Source of the DNA: Gammaproteobacteria bacterium
GTDB lineage: Bacteria > Pseudomonadota > Gammaproteobacteria > Ga0077536
Length of the DNA stretch: 64,000 nucleotides
Assembly: GCA_021773835.1 (NCBI GenBank)
Contig: JAJFJQ010000073.1
Coordinates: 62,001-126,000 of the forward strand
Reading direction: 5' to 3'
Made by a program: the position numbers and the translations under genes. The notes under the pieces were generated by a model. That model saw only the letters and a list, made by a program, of their open reading frames with translations. It did no database searches and was not told where the DNA came from. Positions 1 through 64,000 of this stretch are shown here, piece by piece (position 1 is the first letter of the stretch; each line of letters starts with the position of its first letter).

Positions 1-196
1 GATGGGTAGCGGTGGCATGGGCGACGTTCTGACAGGGCTCATCGCCGCGCTGGTCGCGCAGGGTTTTGCGCTCGACGATGCCGCGCGGATTGGCGCATGT
101 GTACATGCAAATGCGGCCGATCGGGCCGCATTTGATGGCGAACGCGGCTTACTCGCGAGCGATCTATTGCCGTATATACGCGCGCTGCTGAACTGA
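1..196 (+). CDS. nnr: NAD(P)H-hydrate dehydratase/epimerase, C-terminal end (partial)
   Basis: Only the last ~64 codons are present; the gene begins before the window. The fragment opens with GSGGMGDVLTG, the conserved motif near the end of the ADP-dependent NAD(P)H-hydrate dehydratase domain (YjeF C-terminal/NnrD type). That enzyme repairs hydrated NADH/NADPH in the cytoplasm. The next gene is tsaE, the neighbour it also has in E. coli (yjeF-tsaE). The N-terminal epimerase domain cannot be seen, so whether the protein is bifunctional is inferred. Confidence 0.88.
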   Translation, partial: MGSGGMGDVLTGLIAALVAQGFALDDAARIGACVHANAADRAAFDGERGLLASDLLPYIRALLN

Positions 197-212
197 TAGA
201 CGTTGCTGCTCA

Positions 213-698
213 GTGTCTCAACAACCCCACATAAGTATCGATATCGAGACGGCAGCAGCGATGGAAGCCTTCGGTGCGGCCATCGCTGAAGCGGCGACCG
301 ACCCGATCACCGTACATTTATCGGGCGATCTCGCGGCTGGCAAAACCACTTTAGCGAGAGGGTATATGCGCCGTTTGGGCTACCAGGGTGCGGTCAAGAG
401 TCCGACATTTACCTTGGTCGAGAGTTATGCGCTGGATACACGAGCGGTCCATCATTTCGACCTTTATCGTGTAGAAGATCCCGAAGAACTAGAGTATATC
501 GGCCTCGACGAGTACTTCGAGGCGGGTGCGGATTGCTTGGTTGAATGGCCCGGGCGCGGTCACGGCACGCTCTCGCCCCCAGACCTCGATATCTACCTGG
601 AAGTGCGTGGCAGCGCGCGACGGGCGCGGATATCCGCGTCCACGGAATATGGTGAGAAGCTACTGGAGATAGTGAATTTTAAACACATAAATTCATAA
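213..698 (+). CDS. tsaE: tRNA threonylcarbamoyladenosine biosynthesis ATPase TsaE
   Basis: This 161-residue protein is the ATPase partner of TsaB/TsaD in making t6A37 on ANN-decoding tRNAs in the cytoplasm. A Walker A motif GDLAAGKT lies at residues 38-45 (most relatives have GDLGAGKT). It is followed by the family signatures SPTF, HFDLYR and LVEWP. The start is a GTG 17 nt after nnr, giving the usual family length. It sits in the conserved nnr-tsaE-amiB-mutL order. Confidence 0.95.
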   Translation: MSQQPHISIDIETAAAMEAFGAAIAEAATDPITVHLSGDLAAGKTTLARGYMRRLGYQGAVKSPTFTLVESYALDTRAVHHFDLYRVEDPEELEYIGLDEYFEAGADCLVEWPGRGHGTLSPPDLDIYLEVRGSARRARISASTEYGEKLLEIVNFKHINS

Positions 699-788
699 GG
701 TTAGGGCGATCAAGTATGTTTTACTTGAAATATTGTGGATAACGCGGAAAATAGCGTAGAACGACCATGAAAGATCGTTCCTATCGTC

Positions 789-2093
789 ATGCGAGGAATC
801 ATATTTTTAGCCCTAGTTGCTCTTTCGATCGCGGGACAGGCGGCCGAAATCGACACCGTTCGCTTATGGGCTGGGCCAGACCGCACAACCGTTGTTTTCG
901 ACGTCAGCGAGCCGCTGAAATATCGTCTGTCAGCATTCAAGAATCCGCATCGTCTGGTCATCGACTTCGCCGGCGCTGAGTTACCACGAAGCCTAAAGCT
1001 GCCGGACGTTACCGGTACTCCAGTGAAGCGTTTGCGCTATGCGCGGCGGAACAAGAACGACGTGCGAGTGGTACTCGACTTGGAGCAACGGGTCCGGGTC
1101 GGTGATTCTTTACTGCCGCCACGCAAACAATACGGTCATCGGGTAGTGCTCAATCTGGCGCCCATGGAGCGGGCGGCGGTGGCGGCGACACCGTCGATTC
1201 CAACTGAACCGAAGCTAAGCAGCAAGCGTGCTGGGAAGCCCGGCGTCCGCGATATCGTGATCGCTGTCGATGCCGGACATGGCGGCGAAGACGTCGGCGC
1301 AATCGGTCCGAGTGGCGTGTACGAAAAAGATATCGTCCTCTCAATTGCCCGCGCATTGGTCAGCGAAATTAATCGATACGATGGCATGCGCGGTGTACTG
1401 GTCCGGGATGGCGACTATTACGTTGGCTTGCGCAAACGGATGATCAAAGCGCGCGATGCGAAGGCTGACTTATTTATCTCGATCCATGCGGATGCGTTCC
1501 GCGATCGTCGCGTGCGCGGCTCATCGGTCTACGTCTTGTCGCAGCGCGGCGCCAGCAGCGAGGCGGCCCACTGGCTTGCGGAAAACGAAAATGCCTCCGA
1601 CCTGGTAGGTGGGGTCAGCCTCGATGATAAGGACGATGTGCTGAAATCGGTGTTACTCGATTTGTCGCAAACGGCATCGTTAGACGCGAGTATCGACGCT
1701 GCTAACGCCATACTAGGCGGATTAAAAAAACTCGGGAAGGTGCACAAGCGCGAGGTTCAGCACGCCGGATTCATGGTGCTGAAATCACCGGACATTCCCT
1801 CACTATTGATAGAAACTGCCTTTATCTCCAACCCGGATGAAGAACGTCGACTGAGAAACGCCAGCTATCGTCGCAAGCTTGCCTCGTCCATGTTTAGCGG
1901 CATTCGCACCTATTTTGAAAACAACACCCCGCCAGGGACTCGCCTTGCGGCGCAACGGTCACATCGAGTTTCGCCGGGTGATAGCCTGTCGGTTATTGCG
2001 GATCGCTATGACGTGAGTATGGAAAGTATCAAACTTGCAAACAATCTTGCGCGCGACGGCGTCCGGTTGGGGGAAGTGCTAAAAATCCCTTAG
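789..2093 (+). CDS. amiB: N-acetylmuramoyl-L-alanine amidase with LysM (AmiB type)
   Basis: The 434-residue protein is a periplasmic zinc amidase that cleaves septal peptidoglycan during cell separation. A signal peptide covers about residues 1-19. An AMIN targeting domain follows (about 20-125), then an Amidase_3 domain (about 155-380) and a C-terminal LysM module (392-434, HRVSPGDSLSVIA). Expected zinc and catalytic residues are H164 (DAGHGG), E179, H233 (SIHADA) and E342 (LIETAF). The amiB-mutL order is conserved in gammaproteobacteria. EnvC-type activation is known for the family but cannot be read here. Confidence 0.94.
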   Translation: MRGIIFLALVALSIAGQAAEIDTVRLWAGPDRTTVVFDVSEPLKYRLSAFKNPHRLVIDFAGAELPRSLKLPDVTGTPVKRLRYARRNKNDVRVVLDLEQRVRVGDSLLPPRKQYGHRVVLNLAPMERAAVAATPSIPTEPKLSSKRAGKPGVRDIVIAVDAGHGGEDVGAIGPSGVYEKDIVLSIARALVSEINRYDGMRGVLVRDGDYYVGLRKRMIKARDAKADLFISIHADAFRDRRVRGSSVYVLSQRGASSEAAHWLAENENASDLVGGVSLDDKDDVLKSVLLDLSQTASLDASIDAANAILGGLKKLGKVHKREVQHAGFMVLKSPDIPSLLIETAFISNPDEERRLRNASYRRKLASSMFSGIRTYFENNTPPGTRLAAQRSHRVSPGDSLSVIADRYDVSMESIKLANNLARDGVRLGEVLKIP

Positions 2094-2163
2094 CACGCAT
2101 TCCGTTCCACCTTGCCGGGCCTGAACCCGTGCCCCCTGATATTAGACTGGTAAACTGTCGGTC

Positions 2164-3840
2164 ATGTCGAAGCCGACCGCGATTGAAGCCCTATCCGATA
2201 ATGTCATCAACCAAATCGCAGCGGGTGAGGTTATCGAGCGGCCCGCGTCGATTGTTAAGGAATTGGTTGAAAATAGCCTGGATGCCGGCGCCGCTAAAAT
2301 TTCAATTGAACTACACGAAGGCGGCATAGACGGTATCCGCATTCACGACGATGGCCACGGCATCCCACCAGATCAGCTGCACCTGGCGTTGTCTCGACAT
2401 TGCACCAGCAAGCTGAGGGAGGCGACGGAACTTGCGTCGATCGCTTCGCTTGGTTTCCGTGGTGAAGCACTGGCAAGCATCAGTTCGGTCGCCGAGATTA
2501 CGATAATTTCTCGCACGTCGGACCAAGCTCATGGTTGGCGCGTCGATATGCATCCAGGGGCGCAAGCAAGTAGACCACGTGCGCAGGCGCACGCCGTCGG
2601 CACCACGGTTGAAGTTCGAAGCTTGTTTGCTACAACGCCGGTCCGCCGAAAGTTTCTGAAACAATCACGTACGGAATTTCTTCATATCCAGCAGTTCGTA
2701 CGGCGCGCCGGTTTTTGTTACCCGGAGGTTGCCTTCACGCTAACCCATGGGGCGAAGCAAAGTTTGTCTCTTTCCGGACCAATGCATGCTTCTGGAATCG
2801 AACGCCGATGGCGAACCTTATTTGGCGCTGAGTTTTTGGAACATTCACTAGCGATTGAATTTCATACGCCTGAGGTCACGGTGCGCGGATGGGCCGGTTC
2901 AATTGGCTACAGCCGGCAGAATTCCGACCTGCAATTCATTGCGATCAATCGACGGCTCGTGCGCGATCGCCACATTGCGCATGCCATCCGCATGGCCTAC
3001 GAACTAAATATTGAACAGGGTCGTCAGCCAGGCTACGCGGTCCATATCGAAATGCCCGAAAGCGAGGTCGATGTAAACGTCCATCCCGGTAAGGCGGAAG
3101 TCCGGTTTCATGATCCCCGGGGGATCCACGACATCGTCTATGCGGCGGTCAAGCAAGCGCTCCACGGTGAACAACTAACTATCGAAAGTCGTTCAGGTTA
3201 CGAACCGCCGGCTCAAGTGAACGACTCATCGCGGCTTGCTGAGCCCAGTTATCGCGCGCGCACATCTCCCCGGCAGTACGCAAATAAGCCATCGCCACCT
3301 GAAATATTATCGTCGTCGGCGAATAAGCTTTTGGCTATTGCTGCACATCGATTTGCGTTCTGCGATGACGATGGCTCGATCTTCGTTACCGATCTCCACG
3401 CGGCTATCACGAGTTTGGTCACGATGCGGCTTGAGCGCGGCGAACGAGAATCGCGGCCGCTTATCGTCCCCGAGACTATCCGCGCCGACCTCAGTGATGA
3501 GTGGCTTGAAGTGCTGGCGGCGTTTGGCGTCGAACTCGCGCGCTTAGGCGAGACGGCGCTAGTACTGCGCGCCGTCCCAGTTGTTGTTCGTGAGATTGAT
3601 CAGTGTGCGTTCGCGCAATCGTTGCTCGCCGGTGCAAACGCTCGGATAGCGCCGGTTGCCGCAATTGCGGCGGCTGCTGCCGATGGATTTCGCGCACCTG
3701 ATAGCGAGCTCGAACGTCGCCGATGGTTTGCCCAGCTCGCAAACCAAATTGATGCGTTCGGATTGGACTTAAGGCATTTTTGTATCGTGCTTAAACCGGA
3801 AACCCTACTAGGCTTATTTGGATCGCGGCAAGCTCGATGA
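2164..3840 (+). CDS. mutL: DNA mismatch repair protein MutL
   Basis: The 558-residue GHKL ATPase couples MutS mismatch recognition to MutH/UvrD or nicking steps. The ATP-binding motifs are intact: ENSLDAGA at 36-43, DDGHGIP at 62-68 and GFRGEAL near 96. The C-terminal dimerisation domain lacks the DQHAxxE(x)4E endonuclease motif (it reads DLHAAITSL), as in E. coli-type MutL. The protein is somewhat shorter than the ~615 residues of E. coli, mainly in the linker. Its stop overlaps the miaA start by 4 nt, suggesting translational coupling. Confidence 0.96.
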   Translation: MSKPTAIEALSDNVINQIAAGEVIERPASIVKELVENSLDAGAAKISIELHEGGIDGIRIHDDGHGIPPDQLHLALSRHCTSKLREATELASIASLGFRGEALASISSVAEITIISRTSDQAHGWRVDMHPGAQASRPRAQAHAVGTTVEVRSLFATTPVRRKFLKQSRTEFLHIQQFVRRAGFCYPEVAFTLTHGAKQSLSLSGPMHASGIERRWRTLFGAEFLEHSLAIEFHTPEVTVRGWAGSIGYSRQNSDLQFIAINRRLVRDRHIAHAIRMAYELNIEQGRQPGYAVHIEMPESEVDVNVHPGKAEVRFHDPRGIHDIVYAAVKQALHGEQLTIESRSGYEPPAQVNDSSRLAEPSYRARTSPRQYANKPSPPEILSSSANKLLAIAAHRFAFCDDDGSIFVTDLHAAITSLVTMRLERGERESRPLIVPETIRADLSDEWLEVLAAFGVELARLGETALVLRAVPVVVREIDQCAFAQSLLAGANARIAPVAAIAAAAADGFRAPDSELERRRWFAQLANQIDAFGLDLRHFCIVLKPETLLGLFGSRQAR

Positions 3841-4787
3841 CGTCTAATTTTGATGGGCCGCCGGTGGTGTTTCTCATGGGGCCGACAGCCAGTGGTAAAA
3901 CCGCGGTAGCCTGCCGACTCGTTGATCGTTTCGATTGCGAGATTGTGAGTGTCGATTCGGCTCTCGTATATCGCGGCCTCGACATTGGCACGGCGAAGCC
4001 GACACCGGCGCTACAGCATCGATATCCACATCATTTGCTCGACTTGTGTGACCCGGGTGAGCGCTATTCCGCCGCGCAATTTCGAAACGATGCGCAAGCG
4101 CTGATAACGAGCATACGATCGCGTGGCCGGATCCCCTTGCTGGTGGGTGGGACGGGCCTGTATTTCCGTGTGCTGGAACACGGTATTGCTGCCCTACCAG
4201 CCGGCGACGCCGTGGTACGCCAAGGCCTAGAGGACGAACTTGCTAGCATGGGGCTCGCGGCGATGCATACACGCTTGGCGGCGGTCGATCCGGCTAGCGC
4301 CGAACGCATTCATCCACACGACCAGCAGCGGACCTTGCGCGCGCTCGAAATTTTCGCGATCACGGGCCAGCCAATGTCCACTTTGCTCGCTAATCAAGCA
4401 TTATCACCGGCTCCATTTTCAGTCATCAAACTCATCCTCGCCCCACAAGATCGCAGCGTGTTGCACGAGCGGATTGCGCAACGTTTTCGCGGCATGCTGG
4501 CGGCAGGTTTCATCAATGAAGTTGGCGCCCTGCGCGATCGAGGAGACCTGAGTTTGGAGCGACCTGCCCTACGGGCGGTGGGTTATCGCGCTATTTGGCA
4601 TTATCTGGACGGTCAATACAGCTTCGATGAGATGGTCGAGCGCGCTATTATTGCCACAAGGCAGCTCGCAAAGCGCCAATTTACGTGGTTTCGGGCGGTT
4701 GACGATGCGGCATGGTTCGATTCTTCGGATCCCGGGCTGGATCGCCAGCTGGACGTGGCGCTAAAACGACATATCAAGGTAAAATAG
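3837..4787 (+). CDS. miaA: tRNA dimethylallyltransferase MiaA
   Basis: This 316-residue enzyme transfers a dimethylallyl group to A37 of UNN-decoding tRNAs. The P-loop GPTASGKT is at residues 15-22. It is followed by the DMAPP-transferase signatures VSVDSALVYRGLDIGTAKP, LVGGTGLYF and the tRNA-contact segment DQQRTLRALEI. The start ATG lies in an ATGA overlap with the mutL stop. Length and gene order match the family. Confidence 0.97.
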   Translation: MTSNFDGPPVVFLMGPTASGKTAVACRLVDRFDCEIVSVDSALVYRGLDIGTAKPTPALQHRYPHHLLDLCDPGERYSAAQFRNDAQALITSIRSRGRIPLLVGGTGLYFRVLEHGIAALPAGDAVVRQGLEDELASMGLAAMHTRLAAVDPASAERIHPHDQQRTLRALEIFAITGQPMSTLLANQALSPAPFSVIKLILAPQDRSVLHERIAQRFRGMLAAGFINEVGALRDRGDLSLERPALRAVGYRAIWHYLDGQYSFDEMVERAIIATRQLAKRQFTWFRAVDDAAWFDSSDPGLDRQLDVALKRHIKVK

Positions 4788-4838
4788 GCCAAACCGATCA
4801 TGGCAGATCGACAATAACCCGGTCGCGGACGGCCCCAC

Positions 4839-4886
4839 GCAGGCAGGCCTGCAACAGAACAACAATAAACAACAAGGAGAAACACC
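4839..4886 (+). promoter_or_regulatory. hfq 5' leader: GC hairpin plus A-rich (A-R-N)-like tract and strong RBS
   Basis: Just upstream of hfq a short inverted repeat GCAGG-cagg-CCTGC (4839-4852) precedes an A/C-rich tract that contains AACAACAAT and AACAACAAGGAG. Shine-Dalgarno AAGGAG occupies 4874-4879. Hfq's distal face is known to bind repeated A-R-N triplets, and E. coli hfq is autoregulated at its own leader. That this tract serves the same purpose here is inference. Confidence 0.45.
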
Positions 4887-5147
4887 ATGAGCAAAGGGCA
4901 ATCTCTGCAAGAGCCTTACCTGAACGCGCTCAGAAAGGAACGTATTCCTGTCTCAATTTATCTCGTTAATGGCATCAAGCTGCAAGGACAAATCGAATCG
5001 TTCGATCAATTCGTGATCTTGCTTAAGAACACTGTCAGCCAAATGGTCTACAAGCACGCCGTCTCAACGGTTGTACCAAGTCGTAACGTCAAGCTGCCTC
5101 GGGCCGACGGGGAGGAAGAAGACGAAAACGCATCCGCAGAGGATTGA
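4887..5147 (+). CDS. hfq: RNA chaperone Hfq
   Basis: The 86-residue Sm-like protein forms a hexamer that pairs small RNAs with mRNAs. The Sm1 segment ([29 protein letters not shown]) and Sm2 motif [12 protein letters not shown] are essentially canonical. A short acidic tail follows ([11 protein letters not shown]). A strong AAGGAG ribosome-binding site sits 7 nt before the ATG. It lies between miaA and hflX as in E. coli. Confidence 0.98.
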
Positions 5148-5164
5148 TATCGCGGTGATCCTGC

Positions 5165-6505
5165 TTGTTTGAGCGTCCTGAAGCCGGCGAGCGGGCTGTA
5201 CTTGTTCATGTCGATTTTAAGCAGGCTGCGCCAACGGCCGACCTAGCCGAATTTGTTGAATTAGTAACCTCGGCTGGTGCAGCGCCGATGGCGACCGTTA
5301 GGACCAGCCGTAGTCGTCCCGATCCGCGGTACTTCATCGGCACCGGTAAAGCTGAGACACTCAAAACAACCGTGCGTGAAAACGATGCAGAAGTGGTACT
5401 GGTCAACCACGAACTGTCGCCCGCGCAGGAGCGCAATCTCGAAAATCTGCTCGAATGCCGGGTCATCGATCGCACACGCTTGATTCTCGACATCTTCGCC
5501 CAGCGCGCACGCTCATTTGAGGGAAAGTTGCAGGTTGAACTCGCGCAACTAAAACACTTGTCTACTCGTCTGGTGCGCGGTTGGACCCACCTTGAACGCC
5601 AAAAGGGCGGGATCGGCTTGCGCGGTCCGGGTGAGACACAGCTAGAGTCGGATCGCCGCATGATCGGCCAGCGCATCAAACAGATCAATGAACGCCTGAA
5701 TCGGGTTCGCCGGCAGCGTCAACAAAGCGCCCGCTCCCGCTCGCGGGCGATGCTGTCAACGGTATCAATCGTTGGCTATACCAACGCTGGGAAATCAACC
5801 TTATTTAATCGACTGACCGGTAGCGACAACTATGCAGCCGACCAGCTGTTCGCGACCTTGGACACGACCCTGCGCCGATTTAACGTCACCGGAGAACACC
5901 CGGTGCTGCTGAGCGACACCGTCGGGTTTATCCGGGATCTCCCGCCGGAACTTATTGCCGCATTTCAAGCGACCTTAGAAGAGACTAAGGATGCCGCCTT
6001 ATTGCTGCATGTCGTGGACAGTGGTGCAGAAGAGCGTCAGGACCACATCGGACAGGTGCAAGATGTGCTTGAGCGCATTGGCGCCCGCGAGGCACCTGTG
6101 ATCGAAGTGTTTAACAAAATCGATCTACAACACGAGCTTGACGCTCACGTCGAGCGCGGTGACGATGGCCTCGTGGCGCGTGTTTGGGTCTCCGCGAATA
6201 CGGGGGAAGGCATACATCTATTGCTGGAGGCGATTGCCGAGCGCTTGAATGAGCTGAAAGTACACAAACGGATCCTGCTTCCGCCACAAGCAGGCCGTTT
6301 GCGTTCTAAGTTGTATTCACTTGGGGCCGTGATCGACGAGACGCCACTTACGAGCGGCGGATGGGCAATTGAGATCACACTTGGAACTGCGCGTTGGGCT
6401 ACGTTAATGGACGATATCGAGCTGGAACTCGGCGCATTAGATGTCACGGGTGGCGCGGATGCGCGGATTGTAGACAACACACAACCTGAAATTGCACCCG
6501 TTTAG
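5165..6505 (+). CDS. hflX: Ribosome-associated GTPase HflX
   Basis: The 446-residue GTPase splits or rescues stalled 70S ribosomes under stress. Residues 1-195 form the HflX N-terminal domain and coiled coil (GGIGLRGPGETQLESDRR). The GTPase domain has G1 GYTNAGKS at 204-211, G3 DTVGF near 251 and G4 NKID. The start is taken as a TTG 17 nt after hfq, preceded by GGTGA; no ATG fits the family's N terminus. It probably shares a transcript with hfq. Confidence 0.93.
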   Translation: MFERPEAGERAVLVHVDFKQAAPTADLAEFVELVTSAGAAPMATVRTSRSRPDPRYFIGTGKAETLKTTVRENDAEVVLVNHELSPAQERNLENLLECRVIDRTRLILDIFAQRARSFEGKLQVELAQLKHLSTRLVRGWTHLERQKGGIGLRGPGETQLESDRRMIGQRIKQINERLNRVRRQRQQSARSRSRAMLSTVSIVGYTNAGKSTLFNRLTGSDNYAADQLFATLDTTLRRFNVTGEHPVLLSDTVGFIRDLPPELIAAFQATLEETKDAALLLHVVDSGAEERQDHIGQVQDVLERIGAREAPVIEVFNKIDLQHELDAHVERGDDGLVARVWVSANTGEGIHLLLEAIAERLNELKVHKRILLPPQAGRLRSKLYSLGAVIDETPLTSGGWAIEITLGTARWATLMDDIELELGALDVTGGADARIVDNTQPEIAPV

Positions 6506-6596
6506 ACTGGGATCGCTAACAACACCCCGAGCCCACTAAGACTAGCGAAGTCACTTTCATCCCAATTTCCGCCCACGCCTACGCGCGGTCGTTACA

Positions 6597-6625
6597 TTGA
6601 ACAAGCGGGCAGCGCCCCGTACAAT
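6597..6625 (+). promoter_or_regulatory. Probable sigma70 promoter for hflKC
   Basis: In the 161-nt gap between hflX and hflK there is TTGAAC (6597-6602), a 17-nt spacer and TACAAT (6620-6625). This is close to the -35/-10 consensus with ideal spacing. It lies about 40 nt before the hflK start, so hflKC can be transcribed separately from hfq-hflX. The call is by eye; no start site has been mapped. Confidence 0.6.
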
Positions 6626-6666
6626 CACTCGGCCCAAACTAAGCCGATTTAACTTGAGAATTATTA

Positions 6667-7824
6667 ATGGCCTGGAACGATCCTGACGACAAAGACCGCG
6701 ACCCCTGGGGCGGCCGTAAAAACGATGACGGGCCACCCGATTTGGACGAAGTCGTTCGTAAAATGCAGGACAAGCTTGGCGGTTTGTTCGGCGGCGGGGG
6801 GCGTCCTTCGACTCCAGGAACCGGGGGCGCAGGGATATCGCCGGTGATGTGGATGGTGATCGCGCTCGTTCTCGCCTCATTACTTTTCTACGCGACGTTT
6901 TGGCGCATCGAGCCTGCCGAACGTGGCGTGGTCATGCGCTTCGGCAGATATGTCGATACCTTGCAGCCTGGTCCAAATTTCCAGTTTCCGCGCCCCATCG
7001 ACGAAGTCATCAAGATAAACGTCCAACAAATTAGACCGTTTACGGTCAATGCAACGATGCTCACTGGAGACGAAAATATCGTTGACGTCGAAATGGCCGT
7101 GCAATATCGGATCAAGGACGTGAAAAATTACTTGTTTAAAATTTCGGATCCTGACACCACGGTACAGCGCGTGACTGAAAGCGCTATCCGAGACATTATC
7201 GGCCAAAGTACGCTCGATTTTGTTATCACCGAAGGCCGCGCGGAGATCGGTACTGGTGCTATCGAGCTCATTCAACAAATCTTGGATAACTACGAATCCG
7301 GAATTGAAGTAACGAGTGTCAATATGCAGCCGGCGAAGCCGCCCGAAGAAGTGAAAGCGTCGTTCGATGATGCCATTAAGGCGCGCGAGGACGAGCAACG
7401 TCGCATCAACGAAGCGGAAGCTTATCGCAACGAAATCGACGAGAAGGCGCAAGGCGAGGCCGCACGGATCCTACTTGAGGCACAAGCTTATCAGGAACAA
7501 GTCGTCGCGGAAGCCGAAGGTGAGGCTAGACGCTTCGAGCAGTTGTTAATCGAATATGAAAAGGCGCCGGAGGTCACTCGCAAACGCCTATATCTTGATA
7601 CTATCGAAGAGGTGCTGTCGGATAACCCGAAGGTGATGCTCGACAATAAAAGCGGTAACAGCTTGATGTACCTGCCGCTCGATAAGCTAATGCAGCGTGG
7701 CGCCACCAACGAATCGGGCTCAACGCTGCGCGAATTACTACCAGACACCGGCGCTTCGTTTCCGCGCAACCAGGGTTCCGCGAGTCGAGACCGAACCGAT
7801 AGCCGCATGCGGGGGAATCGTTAG
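6667..7824 (+). CDS. hflK: FtsH protease modulator HflK
   Basis: The 385-residue inner-membrane protein forms the HflKC complex that encloses and restrains the FtsH protease. A Gly-rich cytoplasmic N-terminal tail (DPWGGRKNDDG, GGLFGGGGR) precedes one transmembrane segment at about 58-78. A periplasmic SPFH/band-7 domain follows (RIEPAERGVVMRFGRYVDTLQPGPN), then a charged helical segment rich in E/A/R. hflC begins on the next nucleotide after its stop. Confidence 0.96.
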   Translation: MAWNDPDDKDRDPWGGRKNDDGPPDLDEVVRKMQDKLGGLFGGGGRPSTPGTGGAGISPVMWMVIALVLASLLFYATFWRIEPAERGVVMRFGRYVDTLQPGPNFQFPRPIDEVIKINVQQIRPFTVNATMLTGDENIVDVEMAVQYRIKDVKNYLFKISDPDTTVQRVTESAIRDIIGQSTLDFVITEGRAEIGTGAIELIQQILDNYESGIEVTSVNMQPAKPPEEVKASFDDAIKAREDEQRRINEAEAYRNEIDEKAQGEAARILLEAQAYQEQVVAEAEGEARRFEQLLIEYEKAPEVTRKRLYLDTIEEVLSDNPKVMLDNKSGNSLMYLPLDKLMQRGATNESGSTLRELLPDTGASFPRNQGSASRDRTDSRMRGNR

Positions 7825-8688
7825 ATGTTGTTACCTCGAATTCTAATTGTTTTGGCAATCGCTACCGGTATTGCGTCAGTATCGATGTTTCGCGTCTACG
7901 AACAAGAACGCGCCATTTTATTTCAGCTCGGTAAAATTCAACGTTATGATTTTGAACCGGGCTTGTACTTCAAAGTGCCGATATACCAAAACGTTAAGAA
8001 GTACGATATTCGGCTACAGACCTTGGATTCTGAACCCCAGCGATTTCTGACGGGCGAAAAGAAAGACGTGATCGTCGATTCGTTTGTGCGCTATCGGATC
8101 AACGATGTTGTGAAATACCACATCTCTACTGGTGGGGATGCGCGCCGCGCGGGAATTTTGCTGTACCAAAAGATCAACGACGCGCTCCGTAGTGAGTTTG
8201 GTGAGCGTACGGTAAAAGAGGTCGTCTCTGGTGAACGCGGAGCGATAATGGATATCGTAACAAAGCTAGCGGATGAACGCGGCGACGAATTGGGCATGGA
8301 GATTGTTGACGTCCGCTTGAAGCGTATCGATCTACCGGCCGAGGTCAGCCAAAACGTTTATGAACGCATGCGCTCGGAGCGTTCTCGGGTTGCTCGCGAG
8401 TTTCGCGCTCGCGGCGAGAAAGAATCCATTACGATCAAGGCCGACGCCGACCGTTCGCGCACAGTGGTCGCGGCTAACGCTTATCGCGACGCCGAGACGT
8501 TGCGCGGTGCAGGTGACGCGGGCGCTGCGAAAATCTATGCCGATGCGTACAACCGGAATCGAGAGTTCTACGATTTTTATCGCTCTTTAAATGCGTATAA
8601 GACGAGCTTCCGAAATGGGGGTGATGTCTTTTTGCTTGATCCGGACTCCGAGTTCTTTAAATACTTTACCAATCCCACCGGCCAGTAA
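7825..8688 (+). CDS. hflC: FtsH protease modulator HflC
   Basis: The 287-residue partner of HflK has an N-terminal transmembrane anchor (about 3-20) and an SPFH domain (FRVYEQERAILFQLGKIQRYDFEPGLYFKVP). A long helical region follows (ERMRSERSRVAREFRARGEKE). The start abuts the hflK stop with no gap, so the two subunits are probably translationally coupled. Family, length and order are all as expected. Confidence 0.96.
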   Translation: MLLPRILIVLAIATGIASVSMFRVYEQERAILFQLGKIQRYDFEPGLYFKVPIYQNVKKYDIRLQTLDSEPQRFLTGEKKDVIVDSFVRYRINDVVKYHISTGGDARRAGILLYQKINDALRSEFGERTVKEVVSGERGAIMDIVTKLADERGDELGMEIVDVRLKRIDLPAEVSQNVYERMRSERSRVAREFRARGEKESITIKADADRSRTVVAANAYRDAETLRGAGDAGAAKIYADAYNRNREFYDFYRSLNAYKTSFRNGGDVFLLDPDSEFFKYFTNPTGQ

Positions 8689-8732
8689 GCCGGCGCGCCT
8701 GGGTCCACTCGCCAAAGAATCGGGAATAGCCA

Positions 8733-8918
8733 ATGTGGCAGGATCTGCTTGCGGGGATTGCATTGGTCTTGATTTTCGAAGGGATCTTGCCATTCCTTAG
8801 TCCGGCTAACTATCGCCGCACAATAATGTTGGCTGCTCAAATGAACGACACAACGATGCGTACAATTGGACTCATTAGTATGACCGCCGGCCTCATTGTT
8901 TTGTACGTTGTGAGATAG
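8733..8918 (+). CDS. DUF2065 small inner-membrane protein (YjeT-like)
   Basis: This 61-residue protein has two predicted membrane helices (about 4-22 and 44-60) joined by a short loop with SPANYRRT. This is the DUF2065/YjeT pattern. In gammaproteobacteria it lies between hflC and the hisZ/purA region, exactly as here. Its function is unknown. It ends 3 nt before hisZ. Confidence 0.9.
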   Translation: MWQDLLAGIALVLIFEGILPFLSPANYRRTIMLAAQMNDTTMRTIGLISMTAGLIVLYVVR

Positions 8919-8921
8919 GCT

Positions 8922-11419
<2,498 letters not shown>

Positions 11420-11441
11420 GTCGCTCAGGGGAACCGCAGCC

Positions 11442-12026
11442 ATGTCACTAAGTACGGATCCATTTAGCCAATTCACGCTCTGGTTTGAGCAGGCCGCGGC
11501 AAACGAAGCTGCCGATCATGACGCGGCTGCTGTCGCAACTGCCGATGCAGACGGACGGCCTTCTGTTCGAATGGTGTTGGTGCGGACCTATGATCGGCGG
11601 GGGTTTGTTTTCTACACCAATCTCGATAGCCGTAAGACGCACGAAATGACAGCTAACCCACACGCCGCGATGTGTTTTTACTGGAAGTCAACTGACCGGC
11701 AAATTCGTATCGAGGGATCGGTGAGTCTGGTCGACGACCTAGAGGCAGACGCGTATTTTGCCTCGCGACCATATGAATCACAGATCGGTGCTTGGGCCTC
11801 GAAACAATCACAGATCTTGGATCAACGCAGTATTTTGGAAGAGCATGTAGCCGAATACGAAAAACGATTCGCGCCGGGACAGGTGCCAAGACCGCCGTTT
11901 TGGTCAGGCTATCGATTATCACCCGACAATTTTGAATTTTGGGATAGGCGGCCATTTCGTTTACACGATAGGACGTCCTATTCCCGCGATGGTGACGCTT
12001 GGCGCTCGGTCAAGCTGTACCCATGA
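11442..12026 (+). CDS. pdxH: Pyridoxamine 5'-phosphate oxidase PdxH
   Basis: The 194-residue FMN enzyme oxidises PNP/PMP to pyridoxal 5'-phosphate. FMN and substrate segments are clear: RMVLVRTYDRRGFVFYTN, SRKTHEM, NPHAAMCFYW and RQIRIEGSV, with a C-terminal RLHDR...W block. I chose the ATG at 11442 because AGGGGA lies about 10 nt upstream. A longer frame would overlap purA without family support. Confidence 0.93.
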   Translation: MSLSTDPFSQFTLWFEQAAANEAADHDAAAVATADADGRPSVRMVLVRTYDRRGFVFYTNLDSRKTHEMTANPHAAMCFYWKSTDRQIRIEGSVSLVDDLEADAYFASRPYESQIGAWASKQSQILDQRSILEEHVAEYEKRFAPGQVPRPPFWSGYRLSPDNFEFWDRRPFRLHDRTSYSRDGDAWRSVKLYP

Positions 12027-12091
12027 ACGCCAAGCGAATAAAGCACTAGTGATTCATTCGGATGAACATGGGGCTTTTAAGAGGCTAACAA

Positions 12092-12856
12092 TTGAGTAGA
12101 AATCATTTTGATCTAACAGGAAAGGTCGCGGTCGTTGGCGGTGCTAGCCGAGGTATCGGCGAATCGATCGCCAAGATCCTCGGGCAGTACGGCGCGCATG
12201 TGATCTGTACCAGTCGCCGTATCGATGGGTGTCGGGCTGTCGCCGAGCAAATTGCTCAAGCTGGTGGTAGTGCGGAAGCGCGCGAATGCCATATGGGTAG
12301 AGTCGAGCAAATCGAGTTACTGTTTCAGTACGTTGATGGGGCGCACGGTCGTGTTGATGTGTTGGTCAATAATGCCGCGTCCAATCCATATTACGGCCAC
12401 ATTCTCGACACGCCAGTCGCGGCGTTCGAAAAAACGCTCGAAGTGAACATGCGTGGTTACTTCTATATGTGCGTCGAAGCCGGTAAGCGGATGCGCGATC
12501 AGCAAAGCGGGAGCATCATCAATGTTGCATCCGTCAACGGGATCACGCCAGGAGATAAGCAAGCCGTGTACTCCATGACAAAGGCAGCGGTGATCAACAT
12601 GTCACGCGCGTTCGCCAATGAGTGTGGTCGCTTTAATATGCGCATTAATACGCTTGTCCCGGGGTTGACGAAAACAAAATTCGCACAAGCATTGCACGAT
12701 GATGTCGAGTTCCATGAACCGGCAATGATGCGTACGCCGTTAAAACGATCCGCAGATCCCGACGAGCTGGCAGCGGCGGCGCTGTATCTGGCGTCCGATG
12801 CATCGTCCTATACGACTGGTAGCACAATCACCGTCGATGGCGGGTTCACGGCGTAA
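12092..12856 (+). CDS. Short-chain dehydrogenase/reductase
   Basis: The 254-residue classical SDR probably oxidises or reduces a hydroxyacyl or alcohol substrate with NAD(P). The cofactor motif is GGASRGIG, with Gly in place of the usual Thr. It is followed by NNAAS, the catalytic Ser in INVASVNG and YSMTK. The C terminus ends in TVDGGFTA. The start is TTG preceded by AGAGG. It is followed immediately by a second SDR, an acyl-CoA dehydrogenase and an acyl-CoA synthetase, which suggests a role in acyl-chain catabolism. The substrate cannot be read. Confidence 0.9.
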   Translation: MSRNHFDLTGKVAVVGGASRGIGESIAKILGQYGAHVICTSRRIDGCRAVAEQIAQAGGSAEARECHMGRVEQIELLFQYVDGAHGRVDVLVNNAASNPYYGHILDTPVAAFEKTLEVNMRGYFYMCVEAGKRMRDQQSGSIINVASVNGITPGDKQAVYSMTKAAVINMSRAFANECGRFNMRINTLVPGLTKTKFAQALHDDVEFHEPAMMRTPLKRSADPDELAAAALYLASDASSYTTGSTITVDGGFTA

Positions 12857-12873
12857 TGCCAACAGGGGAGGGC

Positions 12874-13623
12874 ATGAAAGATAAGGTCGTCATGATCACC
12901 GGTGCCGCCAACGGTATCGGATTGGAGTGCGCAAAATTGTTATCCCAACGCGGCGCGCGTTTGATGCTGTCTGACATCGATGGAAGCGCGGGTCAGCGCG
13001 CCGTCGCCGATCTTACGGCGAACGGCTGTGACGCGACATTTTTTGCTTGTGATGTGACAAATGGTCAGGCCGTCGAGGCTCTAGTCGAAGCGACGCTTGC
13101 TGAATTCGGGCAACTAGATTGCGCAGTGAATAATGCTGGGGTCGAGCATCCGCATATGAAATTGGCCGAACACGATGACGACGAATTTGATCGTGCCATC
13201 GCGATCAACTTGAAAGGCGTGTATTTATGCATGAAATTCGAACTAAGAGCGATGCTGAAACAGGGACACGGCGCGATCGTTAACCTCGCATCACTCGCCG
13301 GTCTCGGCGGTGCGCCTGGTTTAGGCGGCTATGTTGCGAGCAAACATGGGGTCGTCGGTCTTACACGAACCGCCGCGCTAGAATACGCCAAGCGAGGTAT
13401 CCGGGTTAACGCCGTGTGCCCGAGTTTTACCAACACCGACATGGTAAAGCGGATGATTAGTACCGACCCAAAGTTGGAAAGGATTTTGAACGATGCGAGC
13501 CCAATGAAGCGGATGGGCGAACCAAGTGAGATTGCAAACGCCGTTGCCTACCTTTGCTCCGATGAGGCGTCCTTCACCAACGGCCAAGCCCTGGCATTGG
13601 ACGGCGGCATAACAGCCTGGTAG
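12874..13623 (+). CDS. Short-chain dehydrogenase/reductase
   Basis: This is a second classical SDR (249 residues from this start). It carries TGAANGIG at 9-16, NNAG, the catalytic Ser in NLASLAG and YVASK. The C terminus has LALDGG. I prefer the ATG at 12874 (MKDKVVMITG), with AGGGGAG just upstream, over an ATG at 12856 that overlaps the previous stop (TAATG). Either way the two SDR genes are tightly linked and probably cotranscribed. Confidence 0.9.
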   Translation: MKDKVVMITGAANGIGLECAKLLSQRGARLMLSDIDGSAGQRAVADLTANGCDATFFACDVTNGQAVEALVEATLAEFGQLDCAVNNAGVEHPHMKLAEHDDDEFDRAIAINLKGVYLCMKFELRAMLKQGHGAIVNLASLAGLGGAPGLGGYVASKHGVVGLTRTAALEYAKRGIRVNAVCPSFTNTDMVKRMISTDPKLERILNDASPMKRMGEPSEIANAVAYLCSDEASFTNGQALALDGGITAW

Positions 13624-13662
13624 CACTAGTACTATCTAACCACTAACCATTATCACCTAGTC

Positions 13663-15462
13663 ATGGATAAGCTCATCAATCGCCGCGACCTCGATTTTCT
13701 ACTTTATGAAGTACTCAATGTAGAAGGCCTGATTGCGCGCGAGCGCTATGCCGATCACGATCGCCAGACCTTTGATGCGGTCATTGACGCAGCGCAGAAA
13801 CTGGCGCTCGAACAATTTGAACCGCATGCCGCGGCGCTGGATGCACAGGAGCCAAGCTACAAAGATGGCAAGGTAACGATGATCCCAGCAGTGAAAGAAG
13901 CACTCGATGCGTTCAGCGAAGCGGGATTTATGGGTGCCGCAATGGATTTCGCCTATGGCGGCATGCAGCTACCTTGGGTCGTTGTGCAAGCGTGCAACGC
14001 CTATTTTAACGCTGCGAATATTTCAACGATGGCGTACCCGTTTATAACGGTGGCGACAACCAATGTGCTTGCCGCATTCGCATCTGATGAGATGAAACAG
14101 AATTTTCTGTTGCCTTTGGTCGAGGGTCGCTTTCTAGGCACGATGGCCTTATCCGAACCGCAGGCCGGCTCGTCATTGTCGGATATCCGCACGAAGGCGA
14201 CGCCTTCCGAAGGCGATCACTATTTGATCACTGGTAATAAGATGTGGATCTCGGCGGCGGAGCACGAACTGTCAGAGAACATTATTCATCTCGTGCTGAC
14301 TAAGATTCCCGGCGGCCCGCCGGGTGTGAAGGGGATCTCCCTGATGCTGGTGCCGAAGTACCGGTTGAACCCTGATGGAAGCCGCGGTGAATTTAATAAC
14401 GTGAGCTGCCTAGGGCTGAATCACAAAATGGGCTACCGCGGGACCGTGAACACGGTGCTCAGCTTTGGCGAAGACGGTGAATGTCATGGCTACCTCATCG
14501 GCAAAGAACATTATGGTCTCTCCTATATGTTCAACATGATGAACGAAGCGCGCGTCGGGGTTGGGCTTGGTGGTGCGGCGCTGGGCTATACCGGTTATCT
14601 GCATTCGCTCGACTACGCGCGTGAACGCCCGCAAGGACGCCACCCGAACGATAAAGATCCCACCAGTCCGCAAGTTCGAATCGTTGAACACGCTGACATC
14701 AAACGACTATTGTTGGCACAAAAAACTGCTGCCGAAGGTGCGCTAGCGCTGGTTTTATATTGCGCCCATCTTCTCGACCTGCAACGCACCGAAACCGATC
14801 CGACAGAATTGACCAGACTCGGATTATTGCTCGATTTATTGACGCCGATTGTCAAATCTTGGCCCGGCGAGTTTTGTCTCGAAGCGAACAAACACGCGAT
14901 CCAGATCTTAGGCGGCGCGGGTTACACCACCGATTACCCGATTGAACGGTTCTATCGGGACAACCGACTGAACCCAATCCATGAAGGCGCCCACGGTATT
15001 CATGGCATCGATCTGCTGGGTCGCAAAGTGACGATGGGCGAGGGCGCGGCATTTAAGGCGTTTATTGTGGAAGTGGAACAAACGATTACACAGGCGCGTT
15101 CGGATAAGGCACTTGAGGCGTATGCAAAACAATTAGCTGGCGCAGTTAAGGCGCTTGATCACACCACCGACACGCTGGTGGATGTTCGCGATGGCGGGGA
15201 CATCAAGCTCTTTCTTGCCAATGCGAGTATTTACCTTGATACCTTCGGGCATATTGTTATCGCATGGATGTGGCTGCAACAGGCGATCGCAGCTAGCCCT
15301 CAGGTGGCGGCCGGGAGCGATACCGAGCGTGGGTTCTATCAGGGCAAGCTACAGGCATGTCAATATTTTTATCGCTATGAATTAAATAAGGTAGCCGAGC
15401 GCTTGTCGTTACTGGCAAGTTCGGATGACACCTGTCTTGCGATGCAAGACGAATGGTTCTGA
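13663..15462 (+). CDS. Acyl-CoA dehydrogenase, long form with C-terminal domain (DmdC/FadE-like)
   Basis: The 599-residue flavoprotein is an acyl-CoA dehydrogenase of the extended class with an extra C-terminal helical domain. Visible are MALSEPQAGSSLSDI, ITGNKMWISAAEH, GYRGTVNTVLSFGE, ILGGAGYTTDYPIERFYRD and the catalytic-Glu region IHEGAHGIHGIDLLGRK. This length class includes FadE-like enzymes and DmdC (methylmercaptopropionyl-CoA dehydrogenase). The CoA ligase gene directly downstream would fit either role. Substrate assignment is inference. Confidence 0.92.
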   Translation: MDKLINRRDLDFLLYEVLNVEGLIARERYADHDRQTFDAVIDAAQKLALEQFEPHAAALDAQEPSYKDGKVTMIPAVKEALDAFSEAGFMGAAMDFAYGGMQLPWVVVQACNAYFNAANISTMAYPFITVATTNVLAAFASDEMKQNFLLPLVEGRFLGTMALSEPQAGSSLSDIRTKATPSEGDHYLITGNKMWISAAEHELSENIIHLVLTKIPGGPPGVKGISLMLVPKYRLNPDGSRGEFNNVSCLGLNHKMGYRGTVNTVLSFGEDGECHGYLIGKEHYGLSYMFNMMNEARVGVGLGGAALGYTGYLHSLDYARERPQGRHPNDKDPTSPQVRIVEHADIKRLLLAQKTAAEGALALVLYCAHLLDLQRTETDPTELTRLGLLLDLLTPIVKSWPGEFCLEANKHAIQILGGAGYTTDYPIERFYRDNRLNPIHEGAHGIHGIDLLGRKVTMGEGAAFKAFIVEVEQTITQARSDKALEAYAKQLAGAVKALDHTTDTLVDVRDGGDIKLFLANASIYLDTFGHIVIAWMWLQQAIAASPQVAAGSDTERGFYQGKLQACQYFYRYELNKVAERLSLLASSDDTCLAMQDEWF

Positions 15463-15572
15463 GGTTTGACGTCGCAATCGAGGCATCGGCTCTCGCTCTT
15501 GGCACATAACATGCCGGCGGCCGTGCGGCTGCGTTTGAGTTCAGTGGTAGACCCCAAGGAGGCAACGAAGCT

Positions 15573-17192
15573 ATGCCGAATATGACCGACTACGATAAGG
15601 AATGCGCGGATTTTAGCTGGGAAGCCCCAGCCAAGTTTAACTTCGCGCGTGACATTATCGACGATTGGGCGTCGCGGGATCCGAGCAATCTCGCACTGTG
15701 GTGGATCGATGATCATGGGACCGAGATCAAGCAAACGTTTGCAGAATTAAGTGAGCGTTCGCGGCGCTTATGCAACGTCTTAACCGACATTGGGGTGCAG
15801 CGTGGCGATACAGTGATCTGTATGCTTGGTCGCAATATAGAGTGGTGGGAAATTCTCACCGCGTGTATACGCATGGGGGCGGTATGCTCGCCCGGTACAA
15901 CACAGCTTTCGCCAAAAGATATTGGGTATCGAATCGATGCGGCAAACGCAGTGTGCTTCATAACCGATGAAGACAACGCGCCTAAATTAGAGCAGGCCGA
16001 AGCTGCAGAGCGACTCAAGGGTCGCATAATCGTTGGAGCGGAGCGAAATGCTTGGACCGCTTATGATACGGCGATGGCGGACGCGACTAGCGAGTTCGAT
16101 ACCGCAGACACCAATGGTAGTGATGACGCCCTGTGCTACTTCACCTCAGGCACCACTGGTTACCCTAAAATGGCGATTCAACCGCATAGCTATGGATTAG
16201 CGCATCGGATCACGGGTCGTTATTGGCTAGATCTAACGCCGCAAGATCTACACTGGAACATCAGCGACACCGGATGGGCGAAAGCGGCTTGGAGCAGCTA
16301 TTTCGGACCGTGGAACTGTGGCGCGACGCTGTTTGTGCATCACACCGCTGTTTTCGACCCGAATAGATCGCTAGAGCTACTCGGACAATATCCGATCACG
16401 ACCTTGTGCGGCGCCCCGACCATCTACCGTATGTTTGTGCAGCAAGATCTGTCGCAGTATCGATATCCCGCACTTAGGCATTGCGTCGGGGCAGGGGAGC
16501 CGCTCAATCCTGAGGTGATAGAGACGTGGCGGCGCGCGACCGGTCTTACGATCCGTGATGGCTATGGTCAGACGGAATCGGTTTTGCTGTGTGGTAGCTT
16601 CCCCTGCATCGAGCCGCGCTTTGGTTCAATGGGCAAACCTTCCCCGGGTATCGACCTCGCGATCATTGATGATGAAGGTAGGGCCCTAGGTCCCGAGCAA
16701 GAGGGCGACATTGCAGTGCGGGTAAAGCCGCAGTGGCCGCCAGGCTTGTTCAAAGAATACCGTGGTGATGCCGAACGCACCGCGGCCTGCTTTAACGGCG
16801 ACTGGTATTTGACTGGAGACCGTGCAAAAACCGATACAGATGGGTATTTCTGGTTCATGAGCCGTGCCGATGATGTGATCCTGTCGGCAGGATATCGGAT
16901 CGGTCCATTTGAGGTTGAGAGTGCCCTCATCGAGCATCCCGCGGTGGTCGAATCCGCGGTCGTTGCGAGTCCTGATGACACCCGGGGTGCCGTGGTCAAG
17001 GCGTTCGTTGTGCTGGCCCCTGGACACACTCCCAATGATGCGCTGGCGCAGGATATCCAAGACCACGTCAAGAATGTCACCGCGCCTTATAAGTATCCGC
17101 GCAAGGTCGAGTTTGTCGACGCATTGCCAAAAACCGTTAGTGGAAAAATTCGGCGCGTCGAGTTGCGGGATCGCGAGTATGGTTCGGCCTGA
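15573..17192 (+). CDS. AMP-dependent acyl-CoA synthetase (medium-chain/MACS family)
   Basis: The 539-residue ligase activates a carboxylic acid to its CoA thioester through an acyl-AMP. The N terminus resembles medium-chain acyl-CoA synthetases (FNFARDIIDDWASRDP). Core motifs follow: YFTSGTTGYPKMA (P-loop), GYGQTES, WYLTGDRAKTDTDGYFWF, and the C-terminal lysine in LPKTVSGKIRRVELR. AAGGAGG precedes the ATG. With the upstream dehydrogenases it likely forms a short- or medium-chain acid pathway. DmdB-like activity is possible but unproven. Confidence 0.92.
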   Translation: MPNMTDYDKECADFSWEAPAKFNFARDIIDDWASRDPSNLALWWIDDHGTEIKQTFAELSERSRRLCNVLTDIGVQRGDTVICMLGRNIEWWEILTACIRMGAVCSPGTTQLSPKDIGYRIDAANAVCFITDEDNAPKLEQAEAAERLKGRIIVGAERNAWTAYDTAMADATSEFDTADTNGSDDALCYFTSGTTGYPKMAIQPHSYGLAHRITGRYWLDLTPQDLHWNISDTGWAKAAWSSYFGPWNCGATLFVHHTAVFDPNRSLELLGQYPITTLCGAPTIYRMFVQQDLSQYRYPALRHCVGAGEPLNPEVIETWRRATGLTIRDGYGQTESVLLCGSFPCIEPRFGSMGKPSPGIDLAIIDDEGRALGPEQEGDIAVRVKPQWPPGLFKEYRGDAERTAACFNGDWYLTGDRAKTDTDGYFWFMSRADDVILSAGYRIGPFEVESALIEHPAVVESAVVASPDDTRGAVVKAFVVLAPGHTPNDALAQDIQDHVKNVTAPYKYPRKVEFVDALPKTVSGKIRRVELRDREYGSA

Positions 17193-17308
17193 TGATAGAC
17201 GACCGTAGCTGCGACATTTGACCGGCTGATGATGGGATCATGTTGAGTTCGCTTGTGGCCTGTTAGAATAGCGCCAAGCATTACGAAATTATTGTACGGA
17301 GAGCATAC

Positions 17309-17782
17309 ATGTCGGACATCTACGACATCACAATGGAATCTATTACAGGGGAGTCAGTCGAGCTCTCACGTTACCGGGACCAAGCACTATTGGTTGTGAA
17401 TCTCGCTAGCCAGTGAGGCCTAACCTCACAGTACGCAGGTCTGCGTACACTACAAGAAAAGTTCGCCGGTAAGGTGCAGGTGCTGGGGTTTCCGTGTAAT
17501 CAGTTTGGTGCGCAGGAACCTGGGACGAATGCCGAGATTCTTGAATTCGCGACGACTAAGTATGATGCAAACTTCCCATTGTTCTCCAAGATCGAAGTTA
17601 ATGGTGATGGTGCGTGCGAGCTATACAAATTATTAAAGACCGCACAGCCGAACGCCGATGGCAGCGAAGAGATAACTTGGAATTTCACGAAATTCCTGGT
17701 TAGTGGGGAAGGCGACGTATTGCGACGTTACGACCCGAAAACGACACCAGAAGACATCGCGAACGATCTGGCATCGCTATAA
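17309..17782 (+). CDS. Selenocysteine-containing glutathione peroxidase (in-frame UGA)
   Basis: This is a 157-residue glutathione peroxidase-family thiol peroxidase when the TGA at 17414-17416 is read as selenocysteine (residue 36). Context is NLASQ-U-GLTSQYAGL, matching the NVASQUGKT site of mammalian GPx4. The rest of the tetrad is present: Q69 (FGAQEP), W124 and N125 (TWNFTKF). Sequence upstream of the TGA is conserved family sequence with GGAGAG before the ATG, and the frame continues cleanly to 17782. A bacterial SECIS hairpin lies at 17431-17448. A standard gene caller would report only a C-terminal fragment. A Cys-to-stop mutation is the alternative; the SECIS and two further such genes argue against it. 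Confidence 0.93.
17431..17448 (+). promoter_or_regulatory. Bacterial SECIS element in the glutathione peroxidase gene
   Basis: The sequence GTACGCAGGTCTGCGTAC is a perfect inverted repeat. It folds as a 6-bp stem GUACGC/GCGUAC closed by AGGUCU (8 bp if the A-U and G-C loop pairs also close). The central GCAGGTCTGC is identical to the apical part of the E. coli fdhF SECIS, whose GGU loop binds SelB. The loop GG starts 21 nt after the UGA, within the known 16-37 nt window. A second small hairpin, TGAGG-cctaa-CCTCA (17414-17428), includes the UGA itself. Confidence 0.9.
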
Positions 17783-17826
17783 TCGACTAGCCAATTCGCC
17801 TTGCAATTGACGTTGGAGTGTAACCA

Positions 17827-18171
17827 TTGAGTAAAACGATAAATTGGTATTATTTTCGTAAAGGCTGAACGAGCTGTGGCAAAGCCGCCAAGTTTTTGGG
17901 GGCACATGGTATAGAGCCGAAAGAGACGATCCCAGCGTCGCGCAAGTTGGGCCGCGACGACGCTGCCCAATTAGCGGCAAAAGCGAGCAAGCTGATCGTC
18001 GCCAAGGGTAAAAAGGTCACGACATTCGCGACCAAAGGTGGCCCGTCAGAAGAAGCGATTGATGCGATGCTAGGACCTACGGGTAATCTACGCGCGCCGA
18101 CGCTGGTTACGGGTAAAACTGTGATGGTGGGATTCAACGAAGAGCAGTATGAGTCGCTGCTGATTGGTTGA
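17827..18171 (+). CDS. ArsC/Spx-fold selenoprotein with UxxC motif (in-frame UGA)
   Basis: Reading the TGA at 17866-17868 as selenocysteine gives a 114-residue thioredoxin-fold protein of the ArsC/Spx/YffB family. The active site is RKG-U14-TS-C17-GKA, where relatives have Cys-x-x-Cys/Ser. Family features downstream include GAHGIEP, the conserved Arg region NLRAPTL (R89) and VMVGFNEEQYESLL. The start is TTG at 17827, preceded by GGAG. The gene follows the selenoprotein glutathione peroxidase by 44 nt and is probably in the same operon. Arsenate reductase-like selenoproteins are known from marine metagenomes. Whether this one reduces arsenate, a mixed disulfide or a peroxide is unknown. Confidence 0.86.
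17884..17903 (+). promoter_or_regulatory. Candidate bacterial SECIS element in the ArsC-like gene
   Basis: GCCGCCAA (17884-17891) pairs with TTGGGGGC (17896-17903) except for one G-G mismatch, leaving the four-base loop GTTT. The loop begins with G, as bacterial SECIS loops require, and starts 23 nt after the UGA. The structure is less canonical than the element in the upstream gene, so support comes mainly from position and shape. Confidence 0.6.
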
Positions 18172-18220
18172 ACAGATAAATGATGTTGAAACCAGCGGCA
18201 AAAGCGCTGGGTCGGCCCGC

Positions 18221-18505
18221 CTAGACCGGCATCATGCGGTCGTGATTTTCCATATTCCGGTCGATCGTGACCCACGATTGCGCGGTCTCGCAATACACAT
18301 TGCCGGTGTCACCAACGGTTATGACGGTTGCGTGACTTGTGCCCGACAATACTAGTTCGGCTTCATGCAAACCAACCACGACCGAATAGGCTGTTCCGGT
18401 TTGTTTCTGACAGTCGAGGCAATGGCAAACGGCGTGTGCGAAGGGTTCCTCGTCAGAGCTGTATTGGGCGTTCCCGCACATGCAACTACCCTTGATTTTT
18501 GACAT
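18221..18505 (-). CDS. GFA-type (glutathione-dependent formaldehyde-activating fold) zinc protein, short
   Basis: The 94-residue protein begins like a GFA/CENP-V-fold zinc protein: GSCMCGNAQY, then VCHCLDCQKQTGTAY. Most family members run to about 115-140 residues and have a later CxxCG zinc motif. Here the equivalent segment reads YCETAQSWVTI and the frame ends shortly after with TAG. The protein therefore lacks the third zinc-site half and the C-terminal strand. It may be a degraded gene or a minimal variant. It is divergent from the LLM gene at 18681. Confidence 0.7.
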   Translation of the reverse strand: MSKIKGSCMCGNAQYSSDEEPFAHAVCHCLDCQKQTGTAYSVVVGLHEAELVLSGTSHATVITVGDTGNVYCETAQSWVTIDRNMENHDRMMPV

Positions 18506-18531
18506 CGATAGACTCTCCTAACTTAATAGTT

Positions 18532-18598
18532 CACATTATGAATGTGCGATCGGCGACTTGTTAATCGGATGGCATCGCAATTATGATGCCACATTCAT
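18532..18598. promoter_or_regulatory. Nested inverted repeats in the GFA/LLM divergent promoter region
   Basis: CACATT-ATG-AATGTG (18532-18546) is a perfect 6-bp inverted repeat. ATGAATGTG (18538-18546) is repeated inverted as CACATTCAT (18590-18598). Between them TGGCATC (18570-18576) pairs with GATGCCA (18585-18591). The 175-nt region separates two divergent genes and holds no coding frame. Operator sites for a dimeric regulator are the simplest reading; no regulator gene is adjacent. Confidence 0.45.
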
Positions 18599-18680
18599 TT
18601 TGTATAGACGTTCCAGCGCTTGCGATGCCGATCGGCGTTATTAGCTCAAGACCCAAAATCCACTATAAGGAAAACGGCCC

Positions 18681-19517
18681 ATGAAAATCGGCATGAATTA
18701 TCGGAACTGGGGACCTCATGCGACCCGTCAAAACTTAATTGATTGCGCGCGCATTGCGGACGAGTCGACCCTCGATTCCATCTGGGTCAATGACCACATC
18801 GGCTTGCCTAAAGGCGATTGGGACAACGAATACGGGATCTCTAATGAGATGGGTCATATCGTCGATCCTTATGCGATTATGGCATTTCTTGGTGCAGTGA
18901 CTTCACGGATTGAATTCGGATCTGCGGTCATCATTGGCCCGTATCGGCCGCCGCTGCCGACGGCAAAATGGCTGCAGAGCATTCAACTACTCTCAGACGG
19001 TCGTATGCTCTTTGGCGTCGGACCTGGCTATCTTACCGAGGAATTTGTCGCGCTCGGTGTCGCCAAAAGCAAACGCGGTAAATTGACTGACGAACTCCTA
19101 GATTTGTTGCACCAAGCATTCACCCAAGAGACGGTTGAATGCAACGGCCAAGCCCTTATTTTGGCTCCGCGATCCAAACGCCCGCCGTTTTACATAGGCG
19201 GCGGACCAAAAATCGCGATCCCGCGCGCGATCAAGCGTGGCGACGGCTGGATGCCGGTTAGCATTCTGCCAAACGATTTGAAACCGTTAGTAGATGACAT
19301 GAATAAGCAGGCGACGGATGCGGGTAGGGGGCAGCTCGATGTGGTCGCCATGAAAACGCTACCACTCGATGATGTGAATGCCGCGATCGAACTTGCCCAG
19401 GCTTATCGCGATGCCGGAGCGACTCACCTAGTGCATACGCAAGGCTACGACAGCCCGACGCAGTATCAGGAGTTGGTCGACATAGTCTGTCAAGACATTC
19501 GACCCGCCGTACAATAG
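18681..19517 (+). CDS. LLM-class (luciferase-like) F420- or flavin-dependent oxidoreductase
   Basis: The 278-residue TIM-barrel oxidoreductase has typical LLM signatures: ADESTLDSIWVNDHI, FGSAVIIGPYRPPLPTAKWLQSIQLLSDGRMLFGVGPGY and PPFYIGGG. Proteins of this size and pattern are often classed as F420-dependent, but FMN use cannot be excluded by sequence alone. A clear AAGGAAA site precedes the ATG. It is transcribed away from the GFA-type gene and converges on the PQQ dehydrogenase. Confidence 0.85.
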   Translation: MKIGMNYRNWGPHATRQNLIDCARIADESTLDSIWVNDHIGLPKGDWDNEYGISNEMGHIVDPYAIMAFLGAVTSRIEFGSAVIIGPYRPPLPTAKWLQSIQLLSDGRMLFGVGPGYLTEEFVALGVAKSKRGKLTDELLDLLHQAFTQETVECNGQALILAPRSKRPPFYIGGGPKIAIPRAIKRGDGWMPVSILPNDLKPLVDDMNKQATDAGRGQLDVVAMKTLPLDDVNAAIELAQAYRDAGATHLVHTQGYDSPTQYQELVDIVCQDIRPAVQ

Positions 19518-19538
19518 TCGAAAGTGACAGTGGGGGGC

Positions 19539-21569
19539 TCAGCGAGCGCCAAATCCGCTGCTGACATAGTCCACTAATTGTTCGACTTGATCGAAGGACA
19601 GCACGCTGCCAAAGCCGGGCATTTGTTTATTGCCGCGGGTGACCATTGAGACAATATGCGCGCGTTCAAAGGGTCCGGCTAATGCGGGTCCGCCGCCGTG
19701 GCCCCCTTCACCGCTCGTGCCGTGGCATTGACCGCAATAGCGCGCATATACGGCCGCACCGGGTGCTGCGTCCTCGTCCACCGCTTTAGCGCCACCGATC
19801 GTGCCGGCGAGCGTTGTTGCCGCAGCCGCGCCGGGTGCAACCTCGTCTAGGGTCCCGGACAAAGAAAAGAGCCACAGGCTATCGCCCGGCGGTGATTGTG
19901 CGAACAAGGCCCCGGCAGCGTAAACGGCGACATACTGCACACCTTTGTGCTCGAATACCGCCGCTGGTGCGTTAACCCCTGCCCCGGTTTGAAATTCCCA
20001 CAGTAGATCACCACTACGTGAATCCAATGCGGCGAAGCGTCCGTCGTTCTGCCCGGTGAATATCAGATCCCCAGCGGTTGCCGTTGAACCACTATAACAA
20101 GCGTCTTCCCAACGTTGACGCCACCGCAGGCGATTAGTGGTTAGATCTATTGAGGCGAAAATGCCAGTTCTTTTTGTGTCAAACAAAAAATCGCCACCCA
20201 AGAACTGCTGCTGTGGTCCGCCATCGTCAGCTGTACCGCCGGTGAATAAGCCGATTAAATCCATCCCGCATATGAACAATGCCTGTGTTCGCGGATCATA
20301 TGATGCCGGTGGCCACGCGGTTGCGCCGAAAGAACTTGGGCGCACCGCGACCAGATCTTTCCAATAAGGCGTAAATATCCGTCCTTCATTTATTAAGGGT
20401 ATGCCATAGAGCGGCATATCCATCGACTGTGGGACGAACGAATCTCCAATCGGATAGGGTTGCGTAGCCGAGGTTAGCTGACGCGGCTCTTGTGGAACGG
20501 GCCGCTCTTCGATCCCGAGCAGCGGCTCCCCGGTGGTTCGATCGAGGATGTAGACCCAGCCCGTTTTACCCGGGTGCGCGATCGCGCGACGCGGTTGCCC
20601 GTCAATGTCTACGTCGAATAACACGACCGGATTAGCCGCATCGTAGTCCCAGATGTCGTGATGCACTTCTTGGAAATGCCAGCGATACACTCCGGTATTG
20701 ACATCGATAGCGACGATCGAGGCAGAAAACAGATTATCGCCACCACGCACGGCGCCATTGAAATCAGGACCGGGGTTGCCGGTCGCGAAATAAATCAAAC
20801 CGAGTGCCGGATCGACGGCTGGCGTGTGCCAAACCGTTGCACCCCCGCGCTGCCAGCTTTTCGAATCTTGCGGCCATGTGTCGTGACCTATTTCGCCTGG
20901 GCCGGGGACCGTATAAAACGTCCACACCGGCGCCCCGTCATTTGCCCGATATGCCTTAACGCGGCCGCGCACCCCATATTCAGCGCCGCCGAACCCGGTT
21001 ATGACCAAGCCCTCGTAGTAGAGCGGAGCACTCGTGATAGTGAATCCATCTTCCCAACGTTCAGCCTGCACGGACCACAGTTCCATACCGGTCGCAATAT
21101 CCAGCGCAACCACCTTACTATCCAGGCGGCCAAGGAAAACTTTGCCCTCGCCGATTGCCACGCCGCGGCTGGTCCAACCGCAACAGATCGTCGCAATGTT
21201 GGGATCGAGCCCGGATTCGTAGACCCATAGGAAATCACCGGTTTCTACGTCAATGGCGAAGACATCGTTCGCCCCTGTTACTACGTACATGACACCTTCG
21301 TGCACGATCGGTTGTGCCTCGCCGGAATAGGGCGGGCCAACCCCAGAGCCGTTCAAATGAATGTGCCAAACGCCCTTGAGCCGATCGACGTTGTCGGTAT
21401 TAATCTGTTTTAGTGGTGAATATCGTTGGTTATAAATATTGCCGCCGTTGGTCAACCAAGAATGCGTTGGATGGGCAATGAGTGATTCGCTTGAGGGTGT
21501 GGCAAGCTCATTTGCAATGACCATCAATGGCAGTATCAGCAAAGCCAGCGATCGGTAAAGCACACGCAT
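19539..21569 (-). CDS. PQQ-dependent quinohemoprotein dehydrogenase with C-terminal cytochrome c
   Basis: From the ATG at 21569 this is a 676-residue periplasmic dehydrogenase with a signal peptide (MRVLYRSLALLILPLMVIA). The eight-bladed propeller shows the vicinal cysteine pair TICCGWTSRG that contacts PQQ, the HDIWDYDAANP segment and repeated W-docking motifs. A C-terminal heme c site CGQCH lies in YARYCGQCHGTSGEGG, so electrons can pass to a cytochrome chain. GAGAGG lies 10 nt upstream of this start. An ATG 90 nt earlier would bury the signal peptide. The substrate, an alcohol or aldehyde, is unknown. Confidence 0.93.
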   Translation of the reverse strand: MRVLYRSLALLILPLMVIANELATPSSESLIAHPTHSWLTNGGNIYNQRYSPLKQINTDNVDRLKGVWHIHLNGSGVGPPYSGEAQPIVHEGVMYVVTGANDVFAIDVETGDFLWVYESGLDPNIATICCGWTSRGVAIGEGKVFLGRLDSKVVALDIATGMELWSVQAERWEDGFTITSAPLYYEGLVITGFGGAEYGVRGRVKAYRANDGAPVWTFYTVPGPGEIGHDTWPQDSKSWQRGGATVWHTPAVDPALGLIYFATGNPGPDFNGAVRGGDNLFSASIVAIDVNTGVYRWHFQEVHHDIWDYDAANPVVLFDVDIDGQPRRAIAHPGKTGWVYILDRTTGEPLLGIEERPVPQEPRQLTSATQPYPIGDSFVPQSMDMPLYGIPLINEGRIFTPYWKDLVAVRPSSFGATAWPPASYDPRTQALFICGMDLIGLFTGGTADDGGPQQQFLGGDFLFDTKRTGIFASIDLTTNRLRWRQRWEDACYSGSTATAGDLIFTGQNDGRFAALDSRSGDLLWEFQTGAGVNAPAAVFEHKGVQYVAVYAAGALFAQSPPGDSLWLFSLSGTLDEVAPGAAAATTLAGTIGGAKAVDEDAAPGAAVYARYCGQCHGTSGEGGHGGGPALAGPFERAHIVSMVTRGNKQMPGFGSVLSFDQVEQLVDYVSSGFGAR

Positions 21570-21655
21570 AGCATATAGACCTCTCGTAATTGACAGTAGA
21601 GTGGCTTTTGGAGATCCGTGGAATTTCGAATTTAGCGAAGGGACTGTAAATTTCA

Positions 21656-22036
21656 TCAACTAGGACTGCTCATCATGTACACAACGATCGCGCCCAGAAG
21701 TGACACTGCCGCGACAATGTCCGCAATAACGACCTTGCGGATAGCATCGTTGAAGTGGCCTACGGAAAGGGTCAAATAGAAAAACGACGCGATGGTGATA
21801 AATGCCACTACAAATGCGATTGGTTGAAGCGAGGGACGAAAGGCCGCGTAGGCGAAAAATCCACCGAGGATCCCCAGTAGGACTGCTCGGTGACGCATGA
21901 GAATTTCCATGTCACTGCCCGCTATTTCGATCTTGTATAGAGCCGCGAGCCGGTCGACTCCGAAAAAACCACTGATCGGCAGTAAATGGATCACTGCCAC
22001 GATGAGTATCAGCGCCGTTATTATTCGTTCATACAT
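21656..22036 (-). CDS. DUF4345-like four-helix membrane protein
   Basis: The 126-residue protein has four hydrophobic helices (about 4-22, 46-66, 71-92, 103-122). An Arg-rich loop lies between the first two (MEILMRHRAVLLGILGGFF). This pattern fits the DUF4345 group of small membrane proteins, for which no function is established. It precedes the PQQ dehydrogenase on the same strand with an 86-nt gap and may be cotranscribed. Confidence 0.72.
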   Translation of the reverse strand: MYERIITALILIVAVIHLLPISGFFGVDRLAALYKIEIAGSDMEILMRHRAVLLGILGGFFAYAAFRPSLQPIAFVVAFITIASFFYLTLSVGHFNDAIRKVVIADIVAAVSLLGAIVVYMMSSPS

Positions 22037-22077
22037 CGTTATCTATTGTGAAACCGATTTCAGGGGGGCAGCGCGGC

Positions 22078-22512
22078 ATGGCAATTGACATCGGTCTAAC
22101 CCATATCGCGCTAACCGCTAAAGATGTTGACGCTAGTATAAAATTTTATGCTGAATATGCGAATTTTAGAGTCGTGCACCAGCGCACGGACAGCGCCTCT
22201 GAATCGAGAGTTGTCTGGTTATCGGACGAAACGCGACCATTTGCCTTAGTTCTGATTGAATCACACTCACCGAGCCCCATCCTTGAGCCCTTTGCACACT
22301 TAGGCGTTGGATGCTCGTCGAAGAACGAAGTTAATTTGTTGTGTGAGCAGGCTGCTAAGGACGGAATTTTAGTGACCGAGCCGATCGATTCCGGTTATCC
22401 GGTCGGATATTGGGCGTTCATTCGCGATCCGGATGGCCACACGCTCGAAATTTCCTACGGGCAGGAGATTGGACTCGCCGTTGCTGACGGCAAGCCGACT
22501 AACGAGCAGTAG
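22078..22512 (+). CDS. VOC (glyoxalase/bleomycin resistance fold) protein
   Basis: The 144-residue protein has the vicinal-oxygen-chelate pattern: ITHIALTAKDVDAS-type start (here LTHIALTAKDVDASIKFYAEY), FALVLIE, and the closing segment FIRDPDGHTLEISYG. Such proteins bind a metal and act as lyases, isomerases, dioxygenases or drug-binding proteins. The substrate cannot be assigned. I use the ATG at 22078 because GGGGGG sits 9 nt upstream. Confidence 0.88.
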   Translation: MAIDIGLTHIALTAKDVDASIKFYAEYANFRVVHQRTDSASESRVVWLSDETRPFALVLIESHSPSPILEPFAHLGVGCSSKNEVNLLCEQAAKDGILVTEPIDSGYPVGYWAFIRDPDGHTLEISYGQEIGLAVADGKPTNEQ

Positions 22513-22536
22513 TTGACGTTAGCTAGTACGCTACGC

Positions 22537-23463
22537 TCAGTATCGTGGGACCTCAGGGTCGATTCGTTGTGACCATGCATCTATCCCACCGACGAGATTG
22601 TAGGTGTTGGTAAATCCACGTTCACGAAAATATTCGGCGGCCGATTGGCTTCGCACCCCTGAGTGGCAGTGGAAAACGAGTAAGGTGTCTTTGGCTAGCG
22701 ATTCGATCTGCGCCGCGGTTTCTTGATCCAAAAACTTTGAACCTTGGATAGCCGCGCGGTCACGCTCATGCATTTCACGCACGTCATACAGTTCCAGGGC
22801 GTCGCCGGCGTCTAGTTTCGCCTTCAGTTCTTCGACCTCCATTTGTCCGACCGGCGGCGGCGCGTTCGGATTATGGATACTGAAGCCGCCACCTTGAGGA
22901 TCGTCGACCATATCGAGTTCAAGGCCTTGTGCGCGCTGCGCGGAATCGCGATTCAATAAAATGTCGATTCCATTGCTTGATGCCTTGATTTCGTGTCCGC
23001 TGGCAGGGCTCAAACTAAATTCATGGTTCCATTTCGCATCGATCTTGAGATGTATCGCCGATCCAGGATTTTGCGCGGCAACTTCGTTTATTGCCTTTGC
23101 CGCGCTGTCGCTGATAGTAATTTCGGGGACCACGATCTCACCCGCTTCGAATCCGAGTGAGGTGTGCAAGTCTCCGCTCGCATACATTTGTTGAATGACG
23201 TCGCACCCGCCGACAAACTCTTTGTGAATGTAGAGCTGTGGGATAGTAGGCCACTGCGAAAACTCCTTGATGCCCTCGCGGATTTCCGGATCCTCTAATA
23301 CGTTCACGGTCGCGTAGTCGGACACAATCCCACCTAGGATGCCGGTAACGGTAGCGGAAAATCCACATTGCGGTTGCTGTGGCGTGCCCTTCATGAACAG
23401 TACGACTTCATTGGACGCGAGTAGCGATTCTATTCGTGAGCGGGTTTGATCATCGAGCGGCAT
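22537..23463 (-). CDS. Monothiol glutaredoxin - degenerate A-type carrier - rhodanese fusion
   Basis: This 308-residue fusion has three parts. Residues 1-105 are a Grx4/GrxD monothiol glutaredoxin with Cys33 in PQCGFS, WPTIPQLYI and GGCDVI. Residues ~114-205 align with IscA/HesB A-type iron-sulfur carriers (ITISDSAAKAI, GIDILLNRDSAQRAQGLELD, GGGFSIHNPNA). The carrier cysteines are absent: the GCSG position reads AKWNH and the CxC position reads PPPVG. Residues ~209-308 are a rhodanese with Cys266 in HCHSGVRS. Iron-sulfur trafficking or sulfur relay is likely for the family. The middle domain may be structural. It is divergent from a Cys-rich MarR-type gene. Confidence 0.9.
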   Translation of the reverse strand: MPLDDQTRSRIESLLASNEVVLFMKGTPQQPQCGFSATVTGILGGIVSDYATVNVLEDPEIREGIKEFSQWPTIPQLYIHKEFVGGCDVIQQMYASGDLHTSLGFEAGEIVVPEITISDSAAKAINEVAAQNPGSAIHLKIDAKWNHEFSLSPASGHEIKASSNGIDILLNRDSAQRAQGLELDMVDDPQGGGFSIHNPNAPPPVGQMEVEELKAKLDAGDALELYDVREMHERDRAAIQGSKFLDQETAAQIESLAKDTLLVFHCHSGVRSQSAAEYFRERGFTNTYNLVGGIDAWSQRIDPEVPRY

Positions 23464-23491
23464 TACGGGGTTCCTTGGAGGCTAGATTTAA

Positions 23492-23504
23492 TTTAGAGTC
23501 TAAA
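23492..23504. promoter_or_regulatory. Palindrome TTTAGA-G-TCTAAA, candidate operator
   Basis: A perfect 6-bp inverted repeat with a 1-nt centre lies in the 107-nt divergent gap, 28 nt upstream of the glutaredoxin-rhodanese start and 66 nt upstream of the MarR-type gene. MarR-family regulators commonly bind such palindromes in the divergent region beside their own gene. That this regulator binds here is inference. Confidence 0.55.
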
Positions 23505-23570
23505 CTAACATGTGGAGATACCTTGTTCAACACTAGATTAGGCGTGCATTGGCTTTACAGTAGGTGACGG

Positions 23571-24137
23571 ATGCAGAAGTCTCGAAATGTCGCGGCGCTG
23601 GTCGAGCGGCTGAGCCATAGTACCTACACCGATGGTTATCGGAACGGGCTAAATCCCGCCCAATGGTCGGCCTTGCGCTATTTTTCTAACGCGAATCGAT
23701 TTTCAAATACCGCATCTGCATTCGCGCGCTATCAAGGGGTCTCCCTGGGCGCAGCCTCCCAAACTATTGCTGCATTGGTTGCCAAGCGTTTGTTGAAGCG
23801 CACTCAAGACCTCGCCGACAAGCGACAATACAATCTGACGTTGACAGCCAAGGCAAATAAGCTCACCGGAGTCGACCCCATTAGAACCTTAGTTGATGCT
23901 GCGTACGAATTAGCTGAAATGGAACGGGCGGCGACCATGGCTGCGCTCGAGAAAATGCTGGTAAATTTGCTACGGAAAAAAAGTGGCGCTTATTTCGGTC
24001 GCTGCAACGATTGCCGGTATCTACAATGTATTCGCACTAAGCGCCGCTCGGAGGACGATTTGCGGTGTACGAATCTAAACCAATCCCTGCAATCGGAAGA
24101 CCTGGAAAAAATCTGCGTAAACTTCGGTCCTCTCTGA
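23571..24137 (+). CDS. MarR-type winged-helix regulator with C-terminal cysteine cluster
   Basis: The 188-residue protein has a MarR-like winged helix. The recognition helix region is SLGAASQTIAALVAKRLLKRTQDLADKRQYNLTLT. The C-terminal extension carries five cysteines in the order CNDC, C, C, C (FGRCNDCRYLQC...LRC...ICVNF), a pattern seen in MarR proteins with a zinc or iron-sulfur site. It is divergent from the glutaredoxin-rhodanese gene, with a palindrome between them. A redox- or metal-sensing repressor of that gene is a reasonable inference. Confidence 0.82.
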   Translation: MQKSRNVAALVERLSHSTYTDGYRNGLNPAQWSALRYFSNANRFSNTASAFARYQGVSLGAASQTIAALVAKRLLKRTQDLADKRQYNLTLTAKANKLTGVDPIRTLVDAAYELAEMERAATMAALEKMLVNLLRKKSGAYFGRCNDCRYLQCIRTKRRSEDDLRCTNLNQSLQSEDLEKICVNFGPL

Positions 24138-24199
24138 TCCGGTTCCGACCGGTGCACGAGACATAGTTGGCCGCAATCTCACCTTAGACGAACCCCCAC

Positions 24200-25450
24200 C
24201 TACAAAGGTAGGGAAACCAACCCATCGGCAAGCTTAGGATCGAACCAGGTCGATTTGGGTGGCATGATCTTACCGGCGTCGGCGACGGCCATGAGGTCCT
24301 CGAGAGACGTGGGGAACAGGCTAAAGCCAACGGCCATCTCGCCCGAGTCGACGCGCTCGGATAATCCTTTTGCTCCGCGTGACCCTCCAACAAAATCAAT
24401 CTGGGGATCGGTTCTTGGATCGGTGATCCCAAGCAGCGGCGCAATGACTAAGCGATCCAGTACGCTGACATCGAGTCGCTCAACGGGGTCGGTAGCTGTC
24501 AATGGCGCGGTCGGTATCAGGCTGAACCAACGGCCGTCGAGGTACATGCCGAATGAATAGCGTTTTATCGGCATTACGGGATTGTCGGATGGTGATATCT
24601 CAAAATTGTGAGAAAGCGACTCTAGGAATTGTGCCGAGCTGCGTCCGTTGAGGTCGACTACGAGGCGATTGTAATCAAGGATCGTGACCTCGTTATCTGG
24701 AAATGCCACCGCCAAAAATCCGTTATAGGGTTCGTGGCCGTCGTGAGCCAAATTCGCTTTTTGTCGAAGTTCGGCGACTCGCGCCGCCGCGGCAGAACGG
24801 TGATGGCCATCAGCTATATAAATTGACCCCAACCGGTTAACTCGCTCGGTTATTTGCTGAATTCGAATCGGATCTGAGACGACCCATAATTCATGTCGAA
24901 CACCAAATAGATCGGGCACGACGGCATCGGCTTCGGTCTGTGCGGTAAGCGTAAGTATTTGGGCAAGCTCCGAATCAGCTCGATAGACCAGCAATACGGG
25001 TCCGGTTTGTACATTAACGCTGTCGATTTGCCGTACCCGATCATTTTCCTTCAATGGGCGGGTAAGTTCGTGTTTGCGGATGCGATTGTCTAAATAAGCT
25101 TGGATCGACGCCGATACCGCGACCCCGGTTTGAACATGGTGTGGACCCGTCATGCGATAGATATAGTATGCAGGGACGTCATCCCGAACCAATAGACCGG
25201 TCGCTTCAAAAGACTGAATGTTTTTCTGGGCCTGCGTGTATACGGCATCACTATAGGGGTTGGTGTCTGGAGGTAGATCGATTTCCGCGCGCGAGATACG
25301 CAAGAACGAATGTGGCTGAATCTCCGCTAATTGCCGCGCTTCGTCACTGGTGACGACATCATACGGCGGCGCTGCTATTTCGTGTGCGTGACCGCGAGCT
25401 GGTCTAAGACCGGCGAACGGGCGAATGAGGTCGTTTGGGGATCGTGTCAT
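24200..25450 (-). CDS. DUF1015 family protein
   Basis: The 416-residue protein matches the DUF1015 family: the N terminus IRPFAGLRPARGHAHEIAAPPYDVV is diagnostic, and IYIADGHHRSAAAARV lies mid-protein. Relatives are widespread in bacteria, and some are described as HprK-like or SerK-type kinases; no activity can be assigned here. It lies 53 nt downstream of the Ser/Thr kinase gene on the same strand. A functional link is possible but unproven. Confidence 0.9.
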   Translation of the reverse strand: MTRSPNDLIRPFAGLRPARGHAHEIAAPPYDVVTSDEARQLAEIQPHSFLRISRAEIDLPPDTNPYSDAVYTQAQKNIQSFEATGLLVRDDVPAYYIYRMTGPHHVQTGVAVSASIQAYLDNRIRKHELTRPLKENDRVRQIDSVNVQTGPVLLVYRADSELAQILTLTAQTEADAVVPDLFGVRHELWVVSDPIRIQQITERVNRLGSIYIADGHHRSAAAARVAELRQKANLAHDGHEPYNGFLAVAFPDNEVTILDYNRLVVDLNGRSSAQFLESLSHNFEISPSDNPVMPIKRYSFGMYLDGRWFSLIPTAPLTATDPVERLDVSVLDRLVIAPLLGITDPRTDPQIDFVGGSRGAKGLSERVDSGEMAVGFSLFPTSLEDLMAVADAGKIMPPKSTWFDPKLADGLVSLPL

Positions 25451-25503
25451 TGCTGCTCTGATTAGAGGTTAGGTTAAACGGATCTGTCAGATCCGTTACC
25501 AGC

Positions 25504-26745
25504 TTAGGTACGTAAAAGATAAAGCGTACAAAGTACCAGGATACCGAAACCGATCGATATAATTTTGAGCAGCCGCGACTGCTTCTTTAACTGTTCCTCC
25601 GACGTAGACTCACCCCGTAGTTCGTGGAGAAACGTATCGACAGACCCGGTGCGCTCTTCGCGATTGAATGCCACGGCATTTTGTAGGGCGCGATTTTGTA
25701 ACTTACTTAGTCCCGCGATCGTGGGCGCTTTTAATTTTCGCGACTGCGCAACGTTGGCAGCTTTACCGTCATACGGATGGGCGCCGGACAACATTAGGTA
25801 GGAAACTATGCCTAGCGCGTAGATATCGTCCCGCGGGTCTGGGGGTTCGCCCGCCAGCATTTCGCAGCTCGCGTAGCGAGGCGTCAATGCCCCTAATTTT
25901 GCGGCATCGAACATCGTTTCTTCATGCTCGGATCCGGGTTTTTTAAATGCACGGGCGATCCCAAAATCTAGTACTTTGACCGTGCCGGTGTCGGTCATGA
26001 AGGCGTTAGCTGGTTTGAAATCAGAATGCACAATGCTCCGTTGGTGGGCGAAACTCAAGGCTTGGCCCAACCCGTCGATCAGGGGCCAGGCGTCTGAAAA
26101 TTCGAGCCCATCTTTCGGGAGGTCATTCGTTATGTACTCATTCAGTGGTTTACCTTCCAGTATCTCCATGGTCAAGTATGCTACTGGGCCGGTTCGATCG
26201 AAATCATAAACGGTTGCGATATTCGGGTGGGCGAGCTTTTGCGTTCTGCTGCATTCACGCTGGAGCGCAACGAAAGATTCAGGGTGAGCTTTAAAGTTCT
26301 CGTTTAATACCTTAATGGCGACGTAGGGGTTGCGATCCTTTGCTTCTACGCGAATTCGATCCTTGGCTCGATACACGATACCCATGCCGCCACGGCCAAG
26401 CATATCGATAAGCTCAAAGCGGCGTTTGATCACGCTGCCGATACCAATGGTGGCAACTTCTTTTGATGTGTCGCCGACGTGAAATTCAAGCGTCCGAAGG
26501 TGTCCCGGGTCATCTTCGGTACTATCGCTTATCGCGATATTGTCGGTCTGATCGACGATTTGGATTAAGTATTCCAGTTGTTGCTGATCGAGAACGCCGG
26601 ACGACTGTGCGTCTGTCAATATCAGGCGCAGCGCTGCCGTGCCTTCAGGGTTTGAAGCGGCTACCGATCGGATCGCACTGGTAAGGTCCGAGAATTGGAT
26701 CTGCCCGTTGGCAAAAGAATTAAGGTTTCGATTTAGATTCGCCAT
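25504..26745 (-). CDS. Membrane-anchored Ser/Thr protein kinase
   Basis: The 413-residue Hanks-type kinase has an N-terminal segment of about 110 residues of unknown fold. The kinase domain follows (about 110-370) with GRGGMGIVY, VAIKVL, HSDFKPANAF in the catalytic loop (Ser in place of the usual Arg of HRD), DFG and an APE-like region. A single C-terminal transmembrane helix (LLKIISIGFGILVLCTLYLL) leaves almost no extracytoplasmic tail. It is an RD-negative kinase by sequence, so activation-loop control may differ. Targets are unknown. Confidence 0.92.
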   Translation of the reverse strand: MANLNRNLNSFANGQIQFSDLTSAIRSVAASNPEGTAALRLILTDAQSSGVLDQQQLEYLIQIVDQTDNIAISDSTEDDPGHLRTLEFHVGDTSKEVATIGIGSVIKRRFELIDMLGRGGMGIVYRAKDRIRVEAKDRNPYVAIKVLNENFKAHPESFVALQRECSRTQKLAHPNIATVYDFDRTGPVAYLTMEILEGKPLNEYITNDLPKDGLEFSDAWPLIDGLGQALSFAHQRSIVHSDFKPANAFMTDTGTVKVLDFGIARAFKKPGSEHEETMFDAAKLGALTPRYASCEMLAGEPPDPRDDIYALGIVSYLMLSGAHPYDGKAANVAQSRKLKAPTIAGLSKLQNRALQNAVAFNREERTGSVDTFLHELRGESTSEEQLKKQSRLLKIISIGFGILVLCTLYLLRT

Positions 26746-26823
26746 TTACCGATCCGCTTGTCCGCAAACGTCCCTGTATATTGGATTTTGATCGGACGAA
26801 CCCCGTCGCCCCCTAATAGAATA

Positions 26824-28056
26824 TTATGAGGCGGCAGCCGATTTAGTCATCTCATCCAATGCCTTAGCCCCATCCGCCCTGCGCTGCGCCGCTGCTTTGG
26901 GATCTTCTTCAAAAAGCGAATCGAGCCAATAGTTGAGCAAATGGTGTATGGCACGTTCTAGTTTCACCGTCGGTCCCGGGCTGAACGCGCGCGAATTGGC
27001 GGCGTTTTGTAACGATTCCATCATGCCTCGATCCTCCTCGGCCACCAAGCGTATGAAGTCCGCGTACACTTGGTTTTTTTCTTTGAATCCGGGGGTATCG
27101 AAAAACTCATTTGGCAATTGTGTGTAAATCGTGATTTGTGTTGACTGCGGGCCCAGTGGCAGTGCGACCCAGGGTTGGATCAGATCGTGGCGACCAAAAA
27201 TATTCATCGTCGGTCTAACCCAGGTAGTGCAGGCGAAAAATTGGTCAACTTTCCCCTTTAACCACGGCATCGTATCAAACAAAGTGACCCCTTCGGGCGC
27301 CATTGTGAAACTCTCGTATTTTGCGTTGTAGCCATGCTCGCGTAGGTTGTATTTAAAATTATTTACAGGAAAGTGTGCCCCGAATGACGAACCATGAATG
27401 ACCCCAACGTGGTACATGTCCATCAAATTTTCTGGCACGAATTTCCAATTACACGGTAGCTCGAACACAAATTTATCGGAAGTGCGTGTCGATTCTGGTT
27501 GCAGAAACGCCGCAAACTCTCGCACTTCGTCTTCGTCGAGGTAATCGGCGAGGCTTTGGCACTCGTGATCGAAGTTTATGAATACGTATCCGCCCCAAGT
27601 GTCGATCTTGATCTGTGATAGGCGGCAATTCTTGAAGTCGTAGCCCTCGACCTCTTTGGTAAAGGGAGCGCCGACAAGCTTTCCATCAAGGCCGTAAAGC
27701 CAGCCATGATAAGGGCACATAAATTCACCTGCGTTACCCTGTCCTTGTGCCACTTCCACGCCACGGTGCAGGCACAGATTGTTAAACGCGTTCAGTTCGC
27801 CGTTTTGGTTTCGACACACGAGTATTGGCTCGCCTGCGATGCGTAAGGCATGGTAATCGCCCGGATTCTCGTACTCCTCGACTCGGCCGATACATAACCA
27901 AGATTTCATAAAGATCCGTTCTATTTCAAGCGCGTAGATGTCTTCCGATGTATACATCCAACCTGGTAGGTGGCGGGCAGTAGACAGCGCTTCGCGTGTG
28001 ATAGCGAGCTGGTTTTTCTGGTCACTATTAAGGACGTCTCGTTCGGTCAAAGTCAT
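26824..28056 (-). CDS. Rieske-type aromatic ring-hydroxylating oxygenase, alpha subunit
   Basis: The 410-residue oxygenase has a Rieske [2Fe-2S] domain with Cys95-x-His97 (CLHRG) and Cys114-x2-His117 (CPYHGW). The catalytic domain contains the mononuclear iron motif in ENLMDMYHVGVIHGSSFG. Such enzymes hydroxylate aromatic rings or demethylate N- or O-methyl groups using electrons from a reductase. No ferredoxin or reductase gene is adjacent. An alpha/beta hydrolase lies just upstream on the same strand. The substrate is unknown. Confidence 0.93.
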   Translation of the reverse strand: MTLTERDVLNSDQKNQLAITREALSTARHLPGWMYTSEDIYALEIERIFMKSWLCIGRVEEYENPGDYHALRIAGEPILVCRNQNGELNAFNNLCLHRGVEVAQGQGNAGEFMCPYHGWLYGLDGKLVGAPFTKEVEGYDFKNCRLSQIKIDTWGGYVFINFDHECQSLADYLDEDEVREFAAFLQPESTRTSDKFVFELPCNWKFVPENLMDMYHVGVIHGSSFGAHFPVNNFKYNLREHGYNAKYESFTMAPEGVTLFDTMPWLKGKVDQFFACTTWVRPTMNIFGRHDLIQPWVALPLGPQSTQITIYTQLPNEFFDTPGFKEKNQVYADFIRLVAEEDRGMMESLQNAANSRAFSPGPTVKLERAIHHLLNYWLDSLFEEDPKAAAQRRADGAKALDEMTKSAAAS

Positions 28057-28160
28057 GGTGCCTCCTTGTTACGTCGCAATCGTGTAGCTGCAAGCGCGAG
28101 ATTGCGGATCTGGTTCGATTGTTTGCGGCGCATTCATGTTAGTCAATTTCGAATCGGTAA

Positions 28161-28943
28161 TTATTGGCTCGCTAGGAATGTCGTCATGTGTTGATTGAAG
28201 ATTTCAGGTTTTTCCGCGTACCCAATGTGCCCGACACCATCAACTAAAACGTACTCACTATTAGGCATGAGTTCATTGAGCTTCGAGCCTTTGTCCGGTG
28301 GGATCACGCGATCGTCGCTGCCTGAAATTACCAAGGTCGGTTGTTGTATCGAGCCGACTTGGGCACTGACATCGAATTCCGCCAGCGCCCCCGCCAACAC
28401 ATGTTTATAGGCTGTGAGGTCGTTATCCGCAATCATTTCGCACAGCCATTCTTCAACTATTGGGTCTGGTGGTTGCGCGAGTGCCTGGGCGGCCACGAGT
28501 TTTGCGTATTCGTCCATCGAGGTCGAATCGAGTGCGGCCATTCTCACGTCGAGTATTTCCTGTGGAATACCAAATTCGCAGGCCGTATGCCCGAGTATCA
28601 GTGAACGGCAAAGCTCTGGCGCTTTTAGTGCGAGCGTTTGGCCGATAAAGCCACCCATTGAGACACCGAGATAATGAATGGAGGAAAGATGGAGTGCCTC
28701 GCAGACGCCAATCACGTCGTCGGCCATTTGGTCGATGGTGTAAGCCTCGCGAACCTGCGGTTTGCCCGAGCGCCCGAATCCGCGTAGATCGATTGCGACA
28801 ACATGGTAGTGCGGGCTGAGTACTGGGACCTGATTGATCCACAGGCCGCTGCGGGCGCCAAGACCGTGGACCAGAAATACGGTCTCACCTCGACCCCACT
28901 GGCGGACGTTGATCTCGACGTCCCCAATTTGCATGACGGTCAT
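28161..28943 (-). CDS. Alpha/beta hydrolase
   Basis: The 260-residue serine hydrolase has the oxyanion-hole HG (FLVHGLGARSGLW), the nucleophile Ser95 in GVSMGG, and the catalytic His in VDGVGHIGYAEKPE. The size and pattern resemble meta-cleavage-product hydrolases and related C-C or ester hydrolases. It is upstream of the Rieske oxygenase by 104 nt in the same direction and diverges from the NicX-like gene. A ring-degradation role is inferred from context only. Confidence 0.9.
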   Translation of the reverse strand: MTVMQIGDVEINVRQWGRGETVFLVHGLGARSGLWINQVPVLSPHYHVVAIDLRGFGRSGKPQVREAYTIDQMADDVIGVCEALHLSSIHYLGVSMGGFIGQTLALKAPELCRSLILGHTACEFGIPQEILDVRMAALDSTSMDEYAKLVAAQALAQPPDPIVEEWLCEMIADNDLTAYKHVLAGALAEFDVSAQVGSIQQPTLVISGSDDRVIPPDKGSKLNELMPNSEYVLVDGVGHIGYAEKPEIFNQHMTTFLASQ

Positions 28944-29059
28944 TTACTGCCCCCGAGCGATTAATGACGGTATTATACGATTCCGGGTCGCGATGTGGCG
29001 ACCGGGGTCGTACGCCAGGCTAATGGTGGCCCAGATCACCGTTTCGAATAAGGAGCTAC

Positions 29060-30103
29060 ATGATGACACAGGCAAAAGCAGACGACGCGCTGGTCAACTT
29101 ATTTCGCGGCAATTTCGAACGTTGCAAGATCGGTCCCGGACAGCGGGTTGTAGTGTTGACTGAGGGAGACCAGTTACGCGACTACGCCGCGGCTTCTGTG
29201 GCCGCCGCCACAGCCTTGGGCGCGCAAGTGGAGGACCTCAATATTCCCGCTGAAGGAGCGGCGGATACAAACGCACGGATGGCCAATATTGGGCAGAATA
29301 ATCTGTCAAAACATCCCGCTGCGATCGAGAAATGCAAGGCAGCGGACATCGTCATTGACCACATGTTGCTGCTTTTTTCGCCCGAGCAAATCGCGATGCA
29401 AGAAGCGGGTACGCGGATCTTGTTGATCGTCGAACCAATTGAGATCCTACAACGCTTAGAGCCTCAAGACGGGTTACGCACTAGGGTTGAGGCGGGTGCG
29501 CGGCGGCTTGCGACGGGGCGGACGCTTCGCTTTGTAAATTCCGCCGGCACCGACGTCACCTATAAACTCGGCGGCCGATCGATTCTGGATGAATATGGTT
29601 ACACCGATCAGCCCGGTCGTTGGGACCATTGGCCCGGCGGATTTGTCGCCACGATGCCGGTGCCAGAAGGTGTCAATGGACGCGTAGTAATGGCTGCTGG
29701 TGATATTGTTTTTCCGCAAAAAGAAGCGCTGAAAACACCCGTCGAGTTTGTCATCGAAAACGGTTGGGTTACGGCAATTCACGGCACTGAGGATGCCGCA
29801 GCCCTGCGCGAATTCATGGAATCGTACGATGATCCGCGGGCGTATGCGGTATCGCATATTGGTTGGGGGTTGAATGAGCGCTGCGAATGGAACGTCGACC
29901 TGCCAGGGATTGGAATGGACGGTCGTGCATATTGCGGCAATGTCTTGTTTTCGTTGGGCCCGGATACCGAATTTGGTGGTGACAATGACACGGCTTGTCA
30001 TCTCGATTTACCGATGCGTGATTGTACATTGTGGGTTGACGACGAATTGATCGTAGATAACGGCAAGATTGTCCCCCGAGACCTACAACCGGTGGCGGCC
30101 TAA
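29060..30103 (+). CDS. NicX-like (2,5-dihydroxypyridine dioxygenase / M29-like) protein
   Basis: The 347-residue protein belongs to the group containing 2,5-dihydroxypyridine 5,6-dioxygenase (NicX) and M29-type aminopeptidases. Candidate iron ligands are H266 (SHIGWG), H314 and D316 (ACHLD). They match the H265/H318/D320 arrangement known for Pseudomonas NicX. In that enzyme the iron site opens the pyridine ring of nicotinate catabolism. AGGAG sits 4 nt before the ATG. No other nic genes are visible, so the exact substrate is open. Confidence 0.78.
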   Translation: MMTQAKADDALVNLFRGNFERCKIGPGQRVVVLTEGDQLRDYAAASVAAATALGAQVEDLNIPAEGAADTNARMANIGQNNLSKHPAAIEKCKAADIVIDHMLLLFSPEQIAMQEAGTRILLIVEPIEILQRLEPQDGLRTRVEAGARRLATGRTLRFVNSAGTDVTYKLGGRSILDEYGYTDQPGRWDHWPGGFVATMPVPEGVNGRVVMAAGDIVFPQKEALKTPVEFVIENGWVTAIHGTEDAAALREFMESYDDPRAYAVSHIGWGLNERCEWNVDLPGIGMDGRAYCGNVLFSLGPDTEFGGDNDTACHLDLPMRDCTLWVDDELIVDNGKIVPRDLQPVAA

Positions 30104-30172
30104 GATAGTTCGCAGCGGTATCGTCTCCACTTGCTCGTTGCTCGTGGGCAGCGAACTTGTCGGCGCGCCGAG

Positions 30173-30439
30173 ATGAGCGAAGTCGGGCGAAACGGCGACG
30201 AAGTCGAAACCGTAATTGTGCCTCATGGTGAGCTCAGCTCGGCGGCGTTACAGGGTCTCGCGGAAGCCTTTGTTCTGCGCGAGGGGACAGAATACGGGGA
30301 GCGCCCGTATACGCTTCAACAAAAGGTTCGGCACGTCCTTAATCAGTTGGAACGCGGCGAGGCCGTCATCGTTTGTGAACCGAGCTCCGGTAGCGTCGAT
30401 ATCGTGCTGCAGCGAGCGGTGCGTCCGAAACAGGGATAG
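30173..30439 (+). CDS. YheU/UPF0270 family protein
   Basis: The 88-residue protein matches YheU. The segment VIVPHGELSSAALQGLAEAFVLREGTEYGE aligns with the family's IPWQDLSPETL...FVLREGTDYGE, and LEQKV/LNQLERGEAVIV is also present. The function of the family is unknown. I use the ATG at 30173, which leaves a short charged leader before the conserved part. It sits alone between the NicX-like gene and a convergent exporter. Confidence 0.85.
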   Translation: MSEVGRNGDEVETVIVPHGELSSAALQGLAEAFVLREGTEYGERPYTLQQKVRHVLNQLERGEAVIVCEPSSGSVDIVLQRAVRPKQG

Positions 30440-30458
30440 CGCGTGCGGCTGCGTGGTG

Positions 30459-31394
30459 CTAGGTAGAGGCCATCTCGATATTTTGCCGTCGGTGGAGCGT
30501 CCGGAGATACAGGTTGTTCGCGACCAACGAAGAGACAACCAAGGCGGCGCCGACGATTTCAATCGATTCGAAGCGGTAGCCTTGGAACGCCCGAAACGCG
30601 AATGTCGATACTGGCAGTAAATTGATCAGTAGGGTCGCGTTCTGCGGACCGATCCGACGATTGCCAAAATTCCATGCCAACATTGCAAACACCACACCAA
30701 TGAAGGTGAGGTAACCAAGTTGCCAACTCACCGCATTCAATTGGTCGAGCGTCGGCGTATGGATCCGACCGCTGAATACCATCACTTGGGTAATGCATAC
30801 GGTTGCCAGGGCCCCGGGTATCATGGTGAGTACGGTGATGCGCCAAGTCGACCAACCGCTCAAACGTGAAGTACCCATGGTGTAGACGACCCAGCAAGCC
30901 GCGCCGAGTACGATGAGTAGATCTCCCACAAGTTGGCGCGAACTTTCGACGAATATCAGCTGTCCTTTGGTGACGACGAGCACGACGCCAACAAATGCCA
31001 GTGCGATACACGCGACCGTGAAATTGGCCGGCCTTATCCCACGAAACAGCCATAATCCGATCGCCGCGATCGAGGGTTGCAGGGCTACAATCACCGCCGT
31101 ATGTTCCGCTCGCGACATAGCCATCCCGATAAATACTAGGAGCGGTGAACCGCACATACCAATCACCCCGAGGACCACAGCAGGGAAGAACGCGCTGCCG
31201 TACGCAAGAGACCGCTTCCCCTCCAGCACTGCCAGTACCGGCAACATCAATAGCGCCGGGACCGCGTAGCGGATCGCGGTCATGTGGTACAGGTCGACAA
31301 TCGCAAACGCGTCTTTGGCCACAGGTAACTGGATCCCCCACACGCAAACCGCAGTTGCGACCGCAATAAGACCGATAAAAAAACCACTGTGCAT
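30459..31394 (-). CDS. EamA/DMT-family transporter
   Basis: The ~311-residue protein has about ten hydrophobic helices in two EamA halves. Examples are FIGLIAVATAVCVWGIQLPVAKDAF at the start and WNFGNRRIGPQNATLLINLLPV in the second half. EamA proteins export or import metabolites; the substrate is unknown. An ATG at 31394 begins just before the first helix. A TTG 15 nt earlier is also possible. It is the first of three EamA genes in the window. Confidence 0.88.
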   Translation of the reverse strand: MHSGFFIGLIAVATAVCVWGIQLPVAKDAFAIVDLYHMTAIRYAVPALLMLPVLAVLEGKRSLAYGSAFFPAVVLGVIGMCGSPLLVFIGMAMSRAEHTAVIVALQPSIAAIGLWLFRGIRPANFTVACIALAFVGVVLVVTKGQLIFVESSRQLVGDLLIVLGAACWVVYTMGTSRLSGWSTWRITVLTMIPGALATVCITQVMVFSGRIHTPTLDQLNAVSWQLGYLTFIGVVFAMLAWNFGNRRIGPQNATLLINLLPVSTFAFRAFQGYRFESIEIVGAALVVSSLVANNLYLRTLHRRQNIEMAST

Positions 31395-31511
31395 TGGTAG
31401 GTGCTGCAACTAAACGTTGAAGACCACGCATTTCTTGCGAGATCGCGGTTGGTGGAGGATGGTGTATGGGCATTCTACCGAACCCAGTGCCGATTCGGCT
31501 AAACTTCTGCG

Positions 31512-32357
31512 ATGAGTATTCGCGCGGAACTTCTAAGTCTGGTCGAACAAGTCGATGCGACAATTGATGTGCCGGACGTGTGCCAGGTCTATATACCGGA
31601 ACCTCGCGTTGCACCGGATAAAGACGCCGAATTTGGCCTGGTTGAGCTTGAAGACGGCGCTACCGGGCTATTCTACGCGTGGCTTGGGGCGTCGCAGGAC
31701 GGCATCAGCGAACGTTTCTGCATCGAAGAGCTAATCGGCGCCAAGGCTATCGACCTCGCGCGGCATTTCAATGGTACCGATGATATTGAGCGATCCTTAG
31801 GACTCGCTGCGATCAACGCAATCACGCAAAGTGTTTTTGTTCGGTCCGACATCGGATCGCGCATCGCGCCGGACTCAATGGGTGGGTTGTCGCTTGTCCC
31901 TGGTGATCGACTCGGCATGGTCGGCAATTTCCCGTCATTGGTTCGCCAAGCAATGGCCATGGACATACCAGTGACCGTGGTCGAGAGGAAGCAGCATATG
32001 CTGACCCAAGCGGAGGGTATATGCATTACGCTAGATCCCGAGGCGCTGCGTGATTGCAATAAAATCATTTGCACCGCCGCGACATTGATCAATGACAGTG
32101 TCGATGAAATGCTGAATCACTGCCAGCACGCAGAGATCGTCGCGATGATTGGGCCGAGCGCGAGTTTTTTCCCAGATCCCGTTTTTGCCCGCGGCGTTGC
32201 TGTGGTTGGCGGGACGCGCGTGTTGGATCCTCGGAGCGTGATCAGCAACCAGCGGTTGGGTCAGGGGCTTGGCCGTTGTGCCTACCGTTATACTTTGTCT
32301 AGCGATCGCTACGTGGGAACACCGAAATTGTGTGCGGCGCTCCGCAATGCCGATTAG
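31512..32357 (+). CDS. DUF4213/DUF364 Rossmann-like protein
   Basis: The 281-residue protein has an N-terminal DUF4213-like region (about 1-115). A DUF364 region follows, with GDRLGMVGNFPSLVRQA, TAATLINDSVDEML and IGPSASFFPDPVFARGV. The fold is Rossmann-like, and members have been linked to metal chelate binding, but no reaction is established. It stands 59 nt upstream of the CoA-transferase pair in the same direction and may be in that operon. Confidence 0.8.
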   Translation: MSIRAELLSLVEQVDATIDVPDVCQVYIPEPRVAPDKDAEFGLVELEDGATGLFYAWLGASQDGISERFCIEELIGAKAIDLARHFNGTDDIERSLGLAAINAITQSVFVRSDIGSRIAPDSMGGLSLVPGDRLGMVGNFPSLVRQAMAMDIPVTVVERKQHMLTQAEGICITLDPEALRDCNKIICTAATLINDSVDEMLNHCQHAEIVAMIGPSASFFPDPVFARGVAVVGGTRVLDPRSVISNQRLGQGLGRCAYRYTLSSDRYVGTPKLCAALRNAD

Positions 32358-32416
32358 GAGTCGCCTAATTCGGGACCAGTCGCTACACTGGTAGGCACTG
32401 TGGGTCAGTCGATTTC

Positions 32417-33286
32417 ATGACAGCTGAACAAAGACAAACCAGGATAATCGACGAGATCGTGGCCGCGAATTGTCTAGAAGATGGCATGACGGTTGCGATT
32501 GGCGAGCCGTCGCCAATGGCGATGATACGGCACATTGTTCGCCGTCGGGTGCGTGACCTCACTGTTATTGGGACTGGTCTCGCGCTCGACCTCCTCATTG
32601 CCGGCGGCTGCGTGCGAAAGGTCATTAGTTATTACGCCGGTGGCGGCTATGGCGTACCCGTGGTGCCCGCATTTAGGCGTGCGGCGCAGGCCGGCGAAAT
32701 TGATATCTGGGAATGCGAGGAGGGCATATTGACCAGTGGGCTTGAGGCCGCTGGCAAAGGTTTGCCTTTTCTACCGTGGCGCGGTGGGGTTGGAACGTCG
32801 TTGCCGGAAGTCAATCCAGACCTCAAGCTCATCGAGGACCCGATCAACGGCGAGCCACTGATCGCCGTACCCGCGATAAAACCTGACATTACTTTATTGC
32901 ACGCAGCAGAATCTGACGCCTACGGCAATGTACGGCACTGTGGCGGGCCGGGGTGGATCGATCTGTTTCTGCACCGCGCCGCCACGCGAACGATTGTGCA
33001 AGTTGAGAAGATTATTTCAAACGAGGACATCCGCAGTGATCCGTGGGCGACGACGATAGGGGGTGCCGACGCGGTTGTCCGTATGCCGTACGGTGCCCAT
33101 CCATTTTATAGCCGCGGCTACTACGTTCAGGATGCCTCATTCGCTCAGGATTATTTTTCGGCCGCCGGTAGCGGCGGTGACGAGTTGGACCAGTTTCTCA
33201 CCCGGTATTGTCGCGAGCCGGGAACCCATGCCGATTACCTCGAACGGATTGGCATTAAGCGGTTACTTGGGTTGTATGAGTACTAA
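32417..33286 (+). CDS. CoA-transferase family subunit A (IpdA-like)
   Basis: The 289-residue subunit has class I CoA-transferase features: VAIGEPSPMAMIRH, IGTGLALDLLIAGG and LLHAAESDAYGNVRHCG. The segment EIDIWECEEGILTSGLEAAGKGLPFLPWRGGVGT resembles IpdA of steroid catabolism more than glutaconate CoA-transferase A. IpdAB is a CoA-transferase-fold hydrolase that opens the last steroid ring CoA ester. The pairing with subunit B 6 nt downstream is certain; the reaction is inferred. Confidence 0.85.
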   Translation: MTAEQRQTRIIDEIVAANCLEDGMTVAIGEPSPMAMIRHIVRRRVRDLTVIGTGLALDLLIAGGCVRKVISYYAGGGYGVPVVPAFRRAAQAGEIDIWECEEGILTSGLEAAGKGLPFLPWRGGVGTSLPEVNPDLKLIEDPINGEPLIAVPAIKPDITLLHAAESDAYGNVRHCGGPGWIDLFLHRAATRTIVQVEKIISNEDIRSDPWATTIGGADAVVRMPYGAHPFYSRGYYVQDASFAQDYFSAAGSGGDELDQFLTRYCREPGTHADYLERIGIKRLLGLYEY

Positions 33287-33292
33287 AGCGTC

Positions 33293-34084
33293 ATGACCGT
33301 AGAGTGCTCCGCTCAAGAGCTGATGGCCGTTTTTCTTGCGCGTGATTTTGTCGACGGCGAGCATTTGCAAGTCGGGGTCGGGTTACCGGTGCCCGAGGCT
33401 GCGGTAAGGCTCGCTCACATGATGCATGGCCCCAATATGGAATTGGTCTTTCTGGGCGCGCGGATGAACGTCGCCCATCTCGATTATCTGCCCTTACCGG
33501 CCTTCGGGTGGGATCGACGGGTGGTTCGGTGGTCGGAATCATTTAGCGACCGCGGGCATCGTTTTGATCAAGTCAAAGACTGGGGTCGACGTGTGTTTTT
33601 CATTGGCGGGATCCAGGTCGATCTATACGGCAACACCAATTTAATCGGCATTGGCGATGATCACCGTCGATTAAAGTTTCGTGGTCCGGGCTCTGTCGGC
33701 ACGCCAACTTTGACGACACATGTCGGGCGCTACTACATCGTTTTGAATTCACACACCGCACGCACCTTTGTGCCGCGCTGCGATTTTATTAGCACGGTCG
33801 GTTGGGGTGGTGGCGGTGCCGACGCACGCGAGAAATTGGGCCTGCCCGGTGGCGGCCCGAAATATTGCGTCACCCCATTATGCGTAATGGATTTTAGCGA
33901 GGATGAAAAACGTATGCGGCTGCGATCCTTGCACCCAGGGGTGAGTTTGGAAGAGGTAAAATCGAATACTGGCTTCGATCTGCTGATCCCAGATGACGTA
34001 CCCGTGACCGAATTACCGACAGAAGCCGAATTGACGGTACTGCGCACCCGCGTCGATCGCGAAGGATTGCTCCGGGGCGATTGA
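33293..34084 (+). CDS. CoA-transferase family subunit B (IpdB-like)
   Basis: The 263-residue subunit begins with a CoA-transferase fold (VGVGLPVPEAAVRLAHMM). At the position of the usual catalytic ESG/EAG glutamate it reads VFLGARMN, so a classical transferase mechanism looks unlikely. Features shared with IpdB are IGGIQVDLYGNTN, the closing block LRSLHPGVSLEEVKSNTGFDLLI, and LPTEAEL...GLL. Together with subunit A this suggests a hydrolase or lyase acting on a CoA ester. The IpdB comparison is from memory and needs alignment. Confidence 0.84.
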   Translation: MTVECSAQELMAVFLARDFVDGEHLQVGVGLPVPEAAVRLAHMMHGPNMELVFLGARMNVAHLDYLPLPAFGWDRRVVRWSESFSDRGHRFDQVKDWGRRVFFIGGIQVDLYGNTNLIGIGDDHRRLKFRGPGSVGTPTLTTHVGRYYIVLNSHTARTFVPRCDFISTVGWGGGGADAREKLGLPGGGPKYCVTPLCVMDFSEDEKRMRLRSLHPGVSLEEVKSNTGFDLLIPDDVPVTELPTEAELTVLRTRVDREGLLRGD

Positions 34085-34222
34085 TTCACACCTTCCCCAC
34101 GTCACCATCGGGCGGGGTAGAAGCACCACAGCAGATCACGCAGGCCAACATCAGCATACCGACACCAAGCGTGCGGATGCTAAGATGCAGACTCGCCCAA
34201 CCTCCACGAGTAAATTTATTCC

Positions 34223-34900
34223 GTGTCGATCCCAACTGCAACACCGTCCGCGTCAGTGATGATTATTCGTGATGGTGATGGACCATTGGAAGTATTGTTA
34301 GTGAGGAGAAATACCAAGATCGCCTTCCATGGTGGATCTTGGGTCTTTCCCGGCGGCAAGGTCGATATGGCCGATCGTCAGGCTGCCGGCGATGCGGACG
34401 AACTTGATGTTGCGCGCCGTGCGGCGGTCCGTGAAGTAGGTGAGGAGGCCGGCATTGCGGTTCAGGCATCCGACTTGAAGACCTTTGGTCACTGGACGAC
34501 GCCCGAGAATCAGCCGAAACGCTTTGCGACGTGGTTTTTCGCGACACAGATCAGTTCGGGTTGCGAGGTCGAGATCGATGGCAATGAGATTGTCGATCAT
34601 TGCTGGCTCTCGGTCGCCAACGCGCTCGCAAGACGCGCAAAAGGTGAAATCACCTTACCCCCTCCGACGTTTGTGTCGCTCCTCAAGCTGGAACAATTTA
34701 GTCGCAGTGCCAGCTTTTTTGATCACCTAGACCGTCATGGGGCGGAACGCTTTGTACCAAAGGTAGTGGATCTCGAGAACGGACGGTGCTCACTGTATGA
34801 GGAAGATGTTGGCTATGAGACCCTCGATCTAACAATGGCCGGTGCGCGTCATCGACTGTTCATGCTCGAGTCGGGTTGGGACTACGTGCGGGAGTTTTAG
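34223..34900 (+). CDS. Nudix hydrolase (long-insert type)
   Basis: The 225-residue protein has a Nudix box with an insertion. GGKVD is followed by about 20 residues and then REVGEEAGI, which supplies the metal-binding glutamates. This spaced box and FATWFFATQ resemble NUDT19-type or acyl-CoA-related Nudix proteins. The start is GTG at 34223. A CoA-ester pyrophosphatase role would fit the neighbouring CoA-transferase genes but is not shown by the sequence. Confidence 0.85.
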   Translation: MSIPTATPSASVMIIRDGDGPLEVLLVRRNTKIAFHGGSWVFPGGKVDMADRQAAGDADELDVARRAAVREVGEEAGIAVQASDLKTFGHWTTPENQPKRFATWFFATQISSGCEVEIDGNEIVDHCWLSVANALARRAKGEITLPPPTFVSLLKLEQFSRSASFFDHLDRHGAERFVPKVVDLENGRCSLYEEDVGYETLDLTMAGARHRLFMLESGWDYVREF

Positions 34901-34935
34901 GCGCGGGTAATCTCAGAATTGAACATCTCTGTCGC

Positions 34936-35616
34936 TCAACGACGGTGCTGTCCAGCTGCAACGGCAGCTTCCCAATCGGCAGTATATTTTTCGACGTCCG
35001 CCTGCTCTAGGGGATCAGAGCCGGCGAGTACGACCTCTAGGTAAGGTAGGTCGTCGAAGCCCCAAAAGACTTCCTCCTTGGCGACCATGCACGGCACACC
35101 AAAACAGCCGCGGGCGATCGCTTCATCGGTATTGGCCCTTACTTGCGCCTTTGCGTCATCACTCGAAGTGCCGGCGATCAACCGTTCGCCATCGATATCG
35201 AGATCCGCGAGACACTTTCCGACCGCGTCTTTGTCGTTTGGATCGATTCCTTCGACCCACACCGCGTAGAGGATCCGTTCCGTGATACGGCGGCGCTCGT
35301 CCTCCGACATCTCCTGTGCGGTCAGCCGAAGTAGAAACAACGGATTGAATGGGTGCATTTTTGGCGCATTCAACGGGATCCCATGCTGTGCTGCCTTGCG
35401 CAGATTATTTCGATTCATCCACTCAAGCTTTGGTTTGATCTCGGCCGGGCCTAATTGTCCGAATGCCTGTAAAAATCCAGCGAACAAAACCGGTACTGGA
35501 CGCACGACATAGCCGTACTTTTCTGCCATCGCCGGTAGTCCATGCCACGCAAGGTAGGCATTGTGGGAAATATAGTCGAAGTAGAAATCGACCTGTTGCT
35601 GATTATTGTTGGACAC
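34936..35616 (-). CDS. DsbA-family 2-hydroxychromene-2-carboxylate isomerase-like protein
   Basis: The 226-residue thioredoxin-fold protein begins VDFYFDYISHNAYLAWHGLPAM, the signature of the kappa-GST/HCCA isomerase group. It ends with GCFGVPCMVAKEEVFWGFDDLPYLE. There is no CxxC, as expected for HCCA isomerases. These enzymes use glutathione to isomerise chromene or related ring-cleavage intermediates of aromatic breakdown. That agrees with the Rieske, NicX-like and BVMO genes around it; the true substrate is unknown. Confidence 0.88.
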   Translation of the reverse strand: MSNNNQQQVDFYFDYISHNAYLAWHGLPAMAEKYGYVVRPVPVLFAGFLQAFGQLGPAEIKPKLEWMNRNNLRKAAQHGIPLNAPKMHPFNPLFLLRLTAQEMSEDERRRITERILYAVWVEGIDPNDKDAVGKCLADLDIDGERLIAGTSSDDAKAQVRANTDEAIARGCFGVPCMVAKEEVFWGFDDLPYLEVVLAGSDPLEQADVEKYTADWEAAVAAGQHRR

Positions 35617-35714
35617 GATATCTCCTTTTCTAATTACTCATCGCCCTTTATAAAGGACCGGCGCGCCGAGATCATCGGGTCAGACGCGACGATCGCGGCC
35701 ATCATACACACCGA

Positions 35715-36620
35715 ATGCTGAATCTACGCCACCCAAGCATCCCAAGCGCCTATATGATGTTGGTTATTGTGATGGTGTTATGGGCGAGCGGCATTATCGT
35801 CTCTCGCAGTGTCTACGATAGTGTACCGCCCGTTGGGTTTTCATTCTGGCGTTGGATATGCGCGGTGGTGATCATGACACCACTTGCAGCCAGGAAAACA
35901 TGGCATCACCGTAGTGTGTTACGCGAGCGGCTTCCCGCGCTGTTGATGCTAGGGCTTTTCTTGGCGCTGGGGAGTACTGCGATAGTCGTCGCGGTGCAGT
36001 ACACGACGGCAACAAATGTCGCCTTAGTTAGTGGCACTCAACCGATCGTCACCGCCTTGATTGCCTGGATGTTACTCAAAGAGCGGTTAACGCCACGACA
36101 AATGTGCGGGGTCCTTGCGGCAACCGTTGGGGTTGCCGGTATGATCTCACGCTTTGATATCGGTTTGCTTAGCACGCTTTCGTTCAATCTCGGCGATATC
36201 GTGACCTTGGCCTCCGTGACCGGCTACGCCCTCTATGCGGTGAATCTACATCGATGGGTCGCCGGCGTTGGTCCGTTAGTCATGATGTACGTGAGCTGCC
36301 TTGGCGTCGTTGTCGTCCTGTTCCCAGTGTTTGTTGCAGAGTCGATGTGGATCGAATCGATGGTGTTTACCGGGCCCGTGTTTTGGGCCATGTTCTACTT
36401 AGCGGCAATCCCGACATTACTCGCGACGACCATGTGGAACCTTAGCGTCGGCGTTGTCGGACCGAATCGAGCGACAATTTTTACCAATCTTCTGCCGCTG
36501 TTCGGCGTCGCCTTGGCGGTTTTATTATTGAATGAGGCGGTGCACGGCTATCACCTCATCGGCGGGGTATTGATCTGCTTCGGGATCACAATGGTCGTGA
36601 GGCGCGATTCGACAACATAA
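35715..36620 (+). CDS. EamA/DMT-family transporter
   Basis: The 301-residue protein has ten predicted helices in two EamA repeats. The N terminus is SAYMMLVIVMVLWASGIIVSR, with TTATNVALVSGTQPIVTALIAW and RATIFTNLLPLFGVALAVLLLNEAV further on. The substrate cannot be deduced. It is divergent from the isomerase-like gene and converges with the BVMO-like gene, ending 18 nt from it. Confidence 0.9.
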   Translation: MLNLRHPSIPSAYMMLVIVMVLWASGIIVSRSVYDSVPPVGFSFWRWICAVVIMTPLAARKTWHHRSVLRERLPALLMLGLFLALGSTAIVVAVQYTTATNVALVSGTQPIVTALIAWMLLKERLTPRQMCGVLAATVGVAGMISRFDIGLLSTLSFNLGDIVTLASVTGYALYAVNLHRWVAGVGPLVMMYVSCLGVVVVLFPVFVAESMWIESMVFTGPVFWAMFYLAAIPTLLATTMWNLSVGVVGPNRATIFTNLLPLFGVALAVLLLNEAVHGYHLIGGVLICFGITMVVRRDSTT

Positions 36621-36638
36621 GTTTTTGAAAAATGCCGA

Positions 36639-38099
36639 CTAGCGCATCGCTTCAACATTGAAGTCGCCGGCGTTGTCGCGACTTGTCTGCAGCTTAAATT
36701 CGTCCATCGAGTGTGGCCACTGTGTAACCAGGCGGCCCGATGCGGCACGGTAGTAGAACTCGTTGCCGCAGTCTGCCTGCCAGACATCGACTTTTGCAAT
36801 GTCGCTTTGCAGTTTCTCATTGAAGTTTTCCATCACATCGCTGCGAATATCGATCCATGCCAGATTCTCGTCTACTACACGCTTTATCTGCCGCATGATG
36901 TAGGCGACCTGCTGTTCCAGCATGTACAAAATGCAACCTTGGTTTGTATTTGGTCCATAGAGCATAAAAAGATTGGGGAACCCTGCGGTATTCATGCCGA
37001 GATACGCTTGTGCTCCGTCGCTCCAGGCGTCTTTAATATGCAGTCCGTCGCGGCCGGTCACATCCAAGGCGGTGAGGTAGGAGGTGGTGTAGAAACCCGT
37101 CGAGTAGATGATCGTATCGACCTCTCGTGCTCTTCCATCCGCCGTCACGATTGCGTTCTCCGTTATCCGCTCGATATCGTCGGTTATCAGCTCAACATTG
37201 TCGCGATTAAACATCGGATAATAGAGATCGGAAAACAGTGGCCGCTTACACCCAAACGGATGATTCGGAGTAAGCTTGCGGCGTAGCGCCGGGTCCTCTA
37301 CCTCGGCAATGCGTTCGAGACCCGACCGCTCGATCTCCGCAAGAACGTCCTTGTCACCGAAGGTGGCGAGTGTATTCCAGACTTTGTAGATTTCCTCGCG
37401 GCTTTTGGCGACAGCTTCGGGGTGTTGACGGTAGTACTCGAGCTGCTCTTGCGTATAGGGCGTGTTCTCCTTTGGGACGACCCAATTCGCGGTTCTTTGA
37501 TAGAGCTGCAACTCGCCAACCACCGGGGCGATTTGCGGCGCGAATTGCACCGCGCTTGCCGCGATCCCGATCACGCCAACGCGCTCGCCGCTGAGATCGT
37601 GCGATTTATTCCATCGGGCGGAATGCCAGGCATTGCCTTTGAAGTCGTCGATACCCGGGATCGAAGGCCACACGGTGTTATTGAACATGCCGATTGCGCT
37701 GACGACTATTTGCGCTTCTATCGTTTCGTCATTGGCAGTGGTAATGGTCCAATAGGCACCATCCTCCTGCCAGACCAATTTAGCCACCTGGGTGTTGTAT
37801 TGAATATGCGGCCGGACTTCGTATTTGTCCGCGATGTGGTTCAGGTACTCCAAGATCTCGGCTTGTCCGGCGAACGGTCGGGTCCAGTCGTTTTTAGGTT
37901 CCAAAGCGAATGAATAGAGGTGTGACTGCACGTCGCACTCCGCACCGGGGTATTGGTTCCAGTACCAGGTACCGCCAACGCCATCACCTTTTTCCAGGAT
38001 CTTATAATCGCTAATGCCGGCTTTGTTAAGATTGGCCGCGGTACAAATACCCGCCGAGCCGGCGCCAATGATGACGATACGATGCCGTTGTTGACCCAT
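36639..38099 (-). CDS. Flavin-containing Baeyer-Villiger-type monooxygenase
   Basis: The 486-residue flavoprotein has an FAD-binding GxGxxG (IVIIGAGSAG) near the N terminus and an NADPH-binding segment GVIGIAASAVQFAPQIA. The BVMO-like fingerprint FKGNAWHSARWN fits FxGxxxHxxxW. Such enzymes insert oxygen next to ketones, giving esters or lactones. The protein is shorter than some class I BVMOs but of normal length for this group. The ketone substrate is unknown. Confidence 0.91.
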   Translation of the reverse strand: MGQQRHRIVIIGAGSAGICTAANLNKAGISDYKILEKGDGVGGTWYWNQYPGAECDVQSHLYSFALEPKNDWTRPFAGQAEILEYLNHIADKYEVRPHIQYNTQVAKLVWQEDGAYWTITTANDETIEAQIVVSAIGMFNNTVWPSIPGIDDFKGNAWHSARWNKSHDLSGERVGVIGIAASAVQFAPQIAPVVGELQLYQRTANWVVPKENTPYTQEQLEYYRQHPEAVAKSREEIYKVWNTLATFGDKDVLAEIERSGLERIAEVEDPALRRKLTPNHPFGCKRPLFSDLYYPMFNRDNVELITDDIERITENAIVTADGRAREVDTIIYSTGFYTTSYLTALDVTGRDGLHIKDAWSDGAQAYLGMNTAGFPNLFMLYGPNTNQGCILYMLEQQVAYIMRQIKRVVDENLAWIDIRSDVMENFNEKLQSDIAKVDVWQADCGNEFYYRAASGRLVTQWPHSMDEFKLQTSRDNAGDFNVEAMR

Positions 38100-38215
38100 G
38101 AAATACTCCGAATTTTGTTGTGTGGATTACGCAGGGAGTAAGTCTACTGGTTTAAATCGGAGTTTAGAATCCGTCGGGTCGGTGGTTACCGATGCGAACT
38201 TGGTTCTGCGTTGTT

Positions 38216-41041
38216 CTACGAAGCGATAAGAATAGGGTTCTCGGCAGGCTCGCAGGTCACATTCGATAGCGGCAGTACTTCGGCTCGTAGAAGTTTTTCA
38301 AATTCGGCCGCAGGTATCGGCCGGCTGTAATAATATCCTTGAATGACATGGCAGCCGCGTTTCGCCAGAAAATCGAGCTGCTCGTCGGTCTCAACCCCCT
38401 CCGCGACAATCGTCAGCTCCATTGACCGTCCGAGGCCAATAATAGCGTCGGTTACCATTTCACCACGTTCGTTCATCCCTATTTCTTGTACGAACGATCG
38501 ATCTATTTTGAGCACCTCGATCGGCATGCGTTGTAAATATTGTAATGACGAGTGTCCAGTGCCGAAATCATCGATGCATAAACGGAGTCCGAGGTCTCGG
38601 AGGTTCCCCATCAACGCGAGGGCATGATCGAAGTCACCGCAAGCCGCGGACTCGGTGATCTCTATTTCGAATAGGTGCGGAAGAACATTGGACTGCGCTA
38701 AGGCCTCTTGCACCATTATCAGCAGATTTCGATCCGCAAACTGCCGCGGTGAAAGATTCGTACTCATGGACAGCGCTTGGAAGCCACTACGGTGCCATGC
38801 GGTAAGTTGTTGGGCGGCTGCGTGCAGCGACCAGCACCCGACTTCGACGATGGCGCCACTGCGTTCGATCTCGTCGATAAAATTACCTGGGGAAACGATA
38901 CCGAGATCGGGGTGGTTCCAGCGAATAAGGCTCTCACAACCAACGATGCGACCCGAACGACTATCGACTTTCGGTTGATAGTAAAGTTCGAACTCGTCGC
39001 GCTCTAGCGCGTTTGCGATCTCGGTGCGCAAACGGAGCTTCTTCGCCGCGTTGACGTTAAGTTCATCCGAATAGAATCGGAAACCTTTGCGCCCACGTTC
39101 CTTAACGGCGTACATCGCGGCGTCGGCGTTGCGCAGTAAATCTTCAGCATTATTCGCATCTCGGGGGCAGAACGAGGCGCCTATACTAGCGGTTACGGAG
39201 ATCTCCTGTCCCGCGACGCTTATTGCCGGCTCCAGTTTTTCAAGCAGCTTCTCACCGAGATCGCGTAGATCGATCAACGCATGCGTCTCGGATTCATTGA
39301 GGTCCGGTACGATAACGACGAACTCATCGCCGCCGAGGCGCGCTACGGTATCTGATGAGCGGACCGTGTTGCGCAATCGATCGGCGACAACAACTAACAG
39401 CTCGTCACCTGCCGCATGCCCTAATGAATCGTTGACATCCTTAAAATCATCGAGGTCGATGAATAGCACACCAACGCTGTGTTTTTCTCGCTGGGCTCGT
39501 GACAAAGCCGCATCGAGGATATCTTTGAACATCCGCCGATTCGGTAGCTGCGTGAGGATGTCGAAATGCGCTTGGTAGTAGAGTTTCCCCCGCCACACCG
39601 AGTTCGATAACGCGACCGCCGTGCGATGGGTGAATTCCAGCAGTTGGTCGACATCTTCGGCCGCAACTGCGGTACCGGTTTTTGAGCCAATGAAAAAATT
39701 TGCTACGTGGGAGGCGTCGACTGGGATAGCGACGGCGTAGCCGTTGGTGACTCCTTTCTCAAGTAACGGTAGCAGGTAGTTGTCCTGGTGTCGTTGCGTG
39801 CGGAGATCCAGATAGCCGGAAAGTCTCGCAAGGCTGTCTATTTTTTCGTTATCGATATGGGCTTTTGTCGCAATTACCGCATCGCCCGAGCATATGTCCC
39901 GAGTGATAGTGGTCAATTCATTAGTGTTATTTTCGGCGAGCCAAATGCAGGCGACGTCGCAAGAAATCAACGCGTCGATCCGGCTGAGCAAGGTTTCACC
40001 AATATGTTCGAGCGATTGAGATGACAAAATCAGACGGTCTATTTCTGAGAGAGTCGATAGCGTTTCAAATTTCTTCTTCAGCTCCCCCGCCATATGGTTG
40101 AATGAGCGACCAAGCTGTTCGACCTCATCGCCACTTCGGATGTCGATGCTCACGTCGAAATCGTTGTTGGCGAGGCGCTTTGAGCCGTCCATTAGTAGAC
40201 GAAAGGGCGTGAGATACCGGCGGATGGATACCATGCCGATCAGCAGACCGATTGAAACGGTCAATGCGAATAGCGGTAGGAACAGTTTTTCAAAATGGCC
40301 AACCGTCTGGAACGTGTCCGATTCGTGGTGCCATACAAGGATTGTCCAGTCCTCAAGGCCAAATTCCGGCAACATGAATAAGCGCCACGCGGATACTAAG
40401 TAATGTTCGCCATCGTTGTCATATAGGGCATCGCGCGCGAGGCTTTCCATGTCACCGGCCTGCACTCTTTCCAGGAGATCCTCAGGTACGGGTTTCGAAC
40501 ATTGCAGCGCGGCGCCGGTGCTATCCAAATAACAGTAATCCGCCGTGGGTAGGAGCGTTGTGTAGGGGGTGATGAGTTCGGGAAGACCGGCGACAATGAC
40601 GACGTGCTCGCCCGACGGTGCTTGTGCAACACGCGTCATCTCGTGAGCATAAGGCCCGCGCGAGCGTCGGATTTCGTAGTGTCCTTGGTGGCCACCGGTG
40701 GCGATCGCTTCAGATTCGCTGGTCGTCGGTCTACGGATCGTGATCGAGTTTCGTGGTTTATCAAAATCCACCGGAATTAGCCCGGCGCTGACATCGGCGG
40801 CGAAATTGTCTAGTGAATGGCGATAATGCAGAAGCCATTCATGCAGCATGAGTCCGGCACTTTTAGTTTGCTGCTGTACATCGCGGCGGTTGATTTTTTC
40901 GATCTCGTCGCTTACCTGGTAATAAGCAAAGCCGCCGAAAATGCTTGCCGGAACAACGGCCGACAAAACGAAAAGCAGCAGAAATCGTTGCGCGAACGGA
41001 GAGCGCAGCATGGGTTTGGTAATGTGCTGTGAGCGTGGCAT
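38216..41041 (-). CDS. HAMP-GAF-GGDEF-EAL sensor for cyclic di-GMP turnover
   Basis: The 941-residue inner-membrane protein has a first transmembrane helix at about 19-40 and a periplasmic sensor region to about 250. A second helix follows (about 252-275), then HAMP (276-327) and a GAF-like domain (about 340-485). The diguanylate cyclase carries GGDEF at 570-574 and an upstream RxxD inhibitory site at 561-564. The EAL domain has ESLIRW (E703) and DDFGTG (824-829). Both catalytic motifs look intact, so it may make and degrade c-di-GMP. A pilin-like gene ends 9 nt upstream, suggesting one operon. Confidence 0.95.
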   Translation of the reverse strand: MPRSQHITKPMLRSPFAQRFLLLFVLSAVVPASIFGGFAYYQVSDEIEKINRRDVQQQTKSAGLMLHEWLLHYRHSLDNFAADVSAGLIPVDFDKPRNSITIRRPTTSESEAIATGGHQGHYEIRRSRGPYAHEMTRVAQAPSGEHVVIVAGLPELITPYTTLLPTADYCYLDSTGAALQCSKPVPEDLLERVQAGDMESLARDALYDNDGEHYLVSAWRLFMLPEFGLEDWTILVWHHESDTFQTVGHFEKLFLPLFALTVSIGLLIGMVSIRRYLTPFRLLMDGSKRLANNDFDVSIDIRSGDEVEQLGRSFNHMAGELKKKFETLSTLSEIDRLILSSQSLEHIGETLLSRIDALISCDVACIWLAENNTNELTTITRDICSGDAVIATKAHIDNEKIDSLARLSGYLDLRTQRHQDNYLLPLLEKGVTNGYAVAIPVDASHVANFFIGSKTGTAVAAEDVDQLLEFTHRTAVALSNSVWRGKLYYQAHFDILTQLPNRRMFKDILDAALSRAQREKHSVGVLFIDLDDFKDVNDSLGHAAGDELLVVVADRLRNTVRSSDTVARLGGDEFVVIVPDLNESETHALIDLRDLGEKLLEKLEPAISVAGQEISVTASIGASFCPRDANNAEDLLRNADAAMYAVKERGRKGFRFYSDELNVNAAKKLRLRTEIANALERDEFELYYQPKVDSRSGRIVGCESLIRWNHPDLGIVSPGNFIDEIERSGAIVEVGCWSLHAAAQQLTAWHRSGFQALSMSTNLSPRQFADRNLLIMVQEALAQSNVLPHLFEIEITESAACGDFDHALALMGNLRDLGLRLCIDDFGTGHSSLQYLQRMPIEVLKIDRSFVQEIGMNERGEMVTDAIIGLGRSMELTIVAEGVETDEQLDFLAKRGCHVIQGYYYSRPIPAAEFEKLLRAEVLPLSNVTCEPAENPILIAS

Positions 41042-41050
41042 TGAGTAGGA

Positions 41051-41518
41051 CTAGTAATCTTCTGCTTTGCCGATGAACCCGCCGTTGTTCGCCCGGACGA
41101 TATCGTCACGGCTATGCTTGGCCGTCAATGGCGCGACTGAGCGGCCGTCTGGTCCGGAGGAATACAAATCGTAGTCGCTGTTAATCGGCACCAAACTGTG
41201 GTCTTTGCGTTTTTTCCCTTTACCTTTTTTGTCGCCGCCGTTGATGCGTAAATAACGATACTCGTTGCCCCAGGGGTCAACTGGCACTTTTGCGTAGATG
41301 TCGGCCAAGGAGTCGGGATAGTTGGGATTGTCGGACAAGCGACGATAGATCTTCGCTTCGATACTCGTTATATCAAGGATGGCTGTATTAATTTTCGTGC
41401 TTTCGACGTAGTTTGCGAATGAGGGGACCGCGACGGTCATGGTAATCCCGACAACCGCGACTGTTGCCATGAGCTCCAGTAACGTGAAAGCGAGCTGATA
41501 TTCCCTGTATTTATGCAT
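41051..41518 (-). CDS. Type II secretion/type IV pilin-like (GspG-type) protein
   Basis: From the ATG at 41518 (GGGGA upstream) this is a 155-residue prepilin-like protein. A short basic leader MHKYREYQLA precedes FTLLELMATVAVVGI, the N-methylation and hydrophobic helix. The peptidase site has Ala before Phe where Gly is usual; Ala is tolerated in some prepilins. The C-terminal half resembles major pseudopilin GspG (DSLADIYAKVPVDPWGNEYRYL, SDYDLYSSGPDG) with a Lys-rich insertion GDKKGKGKKRKD. No other secretion genes are near. It lies directly upstream of the c-di-GMP enzyme. Confidence 0.88.
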   Translation of the reverse strand: MHKYREYQLAFTLLELMATVAVVGITMTVAVPSFANYVESTKINTAILDITSIEAKIYRRLSDNPNYPDSLADIYAKVPVDPWGNEYRYLRINGGDKKGKGKKRKDHSLVPINSDYDLYSSGPDGRSVAPLTAKHSRDDIVRANNGGFIGKAEDY

Positions 41519-41891
41519 TGTCTTGATTCCCCGTGGGGACAGTCCATTTGTCATCCGAGTTGTTAAGCGCTGCACGACTAATTCGTGCGTTCGTATCCGA
41601 TCACAGGCAAAGCTTAATCGGTGAGGCCAATCCCGCGAGCTGTTGGCCTGAGTTTTGTGGTGCGCGTCACCTCTAGTTTTTAGTGTTTTACAGTCCGAGG
41701 TTAGGCAGGTCGATTTGAGAGGTATTTATAGGGTGAAACGTAAAAATTTATGTAGCGACACGTGCGATGCGCCACATTAGTTAACAACGATGACGATCGC
41801 CGAAGGCGTGATTGGGGGAGCGAGATTATCGCCGACGATACTGTGACGGGGCGAAAAACGGACGGACAAATTTGCGTGCCAAACGGCGCGA
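41519..41891. other. Intergenic stretch without a gene; one hairpin
   Basis: No frame in these 373 nt looks coding. The only structure I noticed is AGGCCAA (41624-41630) pairing with TTGGCCT (41643-41649) around a 12-nt loop. It is followed on + by a short T run but not on the transcribed - strand, so it is not a clear terminator. The remainder presumably contains the promoter for the pilin-like gene. Confidence 0.4.
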
Positions 41892-42704
41892 TCAATAGCC
41901 TACCGTCACCTCGTAACCGGTAAACTTTCGAACGTTAATGACGCCGTTATCGAAGATCAAATACTGGCCTTTGATGCCGAGCAAGGTCCCTTCAACGAGC
42001 GGGTCCTTGTCAAAATTGAACGAACGAATTTTCTGCGGATATTCAGTGACAGGGTAGGCGATACTAACCACGTCGGTGTCCAAGGTCTCAATCGCATCGT
42101 GGCCAAACCGATCGGTCAATTCGGCTAAGGTATCGGCGATAGCCGGGATCGCCTCTGCCGCCTTTAGTTTGAGGTCGATGTCGGCGCTGTTGCCTTTTAG
42201 TATCGCGCGCCAGTTGGTTTTGTCCGCCATGGTTTTGGCCAAGGCGACTTCCACCAGGCCCGATATTTGTCGTGTCTTTACCCGAAATATCGGTAGCGCC
42301 TGGGTCGCACCTTGATCCATCCAGCGCGTTGGGACCTGGCTTTCTCTGGTAATACCGACCTTTAGGCCGGACGTATTCGCGAGGTAGACGATGTGCGGAA
42401 TCATACAATGTGTATCGCCCCACTCGGGTTCACGGCAGGTTCCGAGGTGGTAGTGACAGGTTTCGGGTTTCATAACGCACATGTCGCACGCTGCGAGCTT
42501 CTGCATGCAAGGATAGCAATGCCCTTGAGCAAAGCTTTTGTTGGTCTTGCGCCCACAGTTGTCGCAAAAGATGGCGCCGCTATAGGTCAGCGATATCGAT
42601 TGTTCAAGCAGCGGGTTCATACCAAGCCTTTCCTCGCCTAGTGGCAGAGCATATTCGACTATGGCGCCCAACGTGGTGGTCATCTTGCTGAGAGTGCCTT
42701 GCAT
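41892..42704 (-). CDS. DUF2797 family zinc-ribbon protein
   Basis: The 270-residue protein fits DUF2797. The N-terminal half is a cysteine-rich zinc region (FCDNCGRKTNKSFAQGHCYPCMQKLAACDMCVMKPETCHYHLGTCREPEW). A GIY-YIG-like segment follows (HIVYLANTSGLKVGITRESQVPTRWMDQGA). No activity is established for the family, though the second part suggests a nuclease-related fold. It is divergent from the epoxide hydrolase-like gene. Confidence 0.86.
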   Translation of the reverse strand: MQGTLSKMTTTLGAIVEYALPLGEERLGMNPLLEQSISLTYSGAIFCDNCGRKTNKSFAQGHCYPCMQKLAACDMCVMKPETCHYHLGTCREPEWGDTHCMIPHIVYLANTSGLKVGITRESQVPTRWMDQGATQALPIFRVKTRQISGLVEVALAKTMADKTNWRAILKGNSADIDLKLKAAEAIPAIADTLAELTDRFGHDAIETLDTDVVSIAYPVTEYPQKIRSFNFDKDPLVEGTLLGIKGQYLIFDNGVINVRKFTGYEVTVGY

Positions 42705-42928
42705 TATCGGGTGCCTTGGTGGATCAAAAGCTTGTGTGTTTCTACGGTTTTGGCAGGTTTGCCTAAGTCTATGTGATGCTCATCTGCAGCGGCAAGCAGT
42801 GTCACGACAATGGATCGGAAATGGACTCGAAACCACGTTATCATTATCCTGGAATTAACCACAAATTAACGTTGGCCGCACCGCAGTCGACGTTAGAATC
42901 ACATCTATGAAAATTGAAGGGGGATAGC

Positions 42929-43303
42929 ATGACTCCAGAAGAAGTCGTTAATGCATTTTGCGAAACCTTGAATCGAAATCTCGAGGAATCGTTGCAGTAC
43001 ATCGCCGATGGTTGCGTTTATCAGAATATGCCATTCGATCCCGTGTACGGTCCCGAGGGTGTGCGCAGTACGCTCGCTGGTTTCTTCGAGGTTACGGGGC
43101 CGGTGAGGATCGAGACATTGCGCCAATGTTCAACCGGTAACCTGGTCATGAACGAACGACTCGACCACTTCGACCCGCCGAGCGGCAAGGCCTTTGGTTT
43201 GCCGGTCGCGGGCGCGTTTGAAGTCACCGACGATAAGATAACCGCCTGGCGGGATTATTTTTGCATGCAGCAATTCAGTCAAGGCACGGGGATTGAATTC
43301 TAA
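42929..43303 (+). CDS. Limonene-1,2-epoxide hydrolase-like protein
   Basis: The 124-residue protein has the NTF2-like fold of limonene-1,2-epoxide hydrolase. The expected catalytic Asp-Arg-Asp set is present as R77 and D79 (ERLDHF) and D109 (AWRDYF). The N terminus MTPEEVVNAFCETLNR is also typical. The start ATG is preceded by AAGGGGGA. The natural epoxide substrate is unknown. The gene is followed closely by mlaC, probably without functional relation. Confidence 0.85.
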   Translation: MTPEEVVNAFCETLNRNLEESLQYIADGCVYQNMPFDPVYGPEGVRSTLAGFFEVTGPVRIETLRQCSTGNLVMNERLDHFDPPSGKAFGLPVAGAFEVTDDKITAWRDYFCMQQFSQGTGIEF

Positions 43304-43349
43304 GGTTGTGCTTACTAATTCACACAGATTGCTGGGGTCGTGGCTCACC

Positions 43350-43991
43350 ATGCGCTGGCTAACGGTGTTGTTCATTTGCGTGGCGGGCGGCGCAGCGCAG
43401 GCCTCAGTAACACAAGACCCGCGTGATTTGGTCGACACCACGATCGAGACATTGCGTGAAAATGTGCACCGCGATGCGGCGATACTCGATAGCGATCCGG
43501 GTCATGCACTGGCGCTGGTAGAGCGCGTAGTCGCCCCGCATATTGACATGCGTCTTACCAGCCGTTTAGTGCTTGGGAAGCATTGGAGCGCGGCGACAGA
43601 AAACCAGCGCGACGCCTTTGTCGATGGCTTGCGTAGCCTCTTAATGCGCATTTTCGCGATCCATCTTCGCGATTACAGTACCGCGGAGGTTGCCTTTTCG
43701 CCGACGGTCTTGAAAGGCGAGGATAAGCGTCGCGCGGTCGTTCGCACCGAAGTTTCGCGCGCGGGCATACCGCCGGCGAATGTCGACTATCGTCTTCATC
43801 ATACCGACGGCCGGTGGCTGATCTACGACGTTTCGATATTCGGGATAAGCTTGGTCAAGACGTATCGACTCACAATCGAAGGCGAACTGCAGCGCAATGG
43901 TATCGACGAGGTGATTCAGCAGATCAACGCCTTGCACCCCTTAAACGATGCGGTCAGCCTCCTGCCGCCCGGGTCCCAACCCACCGGCTAG
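43350..43991 (+). CDS. mlaC: MlaC/Ttg2D family phospholipid-binding protein
   Basis: From the ATG at 43350 this is a 213-residue periplasmic protein with signal peptide MRWLTVLFICVAGGAAQAS. The mature part matches MlaC: DLVDTTIETLRENV, the VAPHIDMRLTSRLVLGKHW block, FVDGLRSLLMRIFA and WLIYDVSIFGISLVKTYR. MlaC ferries phospholipids between the outer membrane and the MlaFEDB transporter. The other mla genes are not beside it here, which is unusual. The earlier in-frame TTG would place residues ahead of the signal peptide. Confidence 0.88.
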   Translation: MRWLTVLFICVAGGAAQASVTQDPRDLVDTTIETLRENVHRDAAILDSDPGHALALVERVVAPHIDMRLTSRLVLGKHWSAATENQRDAFVDGLRSLLMRIFAIHLRDYSTAEVAFSPTVLKGEDKRRAVVRTEVSRAGIPPANVDYRLHHTDGRWLIYDVSIFGISLVKTYRLTIEGELQRNGIDEVIQQINALHPLNDAVSLLPPGSQPTG

Positions 43992-44017
43992 CCGCATTTG
44001 ACGTTATAGCGATCGCA

Positions 44018-44542
44018 CTATAGCGGCCCGGGGCGTACCGGATCGTTACCGTCCCAGTCTCTGGCGGCGTCTTCGACCATGTCAAAAAGATCCGTGAAGA
44101 TGGCGTTGTGCTCCCACAGCTCGACGAAGTGACCGACGGTGTCCACGGTATCAAAATAGGTCAGCTCGGCCCCGCCGATGTCGCAGACGAAGGCAGCCTC
44201 ATGGCCGAGCGCTTTGTACTGCGCGCAAGTCGCCGTATAGTCCGCCGGCATCAGCCCAAAGTGATGCACGCCTTCGCGTCCCGCATCGAGGAATTCTTTG
44301 TACACCGAGGGCGCATCATTGTGTTGAAAGATCAATTCAACCTGGAGCGCGCCGCTATTGCCAAGGGCCAAGGTCACATCGACATCGGCCGGGTTTCCCC
44401 GATACATTTGATTGCTCAAGGGACAGTGTTCAAACATGAAAAACGGACCGACTTTCAGCACTTCCGTCCAGTATTTGAGCGCCGATTCGAGGTCGCGAAC
44501 GACGTAGGCAAGCTGGCGGACGGTGTATAACGGTTGTGACAT
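44018..44542 (-). CDS. VOC-family protein
   Basis: The 174-residue protein shows a VOC fold: VRQLAYVVRDLESALKYWTEVLKVGPFF at the N terminus, QVELIFQHNDAPS and GVHHFGLMPADY mid-protein. The end reads AELTYFDTVDTVGHFVELWEH, with a metal-ligand Glu. It resembles methylmalonyl-CoA epimerase/glyoxalase-like members, but the substrate is open. It is divergent from hspQ. Confidence 0.87.
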   Translation of the reverse strand: MSQPLYTVRQLAYVVRDLESALKYWTEVLKVGPFFMFEHCPLSNQMYRGNPADVDVTLALGNSGALQVELIFQHNDAPSVYKEFLDAGREGVHHFGLMPADYTATCAQYKALGHEAAFVCDIGGAELTYFDTVDTVGHFVELWEHNAIFTDLFDMVEDAARDWDGNDPVRPGPL

Positions 44543-44687
44543 GCGGTTTCTCCAAGGGTCAGGTCAGTGGGGCCCGAGCGGAAATCCGTCACAGCCCCAC
44601 CCACAGAATCTAAGACTGATCCTATTATGGTCGGAATGGGATTATCATAGCGTAACTCCGTATGCTCGCAGACGCGCACTTTCGAAC

Positions 44688-45023
44688 ATGGTCCAGATCA
44701 ATCGCAAAGCCAAATTTTGTATCGGTCAAGTCGTTCGTCACCGGCTATTCCCCTTCCGCGGGGTGATATTCGACGTCGACCCGACGTTCAACAACACCGA
44801 AGAATGGTGGTTGTCTATTCCTGCCGAGATGCGACCGCGAAAGGATCAGCCGTACTACCACCTGTTCGCCGAAAACGCGGAGACAACCTACGAAGCCTAC
44901 GTCTCCGAGCAAAACCTGCTCGAAGACGACAGTGGCGAACCCGTACGCCACCCTCAGGTGCCGGATTTTTTCGGGGAGCTGCAGGGCGCAATGTATCTGA
45001 CAAAAGATCAGCAGATGCATTAA
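44688..45023 (+). CDS. hspQ: Heat shock protein HspQ
   Basis: The 111-residue protein matches HspQ (YccV-like hemimethylated-DNA-binding fold): KFCIGQVVRHRLFPFRGVIFDVDPTFNNTEEWW, RKDQPYYHLFAENAETTYEAYVSEQNLLED. In E. coli HspQ enhances Lon degradation and affects DnaA. The start at 44688 matches the family N terminus; an upstream in-frame extension overlaps the divergent VOC gene and has no support. Confidence 0.93.
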   Translation: MVQINRKAKFCIGQVVRHRLFPFRGVIFDVDPTFNNTEEWWLSIPAEMRPRKDQPYYHLFAENAETTYEAYVSEQNLLEDDSGEPVRHPQVPDFFGELQGAMYLTKDQQMH

Positions 45024-45055
45024 GTGTCGAATCAGACTTCTCTGCAGGGTAAATT

Positions 45056-45071
45056 GTCAAAAATCTTTACA
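45056..45071 (+). promoter_or_regulatory. Upstream element GTCAAAAATCTTTACA (candidate activator site)
   Basis: This 16-mer differs at only two positions from GTCAACGATCTTTACA at 57912-57927. Both lie 60-95 nt upstream of a sigma54-type promoter serving a sorting-signal protein. Sigma54 promoters need upstream activator sites at about this range. A common enhancer-binding protein is the natural inference; it is not encoded in the window. Confidence 0.5.
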
Positions 45072-45165
45072 AATGCTTTACCCGGAAAGCTAGCGTTTTC
45101 TTAGTTTCTTTACATTGTCAGATCCCTCGATGCCATAAGTGGTTGTTTTCCCAAAAAATACTGTT

Positions 45166-45182
45166 CTGGCACGTGAATTGCA
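45166..45182 (+). promoter_or_regulatory. Sigma54 (-24/-12) promoter
   Basis: CTGGCACGTGAATTGCA matches the RpoN consensus YTGGCACG-N4-TTGCW at essentially every position. The GG (45168-45169) and GC (45180-45181) are separated by the canonical 10 nt. Transcription would begin near 45193 and reach the metalloprotease-like gene at 45406. Confidence 0.82.
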
Positions 45183-45405
45183 ATGGCGTTGAGAGTTGTC
45201 GTGTTGATTTGGCCCCAGCCATTCGAGGTGGGAGCGGAGGATACGCGGCCTTCCAACCGGCGTTTTTTAAATTTCGGTCGGTACTAAAGGCACATGTGAC
45301 ACAGTTACGCTATTTGGCACACGATTCGCTGTTAACATCGATGGTGACCGAAGACGTTGGTCGTCCTGAAACGACCGCATTGACTTGACCTTGGAGGAAG
45401 TTTGG

Positions 45406-46512
45406 ATGAGCGCTATGGACAGACACAAGAGATTTGCCACAACCATATCATCTTTGCTCAGCAACACATTCGCGTTTGATTTTCGACGGCTCAAGGTCTT
45501 GCTTATCGCAACGGCTATACCGGTGAATGCGTCGGCAATCAATATCGTAGTTGATTACACCTACGACACGAATAATTTCTTTGCTTCGTCGGAATCCAGG
45601 ACCGCGTTGGAAGCTGCCGCCGCCCGATTCAGTAGGATAATTGACTCTTCCTTGTTGGCCGTTGGCCCGGCTGGTACCGGGACCGGAACTTCGGCGGGTT
45701 GGCGCGTCGGATTCACTCACCCGGGTACCGGTGCCGGATATCAGTTAAGTACGGCGGCATCGGCCGCAACCGATCCATTCGGAGGTGGTGCGGATGTATA
45801 TGGATTCGGAGGCCTGGCGGCGGATGAGTGGATTTTATTTGCAGGCGGTCGAGCATTGGGATCCGCGGGAATCGGAGGAACGGGTACGGGACTAAATACC
45901 CTAAGTACCTTCAATGACCTTAATGGGCCGATGCACCGCGGCCTGATTCCCAATACACCTGGTAATACAGTCAACGATCTGCCGGTTTGGGGCGGCGGGA
46001 TCTCATTTGACTCTGGCAGGGCATGGAATTTTGATCTTGGTAGCACGAGTGGAGACCTCGACTTCTATTCAATTGCGTTGCACGAGATCGGCCACGCCCT
46101 AGGTCTATCAACGAGCTGGAACCAGTGGTCAGATTTCGAGGTGGGGTCGACCTTTACGGGGCCCAACGCGGTTGCGGCTTACAACGCGGACAACGGGACA
46201 GCACTCGGTGCGCTCAACCAAGTTAGTGCAACAAACGAGCACTTCGAAGACGGTACTTATGAATCGTTCATTTTTTCGCTTGGATCGCCAAATACCGTTG
46301 GAACCGTTCCTGACGGAACCAGGCAAGACTTGCTGATGGAACCAATAGCAAATTTCGGGCTTGGGGTAGAACGCTTTGAATTGACCAATGTGGATGTTGG
46401 CGCCTTACAGGACCTAGGCTGGTCAGTGGCCGTCCCCGTGCCTGCCGCCGTTTGGATGTTCGGTAGCGGTATGCTACTGCTTTTCGGCGTGCGTCGTCAG
46501 GCGGAAAGCTAA
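45406..46512 (+). CDS. Exported matrixin-like metalloprotease with VPxPA C-terminal sorting signal
   Basis: The 368-residue protein has an N-terminal export region (hydrophobic part about 30-44, cleavage near NASA). A Gly/Thr-rich middle follows, then a zincin motif HEIGHALG at 226-233. In metzincins the motif is HExxHxxGxxH; here the last His position is Thr236, so zinc binding may be altered. The C terminus VPVPAAVWMFGSGMLLLFGVRRQ is a VPLPA/PEP-CTERM-type signal: motif, transmembrane helix, basic end. Exosortase-type processing is the known fate of such tails. GGAGGA lies 7 nt before the ATG, and a sigma54 promoter lies upstream. Confidence 0.88.
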   Translation: MSAMDRHKRFATTISSLLSNTFAFDFRRLKVLLIATAIPVNASAINIVVDYTYDTNNFFASSESRTALEAAAARFSRIIDSSLLAVGPAGTGTGTSAGWRVGFTHPGTGAGYQLSTAASAATDPFGGGADVYGFGGLAADEWILFAGGRALGSAGIGGTGTGLNTLSTFNDLNGPMHRGLIPNTPGNTVNDLPVWGGGISFDSGRAWNFDLGSTSGDLDFYSIALHEIGHALGLSTSWNQWSDFEVGSTFTGPNAVAAYNADNGTALGALNQVSATNEHFEDGTYESFIFSLGSPNTVGTVPDGTRQDLLMEPIANFGLGVERFELTNVDVGALQDLGWSVAVPVPAAVWMFGSGMLLLFGVRRQAES

Positions 46513-46952
46513 CGTAGCGGCGAGAATCGTTTGGCGCCGGTAACGTCCTCGCTTCGATAGTCGGTAAGCCACGCGGCGGTAGCTCGCCGCTGCCCGTCAC
46601 CGTACGCAGTAGTTTCCACCACCCATGATGGGCTGGGGCATGTGCGCAACGTACAGCTCTAAAGATTCCAATCGACTTTGCCCGAAATCACAAGCTCGGA
46701 GAGTTTCCAATCGCTAACCTTCACTATCTTCTGCAAGGCGCTGCGCCTGCGTTCGCCGTTGTCTGCAGCTTCGGCTACATTGCCGGGCTGGTGAAACTAG
46801 CTACGACGGACGCGTCTTCGAAAATACTGGTCTTACTATGTGAATTTTTTGGTCTTGTCGTCGCCGCACCATTTGCATTCGGCCGGTACTTAGTCATCAA
46901 TTCCGCCTTAAGCGATTAGTCCGGAGACCTCCCAATCATAGACCGCCGATAC
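46513..46952. other. Intergenic stretch holding a truncated EamA copy
   Basis: Downstream of the metalloprotease-like gene this 440-nt stretch holds the EamA fragment at 46698-46919 and otherwise no recognisable gene. I see no clear terminator. Confidence 0.4.
46698..46919 (+). pseudogene. Truncated tandem duplicate of the EamA transporter N terminus
   Basis: The reading frame encodes YLLQGAAPAFAVVCSFGYIAGLVK and continues to a TAG at 46917-46919. About 35 of 54 residues match the start of the intact EamA gene (YLLHGAAPAFAAACCFG...), which begins in the same frame 225 nt downstream. Similarity starts at the codons for GEFPI/GDLPI, upstream of the intact gene's TTG. There is no good start codon. 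This looks like an old partial duplication that has diverged. Confidence 0.75.
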
Positions 46953-47831
46953 TTGTTGCACGGCGCGGCGCCAGCGTTTGCCGCCGCATGTTGTTTCGGC
47001 TGCATGGCGGCGCTGGTAAAGGTGGCCTCGGCAGAGGCATCGTCCCAGGTACTGGTCTTCCTGCGCGCGTTTTTCGGGCTGTGCGTGGTCGCGCCGTTTG
47101 CATTTAGTCGTGGCATCACGTTCTTGAAGACTACCCGCACCCGCCTTCACGTGCTGCGCTCCATCGTCAGTGCCTGCGCCTTGTCGTGTTTTTACTTCGC
47201 CGTAAGCCAGATCGGATTGGCTGAGTCGTTGGTACTCAACGCCAGTTCGCCCTTGTTCATTGGCGTGATCGCAATCTTCATGCTGGGCGAGCACTTGGAA
47301 CGACGGGCGATGCTCGCATTGGGGATCGGCTTTTGTGGGGTCGTGTTGATGCTCAAGCCTGGCATGGGCGTGTTTCAAATCGGTGCGATGGTTGGGGCGG
47401 CTTCTGGCTTATTCATTGCCTTGGGTAAGATTTTTATCCGCAAAATGGCGGACACCGAGCCAGTCTTGCGGACCGTTTTCTATTTTGGCGTGTACTCGAC
47501 TTTGATCTGTTTGGTCCCGCTCATTTGGTTGTGGCAGATGCCGTCACGTTTTGCCATCGCCTGTATGTTAGTGGCGGCCTCACTGGGCACGATGGGGCAG
47601 GTGTTTCTCACTTATGCGTTCAGCCACAATCGCGCGGCGCGGATTGCGCCATTTACTTATGTGACGGTCGCCTTTGGCGGTGTGGTTGGCTGGGTATTTT
47701 GGGGTGAGTTACCCGATGGTGTGAGCGTTTTCGGCGGGTTGTTGGTGGTTGTCGGTTGTCTGTCTATGCTGTCCCAACCCCAGCTACCGGATCCCTGGCA
47801 GGCACCGGGCACGCCTGACCGCGCAGTTTGA
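46953..47831 (+). CDS. EamA/DMT-family transporter
   Basis: The 292-residue membrane protein has ten predicted helices (LHGAAPAFAAACCFGCMAALVKVA, VLVFLRAFFGLCVVAPFAF, AESLVLNASSPLFIGVIAIFMLGE, and so on). The start codon is uncertain. An in-frame TAG lies 33 nt before the TTG used here, and no ATG or GTG fits between them. A degraded copy of its first part precedes it. The substrate is unknown. Confidence 0.87.
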   Translation: MLHGAAPAFAAACCFGCMAALVKVASAEASSQVLVFLRAFFGLCVVAPFAFSRGITFLKTTRTRLHVLRSIVSACALSCFYFAVSQIGLAESLVLNASSPLFIGVIAIFMLGEHLERRAMLALGIGFCGVVLMLKPGMGVFQIGAMVGAASGLFIALGKIFIRKMADTEPVLRTVFYFGVYSTLICLVPLIWLWQMPSRFAIACMLVAASLGTMGQVFLTYAFSHNRAARIAPFTYVTVAFGGVVGWVFWGELPDGVSVFGGLLVVVGCLSMLSQPQLPDPWQAPGTPDRAV

Positions 47832-47847
47832 TTTGCTGGCGTGGATG

Positions 47848-48330
47848 CTAGTGCTGGTGGCCACCAACGCCATGGACGTGACGATGCGCGATCTCCTCCG
47901 CGGTGGCGTCTCGAACATCCACGATCTCGATATCAAAACTTAAACTTAATCCGGCCAAGGGATGGTTCGTATCAACGTCGACATTGAATTTGCCCACTTT
48001 AATCACGCGGACGTCGCGCGGCCCGCTATCGGTATTGATCTTGACGCTCATGCCAGGTTGCAATTTCCCGGAATACATCAGATGTTTGATCGGAACCCGC
48101 CGCTCGGCGCCTTCGTGCCGTGCACCGTAGGCCTCTGCCGGCTCGAGCGTCACCTGGAAGGTATCGCCGGCCTGTTTCCCCTTCATGGCAAATTCGAGTG
48201 CTTTCAAGATATTGCCATGGCCATGCAGATAGGTCATCGGTTCGGTCTTTTCCGATGATTCGAGCTGCTCCCCGCCCACCATGCTGAGCGTGTAGTGAAA
48301 ACTCACGACTTTATCTTGTGCTATTTGCAT
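47848..48330 (-). CDS. FKBP-type peptidyl-prolyl isomerase (SlyD-like)
   Basis: The 160-residue protein matches SlyD: KVVSFHYTLSMVGGEQLESS, PMTYLHGHGNILKALEFAMKGKQAGD with the insert-in-flap domain EAYGARHEGAERRVPIKHLM, and VDTNHPLAGLSLSFDIEIVDV. A short His-rich tail (HRHVHGVGGHQH) could bind nickel or zinc, as in E. coli SlyD, which aids hydrogenase maturation. It is convergent with the EamA gene. Confidence 0.93.
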   Translation of the reverse strand: MQIAQDKVVSFHYTLSMVGGEQLESSEKTEPMTYLHGHGNILKALEFAMKGKQAGDTFQVTLEPAEAYGARHEGAERRVPIKHLMYSGKLQPGMSVKINTDSGPRDVRVIKVGKFNVDVDTNHPLAGLSLSFDIEIVDVRDATAEEIAHRHVHGVGGHQH

Positions 48331-48479
48331 ATGCGTTCATTGTGGTGACATGCGAGCTGCAATTTACCATGGAATTGTGTGTGCGTTATTACGGGTGAAG
48401 TAGCGGGCGCTGGTGGCTGTGCTAATCCATTGGGTGCCGGTAAAATGCCGCACTACTTGACCACGGAGCATTTGCTCGA

Positions 48480-49586
48480 ATGAAATTTGGCCTTTTTTTT
48501 GAACTCTCGACCCCGCGACCGTTCACCACTGAAACACAGCGTATGGTGTTCGAAAATGCAATTGAGCAGACGGTGCTTGCGGATGAGTTGGGTTTCGCCA
48601 GCGCGTGGTGCGTCGAGCATCATTTCTTGGAGGAATACAGTCATTCGAGCTGCCCGGATATGTTTCTCACTGCGCTTGCGCGTGAAACCAAGCATATCCG
48701 TTTGGGCTTCGGCATCGGCACCTGCGTGCCCGCTATGCACTCGCCGATCCGTTGGGCGGAGAAGGCGGCGTTTCTCGACATGCTGTCGAATGGACGGGTT
48801 GAATTTGGCACGGGCCGCTCGTCGACCTGGAACGAGCTCGGCGGATTCCAGGCCAATGTCGATGAAACCAAACGCACGTGGGATGAATATTGTCGGGTGA
48901 TTCCAAAAATGTGGACCGAAGAGCGGTTCTCGCATCAGGGGACCTACTTCAATATGCCGGAGCGCTGCGTGCTGCCCAAACCGGTGCAGGATCCGCATCC
49001 GCCATTGTGGGTCGCTGTGACGGCGCCTGGAACCGAGCTCGATGCCGCTGATCGTGGCATGGGCGCAATAATTCTTAGCATCTCGGATGTCGAACGTGTG
49101 GTGCCTCGAATCAACGAATACCGTGAACGGATCAAGACTTGCGAGCCGGTCGGCTCCTTCGTCAATAACCAGCTCGCGATCGCCAACTGGATGTTTTGCC
49201 ATGAGGACAAGGACTACGCGACAGAGAAGGGTTACGAATTAGTCGCGGAGTTTGGCTATATGGCCGGACAGACGGTCGAGATATCTGAGGCCTATCCGGC
49301 AAACAACTATTCCGCGATCGGCTTGCTCGGTACCTTACGACCCGATCCCAATGCACCGGGGGACAAAAAAGAGCCGCCTGCAAGCGGCTTGTGCTTCGGC
49401 GATCCGGCACATCTCATCACGACCATCAAACGATGGGAGGAGGCTGGGGTCGACCAGATCATTTTCATGGTGCAAGCACGGGAGCATCTGCCGCAAGCCG
49501 AGGTGCTCGCGAGCATGCGCTTATTCGCCAGCGAGGTGATGCCACATTTTATTGATGCAGGGGCGAGCGAGGTGCGTCGCGCATGA
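48480..49586 (+). CDS. LLM-class flavin-dependent oxidoreductase
   Basis: The 368-residue protein is a bacterial luciferase-like monooxygenase: FGLFFELSTPRPF at the start, ADELGFASAWCVEHHFLEEYSHSSCPDMFL, RLGFGIGTCVPAMHSPIRWAEKAAFLDMLSNGRVEFGTGR. The motif order fits FMN-using alkanal-type monooxygenases. It overlaps the next gene by 4 nt (ATGA), so they are translationally coupled. The substrate is unknown. Confidence 0.9.
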   Translation: MKFGLFFELSTPRPFTTETQRMVFENAIEQTVLADELGFASAWCVEHHFLEEYSHSSCPDMFLTALARETKHIRLGFGIGTCVPAMHSPIRWAEKAAFLDMLSNGRVEFGTGRSSTWNELGGFQANVDETKRTWDEYCRVIPKMWTEERFSHQGTYFNMPERCVLPKPVQDPHPPLWVAVTAPGTELDAADRGMGAIILSISDVERVVPRINEYRERIKTCEPVGSFVNNQLAIANWMFCHEDKDYATEKGYELVAEFGYMAGQTVEISEAYPANNYSAIGLLGTLRPDPNAPGDKKEPPASGLCFGDPAHLITTIKRWEEAGVDQIIFMVQAREHLPQAEVLASMRLFASEVMPHFIDAGASEVRRA

Positions 49587-50350
49587 GCAAACCTGAATTA
49601 TTATATGGAGAACGTGTGCCGGCGGATTTCGGCCAGCCGGGGAACCCGCTGAACTTCGGTGATCGTAGTACGGTTGAGCTCACCGAGGTCGAGATCTTTT
49701 ATTCGTTGTTTGAACTACCGATGGACGTTGCGATCGCACGATTACCGAAGAGTCTGCATCCAAGCATTCCGGCGGTGATGGCCACAAATTTCTGGCACGG
49801 CCGTGAAGGACCCTTCGGTGAATTTAACCTAGCCACTGTCGCGCTTGCCTGTCGTACCGGGATCAAACCTCGACATCTAATCATCGGTTCTTGGTGCGAC
49901 AATCCGGCGGCAGCGCAGTTTTTCCGCGAACGTTACGGGTTCAATTGTCAGGCGGCAGCAATCCAATGTCGCGAAAGTTTCGAGCGAGTCGTAGGGCGAA
50001 TCGTAGTCGACGATAAGACCATTCTCGAAACCGTAGGGACTGAATTTTTACCTATCGTGAGTGGCGGCGGCTCAGTTAAATATTCACCACCGCTCAATCT
50101 TACCGTGATAGATGGCCAAGCGATGCTGGCGCAATTCGAAGCGGGATATTCGTTTAAGCGTGTATTGCGAGGCAGCGCCAATAATCCGATCTTTAACGCA
50201 CGCGAGATCGGCGATGATGCGATTCAACCGACTACACCGATTGCGGGCACCTTAGCGGTGTGCGATGTACATCTGCTACCAGTGCGCTTTCAGGTCGATT
50301 TGACGGTTCCGGCAGAAGCGGGCGGTGCGAGCAAGATAGGGGGCAAGTAG
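49583..50350 (+). CDS. Acetoacetate decarboxylase-superfamily protein without the Schiff-base lysine
   Basis: The 255-residue protein has the acetoacetate decarboxylase-like fold pattern: a proline-rich N terminus, PFGEFNLATVALAC, and a C-terminal beta domain. In true decarboxylases a GxPK segment supplies the catalytic lysine. Here the equivalent reads RERYGFNCQAA, without lysine. Members that lost it act as hydratases, aldolases or unknown enzymes. Coupling to the LLM oxygenase suggests a shared pathway. The family call is moderately secure; the activity is open. Confidence 0.75.
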   Translation: MSKPELLYGERVPADFGQPGNPLNFGDRSTVELTEVEIFYSLFELPMDVAIARLPKSLHPSIPAVMATNFWHGREGPFGEFNLATVALACRTGIKPRHLIIGSWCDNPAAAQFFRERYGFNCQAAAIQCRESFERVVGRIVVDDKTILETVGTEFLPIVSGGGSVKYSPPLNLTVIDGQAMLAQFEAGYSFKRVLRGSANNPIFNAREIGDDAIQPTTPIAGTLAVCDVHLLPVRFQVDLTVPAEAGGASKIGGK

Positions 50351-50375
50351 ACGCGCTAATTGTATCGGCGGTCCG

Positions 50376-51284
50376 TTACAGTTCGCTGCGCTCCCGCAAG
50401 CGCTCGGCAATCGCTAGGATACGATATTGGGATCGTAGTACCGGTTTTTCGATCAGCTTGCCATCAACCACAAGCAGTCCAGTATTGGCTTGCTCGAATG
50501 CTTCGGTGATGCGTTTCGCATGCGCAATTTGTTCTTCGCTAGGGCTAAAGTGCCGCTCAATGACCGGTAGTTGCTTCGGGTGGATTGCGCCTTTTCCCGT
50601 CATGCCGATGTCGGCGCAGGCTTGAGCCTCGCGTTCAAGCCCGGCCATGTCTTCAAGGTCGAGATACGGGACGTCGATCAAATCGATCTGCGCATTGGCG
50701 GCCGCATGGACCAAGCGAGTGCGGGCATATAACAATGCGCTCCAGGTCGGCTCTACTCTCAATTCCGCCGCCATGTCGGCGCCGCCGAACAATAATGAGT
50801 CGACCCGCGAGCTTGCCTGGGCGATCTCATGACAGGCCTCAAGTCCTGCATTGGTCTCGATGATCAATTGCAGACGAATCGGGTGCTCAATCCCGTCCAG
50901 GATCTCGTCGAGTAGTCGAACTTCATCAGGGGATTTTACCTTCGGCAACATCAAACCTGGAGGTGGCCGGTGCGCCTCAGTAACCGCAAGGACATCGGCA
51001 AGACCGTCTGCGCTACGTAGTGAATTGATCCTAACGAGCATCTCTGGCCCCGCGGGATCATGTTCAGCCGACAATTGAGCAAAATGGGCCAAGGTCGACG
51101 CCCGCGCGGCCGCTTTATCTCGGGGTGCGATAGCATCTTCAAGGTCCACACAGACGATGTCGGGAGCGGCCGCCAATGCCTTTGGAAATAGGTCGAGCCC
51201 AGTACCCGGGACGAACAAGAAGCTCCGGCGCGGCCGGATGATAGTGGTCAACTTGGGCTCCAAATCTCGTTTATAGATTACCAA
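50376..51284 (-). CDS. HpcH/HpaI aldolase/citrate lyase-family CoA ester lyase
   Basis: The 302-residue TIM-barrel enzyme resembles CitE-like malyl/citramalyl-CoA lyases. It has RRSFLFVPGTG, VDLEDAIAPRDKAAAR (metal-binding Glu/Asp), VRINSL (Arg), QLIIETNAGL and GKGAIHPKQLPVI. It would cleave or hydrolyse a hydroxyacyl-CoA to acetyl- or propionyl-CoA and a keto acid. It converges on the decarboxylase-like gene and is followed downstream by a rhodanese. Confidence 0.91.
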   Translation of the reverse strand: MVIYKRDLEPKLTTIIRPRRSFLFVPGTGLDLFPKALAAAPDIVCVDLEDAIAPRDKAAARASTLAHFAQLSAEHDPAGPEMLVRINSLRSADGLADVLAVTEAHRPPPGLMLPKVKSPDEVRLLDEILDGIEHPIRLQLIIETNAGLEACHEIAQASSRVDSLLFGGADMAAELRVEPTWSALLYARTRLVHAAANAQIDLIDVPYLDLEDMAGLEREAQACADIGMTGKGAIHPKQLPVIERHFSPSEEQIAHAKRITEAFEQANTGLLVVDGKLIEKPVLRSQYRILAIAERLRERSEL

Positions 51285-51314
51285 GTTGGCCGGTTCTCTG
51301 GTTTCGCGTGTTAT

Positions 51315-51725
51315 CTACTTCGGCTTGGGTAATTTTGCTTCTTTCGGCTGTGTCGGACCTTTGGCCTCGACCCATGCGGTGTAGCCACCAGCCATATGAG
51401 CGACCGGTGCGAGACCCATGCGATGGACCGATTGCGCCGCCAAGGCTGAACGCATGCCGCCGGCGCAGTAGAAGATGAATTTCTTACCCGAGCCAAATTC
51501 TTCGCGGTAGTACGGGCTCTTGGGGTCGACCCAAAACTCAAGCATCCCACGGGGTGCGTGCGACGCACCGGGGATTGTGCCTTCGCGCCATAGTTCGCGA
51601 ATATCGCGGATGTCCACGAGCTGCACATCGGGATCGTCTTTGACCGCCATGACCTGGTCGACCGACATCGTTTCTATCTCCTGTTCCGCCTCTTTGCAGA
51701 GTTCTTCAATGCCTTTTGTGATCAT
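51315..51725 (-). CDS. Rhodanese-like sulfurtransferase
   Basis: The 136-residue single-domain rhodanese has VQLVDIRDIRELWREGTIPGASHAPRGMLEFW and the active-site loop FYCAGGMRSALAA with the catalytic Cys. The C terminus GGYTAWVEAKGP is typical. Such proteins carry a persulfide for sulfur transfer or detoxification. The physiological donor is unknown. It is transcribed away from the coiled-coil protein at 52006. Confidence 0.92.
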   Translation of the reverse strand: MITKGIEELCKEAEQEIETMSVDQVMAVKDDPDVQLVDIRDIRELWREGTIPGASHAPRGMLEFWVDPKSPYYREEFGSGKKFIFYCAGGMRSALAAQSVHRMGLAPVAHMAGGYTAWVEAKGPTQPKEAKLPKPK

Positions 51726-52005
51726 GTTGCAACCTCAATATTCATCCAAAATTAGACCGTCGTAGATGCCGCCCAGCATCACACTGACGGTCCCCACGGG
51801 GAAAATTTTAACAGGCAAACTTGGCGCTCGCTCGTTTCTTAACGATTAAATCGTAAAGCCCTATACGAAGGCGCCATCCTGTAAGACTTTAGAACGAAAT
51901 CTGCCTTTCAGCGCCCTAGATTTTCGGTAATATGTCGTAACGGTCGTGGCCGGACTGCCGTATCATGAACGAGCGCAGGTGGCGGGTAGATTGGAACGGA
52001 ATCAA

Positions 52006-53148
52006 ATGGAAAAGATAAAAGAAGCGCTAGAAAAAGCGCGGCAGCAGCGTGAACAGGCAAGAAATGGTACAGGGGCGGCGATACCTGGGGCCGCGACGGC
52101 TGGATCGCGCCTCGGCAAGGATCGGATCCTTGGCCGCGAGCCGTTCCGGCAGTACTCATCGGCCGAGCAAGACAAGCTCTTGGAACGCGGCCGCGTGGTC
52201 AATGTGGGCATGGGCGAGACGCTACAGTTTGCCGGCGACAAAGATGCGCACGTCCACTATCTTTTGTCTGGAGCCGTGGTGCTGGAATCCGATGATGACG
52301 AGAAGACCGTATCCGCAGGCGAGGACGATGCCAAGTTGCCGCTCGACCGGGCCGGTGTGAAGGCGCATACGATTATGGCCGCGGCGGACTCCGAGGTGTT
52401 GCGCGTACCATTCGACTCGTTGCCAAGCCGCGTGTTCCTGGGCAATACCAGCCCAATTCCGACGGCGGCCTACACCGATACCTATTCCGGGCAGCAACTG
52501 GCGAATCTGGTGGAACAGATCAATACCGAAAACGAAACGCTTGAAGCGGGACCGGATCCGAGTGACCATTTTGAGCCCGAAGAAATCATACTTGCTGAAG
52601 CGCCGACGGTAACCTCGATAAGCGAACTATCCGCGTCGGCCGATAGTCTTCTGTCCGATCTGGAAATCATGCAAGACGACTCCGGGTCGAAAGACTTCGA
52701 AGTCGGCTACATCCCGACAGTTGACGATGAACTTGGTCGATTCACCCGGGAGCTTGAGCAGCAATTTCGCGCGTATGTAGAAAAGGTACGAGATGAGGAA
52801 CGGGCGCACTACGAAGCGAAGATGCAACACCACGCAGCCCGGTTGAAGAAACTCGCTACAGAACAAGTTCGTGAAATGCTCTCTAGTCAACGCGATAAAT
52901 ATCAAGCCGCCTATGCGGAAAAGGAGCAACACTTAAGGGCGCGGTTTAATAATCTTCGCGATTTTGCCAATAAGATAGCGCGGCAAAAAGCCGCGATCTA
53001 TGTAGCTCGCCGACAGATCAGTGAAAAGCTGCAGATGGTCGACCAAATCCATTCCGAGCTATCGCAACTCGGATCTCAGCTTAATCATCAACTTGATGAT
53101 CTTGATGATTTGATGCCAACGGAGAATATTGCCGCCGGATCTGCTTAA
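52006..53148 (+). CDS. Cytoplasmic coiled-coil protein with cyclic nucleotide-binding-like domain
   Basis: I do not recognise this 380-residue protein as a named family. It starts with a charged helix MEKIKEALEKARQQREQ, similar to the N termini of some polysaccharide-associated tyrosine kinases. It then has a segment resembling a CRP-type beta-roll (GMGETLQFAGDKDAHVHYLLSGAVVLESDD...HTIMAAADSEVLRVPF). An acidic linker follows, then a long coiled coil (about 250-370) ending in a DDLDDLM tail. There is no HTH and no transmembrane helix. The ATG at 52006 begins at the conserved-looking helix; an in-frame GTG lies 60 nt earlier. Confidence 0.7.
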   Translation: MEKIKEALEKARQQREQARNGTGAAIPGAATAGSRLGKDRILGREPFRQYSSAEQDKLLERGRVVNVGMGETLQFAGDKDAHVHYLLSGAVVLESDDDEKTVSAGEDDAKLPLDRAGVKAHTIMAAADSEVLRVPFDSLPSRVFLGNTSPIPTAAYTDTYSGQQLANLVEQINTENETLEAGPDPSDHFEPEEIILAEAPTVTSISELSASADSLLSDLEIMQDDSGSKDFEVGYIPTVDDELGRFTRELEQQFRAYVEKVRDEERAHYEAKMQHHAARLKKLATEQVREMLSSQRDKYQAAYAEKEQHLRARFNNLRDFANKIARQKAAIYVARRQISEKLQMVDQIHSELSQLGSQLNHQLDDLDDLMPTENIAAGSA

Positions 53149-53217
53149 AGTCTGGCAGCAATATTAACTTCCCAGACCCTGAGTTAACTAACTGCCGGAA
53201 ATTAACCGACACCGCTC

Positions 53218-53532
53218 ATGGAACCTGGAAACCACCGCAACATTACAAAAAAGCAAAGACTCAACTTAGAAACTGCTGAAATTGCCTGGGTCGAGTTACA
53301 GGGACATTTTGCGAGTGGGCGACTGATCTCAGTTAATCCGGATCTAGATTTGCTTGAGGTCGCAGTCAGTATCGCGGACGACGATCGAACACAAGCTGAG
53401 CGCTGGCTCAGTGACCGCAAAATCCATCCAGTAACAGACGGGCAAGCACGCAGGTGGAACGATACTCAGGCGTCATTGTGGGCCGTTGTCGTCAAACCAT
53501 GGGTCTTGGTGCAGCACAGAGAGCCCAGGTAA
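53218..53532 (+). CDS. DUF2288 family protein
   Basis: The 104-residue protein fits DUF2288, small proteins of unknown function in proteobacteria and cyanobacteria. The core is LETAEIAWVELQGHFASGRLISVNPDLDLLEVAVSIADDD, and it ends in the WNDTQASLWAVVVKPWVLVQ block. It is downstream of the coiled-coil gene by 70 nt on the same strand. Confidence 0.85.
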   Translation: MEPGNHRNITKKQRLNLETAEIAWVELQGHFASGRLISVNPDLDLLEVAVSIADDDRTQAERWLSDRKIHPVTDGQARRWNDTQASLWAVVVKPWVLVQHREPR

Positions 53533-53756
53533 TTTGACACTGATTCGTCCAGATCGCTGATCGCCTAAGCCGGTAATATGGCGCCAATGCGCGCTCGGCC
53601 GACGTGTATGGATTTTTACATATCGGCCAATAGTCGCGAACCACCCAAGCTGGCATTGGAACTGCAATTAGAGGCTTGTAGACTACTACTGTCCAATGTC
53701 GCGAGCGGGTATGCCGCTGTTCTTTATTTGTACGATACGTGTCTTCAGAATAGAAA

Positions 53757-54152
53757 TTGTTAAATCAAATTAAACATCTCGTGGAGGAGTTTCGGTTTTC
53801 GCAACATCTCGGCGTTGAATTGGCGTCCATGGAGACGGACCGAGTCACACTCAGGCTGCCATATGGTGAACACCTTGGTATTGACCGCGTGGGCGGCGGC
53901 GCCATTAGCGCGTTAGTCGATGTCGCGGCAAGTTGTGCCTTTTGGTCAAATGACGCCATTGGCGCTGATGCTCGGGGTGCGACGATTGGCTTTTCCATCA
54001 ACTTTCTGCGGCTTGTGACCGCTGAGGATCTGTGGGCCACGGCGACGGTGCGGCGTCGAGGAGGGAGCGTCTGCGTTGGCGACGTTAGCGTCCGCAACAA
54101 AGGCGGTGACGAAGTAGCAATCGCGACAGTGACATACAAACTGAGCGCATAG
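53757..54152 (+). CDS. Hotdog-fold thioesterase (PaaI-like)
   Basis: The 131-residue protein has the PaaI-type hotdog pattern: LGVELASMETDRVTLRLPYGEHLGIDRVGGGAISALVDVAASCAF, then GFSINFLRLVTAEDLWATATVRRRGGSVCVGDVSV. Such proteins hydrolyse acyl-CoA thioesters. The start is a TTG with only a weak ribosome-binding site; no better codon exists in frame upstream of the fold. The substrate is unknown. Confidence 0.82.
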   Translation: MLNQIKHLVEEFRFSQHLGVELASMETDRVTLRLPYGEHLGIDRVGGGAISALVDVAASCAFWSNDAIGADARGATIGFSINFLRLVTAEDLWATATVRRRGGSVCVGDVSVRNKGGDEVAIATVTYKLSA

Positions 54153-54269
54153 GCTTCACGGGCCTGTTTATATGGCGGTCAGGCCGTCGGGTAGATCCAT
54201 CGGTGCTCCGTGGTTCCAAAAATTGCATGGTATTTGTTATCGATACCGACCCGATCGAACTTCGCGTCG

Positions 54270-54851
54270 TTACTGATTTTCTACCAACGATAACGCATCA
54301 GTATCAAAGACCGCCGGCTCCACCGGCTTCGGTTCGGTAAGTAAGACCCCGGGTGGATCGAGCTCCATCCCGCTCGTATCGAAGTTTGCCGGTGGAACAG
54401 GCTCGGACTCGGCCAATGTTGCGCCAACTTCAGCCAAGTCGAATTGTGTCGTGTCGAAATCGACATTCGGCATTGGCTGATACTCTACAAGTGTTACGCC
54501 AACTTCGGCGATTGTTAAATCCGGTGCAACAGGTGGCGGTGGTGGTTCTGTCGGTGTCGCCGGGGTGGTGGACGAAGAAGTAGCGGGAGCTGTCGCCGAA
54601 GGCGTGATCGCTTGCGGCTCGTTGGTGACAATCTCGGCGATCGCGCCAGCCTTAGCCAGCGCGGCGACGTAACTTTTCGCCTTTGCCTCGTCGAGGTCTT
54701 TTTTTACCAGGACAGGTTTGCCGGTAAACATTCGCTCGACCTTCGCTGGCTCGACGTTGAACAGGTTGGCAAGGTTATTTCTAACTTGGGTGGGTTCCGC
54801 TCCGTCGGTGAGACGGCCTGAGAATACGACTGCAAAGTGCTGATCTGCCAT
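54270..54851 (-). CDS. Two-part protein with C-terminal ~25-residue repeats (unknown function)
   Basis: The 193-residue protein starts at the ATG at 54851, preceded by GGAGGA. Residues 1-75 form a compact domain (FAVVFSGRLTDGAEPTQVRNNLANLFNVEPAKVERMF...) of a kind that recurs in gammaproteobacterial proteins, with no known activity. A Pro/Thr/Ala-rich linker follows. The tail holds about three repeats of the form F-D-T-x5-LAEVGxTLxExxPVP (VDFDTTQFDLAEVGATLAE, ANFDTSGMELDPPGVLLTE, AVFDTDALSLVE). No signal peptide or membrane helix is visible. Confidence 0.72.
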   Translation of the reverse strand: MADQHFAVVFSGRLTDGAEPTQVRNNLANLFNVEPAKVERMFTGKPVLVKKDLDEAKAKSYVAALAKAGAIAEIVTNEPQAITPSATAPATSSSTTPATPTEPPPPPVAPDLTIAEVGVTLVEYQPMPNVDFDTTQFDLAEVGATLAESEPVPPANFDTSGMELDPPGVLLTEPKPVEPAVFDTDALSLVENQ

Positions 54852-55108
54852 GGAACTTCCTCCATTTCGTGTACCAAGTGTACTCACTTCGCGCGCGTCG
54901 TAAAGGGTTGGGGTCTGTGATTCAGGATTTCGTCCGCAATTAAGATTCTGTGACGACTGCCGATGCAGCGGCACCCAACTTTCGCATCGTATTGGTGCTT
55001 GTTACCCTGAGCGCCCCAAATTGCTGGTTGGTTGGCATCGGCGCGGTGCCGATCCGATACGAAGCAAAGCGGCAAAGCGAAGCAGCACACACTGTAGGAG
55101 ACAAGCGC

Positions 55109-55765
55109 ATGAGTGACCTTTATGCCGACACGCATCGTGGTCTACAAGACCAGTTTGACACGCGGCGTCTAGCCGATCGGCTAGAAGAAATGATCATCTC
55201 GGACGTTATCAGTGAACAAGATAAGCCGTTTATCGAATCGCGCGAATTCTTCTTTTTGTCCACGGTCGATCCGGACGGACAACCGACAGTTTCTTTTAAG
55301 GGCGGGCCGGCTGGGTTCGTAAAAGTCGTGAACGACAATACGATTGCGTTCCCCAGCTACGATGGCAATGGCATGTTCTACTCGATGGGGAACCTTAAGG
55401 CGAAGCCGGAGATCGGAATTTTATTTATCGATTTTGAGAATCCCCATCGGATCCGATTTCACGGTACCGCGTCGATCGAGGGCAATGATCCGTTGCTCAG
55501 TGAATACCTTGAGGCCGATCTAATCGTGCGGGTTCGGCTATCGAAGATGTGGATTAACTGCCCGCGGTACGTCCCGAAATTTGTCAAAGTCGAGTCGTCA
55601 CGCTATGTGCCCGAAGATGGGCGCGAGACCCCGTTGGCTGGATGGAAACGGATCGATGCGGTCCAAGATGTACTCCCGGAAAAGGATGTGGGTCGACCGC
55701 AGCAAGCTGGGGGCGTGATTACGATGGAACAGTGGGCTGACCTAAAGCAGAAAGGTGAGGGTTGA
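55109..55765 (+). CDS. Pyridoxamine 5'-phosphate oxidase-family flavin protein
   Basis: The 218-residue split-barrel protein has FFFLSTVDPDGQPTVSFKGGPAGFVKV, IAFPSYDGNGMFYSMGNLKAKPEIGILFIDFENPHRIRFHGTASI. This is the FMN or F420/heme-binding split-barrel pattern. It is distinct from the true PdxH at 11442. Related proteins are general flavin-dependent reductases or oxidases; the substrate is unknown. The start is chosen for GGAG 8 nt upstream. Confidence 0.85.
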   Translation: MSDLYADTHRGLQDQFDTRRLADRLEEMIISDVISEQDKPFIESREFFFLSTVDPDGQPTVSFKGGPAGFVKVVNDNTIAFPSYDGNGMFYSMGNLKAKPEIGILFIDFENPHRIRFHGTASIEGNDPLLSEYLEADLIVRVRLSKMWINCPRYVPKFVKVESSRYVPEDGRETPLAGWKRIDAVQDVLPEKDVGRPQQAGGVITMEQWADLKQKGEG

Positions 55766-55831
55766 AAGTCCTCGCAAGTAACCAGTTTATGCCCGTGATT
55801 TCGGGCACCGTCCCGCGGTAATCGTTTCGTC

Positions 55832-56920
55832 ATGGATCCATTGAGTCAAGGCGTGCTTGGCGCCACCGCACCGCTCGCGGCGAGCAAAAAAGATGGGCTG
55901 CTGGCCGCTATGCTGGGACTATTTTCCGGCATGGCGGCCGACCTTGATGTCTTAATCAACTCAGACACCGATCCAATATTGTTCCTCGAGTTTCATCGCC
56001 AATTTACCCATTCGTTGATTTTTATTCCGATCGGCGGACTTATCTGCGCCCTGTTATTGTATGGATTGTTCGTACGCCGTCGATTAAGTTTTGGCCGGAC
56101 GTATCTGTTCTGTACGCTCGGCTACGCGACACATGGCTTACTCGATGCGTGTACTTCTTACGGTACGCAATTGTTTTGGCCGTTCAGTTCGACGCGCATC
56201 GCCTGGCACAATATTTCGATTATCGATCCATTCTTCACCCTACCAATACTGCTGTTCGTGATTGCTGGTATGGTGAAAAAAAGTCCACGATGGGGACAAG
56301 TCGGCTTGCTGTGGGCGGTGGTGTATTTAGGCTTCGGAATGGTGCAACGCGAACGCGCCGAGGCCATTGGCCGCGACGTCGCAATGGCGCGGGGGCATGC
56401 GCCGGTGGCGGTGGAAGCGAAACCGAGCTTCGGCAATTTGTTGCTGTGGAAGAGTATTTACGAACATGGCGGCTACTACTATATCGATGCCATTAGAGTC
56501 GGGATGACCACTAAGATATTTGCCGGTGAGGCAGTTGAGAAACTCGATTTGACCCGCGACTTTCCTTGGCTTGACCCAGCCAGCCAGCAGGCGCGTGACG
56601 TTGAGCGATTTCGTTGGTTTTCTGCCGGATACCTTGCCAAGTCCCCAACGATCAAGGGCGTTATTGTAGACATGCGTTACTCCATGGTGCCGAATCGTGG
56701 GGATGGCCTGTGGGGGATCCAGCTTTCACGCGATGCAGCGGCACACGCCCATGTTGGTTATCGTATGATGCGGGATACGTCCGCACCGACCCGGAGTACA
56801 TTTCTCGCAATGGTTTTTGATAGCAGCGAGCCCGAATCGAAACGATTCCCTGGAATTCAACAGACGGCTGAGTGCAACGCAACGACGGCCGTCGTGAGTG
56901 AGGCCGAACTATGCCGATGA
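55832..56920 (+). CDS. Membrane-bound metal-dependent hydrolase (YdjM/DUF457 type)
   Basis: The 362-residue protein starts with the YdjM/LexA-regulated hydrolase pattern MDPLSQGVLGATAPLAASKKDGLLAAMLGLFSGMAADLDVL, with Asp and His metal ligands (ADLD, FHRQFTHSLIF). Four hydrophobic helices follow (about 55-72, 80-98, 120-140, 150-165). The C-terminal half is soluble. E. coli YdjM is SOS-linked, but no LexA box is obvious here. Its end overlaps the next gene by 10 nt. Confidence 0.88.
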   Translation: MDPLSQGVLGATAPLAASKKDGLLAAMLGLFSGMAADLDVLINSDTDPILFLEFHRQFTHSLIFIPIGGLICALLLYGLFVRRRLSFGRTYLFCTLGYATHGLLDACTSYGTQLFWPFSSTRIAWHNISIIDPFFTLPILLFVIAGMVKKSPRWGQVGLLWAVVYLGFGMVQRERAEAIGRDVAMARGHAPVAVEAKPSFGNLLLWKSIYEHGGYYYIDAIRVGMTTKIFAGEAVEKLDLTRDFPWLDPASQQARDVERFRWFSAGYLAKSPTIKGVIVDMRYSMVPNRGDGLWGIQLSRDAAAHAHVGYRMMRDTSAPTRSTFLAMVFDSSEPESKRFPGIQQTAECNATTAVVSEAELCR

Positions 56921-57720
56921 TCGATATTGGACCGATTGAAGTTTACTACGAGATCCGAGGTAGCGGTCCGAGGCTCCTGTATATCAGCGGAACAGGCGGA
57001 GACTTGCGGCGCCATCCTGGGATATTCGACTCACCGCTCGCCGATCAGTATGAAATCCTCGCCTATGATCAACGTGGTCTCGGACAAAGCAGTCGTCCCG
57101 ATGTCGAGTATTCGATGGCCGATTATGCGAACGATGCGAACGCGCTAATGGATGCAGTTGGCTGGGAGGCCAGTGGCGTAATCGGCGTTTCTTTTGGTGG
57201 CATGGTTGGACAGGAATATGCGTTGCGCTTCACGGAACGGGTCGAGCGCCTCGTGCTGGCGTGCACTAGCACCGGCGGTGCGGGTGGCCATTCCTATCCC
57301 TTGCACGAACTTCAAGACCTGGATGCGGAACAATGGGTGCGGACGGTTATCGGCCTAGCCGATACGCGCCGGGATGCTAAATGGCGCGAGGAACATGCTG
57401 AGGACTATGAAGCCTTAGTCGCGCAAATGCTGAGCGCCGTATCCATCGGTGCGGATGAGCCAGGTCGCGCAATGGGTGCGCGCCGCCAAGTCGAGGCGCG
57501 TCGGCAACTCGATACCTATGCAAGATTACCGCAGCTGTCGATGCCGGTATTGGTCTGCGGCGGTCGCTACGATGGCATCGCGCCGGTAGCGAATCTTGAA
57601 GCGATCGTTCGCCAGGTCCCTGGCGCAAAGCTTGAATTGTTTGAAGGAGGGCACATGTTTTATCTGCAAGATCCGGAGGCATTCGAACGTATCGGACAAT
57701 TTTTGGCTAATGTGGGGTGA
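56911..57720 (+). CDS. Alpha/beta hydrolase
   Basis: The 269-residue serine hydrolase has the nucleophile Ser94 in GVSFGG, an Asp in VCGGRYDGIAP and the catalytic His in FEGGHMFYLQDP. The N terminus IGPIEVYYEIRGSGPRLLYISGTGGDLRR resembles 3-oxoadipate enol-lactonase and related hydrolases. It overlaps the membrane hydrolase gene, so they are probably coupled. The substrate is unknown. Confidence 0.9.
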   Translation: MPMIDIGPIEVYYEIRGSGPRLLYISGTGGDLRRHPGIFDSPLADQYEILAYDQRGLGQSSRPDVEYSMADYANDANALMDAVGWEASGVIGVSFGGMVGQEYALRFTERVERLVLACTSTGGAGGHSYPLHELQDLDAEQWVRTVIGLADTRRDAKWREEHAEDYEALVAQMLSAVSIGADEPGRAMGARRQVEARRQLDTYARLPQLSMPVLVCGGRYDGIAPVANLEAIVRQVPGAKLELFEGGHMFYLQDPEAFERIGQFLANVG

Positions 57721-57911
57721 GCAATCATGCGCAGTCGATGATCCCGATTGTCCAAACTGCCGGCTGCGTTAGCAGCTTGCATCGGTGAATTTTCAGGTTG
57801 TAAAATTTATTGACACTGTGAAAAGCCAACGAATAGCGGCTAAGCGCTTGTTCTACGACGTAATTGCAATGGCTATAACAATATCCTGAGGAACTAGTTC
57901 ACAGCTTTGTC

Positions 57912-57958
57912 GTCAACGATCTTTACACTTCGTGCCATTCGGGCTGTGAGAGATCGTT
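57912..57958 (+). promoter_or_regulatory. Upstream element GTCAACGATCTTTACA plus inverted copy
   Basis: GTCAACGATCTTTACA (57912-57927) matches 14 of 16 positions of the element at 45056-45071. AACGATCT (57915-57922) is repeated inverted as AGATCGTT (57951-57958). The pair lies about 30-75 nt upstream of the sigma54 promoter. A dimeric enhancer-binding protein could occupy both sites; this is inference. Confidence 0.5.
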
Positions 57959-57988
57959 TAAGTCTTTGTTATATTAAGAAAAACAGAA

Positions 57989-58005
57989 TTGGCGCAAATC
58001 TTGCA
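57989..58005 (+). promoter_or_regulatory. Sigma54 (-24/-12) promoter
   Basis: TTGGCGCAAATCTTGCA has the invariant GG (57991-57992) and GC (58003-58004) separated by 10 nt. The flanks TTGGC and TTGCA agree with the RpoN consensus. It deviates from the best consensus (TGGCACG) at two positions. Transcription would start near 58016, about 85 nt before the CHRD-domain gene. Confidence 0.72.
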
Positions 58006-58101
58006 CCGCCCTACCGGACAACGTGATTTTAGCGTGGTGCCCTGCGCGAAACCGAATTTTGCTTGGATTAGGGTCAGCGTAATTGAGAATGGAGTGCGAA
58101 A

Positions 58102-58758
58102 ATGAAAACCAGCGGCAACTTTGTGAGAAATAATCTAGCAGCGATGTTGGCAGCCGTCTTGTGGATCGCGAGCGGAAACGTCTATGCGGCGGCGGTGAGC
58201 TTCACTGCGGATATTGGAGATTTTATCGTTCCATTGCCGAGAGGCTCTGCGGCGACCGCGATCGGCACCTTCGAATTGAATGAGGCGATGGACCAATTGT
58301 CGTACACGATCAGTTTCTTTGGCCTAGACCTAAAAGCGGATCCTGCGGACCGTACGAGTGCCGGGGACATTACCGCTATCCATTTTCATGTAGGCACTGC
58401 GACGGAAACCAGTGCCGAGCATGTGCTCAACGTTTTTGGCTTCCCCGCTCACGATGACGGCGACTTGGTTGTGGATTACGCCACCGAAACGCTTAGCGGC
58501 ATTTGGGATGACGGGGATCTCACCGACCCGTTGTTGATGATCCCGGAATCCGCAAAAAGTGACAGATTGACCGATAGGCTCACGGAGCTTCTGGCGGGTG
58601 GCCTATATGTGAACGTGCATACGGTTCAGTGGCCGACAGGTGAGATTAGAGGCCAAATCAGCCCGATCCCACTTCCCGCACCAGTTTTGTTGCTAACAAC
58701 CGCGCTGCTGACACTGTGCGGTGCTTCCCGTCGACGCGCAGCACTTCCGAATAGCTAA
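58102..58758 (+). CDS. Exported CHRD-domain protein with PLPAP C-terminal sorting signal
   Basis: The 218-residue protein has a signal peptide (LAAMLAAVLWIASGNVYAAA). A CHRD domain follows, ending in GGLYVNVHTVQWPTGEIRGQI, the hallmark of this extracellular beta-rich domain. The tail IPLPAPVLLLTTALLTLCGASRRR has a PLPA-type motif, helix and basic end like VPLPA/PEP-CTERM signals. A sigma54 promoter lies upstream, and the next gene, 27 nt on, encodes a similar exported protein. Confidence 0.88.
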   Translation: MKTSGNFVRNNLAAMLAAVLWIASGNVYAAAVSFTADIGDFIVPLPRGSAATAIGTFELNEAMDQLSYTISFFGLDLKADPADRTSAGDITAIHFHVGTATETSAEHVLNVFGFPAHDDGDLVVDYATETLSGIWDDGDLTDPLLMIPESAKSDRLTDRLTELLAGGLYVNVHTVQWPTGEIRGQISPIPLPAPVLLLTTALLTLCGASRRRAALPNS

Positions 58759-58785
58759 AATCACACATCGTAGAGGCGCTCCAGG

Positions 58786-59376
58786 ATGCGAAAATTATCA
58801 CTAGCCATACTAATGGCATTCTCCTTCCAGGCGTCGGCGCATTTGGCTCCCGACACCTTCGTTAGTCTGATCGCCGATGATACGACGGCGACGGTGAAGG
58901 CATTCCTTGAAGCCGACACCGGACTTACGATCACGTCGATCACGCAAATCATCACAATTGACCAAGATGTCGATGGAATCGGTTTAGGACAGGTAATCCT
59001 GGGCGGGACGTTTATTTTAGATGTGTTGGAAGTCGATTCTGGTGGCCGACCAACGACTGGATTTTGGGAGCACAGCGTCGCCTTCCCACCGGACGTTACC
59101 CATCACGTGGCGTCATTTGATGTGACGAGTCCGATCGGGCCCCAAGTTGCGCTATACGATCATAGAGAGGCCGACGATATCTTTAACGCTGGTCTGTTCA
59201 CGACAGACGAATTTTCTGTCGGCATGGTGGACCACGGCTGGACTGACATCTCGTTCTACGTCGTTGAGTATGCGGCGATACCAATTCCGGGGATCCCGGT
59301 TTGGCTAATGGTGGCGCTATTAGGCGTGATGGTAAAGAAAACCGGGCGTAAGGCGACGGCCCGGCGGGTAAATTAG
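58786..59376 (+). CDS. Exported protein of unknown function with PIPGIPVWL C-terminal tail
   Basis: The 196-residue protein has a signal peptide (MRKLSLAILMAFSFQASA). An acidic mature region of about 145 residues matches no family I know. The C-terminal segment IPIPGIPVWLMVALLGVMVKKTGRK has the motif-helix-basic layout of a sorting signal. It follows the CHRD-domain gene by 27 nt and is probably cotranscribed from the same sigma54 promoter. Confidence 0.8.
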   Translation: MRKLSLAILMAFSFQASAHLAPDTFVSLIADDTTATVKAFLEADTGLTITSITQIITIDQDVDGIGLGQVILGGTFILDVLEVDSGGRPTTGFWEHSVAFPPDVTHHVASFDVTSPIGPQVALYDHREADDIFNAGLFTTDEFSVGMVDHGWTDISFYVVEYAAIPIPGIPVWLMVALLGVMVKKTGRKATARRVN

Positions 59377-59425
59377 GGAACGCGGCGGCAGTCGTTCGCG
59401 GCCACCGGGGCGCTCATCAAGCACC

Positions 59426-59890
59426 TCACGCGGCCACCACAGACATCTCACTGTCCCCAATTACTTCGAGTAGTTCGACAACATTACCGTCTGGGTCGCG
59501 CCCGTAGGTCACACGTAGCGAGTCACCAACCGACTGTGGCGGACAATGGAACACCATGCCGGCGGCCTTGAGTCGGTTGTATTCGCCTTCGATATCGGAT
59601 ACTTGCAAGCACAGGTGAGTAATACCGTGGTCGCAAACTGGCCGCCTGTCGTCAGCTGGCTTCGGCGCCGGGGTCGCGTATTCAAATAACTCCACGCAGG
59701 CGTTCGCCGCCTTCAGCATGACCACTCGCGCGGACGAATCTGTAAGGCCGGTAATATCGTCCAAGGTCTTGTCGCCAACCTCCCAATTCAGCTTGAACAT
59801 TTCCTCGAAGCCGAGCAGGTCGCGATAGAAATGCAGCGAGCGTTCAATGTCAGAACTGGATATGGCCGTGTGATGAATGCCGTGGATCAT
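59426..59890 (-). CDS. VOC-family glyoxalase-like protein
   Basis: The 154-residue protein shows IHHTAISSSDIERSLHFYRDLLGFEE at the N terminus, CVELFEYATP, GITHLCLQVSDIEGEYNRLKAAGMVFHCPPQ and the metal Glu in DPDGNVVELLEV. These place it in the glyoxalase I/VOC group. Glutathione S-transferase and a reductase are adjacent on the same strand, which may point to detoxification. The substrate is unknown. Confidence 0.9.
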   Translation of the reverse strand: MIHGIHHTAISSSDIERSLHFYRDLLGFEEMFKLNWEVGDKTLDDITGLTDSSARVVMLKAANACVELFEYATPAPKPADDRRPVCDHGITHLCLQVSDIEGEYNRLKAAGMVFHCPPQSVGDSLRVTYGRDPDGNVVELLEVIGDSEMSVVAA

Positions 59891-59975
59891 TTTGATGTCC
59901 TCAAGCGCAGCATTGGCGGTTGGTTCTTGAGTGTTAAAGACTTAATCGAGCAAATTTACGCCGTTGCCTGTCTGA

Positions 59976-60677
59976 CTAGTTCGCCGCGCCGCTTCGAAAC
60001 GCCTGCGCCGACACGCCACTACCCACGCCGTTTGCGTAGTTGGTGTAAAGCGGTAGGAAGTAGTCGAGATCGTGTGCTGTTGCGTGAACTGAAGCGTGTG
60101 CACCAACCGCATCAAACCAGTGATGTAGGCGCACGCAGGTCACCGGTAGTACCAACGAGCGATAATGCTCGAACACGCCGAGGCGTTCAAAAAAGGGCCA
60201 CATCGCGGCATCGGCCAGCGACATTTCCGCGCCGAGCCAATAGGGGCCGTCTCCTTGGATCTCGCCTAGACGCGCCTCTAGAAACTCAAATCCGTCGACA
60301 ACCTGTTGGCGCAACTCCGTTTGCACGCTTTCGTTCTGCTCAAACAATAGCTTGTAGAACGTGGGTAGAAACACGTTATCGAAGTGACGGATCTCGTTGC
60401 GCATGACGGCGCGACCGCGTTCGTCGGCGGGTTTCAGTGCTACCCCGGGAAAACTTGCGTCGAGGTATTCGTTCACGGTCGCCGACTCCCACAAAACGAA
60501 GTCGTCGTGACGGATCACGGGCACCCGATTGGTTGGCGTGAGATCGGCCAACCAATCCGGTTTATCGTCGAGATCGATCTGCACTTGTTCATGCGCGATC
60601 CCTTTTTCGCCCAGCACGATCCGTGTGCGTTGCGCGTACGGACAGACCTCGGCGGTATACAGCGTTAATTGCGACAT
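59976..60677 (-). CDS. Glutathione S-transferase with active-site Cys (CPYAQR)
   Basis: The 233-residue protein has an N-terminal thioredoxin-like domain with C12 in EVCPYAQRTRIVLGEKG, NRVPVIRHDDFVLWESATVNEYL and a helical C-terminal domain. The CPYAQR motif marks omega/lambda-like GSTs, which act by Cys thiol chemistry (reductase or dehalogenase type). I use the ATG at 60677, preceded by AGGGG; a longer frame starting at 60707 adds ten residues without support. Confidence 0.9.
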   Translation of the reverse strand: MSQLTLYTAEVCPYAQRTRIVLGEKGIAHEQVQIDLDDKPDWLADLTPTNRVPVIRHDDFVLWESATVNEYLDASFPGVALKPADERGRAVMRNEIRHFDNVFLPTFYKLLFEQNESVQTELRQQVVDGFEFLEARLGEIQGDGPYWLGAEMSLADAAMWPFFERLGVFEHYRSLVLPVTCVRLHHWFDAVGAHASVHATAHDLDYFLPLYTNYANGVGSGVSAQAFRSGAAN

Positions 60678-60709
60678 CGACGTTACCCCTAGTTGTCCGG
60701 TGTCCACAA

Positions 60710-61168
60710 TCAGCGGATTGGTTCGAGTACCACCACGGGAATTTCGCGGTCACCGGCCTTCACCTGGTAGTCGCCGAAGGGCGGATACATGGCGACCATT
60801 TGGTCCCAGATTGCCTTACGTTCAGCACCCGTGGCGACTCTGGTATTGGCCTGGAAAACGTCTGCAGCCACTTGAGCCTTTACTTCCCCTTGGGCTTTGA
60901 TGTTGTGGAACCACCCCGGATGTTTAGGGTCGCCGCCTTTTGAAGCAATGATTGCGTAGCCACCATCGACCTTGCCGTACAGCAGCGGCATCACGCTTTC
61001 GTTACCCGATTTGCGGCCGGTTGTTGTCAGTAATAATGTTGGGAGCGGCCCTGGACCACCGGCAAACGTGGAATCCCACAAATGGCCTTTTTCGGGATCG
61101 CTGTAATATAGGTCGCGGTGCTGCGCAATCCAGCCGGTCGTGCTGGCCTCGATCATCGGGTCGCTCAT
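60710..61168 (-). CDS. Deazaflavin (F420)-type nitroreductase-family protein
   Basis: From the ATG at 61168 (GGAGAA upstream) this is a 152-residue split-barrel protein. It contains LPTLLLTTTGRKSGNESVMPLLYG, IASKGGDPKHPGWFHNIKAQ and YPPFGDYQVKAGDREIPVVVLEP. These are the signatures of the DDN/deazaflavin-dependent reductase family. Such proteins are typical of F420-making actinobacteria and are less expected in a gammaproteobacterium. It is 32 nt upstream of the GST gene on the same strand. Confidence 0.88.
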   Translation of the reverse strand: MSDPMIEASTTGWIAQHRDLYYSDPEKGHLWDSTFAGGPGPLPTLLLTTTGRKSGNESVMPLLYGKVDGGYAIIASKGGDPKHPGWFHNIKAQGEVKAQVAADVFQANTRVATGAERKAIWDQMVAMYPPFGDYQVKAGDREIPVVVLEPIR

Positions 61169-61254
61169 GGTCTTGTTCTCCGTAATGATTCTGTAAACCG
61201 CTACTATAACGCGTATTGCAAGCGTTGGGAGCACGCTTTGACCACAACAATGAT

Positions 61255-61286
61255 GGAGATCTATCTCCCGCGATCGCGGGAGATAG
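61255..61286. repeat. 26-bp perfect palindrome with a competing third arm
   Basis: Positions 61261-61286 are a perfect 26-bp palindrome, CTATCTCCCGCGA followed by its exact complement. In addition GGAGAT (61255-60), ATCTCC (61263-68) and GGAGAT (61279-84) give two mutually exclusive pairings. The element lies in the 163-nt divergent gap between the deazaflavin-type gene and the binding-protein gene, 46 nt before the latter's ATG. It could be an operator, a leader switch or a cruciform; nothing decides between them. Confidence 0.6.
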
Positions 61287-61331
61287 AACGCGTGACGTGG
61301 TGTCTTACGGGTTACGAGGCCTAGGGTCGCG

Positions 61332-62507
61332 ATGAGTGCGGCCGCAGCGCCGGTTCGCATCGGGATCGCGGTCGCCATGAGTGGTCGTTACGCCTTGCTG
61401 GGTCGCCAGGTGTTGGCGGGACTTGAGTGTTTCATCGAAGACGTCAATGCCGCAGGTGGCCTACGGATCTCTGATCGCGATCAACCGCGTATGGTCGAAT
61501 TGATCATCCGCGACGATGAGAGCGATGCTGCCACGTGTGCCCAAGCGGTACGCGAACTCATCGAGGTCCAAGGCATCGATTTGTTATTAGGGCCGTATGG
61601 TAGCGGCTTGACCCTTGCGGCAGCGAAAGTTGCGGAGTCCTGCGGTGTTGTGTTGTGGAATCATAGTGGCTCCGCCGATCAGATTTTTGATGCTGGGTTT
61701 CGCATGCTCGTTGGCATCATCAGCCCCGCGTCCAACTACCTCGCTTCGATCCTCGAACTGGTACGCGCCAACGATCCGACAGCGCGCAATGTTGCGCTGG
61801 TGAACGCCGAGACCGGTTTTGCGGAAGATGTTGCGAACGGGGTCGAACGTTGGATCGCAAATGCAGGCTTCAATTTGCTTACCCACCGTCGTTACGCGTC
61901 CGGGCACGATGACTTTCGATCAATATTGAATCAACTTCAGCATCATCGTCTCGACTGTTTGCTCGGGGTAGGGCGTATAGAGGACGACCTCCAATTGGCG
62001 CGTGACCTCATCACCGCGCCACTGCCAATCAAGGCAGTTGGACTTGTGGTGGCCGCAATTGACGAGTTTCACGATAGGCTCGGCACGGCAGTTGAAGGTT
62101 TTATGGCACCCAGCCAATGGGAACCCGCTGCTGCCTATGTCCCAGACTGCGGCCCGTCTACAACGGCATTCGTCGCCCGCTATCGCAGGTCTAACGCACA
62201 AGCGCTCGATTATCCTGCCGCACAAGGCTACGTCGGGGGTTTAATCGCGCAGCGCTGCGTCGAAATGGCAGGGAGTTTGGAGCAGGCGGCCTTACGTGCG
62301 GCGGCAGATCGTCTTAATTGCACGACGTTCTATGGGCCGTTTTGCATCGATCCCAACAGCGGCCGTCAACTCGGACACCAAATGTTAGTAACGCAATGGC
62401 AGGGCGGGCATAAGCGCATCGTATGGCCGCTCGCAGCAGCCTCGGCTAAGGCGTTATATCCGGGTCCATTTTGGTTTAAGTGTCCGTCGGCGCAGCGCGA
62501 GCGCTAA
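61332..62507 (+). CDS. Periplasmic-binding-fold (LivK/AmiC-like) protein without signal peptide
   Basis: The 391-residue protein has the type I periplasmic-binding fold of branched-chain amino acid and amide receptors: VRIGIAVAMSGRYALLGRQVLAGLECFIEDVNAAGGL, LLLGPYGSGLTLAAAKVAE, RNVALVNAETGFAEDVANG. No signal peptide precedes the fold; the protein starts directly with MSAAAAPVRIG. This resembles AmiC-type cytoplasmic sensors more than transporter subunits, and no ABC permease genes are adjacent. The ligand is unknown. Confidence 0.85.
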   Translation: MSAAAAPVRIGIAVAMSGRYALLGRQVLAGLECFIEDVNAAGGLRISDRDQPRMVELIIRDDESDAATCAQAVRELIEVQGIDLLLGPYGSGLTLAAAKVAESCGVVLWNHSGSADQIFDAGFRMLVGIISPASNYLASILELVRANDPTARNVALVNAETGFAEDVANGVERWIANAGFNLLTHRRYASGHDDFRSILNQLQHHRLDCLLGVGRIEDDLQLARDLITAPLPIKAVGLVVAAIDEFHDRLGTAVEGFMAPSQWEPAAAYVPDCGPSTTAFVARYRRSNAQALDYPAAQGYVGGLIAQRCVEMAGSLEQAALRAAADRLNCTTFYGPFCIDPNSGRQLGHQMLVTQWQGGHKRIVWPLAAASAKALYPGPFWFKCPSAQRER

Positions 62508-62585
62508 CAATTATCGAGAGATATACCAAGCTGGGATGCGAACACGCATAATAGGCAATCCAAATTATTGCGCTGGAGAATTGTG

Positions 62586-63053
62586 ATGGGCGAGAAGCTC
62601 AAGATTGGAGACAGCTTTCCCTCGATGACTTTAAACCTCGTTGGCGGCGGGAATGTGACCTTACCGGACGAGCTGCAGTCCGATTTCGCGGTCGTACTGT
62701 TTTACCGTGGACACTGGTGACCCTTCTGCACCCGGCAGTTAGCCGGGTTTGAAGCGAGTAAAGAAGAATTGCAGAAACTCGGTGTATCGGTGTTCGCGGC
62801 CAGTGTTGATACCGGCGAGAATGCCGCAAAGATTGCGAGTGATTTGTCCTACGCGATAGGCGAGGGCGTGACTCGGGAGCAGGCAGATTTAATCGGCGCG
62901 TGGTGGGAGGACCGGCGTAGTATTGTCCAACCGAGCCAATTCGTGATGCGTCGTGACGGCACGATCATCCAGGCGACCTACTCCGACGGCCCGTTAGGAC
63001 GCTTAGATGCCGCGGATGTATGCGGCTTGGTCAATTTCATTCTAAGTCAATAG
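62586..63053 (+). CDS. Selenocysteine-containing AhpC/TSA-type peroxiredoxin (in-frame UGA)
   Basis: Reading the TGA at 62718-62720 as selenocysteine (residue 45) gives a 155-residue thioredoxin-fold peroxiredoxin-like protein. The active site is FYRGHW-U45-PF-C48-TRQL, where relatives have FYRGxWCPYCxxQL. Family sequence flanks it: MGEKLKIGDSFPSMTL before, LGVSVFAASVDTGENAAKIA and FVMRRDGTIIQATYSDGPLGRL after. GGAGAA lies 5 nt before the ATG. A SECIS-like hairpin is at 62730-62748. Without recoding, only a C-terminal fragment would be annotated. Selenoprotein peroxiredoxins of this type are known elsewhere, which supports the reading. Confidence 0.92.
62730..62748 (+). promoter_or_regulatory. 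Bacterial SECIS element in the peroxiredoxin gene
   Basis: ACCCGGC (62730-62736) pairs perfectly with GCCGGGT (62742-62748), leaving the 5-nt loop AGTTA. The loop has G in its second position, as expected for a SelB-binding loop. That G lies 17 nt after the UGA, inside the known range. The stem of seven pairs, five of them G-C, is very stable. Confidence 0.82.
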
Positions 63054-63080
63054 CGAACCGAGATAATTGCTGCTTAGATC

Positions 63081-63839
63081 TTAATCGGATAGCAATATCG
63101 CTTCGAGATCGGGAATGGCTGCGATCTCGTAATTTGGCGGCGGGATATCGTCGGGTAAAGGGACGGCGCGCGCGTTGACCCAAGCGATATCAAGCCCGGC
63201 GCCTTGTGCGCCGACGATGTCATCGCCGACTGAATCGCCGACATATAAGGCGTCTTCGGGCTCCACGGCAAGTGACGCCAGCGTATCCAGAAAAATGTTG
63301 GCGTGCGGTTTGCGCCAGCCATGTTCGTCCGAGATCACGATCGGATCGAAGTAAGGCGCGGCGCCGTCGCGCTCAAGTATCGAACGCGCGGTCGGACCAT
63401 GGTCAAAGTTTGATAGCAACGCAAGGGAATAACGGGTGCCGAGGCGCGCAATAAAATCGACGTGAGTGTTCGGGATCTCAACCGCCGCCGCCAACTGCTC
63501 CATATGCAGCAGCGATAACATCCCGGCGATCCGTAGCGTTTCGGTCGCCTCGGGGTAGCCGATTTTGGTCAGCGCTAAATTGAAACGCTCGATCGATGGA
63601 ATTTCTCGCAAGTCTTGTTCGCGGCGTTGTGCGAGTTCTTCATTCGCTGCTTCTAGACCGTCTACGAATGCCGCGAACGAGGCTTCGGTTACCTGCTCCT
63701 CAACGGTCCTCTGCAATACCCCCATGGTGGAATGCGAGGTTTTGCCGCGCCATTCAAACATCGGCATACGCTCGGGCCGCCACAGCGCAACGGTGCTAAA
63801 AAGATCGAAGACGACGGCTTTGTATTGCTTCACGGCCAT
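63081..63839 (-). CDS. HAD-family hydrolase
   Basis: The 252-residue protein has motif I VVFDLFSTVALW with nucleophile Asp12, motif II LLSNFDHG, and motifs III/IV KPHANIFLDTLASL and YVGDSVGDDIVGAQGAGL. The cap region resembles 2-haloacid dehalogenase or phosphatase types. The substrate cannot be read. It is convergent with the selenoprotein peroxiredoxin. Confidence 0.9.
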   Translation of the reverse strand: MAVKQYKAVVFDLFSTVALWRPERMPMFEWRGKTSHSTMGVLQRTVEEQVTEASFAAFVDGLEAANEELAQRREQDLREIPSIERFNLALTKIGYPEATETLRIAGMLSLLHMEQLAAAVEIPNTHVDFIARLGTRYSLALLSNFDHGPTARSILERDGAAPYFDPIVISDEHGWRKPHANIFLDTLASLAVEPEDALYVGDSVGDDIVGAQGAGLDIAWVNARAVPLPDDIPPPNYEIAAIPDLEAILLSD

Positions 63840-63976
63840 GGTTATAAGTTGATATCGGTGACGGAAGGCAGGGCTAGGATATACTGACCGGAATCAAGAT
63901 ATAACTGCCGAAACGTTTATTGCGGCCGTGTACCACGTCCGATAGCTGGTTTTGTCGAAGTTAGGGGAGTGCAAAG

Positions 63977-64000
63977 ATGGAAGATCGATTTTTTACTGAT
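63977..64000 (+). CDS. Start of an unidentified gene (partial)
   Basis: A probable new gene begins here with MEDRFFTD, preceded by AGGGGAG. The sequence ends after eight codons, so no product can be named. Confidence 0.45.

Follow-up and report, generated by a model that had tools for sequence, protein, structure and literature searches.

A putative Prx-like UxxC selenoprotein gene and its predicted SECIS hairpin in a probable gammaproteobacterium with many selenoprotein candidates

The window, that is, the whole 64,000-nucleotide stretch of DNA that was analyzed, contained at positions 62586-63053 of the forward strand a coding sequence with a single in-frame interruption, a TGA at codon 45 (W-U-P-F-C). 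The protein matched the AhpC-TSA model PF00578 with a score of 71.2 bits (cut-off 26; E 9.9e-20) over residues 7-129, a match that spans the TGA, and AhpC/TSA homology was present on both sides of it. No NCBIfam model was matched above its cut-off by this protein, and the whole window yielded no Rfam match at gathering scores. Codon 45 scored highest when the window was scanned for TGA codons with coding sequence on both sides. Another TGA from the window, at 51737 on the reverse strand, was set aside as a probable ordinary gene boundary on the basis of a Met four codons past the stop and a weak upstream coding signal. The features of the locus, and of two further genes in the window, are as follows:

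62575-62579, forward strand: GGAGA, apparently a ribosome-binding site, 6 nt before the ATG (read directly from the sequence)
62586-63053, forward strand: putative Prx-like selenoprotein gene (PF00578, AhpC/TSA), 155 aa, ending in TAG
62718-62720, forward strand: UGA codon predicted to be read as Sec45 of UxxC; TGA in five orthologues, Cys in distant homologues
62727-62729, forward strand: TGC for Cys48, which closes the UxxC motif and falls on the peroxidatic Cys in alignments with canonical peroxiredoxins
62730-62748, forward strand: predicted SECIS hairpin, stem 62730-62736 / 62742-62748, loop AGUUA at 62737-62741; agrees with the model in PMC13188914 and shows covariation
62931-62933, forward strand: Pro116 codon, in the column where peroxiredoxins have their catalytic Arg and thioredoxins their cis-Pro
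17309-17782, forward strand: putative glutathione peroxidase-like selenoprotein gene, UGA at 17414-17416 (PF00255, E 5.5e-37)
17827-18171, forward strand: putative ArsC-related selenoprotein gene, UGA at 17866-17868 (NF041106, ArsC_rel_Se_1, 110.8 bits, cut-off 85)

The last two genes are located on the same strand, 44 bp apart, and likely form a two-selenoprotein operon. An earlier note on this DNA had placed the locus about 45 kb from these two UGA-interrupted genes, which is correct, and had described all three as thiol-peroxidase or thioredoxin-fold proteins; that description stands in the sense of the thioredoxin fold (GPx, ArsC-like, and AhpC/TSA-like).

Profile alignments with solved peroxiredoxins placed G-H-W-U-P-F-C on G-D-F-T-P-V-C, so that U45 aligned with the Thr of PxxxTxxC and C48 with the peroxidatic Cys. 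The motif is UxxC, and the assignment of the TGA to the peroxidatic Cys in the earlier note was not supported. The canonical PxxxT/SxxC motif was absent, as the protein reads RGHWUPFC, with Arg41 for Pro and Sec45 for Thr, and the conserved active-site Arg of peroxiredoxins was also absent, with Pro116 in that column. This Arg lowers the pKa of the peroxidatic Cys in peroxiredoxins, and its place corresponds to the cis-Pro of thioredoxins (PMC2757866). Because Sec falls on the Thr, Cys48 on the peroxidatic Cys, and Pro116 on the Arg, the UxxC plus Pro active site looks thioredoxin/ResA-like within a peroxiredoxin fold. In an AlphaFold model (three sequences; pLDDT 77.7), residue 45 was located immediately ahead of helix 46-57, and the nearest solved folds were peroxiredoxins, with TM values up to 0.85.

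The hairpin downstream of the UGA consists of 7 bp and a 5-nt loop with G at the second position; its loop begins 16 nt past the UGA, and its folding energy is -16.8 kcal/mol. The published model of bacterial SECIS elements comprises a loop of 3-9 nt, a stem of 4-16 bp, a distance of 16-37 nt from the UGA, a G within the first two loop positions, and a minimum free energy of -7.5 kcal/mol or lower (PMC13188914), and the hairpin of this gene lies inside every one of these limits. Compared with dinucleotide shuffles, the stretch is also more stably folded (z -2.6 to -2.8), and only 2-3 of 200 shuffles did as well. Over the five orthologous sequences, standard pairs filled 88.6% of the pair cells of the helix, as against 11-46% for slid helices, and two pairs were changed on both sides, including, in L032, a G-C to A-U replacement one pair from the loop. 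The outermost pair was formed in only two of the five sequences, the stem of the orthologue from the gammaproteobacterial metagenome-assembled genome (MAG) L029 contained one mismatch, and some orthologues favored other minimum-energy structures when the 54 nt were folded alone. Because five orthologues are a small sample, the covariation is regarded as support for a SECIS helix, not as proof of it. Of the 13 selenoprotein sites of this genome that were inspected, the present gene included, 11 have GU in the predicted loop, as judged by eye. The seven-pair hairpin with an AGTTA loop at the right distance, as proposed from the sequence earlier, is consistent with both the SECIS model and the orthologues.

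All five orthologues, this gene included and each from a different genome, carried TGA at codon 45. Their identities to the gene were 72% (G001), 66% (G009), 55% (a Burkholderiales MAG), and 54% over 125 residues (L029). The orthologue in L029 (CAR3_bin_15; L029:3001-3375) has an unrelated C-terminus past residue 125, likely a frameshift or an assembly join. Four of four distant homologues, from Deinococcus, Mycobacterium, Agrobacterium, and Lichenihabitans plasmids (35-38% identity), have Cys at this codon. Past the TGA, pN was 0.17-0.33 and pS was 0.74-0.85 between this gene and three full-length orthologues, with similar values upstream; synonymous sites are near saturation in these comparisons, so only the contrast is meaningful. 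As read from the aligned sequences, the gene is under purifying selection both before and after the TGA. Its orthologues are rare, occurring in three of 58 near-relative genomes (the window's own included); a search of 369 genomes of the class (E 1e-20) revealed no more orthologues, and 398 genomes of the phylum (E 1e-15) gave three other matches, all without an interior stop. Paralogues of the same kind, with FRGHWUPYC and FRAHWUPYC, were present in many relatives of the family. The upstream gene, which encodes a periplasmic binding protein, remains adjacent to the selenoprotein gene in G001.

The genome harbored the complete set of selA, selB, tRNA-Sec (selC), and selD, which answers the search that the earlier note had proposed. 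The selA (599 bits) and selB (421 bits) genes, both above their cut-offs, are adjacent on contig C47, and a tRNA-Sec with a UCA anticodon is located just downstream of them. A second tRNA-Sec match, on contig C26, proved to be a tRNA-Ser. On contig C55, selD carries a fused pyridine nucleotide-disulphide oxidoreductase domain, an Ndh-SelD arrangement resembling one noted in ocean metagenomes (PMC2398784). In L026:133-2529, which encodes Ndh-SelD, the oxidoreductase domain is N-terminal and there is no internal TGA, so the SelD part is without Sec. The selA-selB-tRNA-Sec cluster of the window's own genome has a UGSC selenoprotein gene directly 5' of it (L127:8904-14935; G000:C47:428904-434935). 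In the Burkholderiales MAG (L028:700-6465), the orthologue of the present gene is flanked by selB-selA and, on the other side and further off, by a UGSC selenoprotein gene that itself carries TGA at UGSC. This neighborhood of selA, selB, Prx-like UxxC, and UGSC genes is possibly a transferable Sec module.

Searches with five families identified 16 interrupted genes in the genome, with interior stops in 4 of 15 PF00578, 5 of 19 PF02627 (AhpD-like), 3 of 3 UGSC, and 4 of 5 PrdB-like matches, and in none of 8 DsbA matches. The interrupting codon was TGA in all 16; TGA accounts for 44% of the stop triplets in the stretches read, and such a result would arise by chance with a probability of the order of 1e-6. 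UGA recoding is therefore genome-wide, as had been claimed. Counting the window's GPx and ArsC-like genes as well, the genome has at least 18 selenoprotein candidates, a lower bound that refers to the selected families and to the roughly 2.78 Mb of the 6.14-Mb genome (including 72,000 N) that were read base by base. The motif itself was examined in 14 of the 18, and the other four, on contigs that were not read, are known only by their reported TGA. Only family-confirmed cases were counted, because two-sided coding-potential scoring of TGA against TAA and TAG was too noisy and gave similar numbers for all three stops. Two PrdB-like proteins with TGA (L112 and L120; G000:C47:127681-128343 and 287757-288434; VPAUPLDHQTVG and APVUPDCCRSVG) scored well under the PrdB equivalog cut-off, and one of them has Asp at the second Cys place of UxxC.

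The interruption could in principle reflect a miscall or a mutation of a TGC or TGT Cys codon, either of which is one base from TGA, and the Cys codon of the distant homologues agrees with such an origin. However, the identical TGA in five genomes argues against a sequencing error, as the earlier note had also concluded, and since purifying selection continues past the TGA and the hairpin covaries, neither an error nor a pseudogene accounts for it; with the Sec machinery complete in the genome, this explanation is exceedingly improbable. A reassignment of UGA throughout the genome to another residue, to Trp as in code 4 or to Cys, would likewise place UGA inside several genes, but TGA also serves as an ordinary terminator here (the ArsC-like gene, for example, ends in TGA), and internal TGA is limited to the redox motifs of a few families and occurs in none of the 8 DsbA genes. 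The presence of selA, selB, and tRNA-Sec, and of SECIS-like hairpins at the inspected sites, makes a residue other than Sec hardly credible. The gene therefore almost certainly encodes a true selenoprotein belonging to the already described Prx-like UxxC class, an assignment made from sequence, and this agrees with the selenoprotein first proposed at 62586-63053 from its in-frame TGA and hairpin.

The product might function mainly in peroxide reduction, with Sec as the residue that reacts with the peroxide, given that it belongs to PF00578, that its nearest folds are peroxiredoxins, and that the U/CxxT motif of glutathione peroxidases shows that the N-terminal motif position can carry peroxidase chemistry (PMC2757866). 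On the other hand, its Sec aligns with the Thr of TxxC, both peroxiredoxin hallmarks (Thr and Arg) are missing, and the known Sec peroxiredoxins are of the TxxU type (PMC1088965), which makes a chiefly peroxidatic role rather unlikely. The product is most likely a thiol:disulfide-type oxidoreductase or a non-canonical peroxidase in redox defence, and thiol:disulfide chemistry is probably the better description of the two, although the nearest folds are those of true peroxiredoxins and Sec at codon 45 might still reduce peroxides. By binding the hairpin, SelB delivers Sec-tRNA-Sec to the UGA. The ribosome would then insert Sec at codon 45 and produce a 155-aa protein of the AhpC/TSA fold, with Sec45-x-x-Cys48 at the N-terminal end of helix 46-57 and Pro116 in place of the Arg. 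The Sec selenolate would attack a disulfide, or possibly a hydroperoxide, as its substrate. Cys48 may then resolve the intermediate by forming a selenenylsulfide, which would be reduced by cellular thiols.

Standard annotation cuts such genes short at the UGA. The less ordinary aspect of this gene is its setting, with at least 18 selenoprotein candidates in a probable gammaproteobacterium. The term "selenoprotein-rich" has been applied to genomes with six or more such genes, mainly among Deltaproteobacteria, Clostridia, and Synergistetes (PMC5029168), and the present genome probably falls outside these groups. The count is no record on present evidence, given a published bacterial set of at least 46 selenoproteins (PMC12013277). 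The genome contained many of the families found in ocean metagenomes (PMC2398784), including UGSC, PrdB-like, Prx-like UxxC and UGC, AhpD-like, GPx, ArsC, and the Ndh-SelD fusion, so selenoprotein reads in ocean metagenomes may derive from this genome and its family. Tentatively, the gene may be part of a selenoprotein-rich bacterial family that is still largely undescribed, and may move between lineages within a selAB-UGSC-Prx-like module, as the Burkholderiales neighborhood suggests.

The enzyme class itself is already known, and the gene is a member of it by motif and domain. Sargasso Sea data yielded, in 2005, a Prx-like selenoprotein family with UXXC replacing TXXU, which has been kept apart as a Prx-like class of the thioredoxin type (PMC1088965), and 225 "Prx-like 1" pfam00578 UxxC selenoproteins were reported from the GOS in 2008 (PMC2398784). 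These proteins, like the present one, combine the PF00578 fold with a thioredoxin-like UxxC motif that replaces TxxU (PMC1088965, PMC2398784, PMC13188914), and no difference of kind was found, subfamily identity being based on the motif and the Pfam model only. The Sec-containing peroxiredoxin (PxxxTxxU) shares the fold family and Pfam model, but Sec in the present protein lies three residues earlier, at the Thr position, and both Thr and Arg are absent. The ResA/TlpA-type thiol:disulfide oxidoreductases likewise have a CxxC-type active site, and ResA chains were among the profile matches, whereas the closest fold matches of this protein are peroxiredoxins and Sec replaces the first Cys. The plasmid-encoded Cys homologues mentioned above, annotated as "peroxiredoxin family" or "redoxin domain" proteins, align over nearly the whole length and share YRGxWCP[FY]C, but contain a Cys codon for the TGA and Ala, Ser, or Asn for Pro around position 116.
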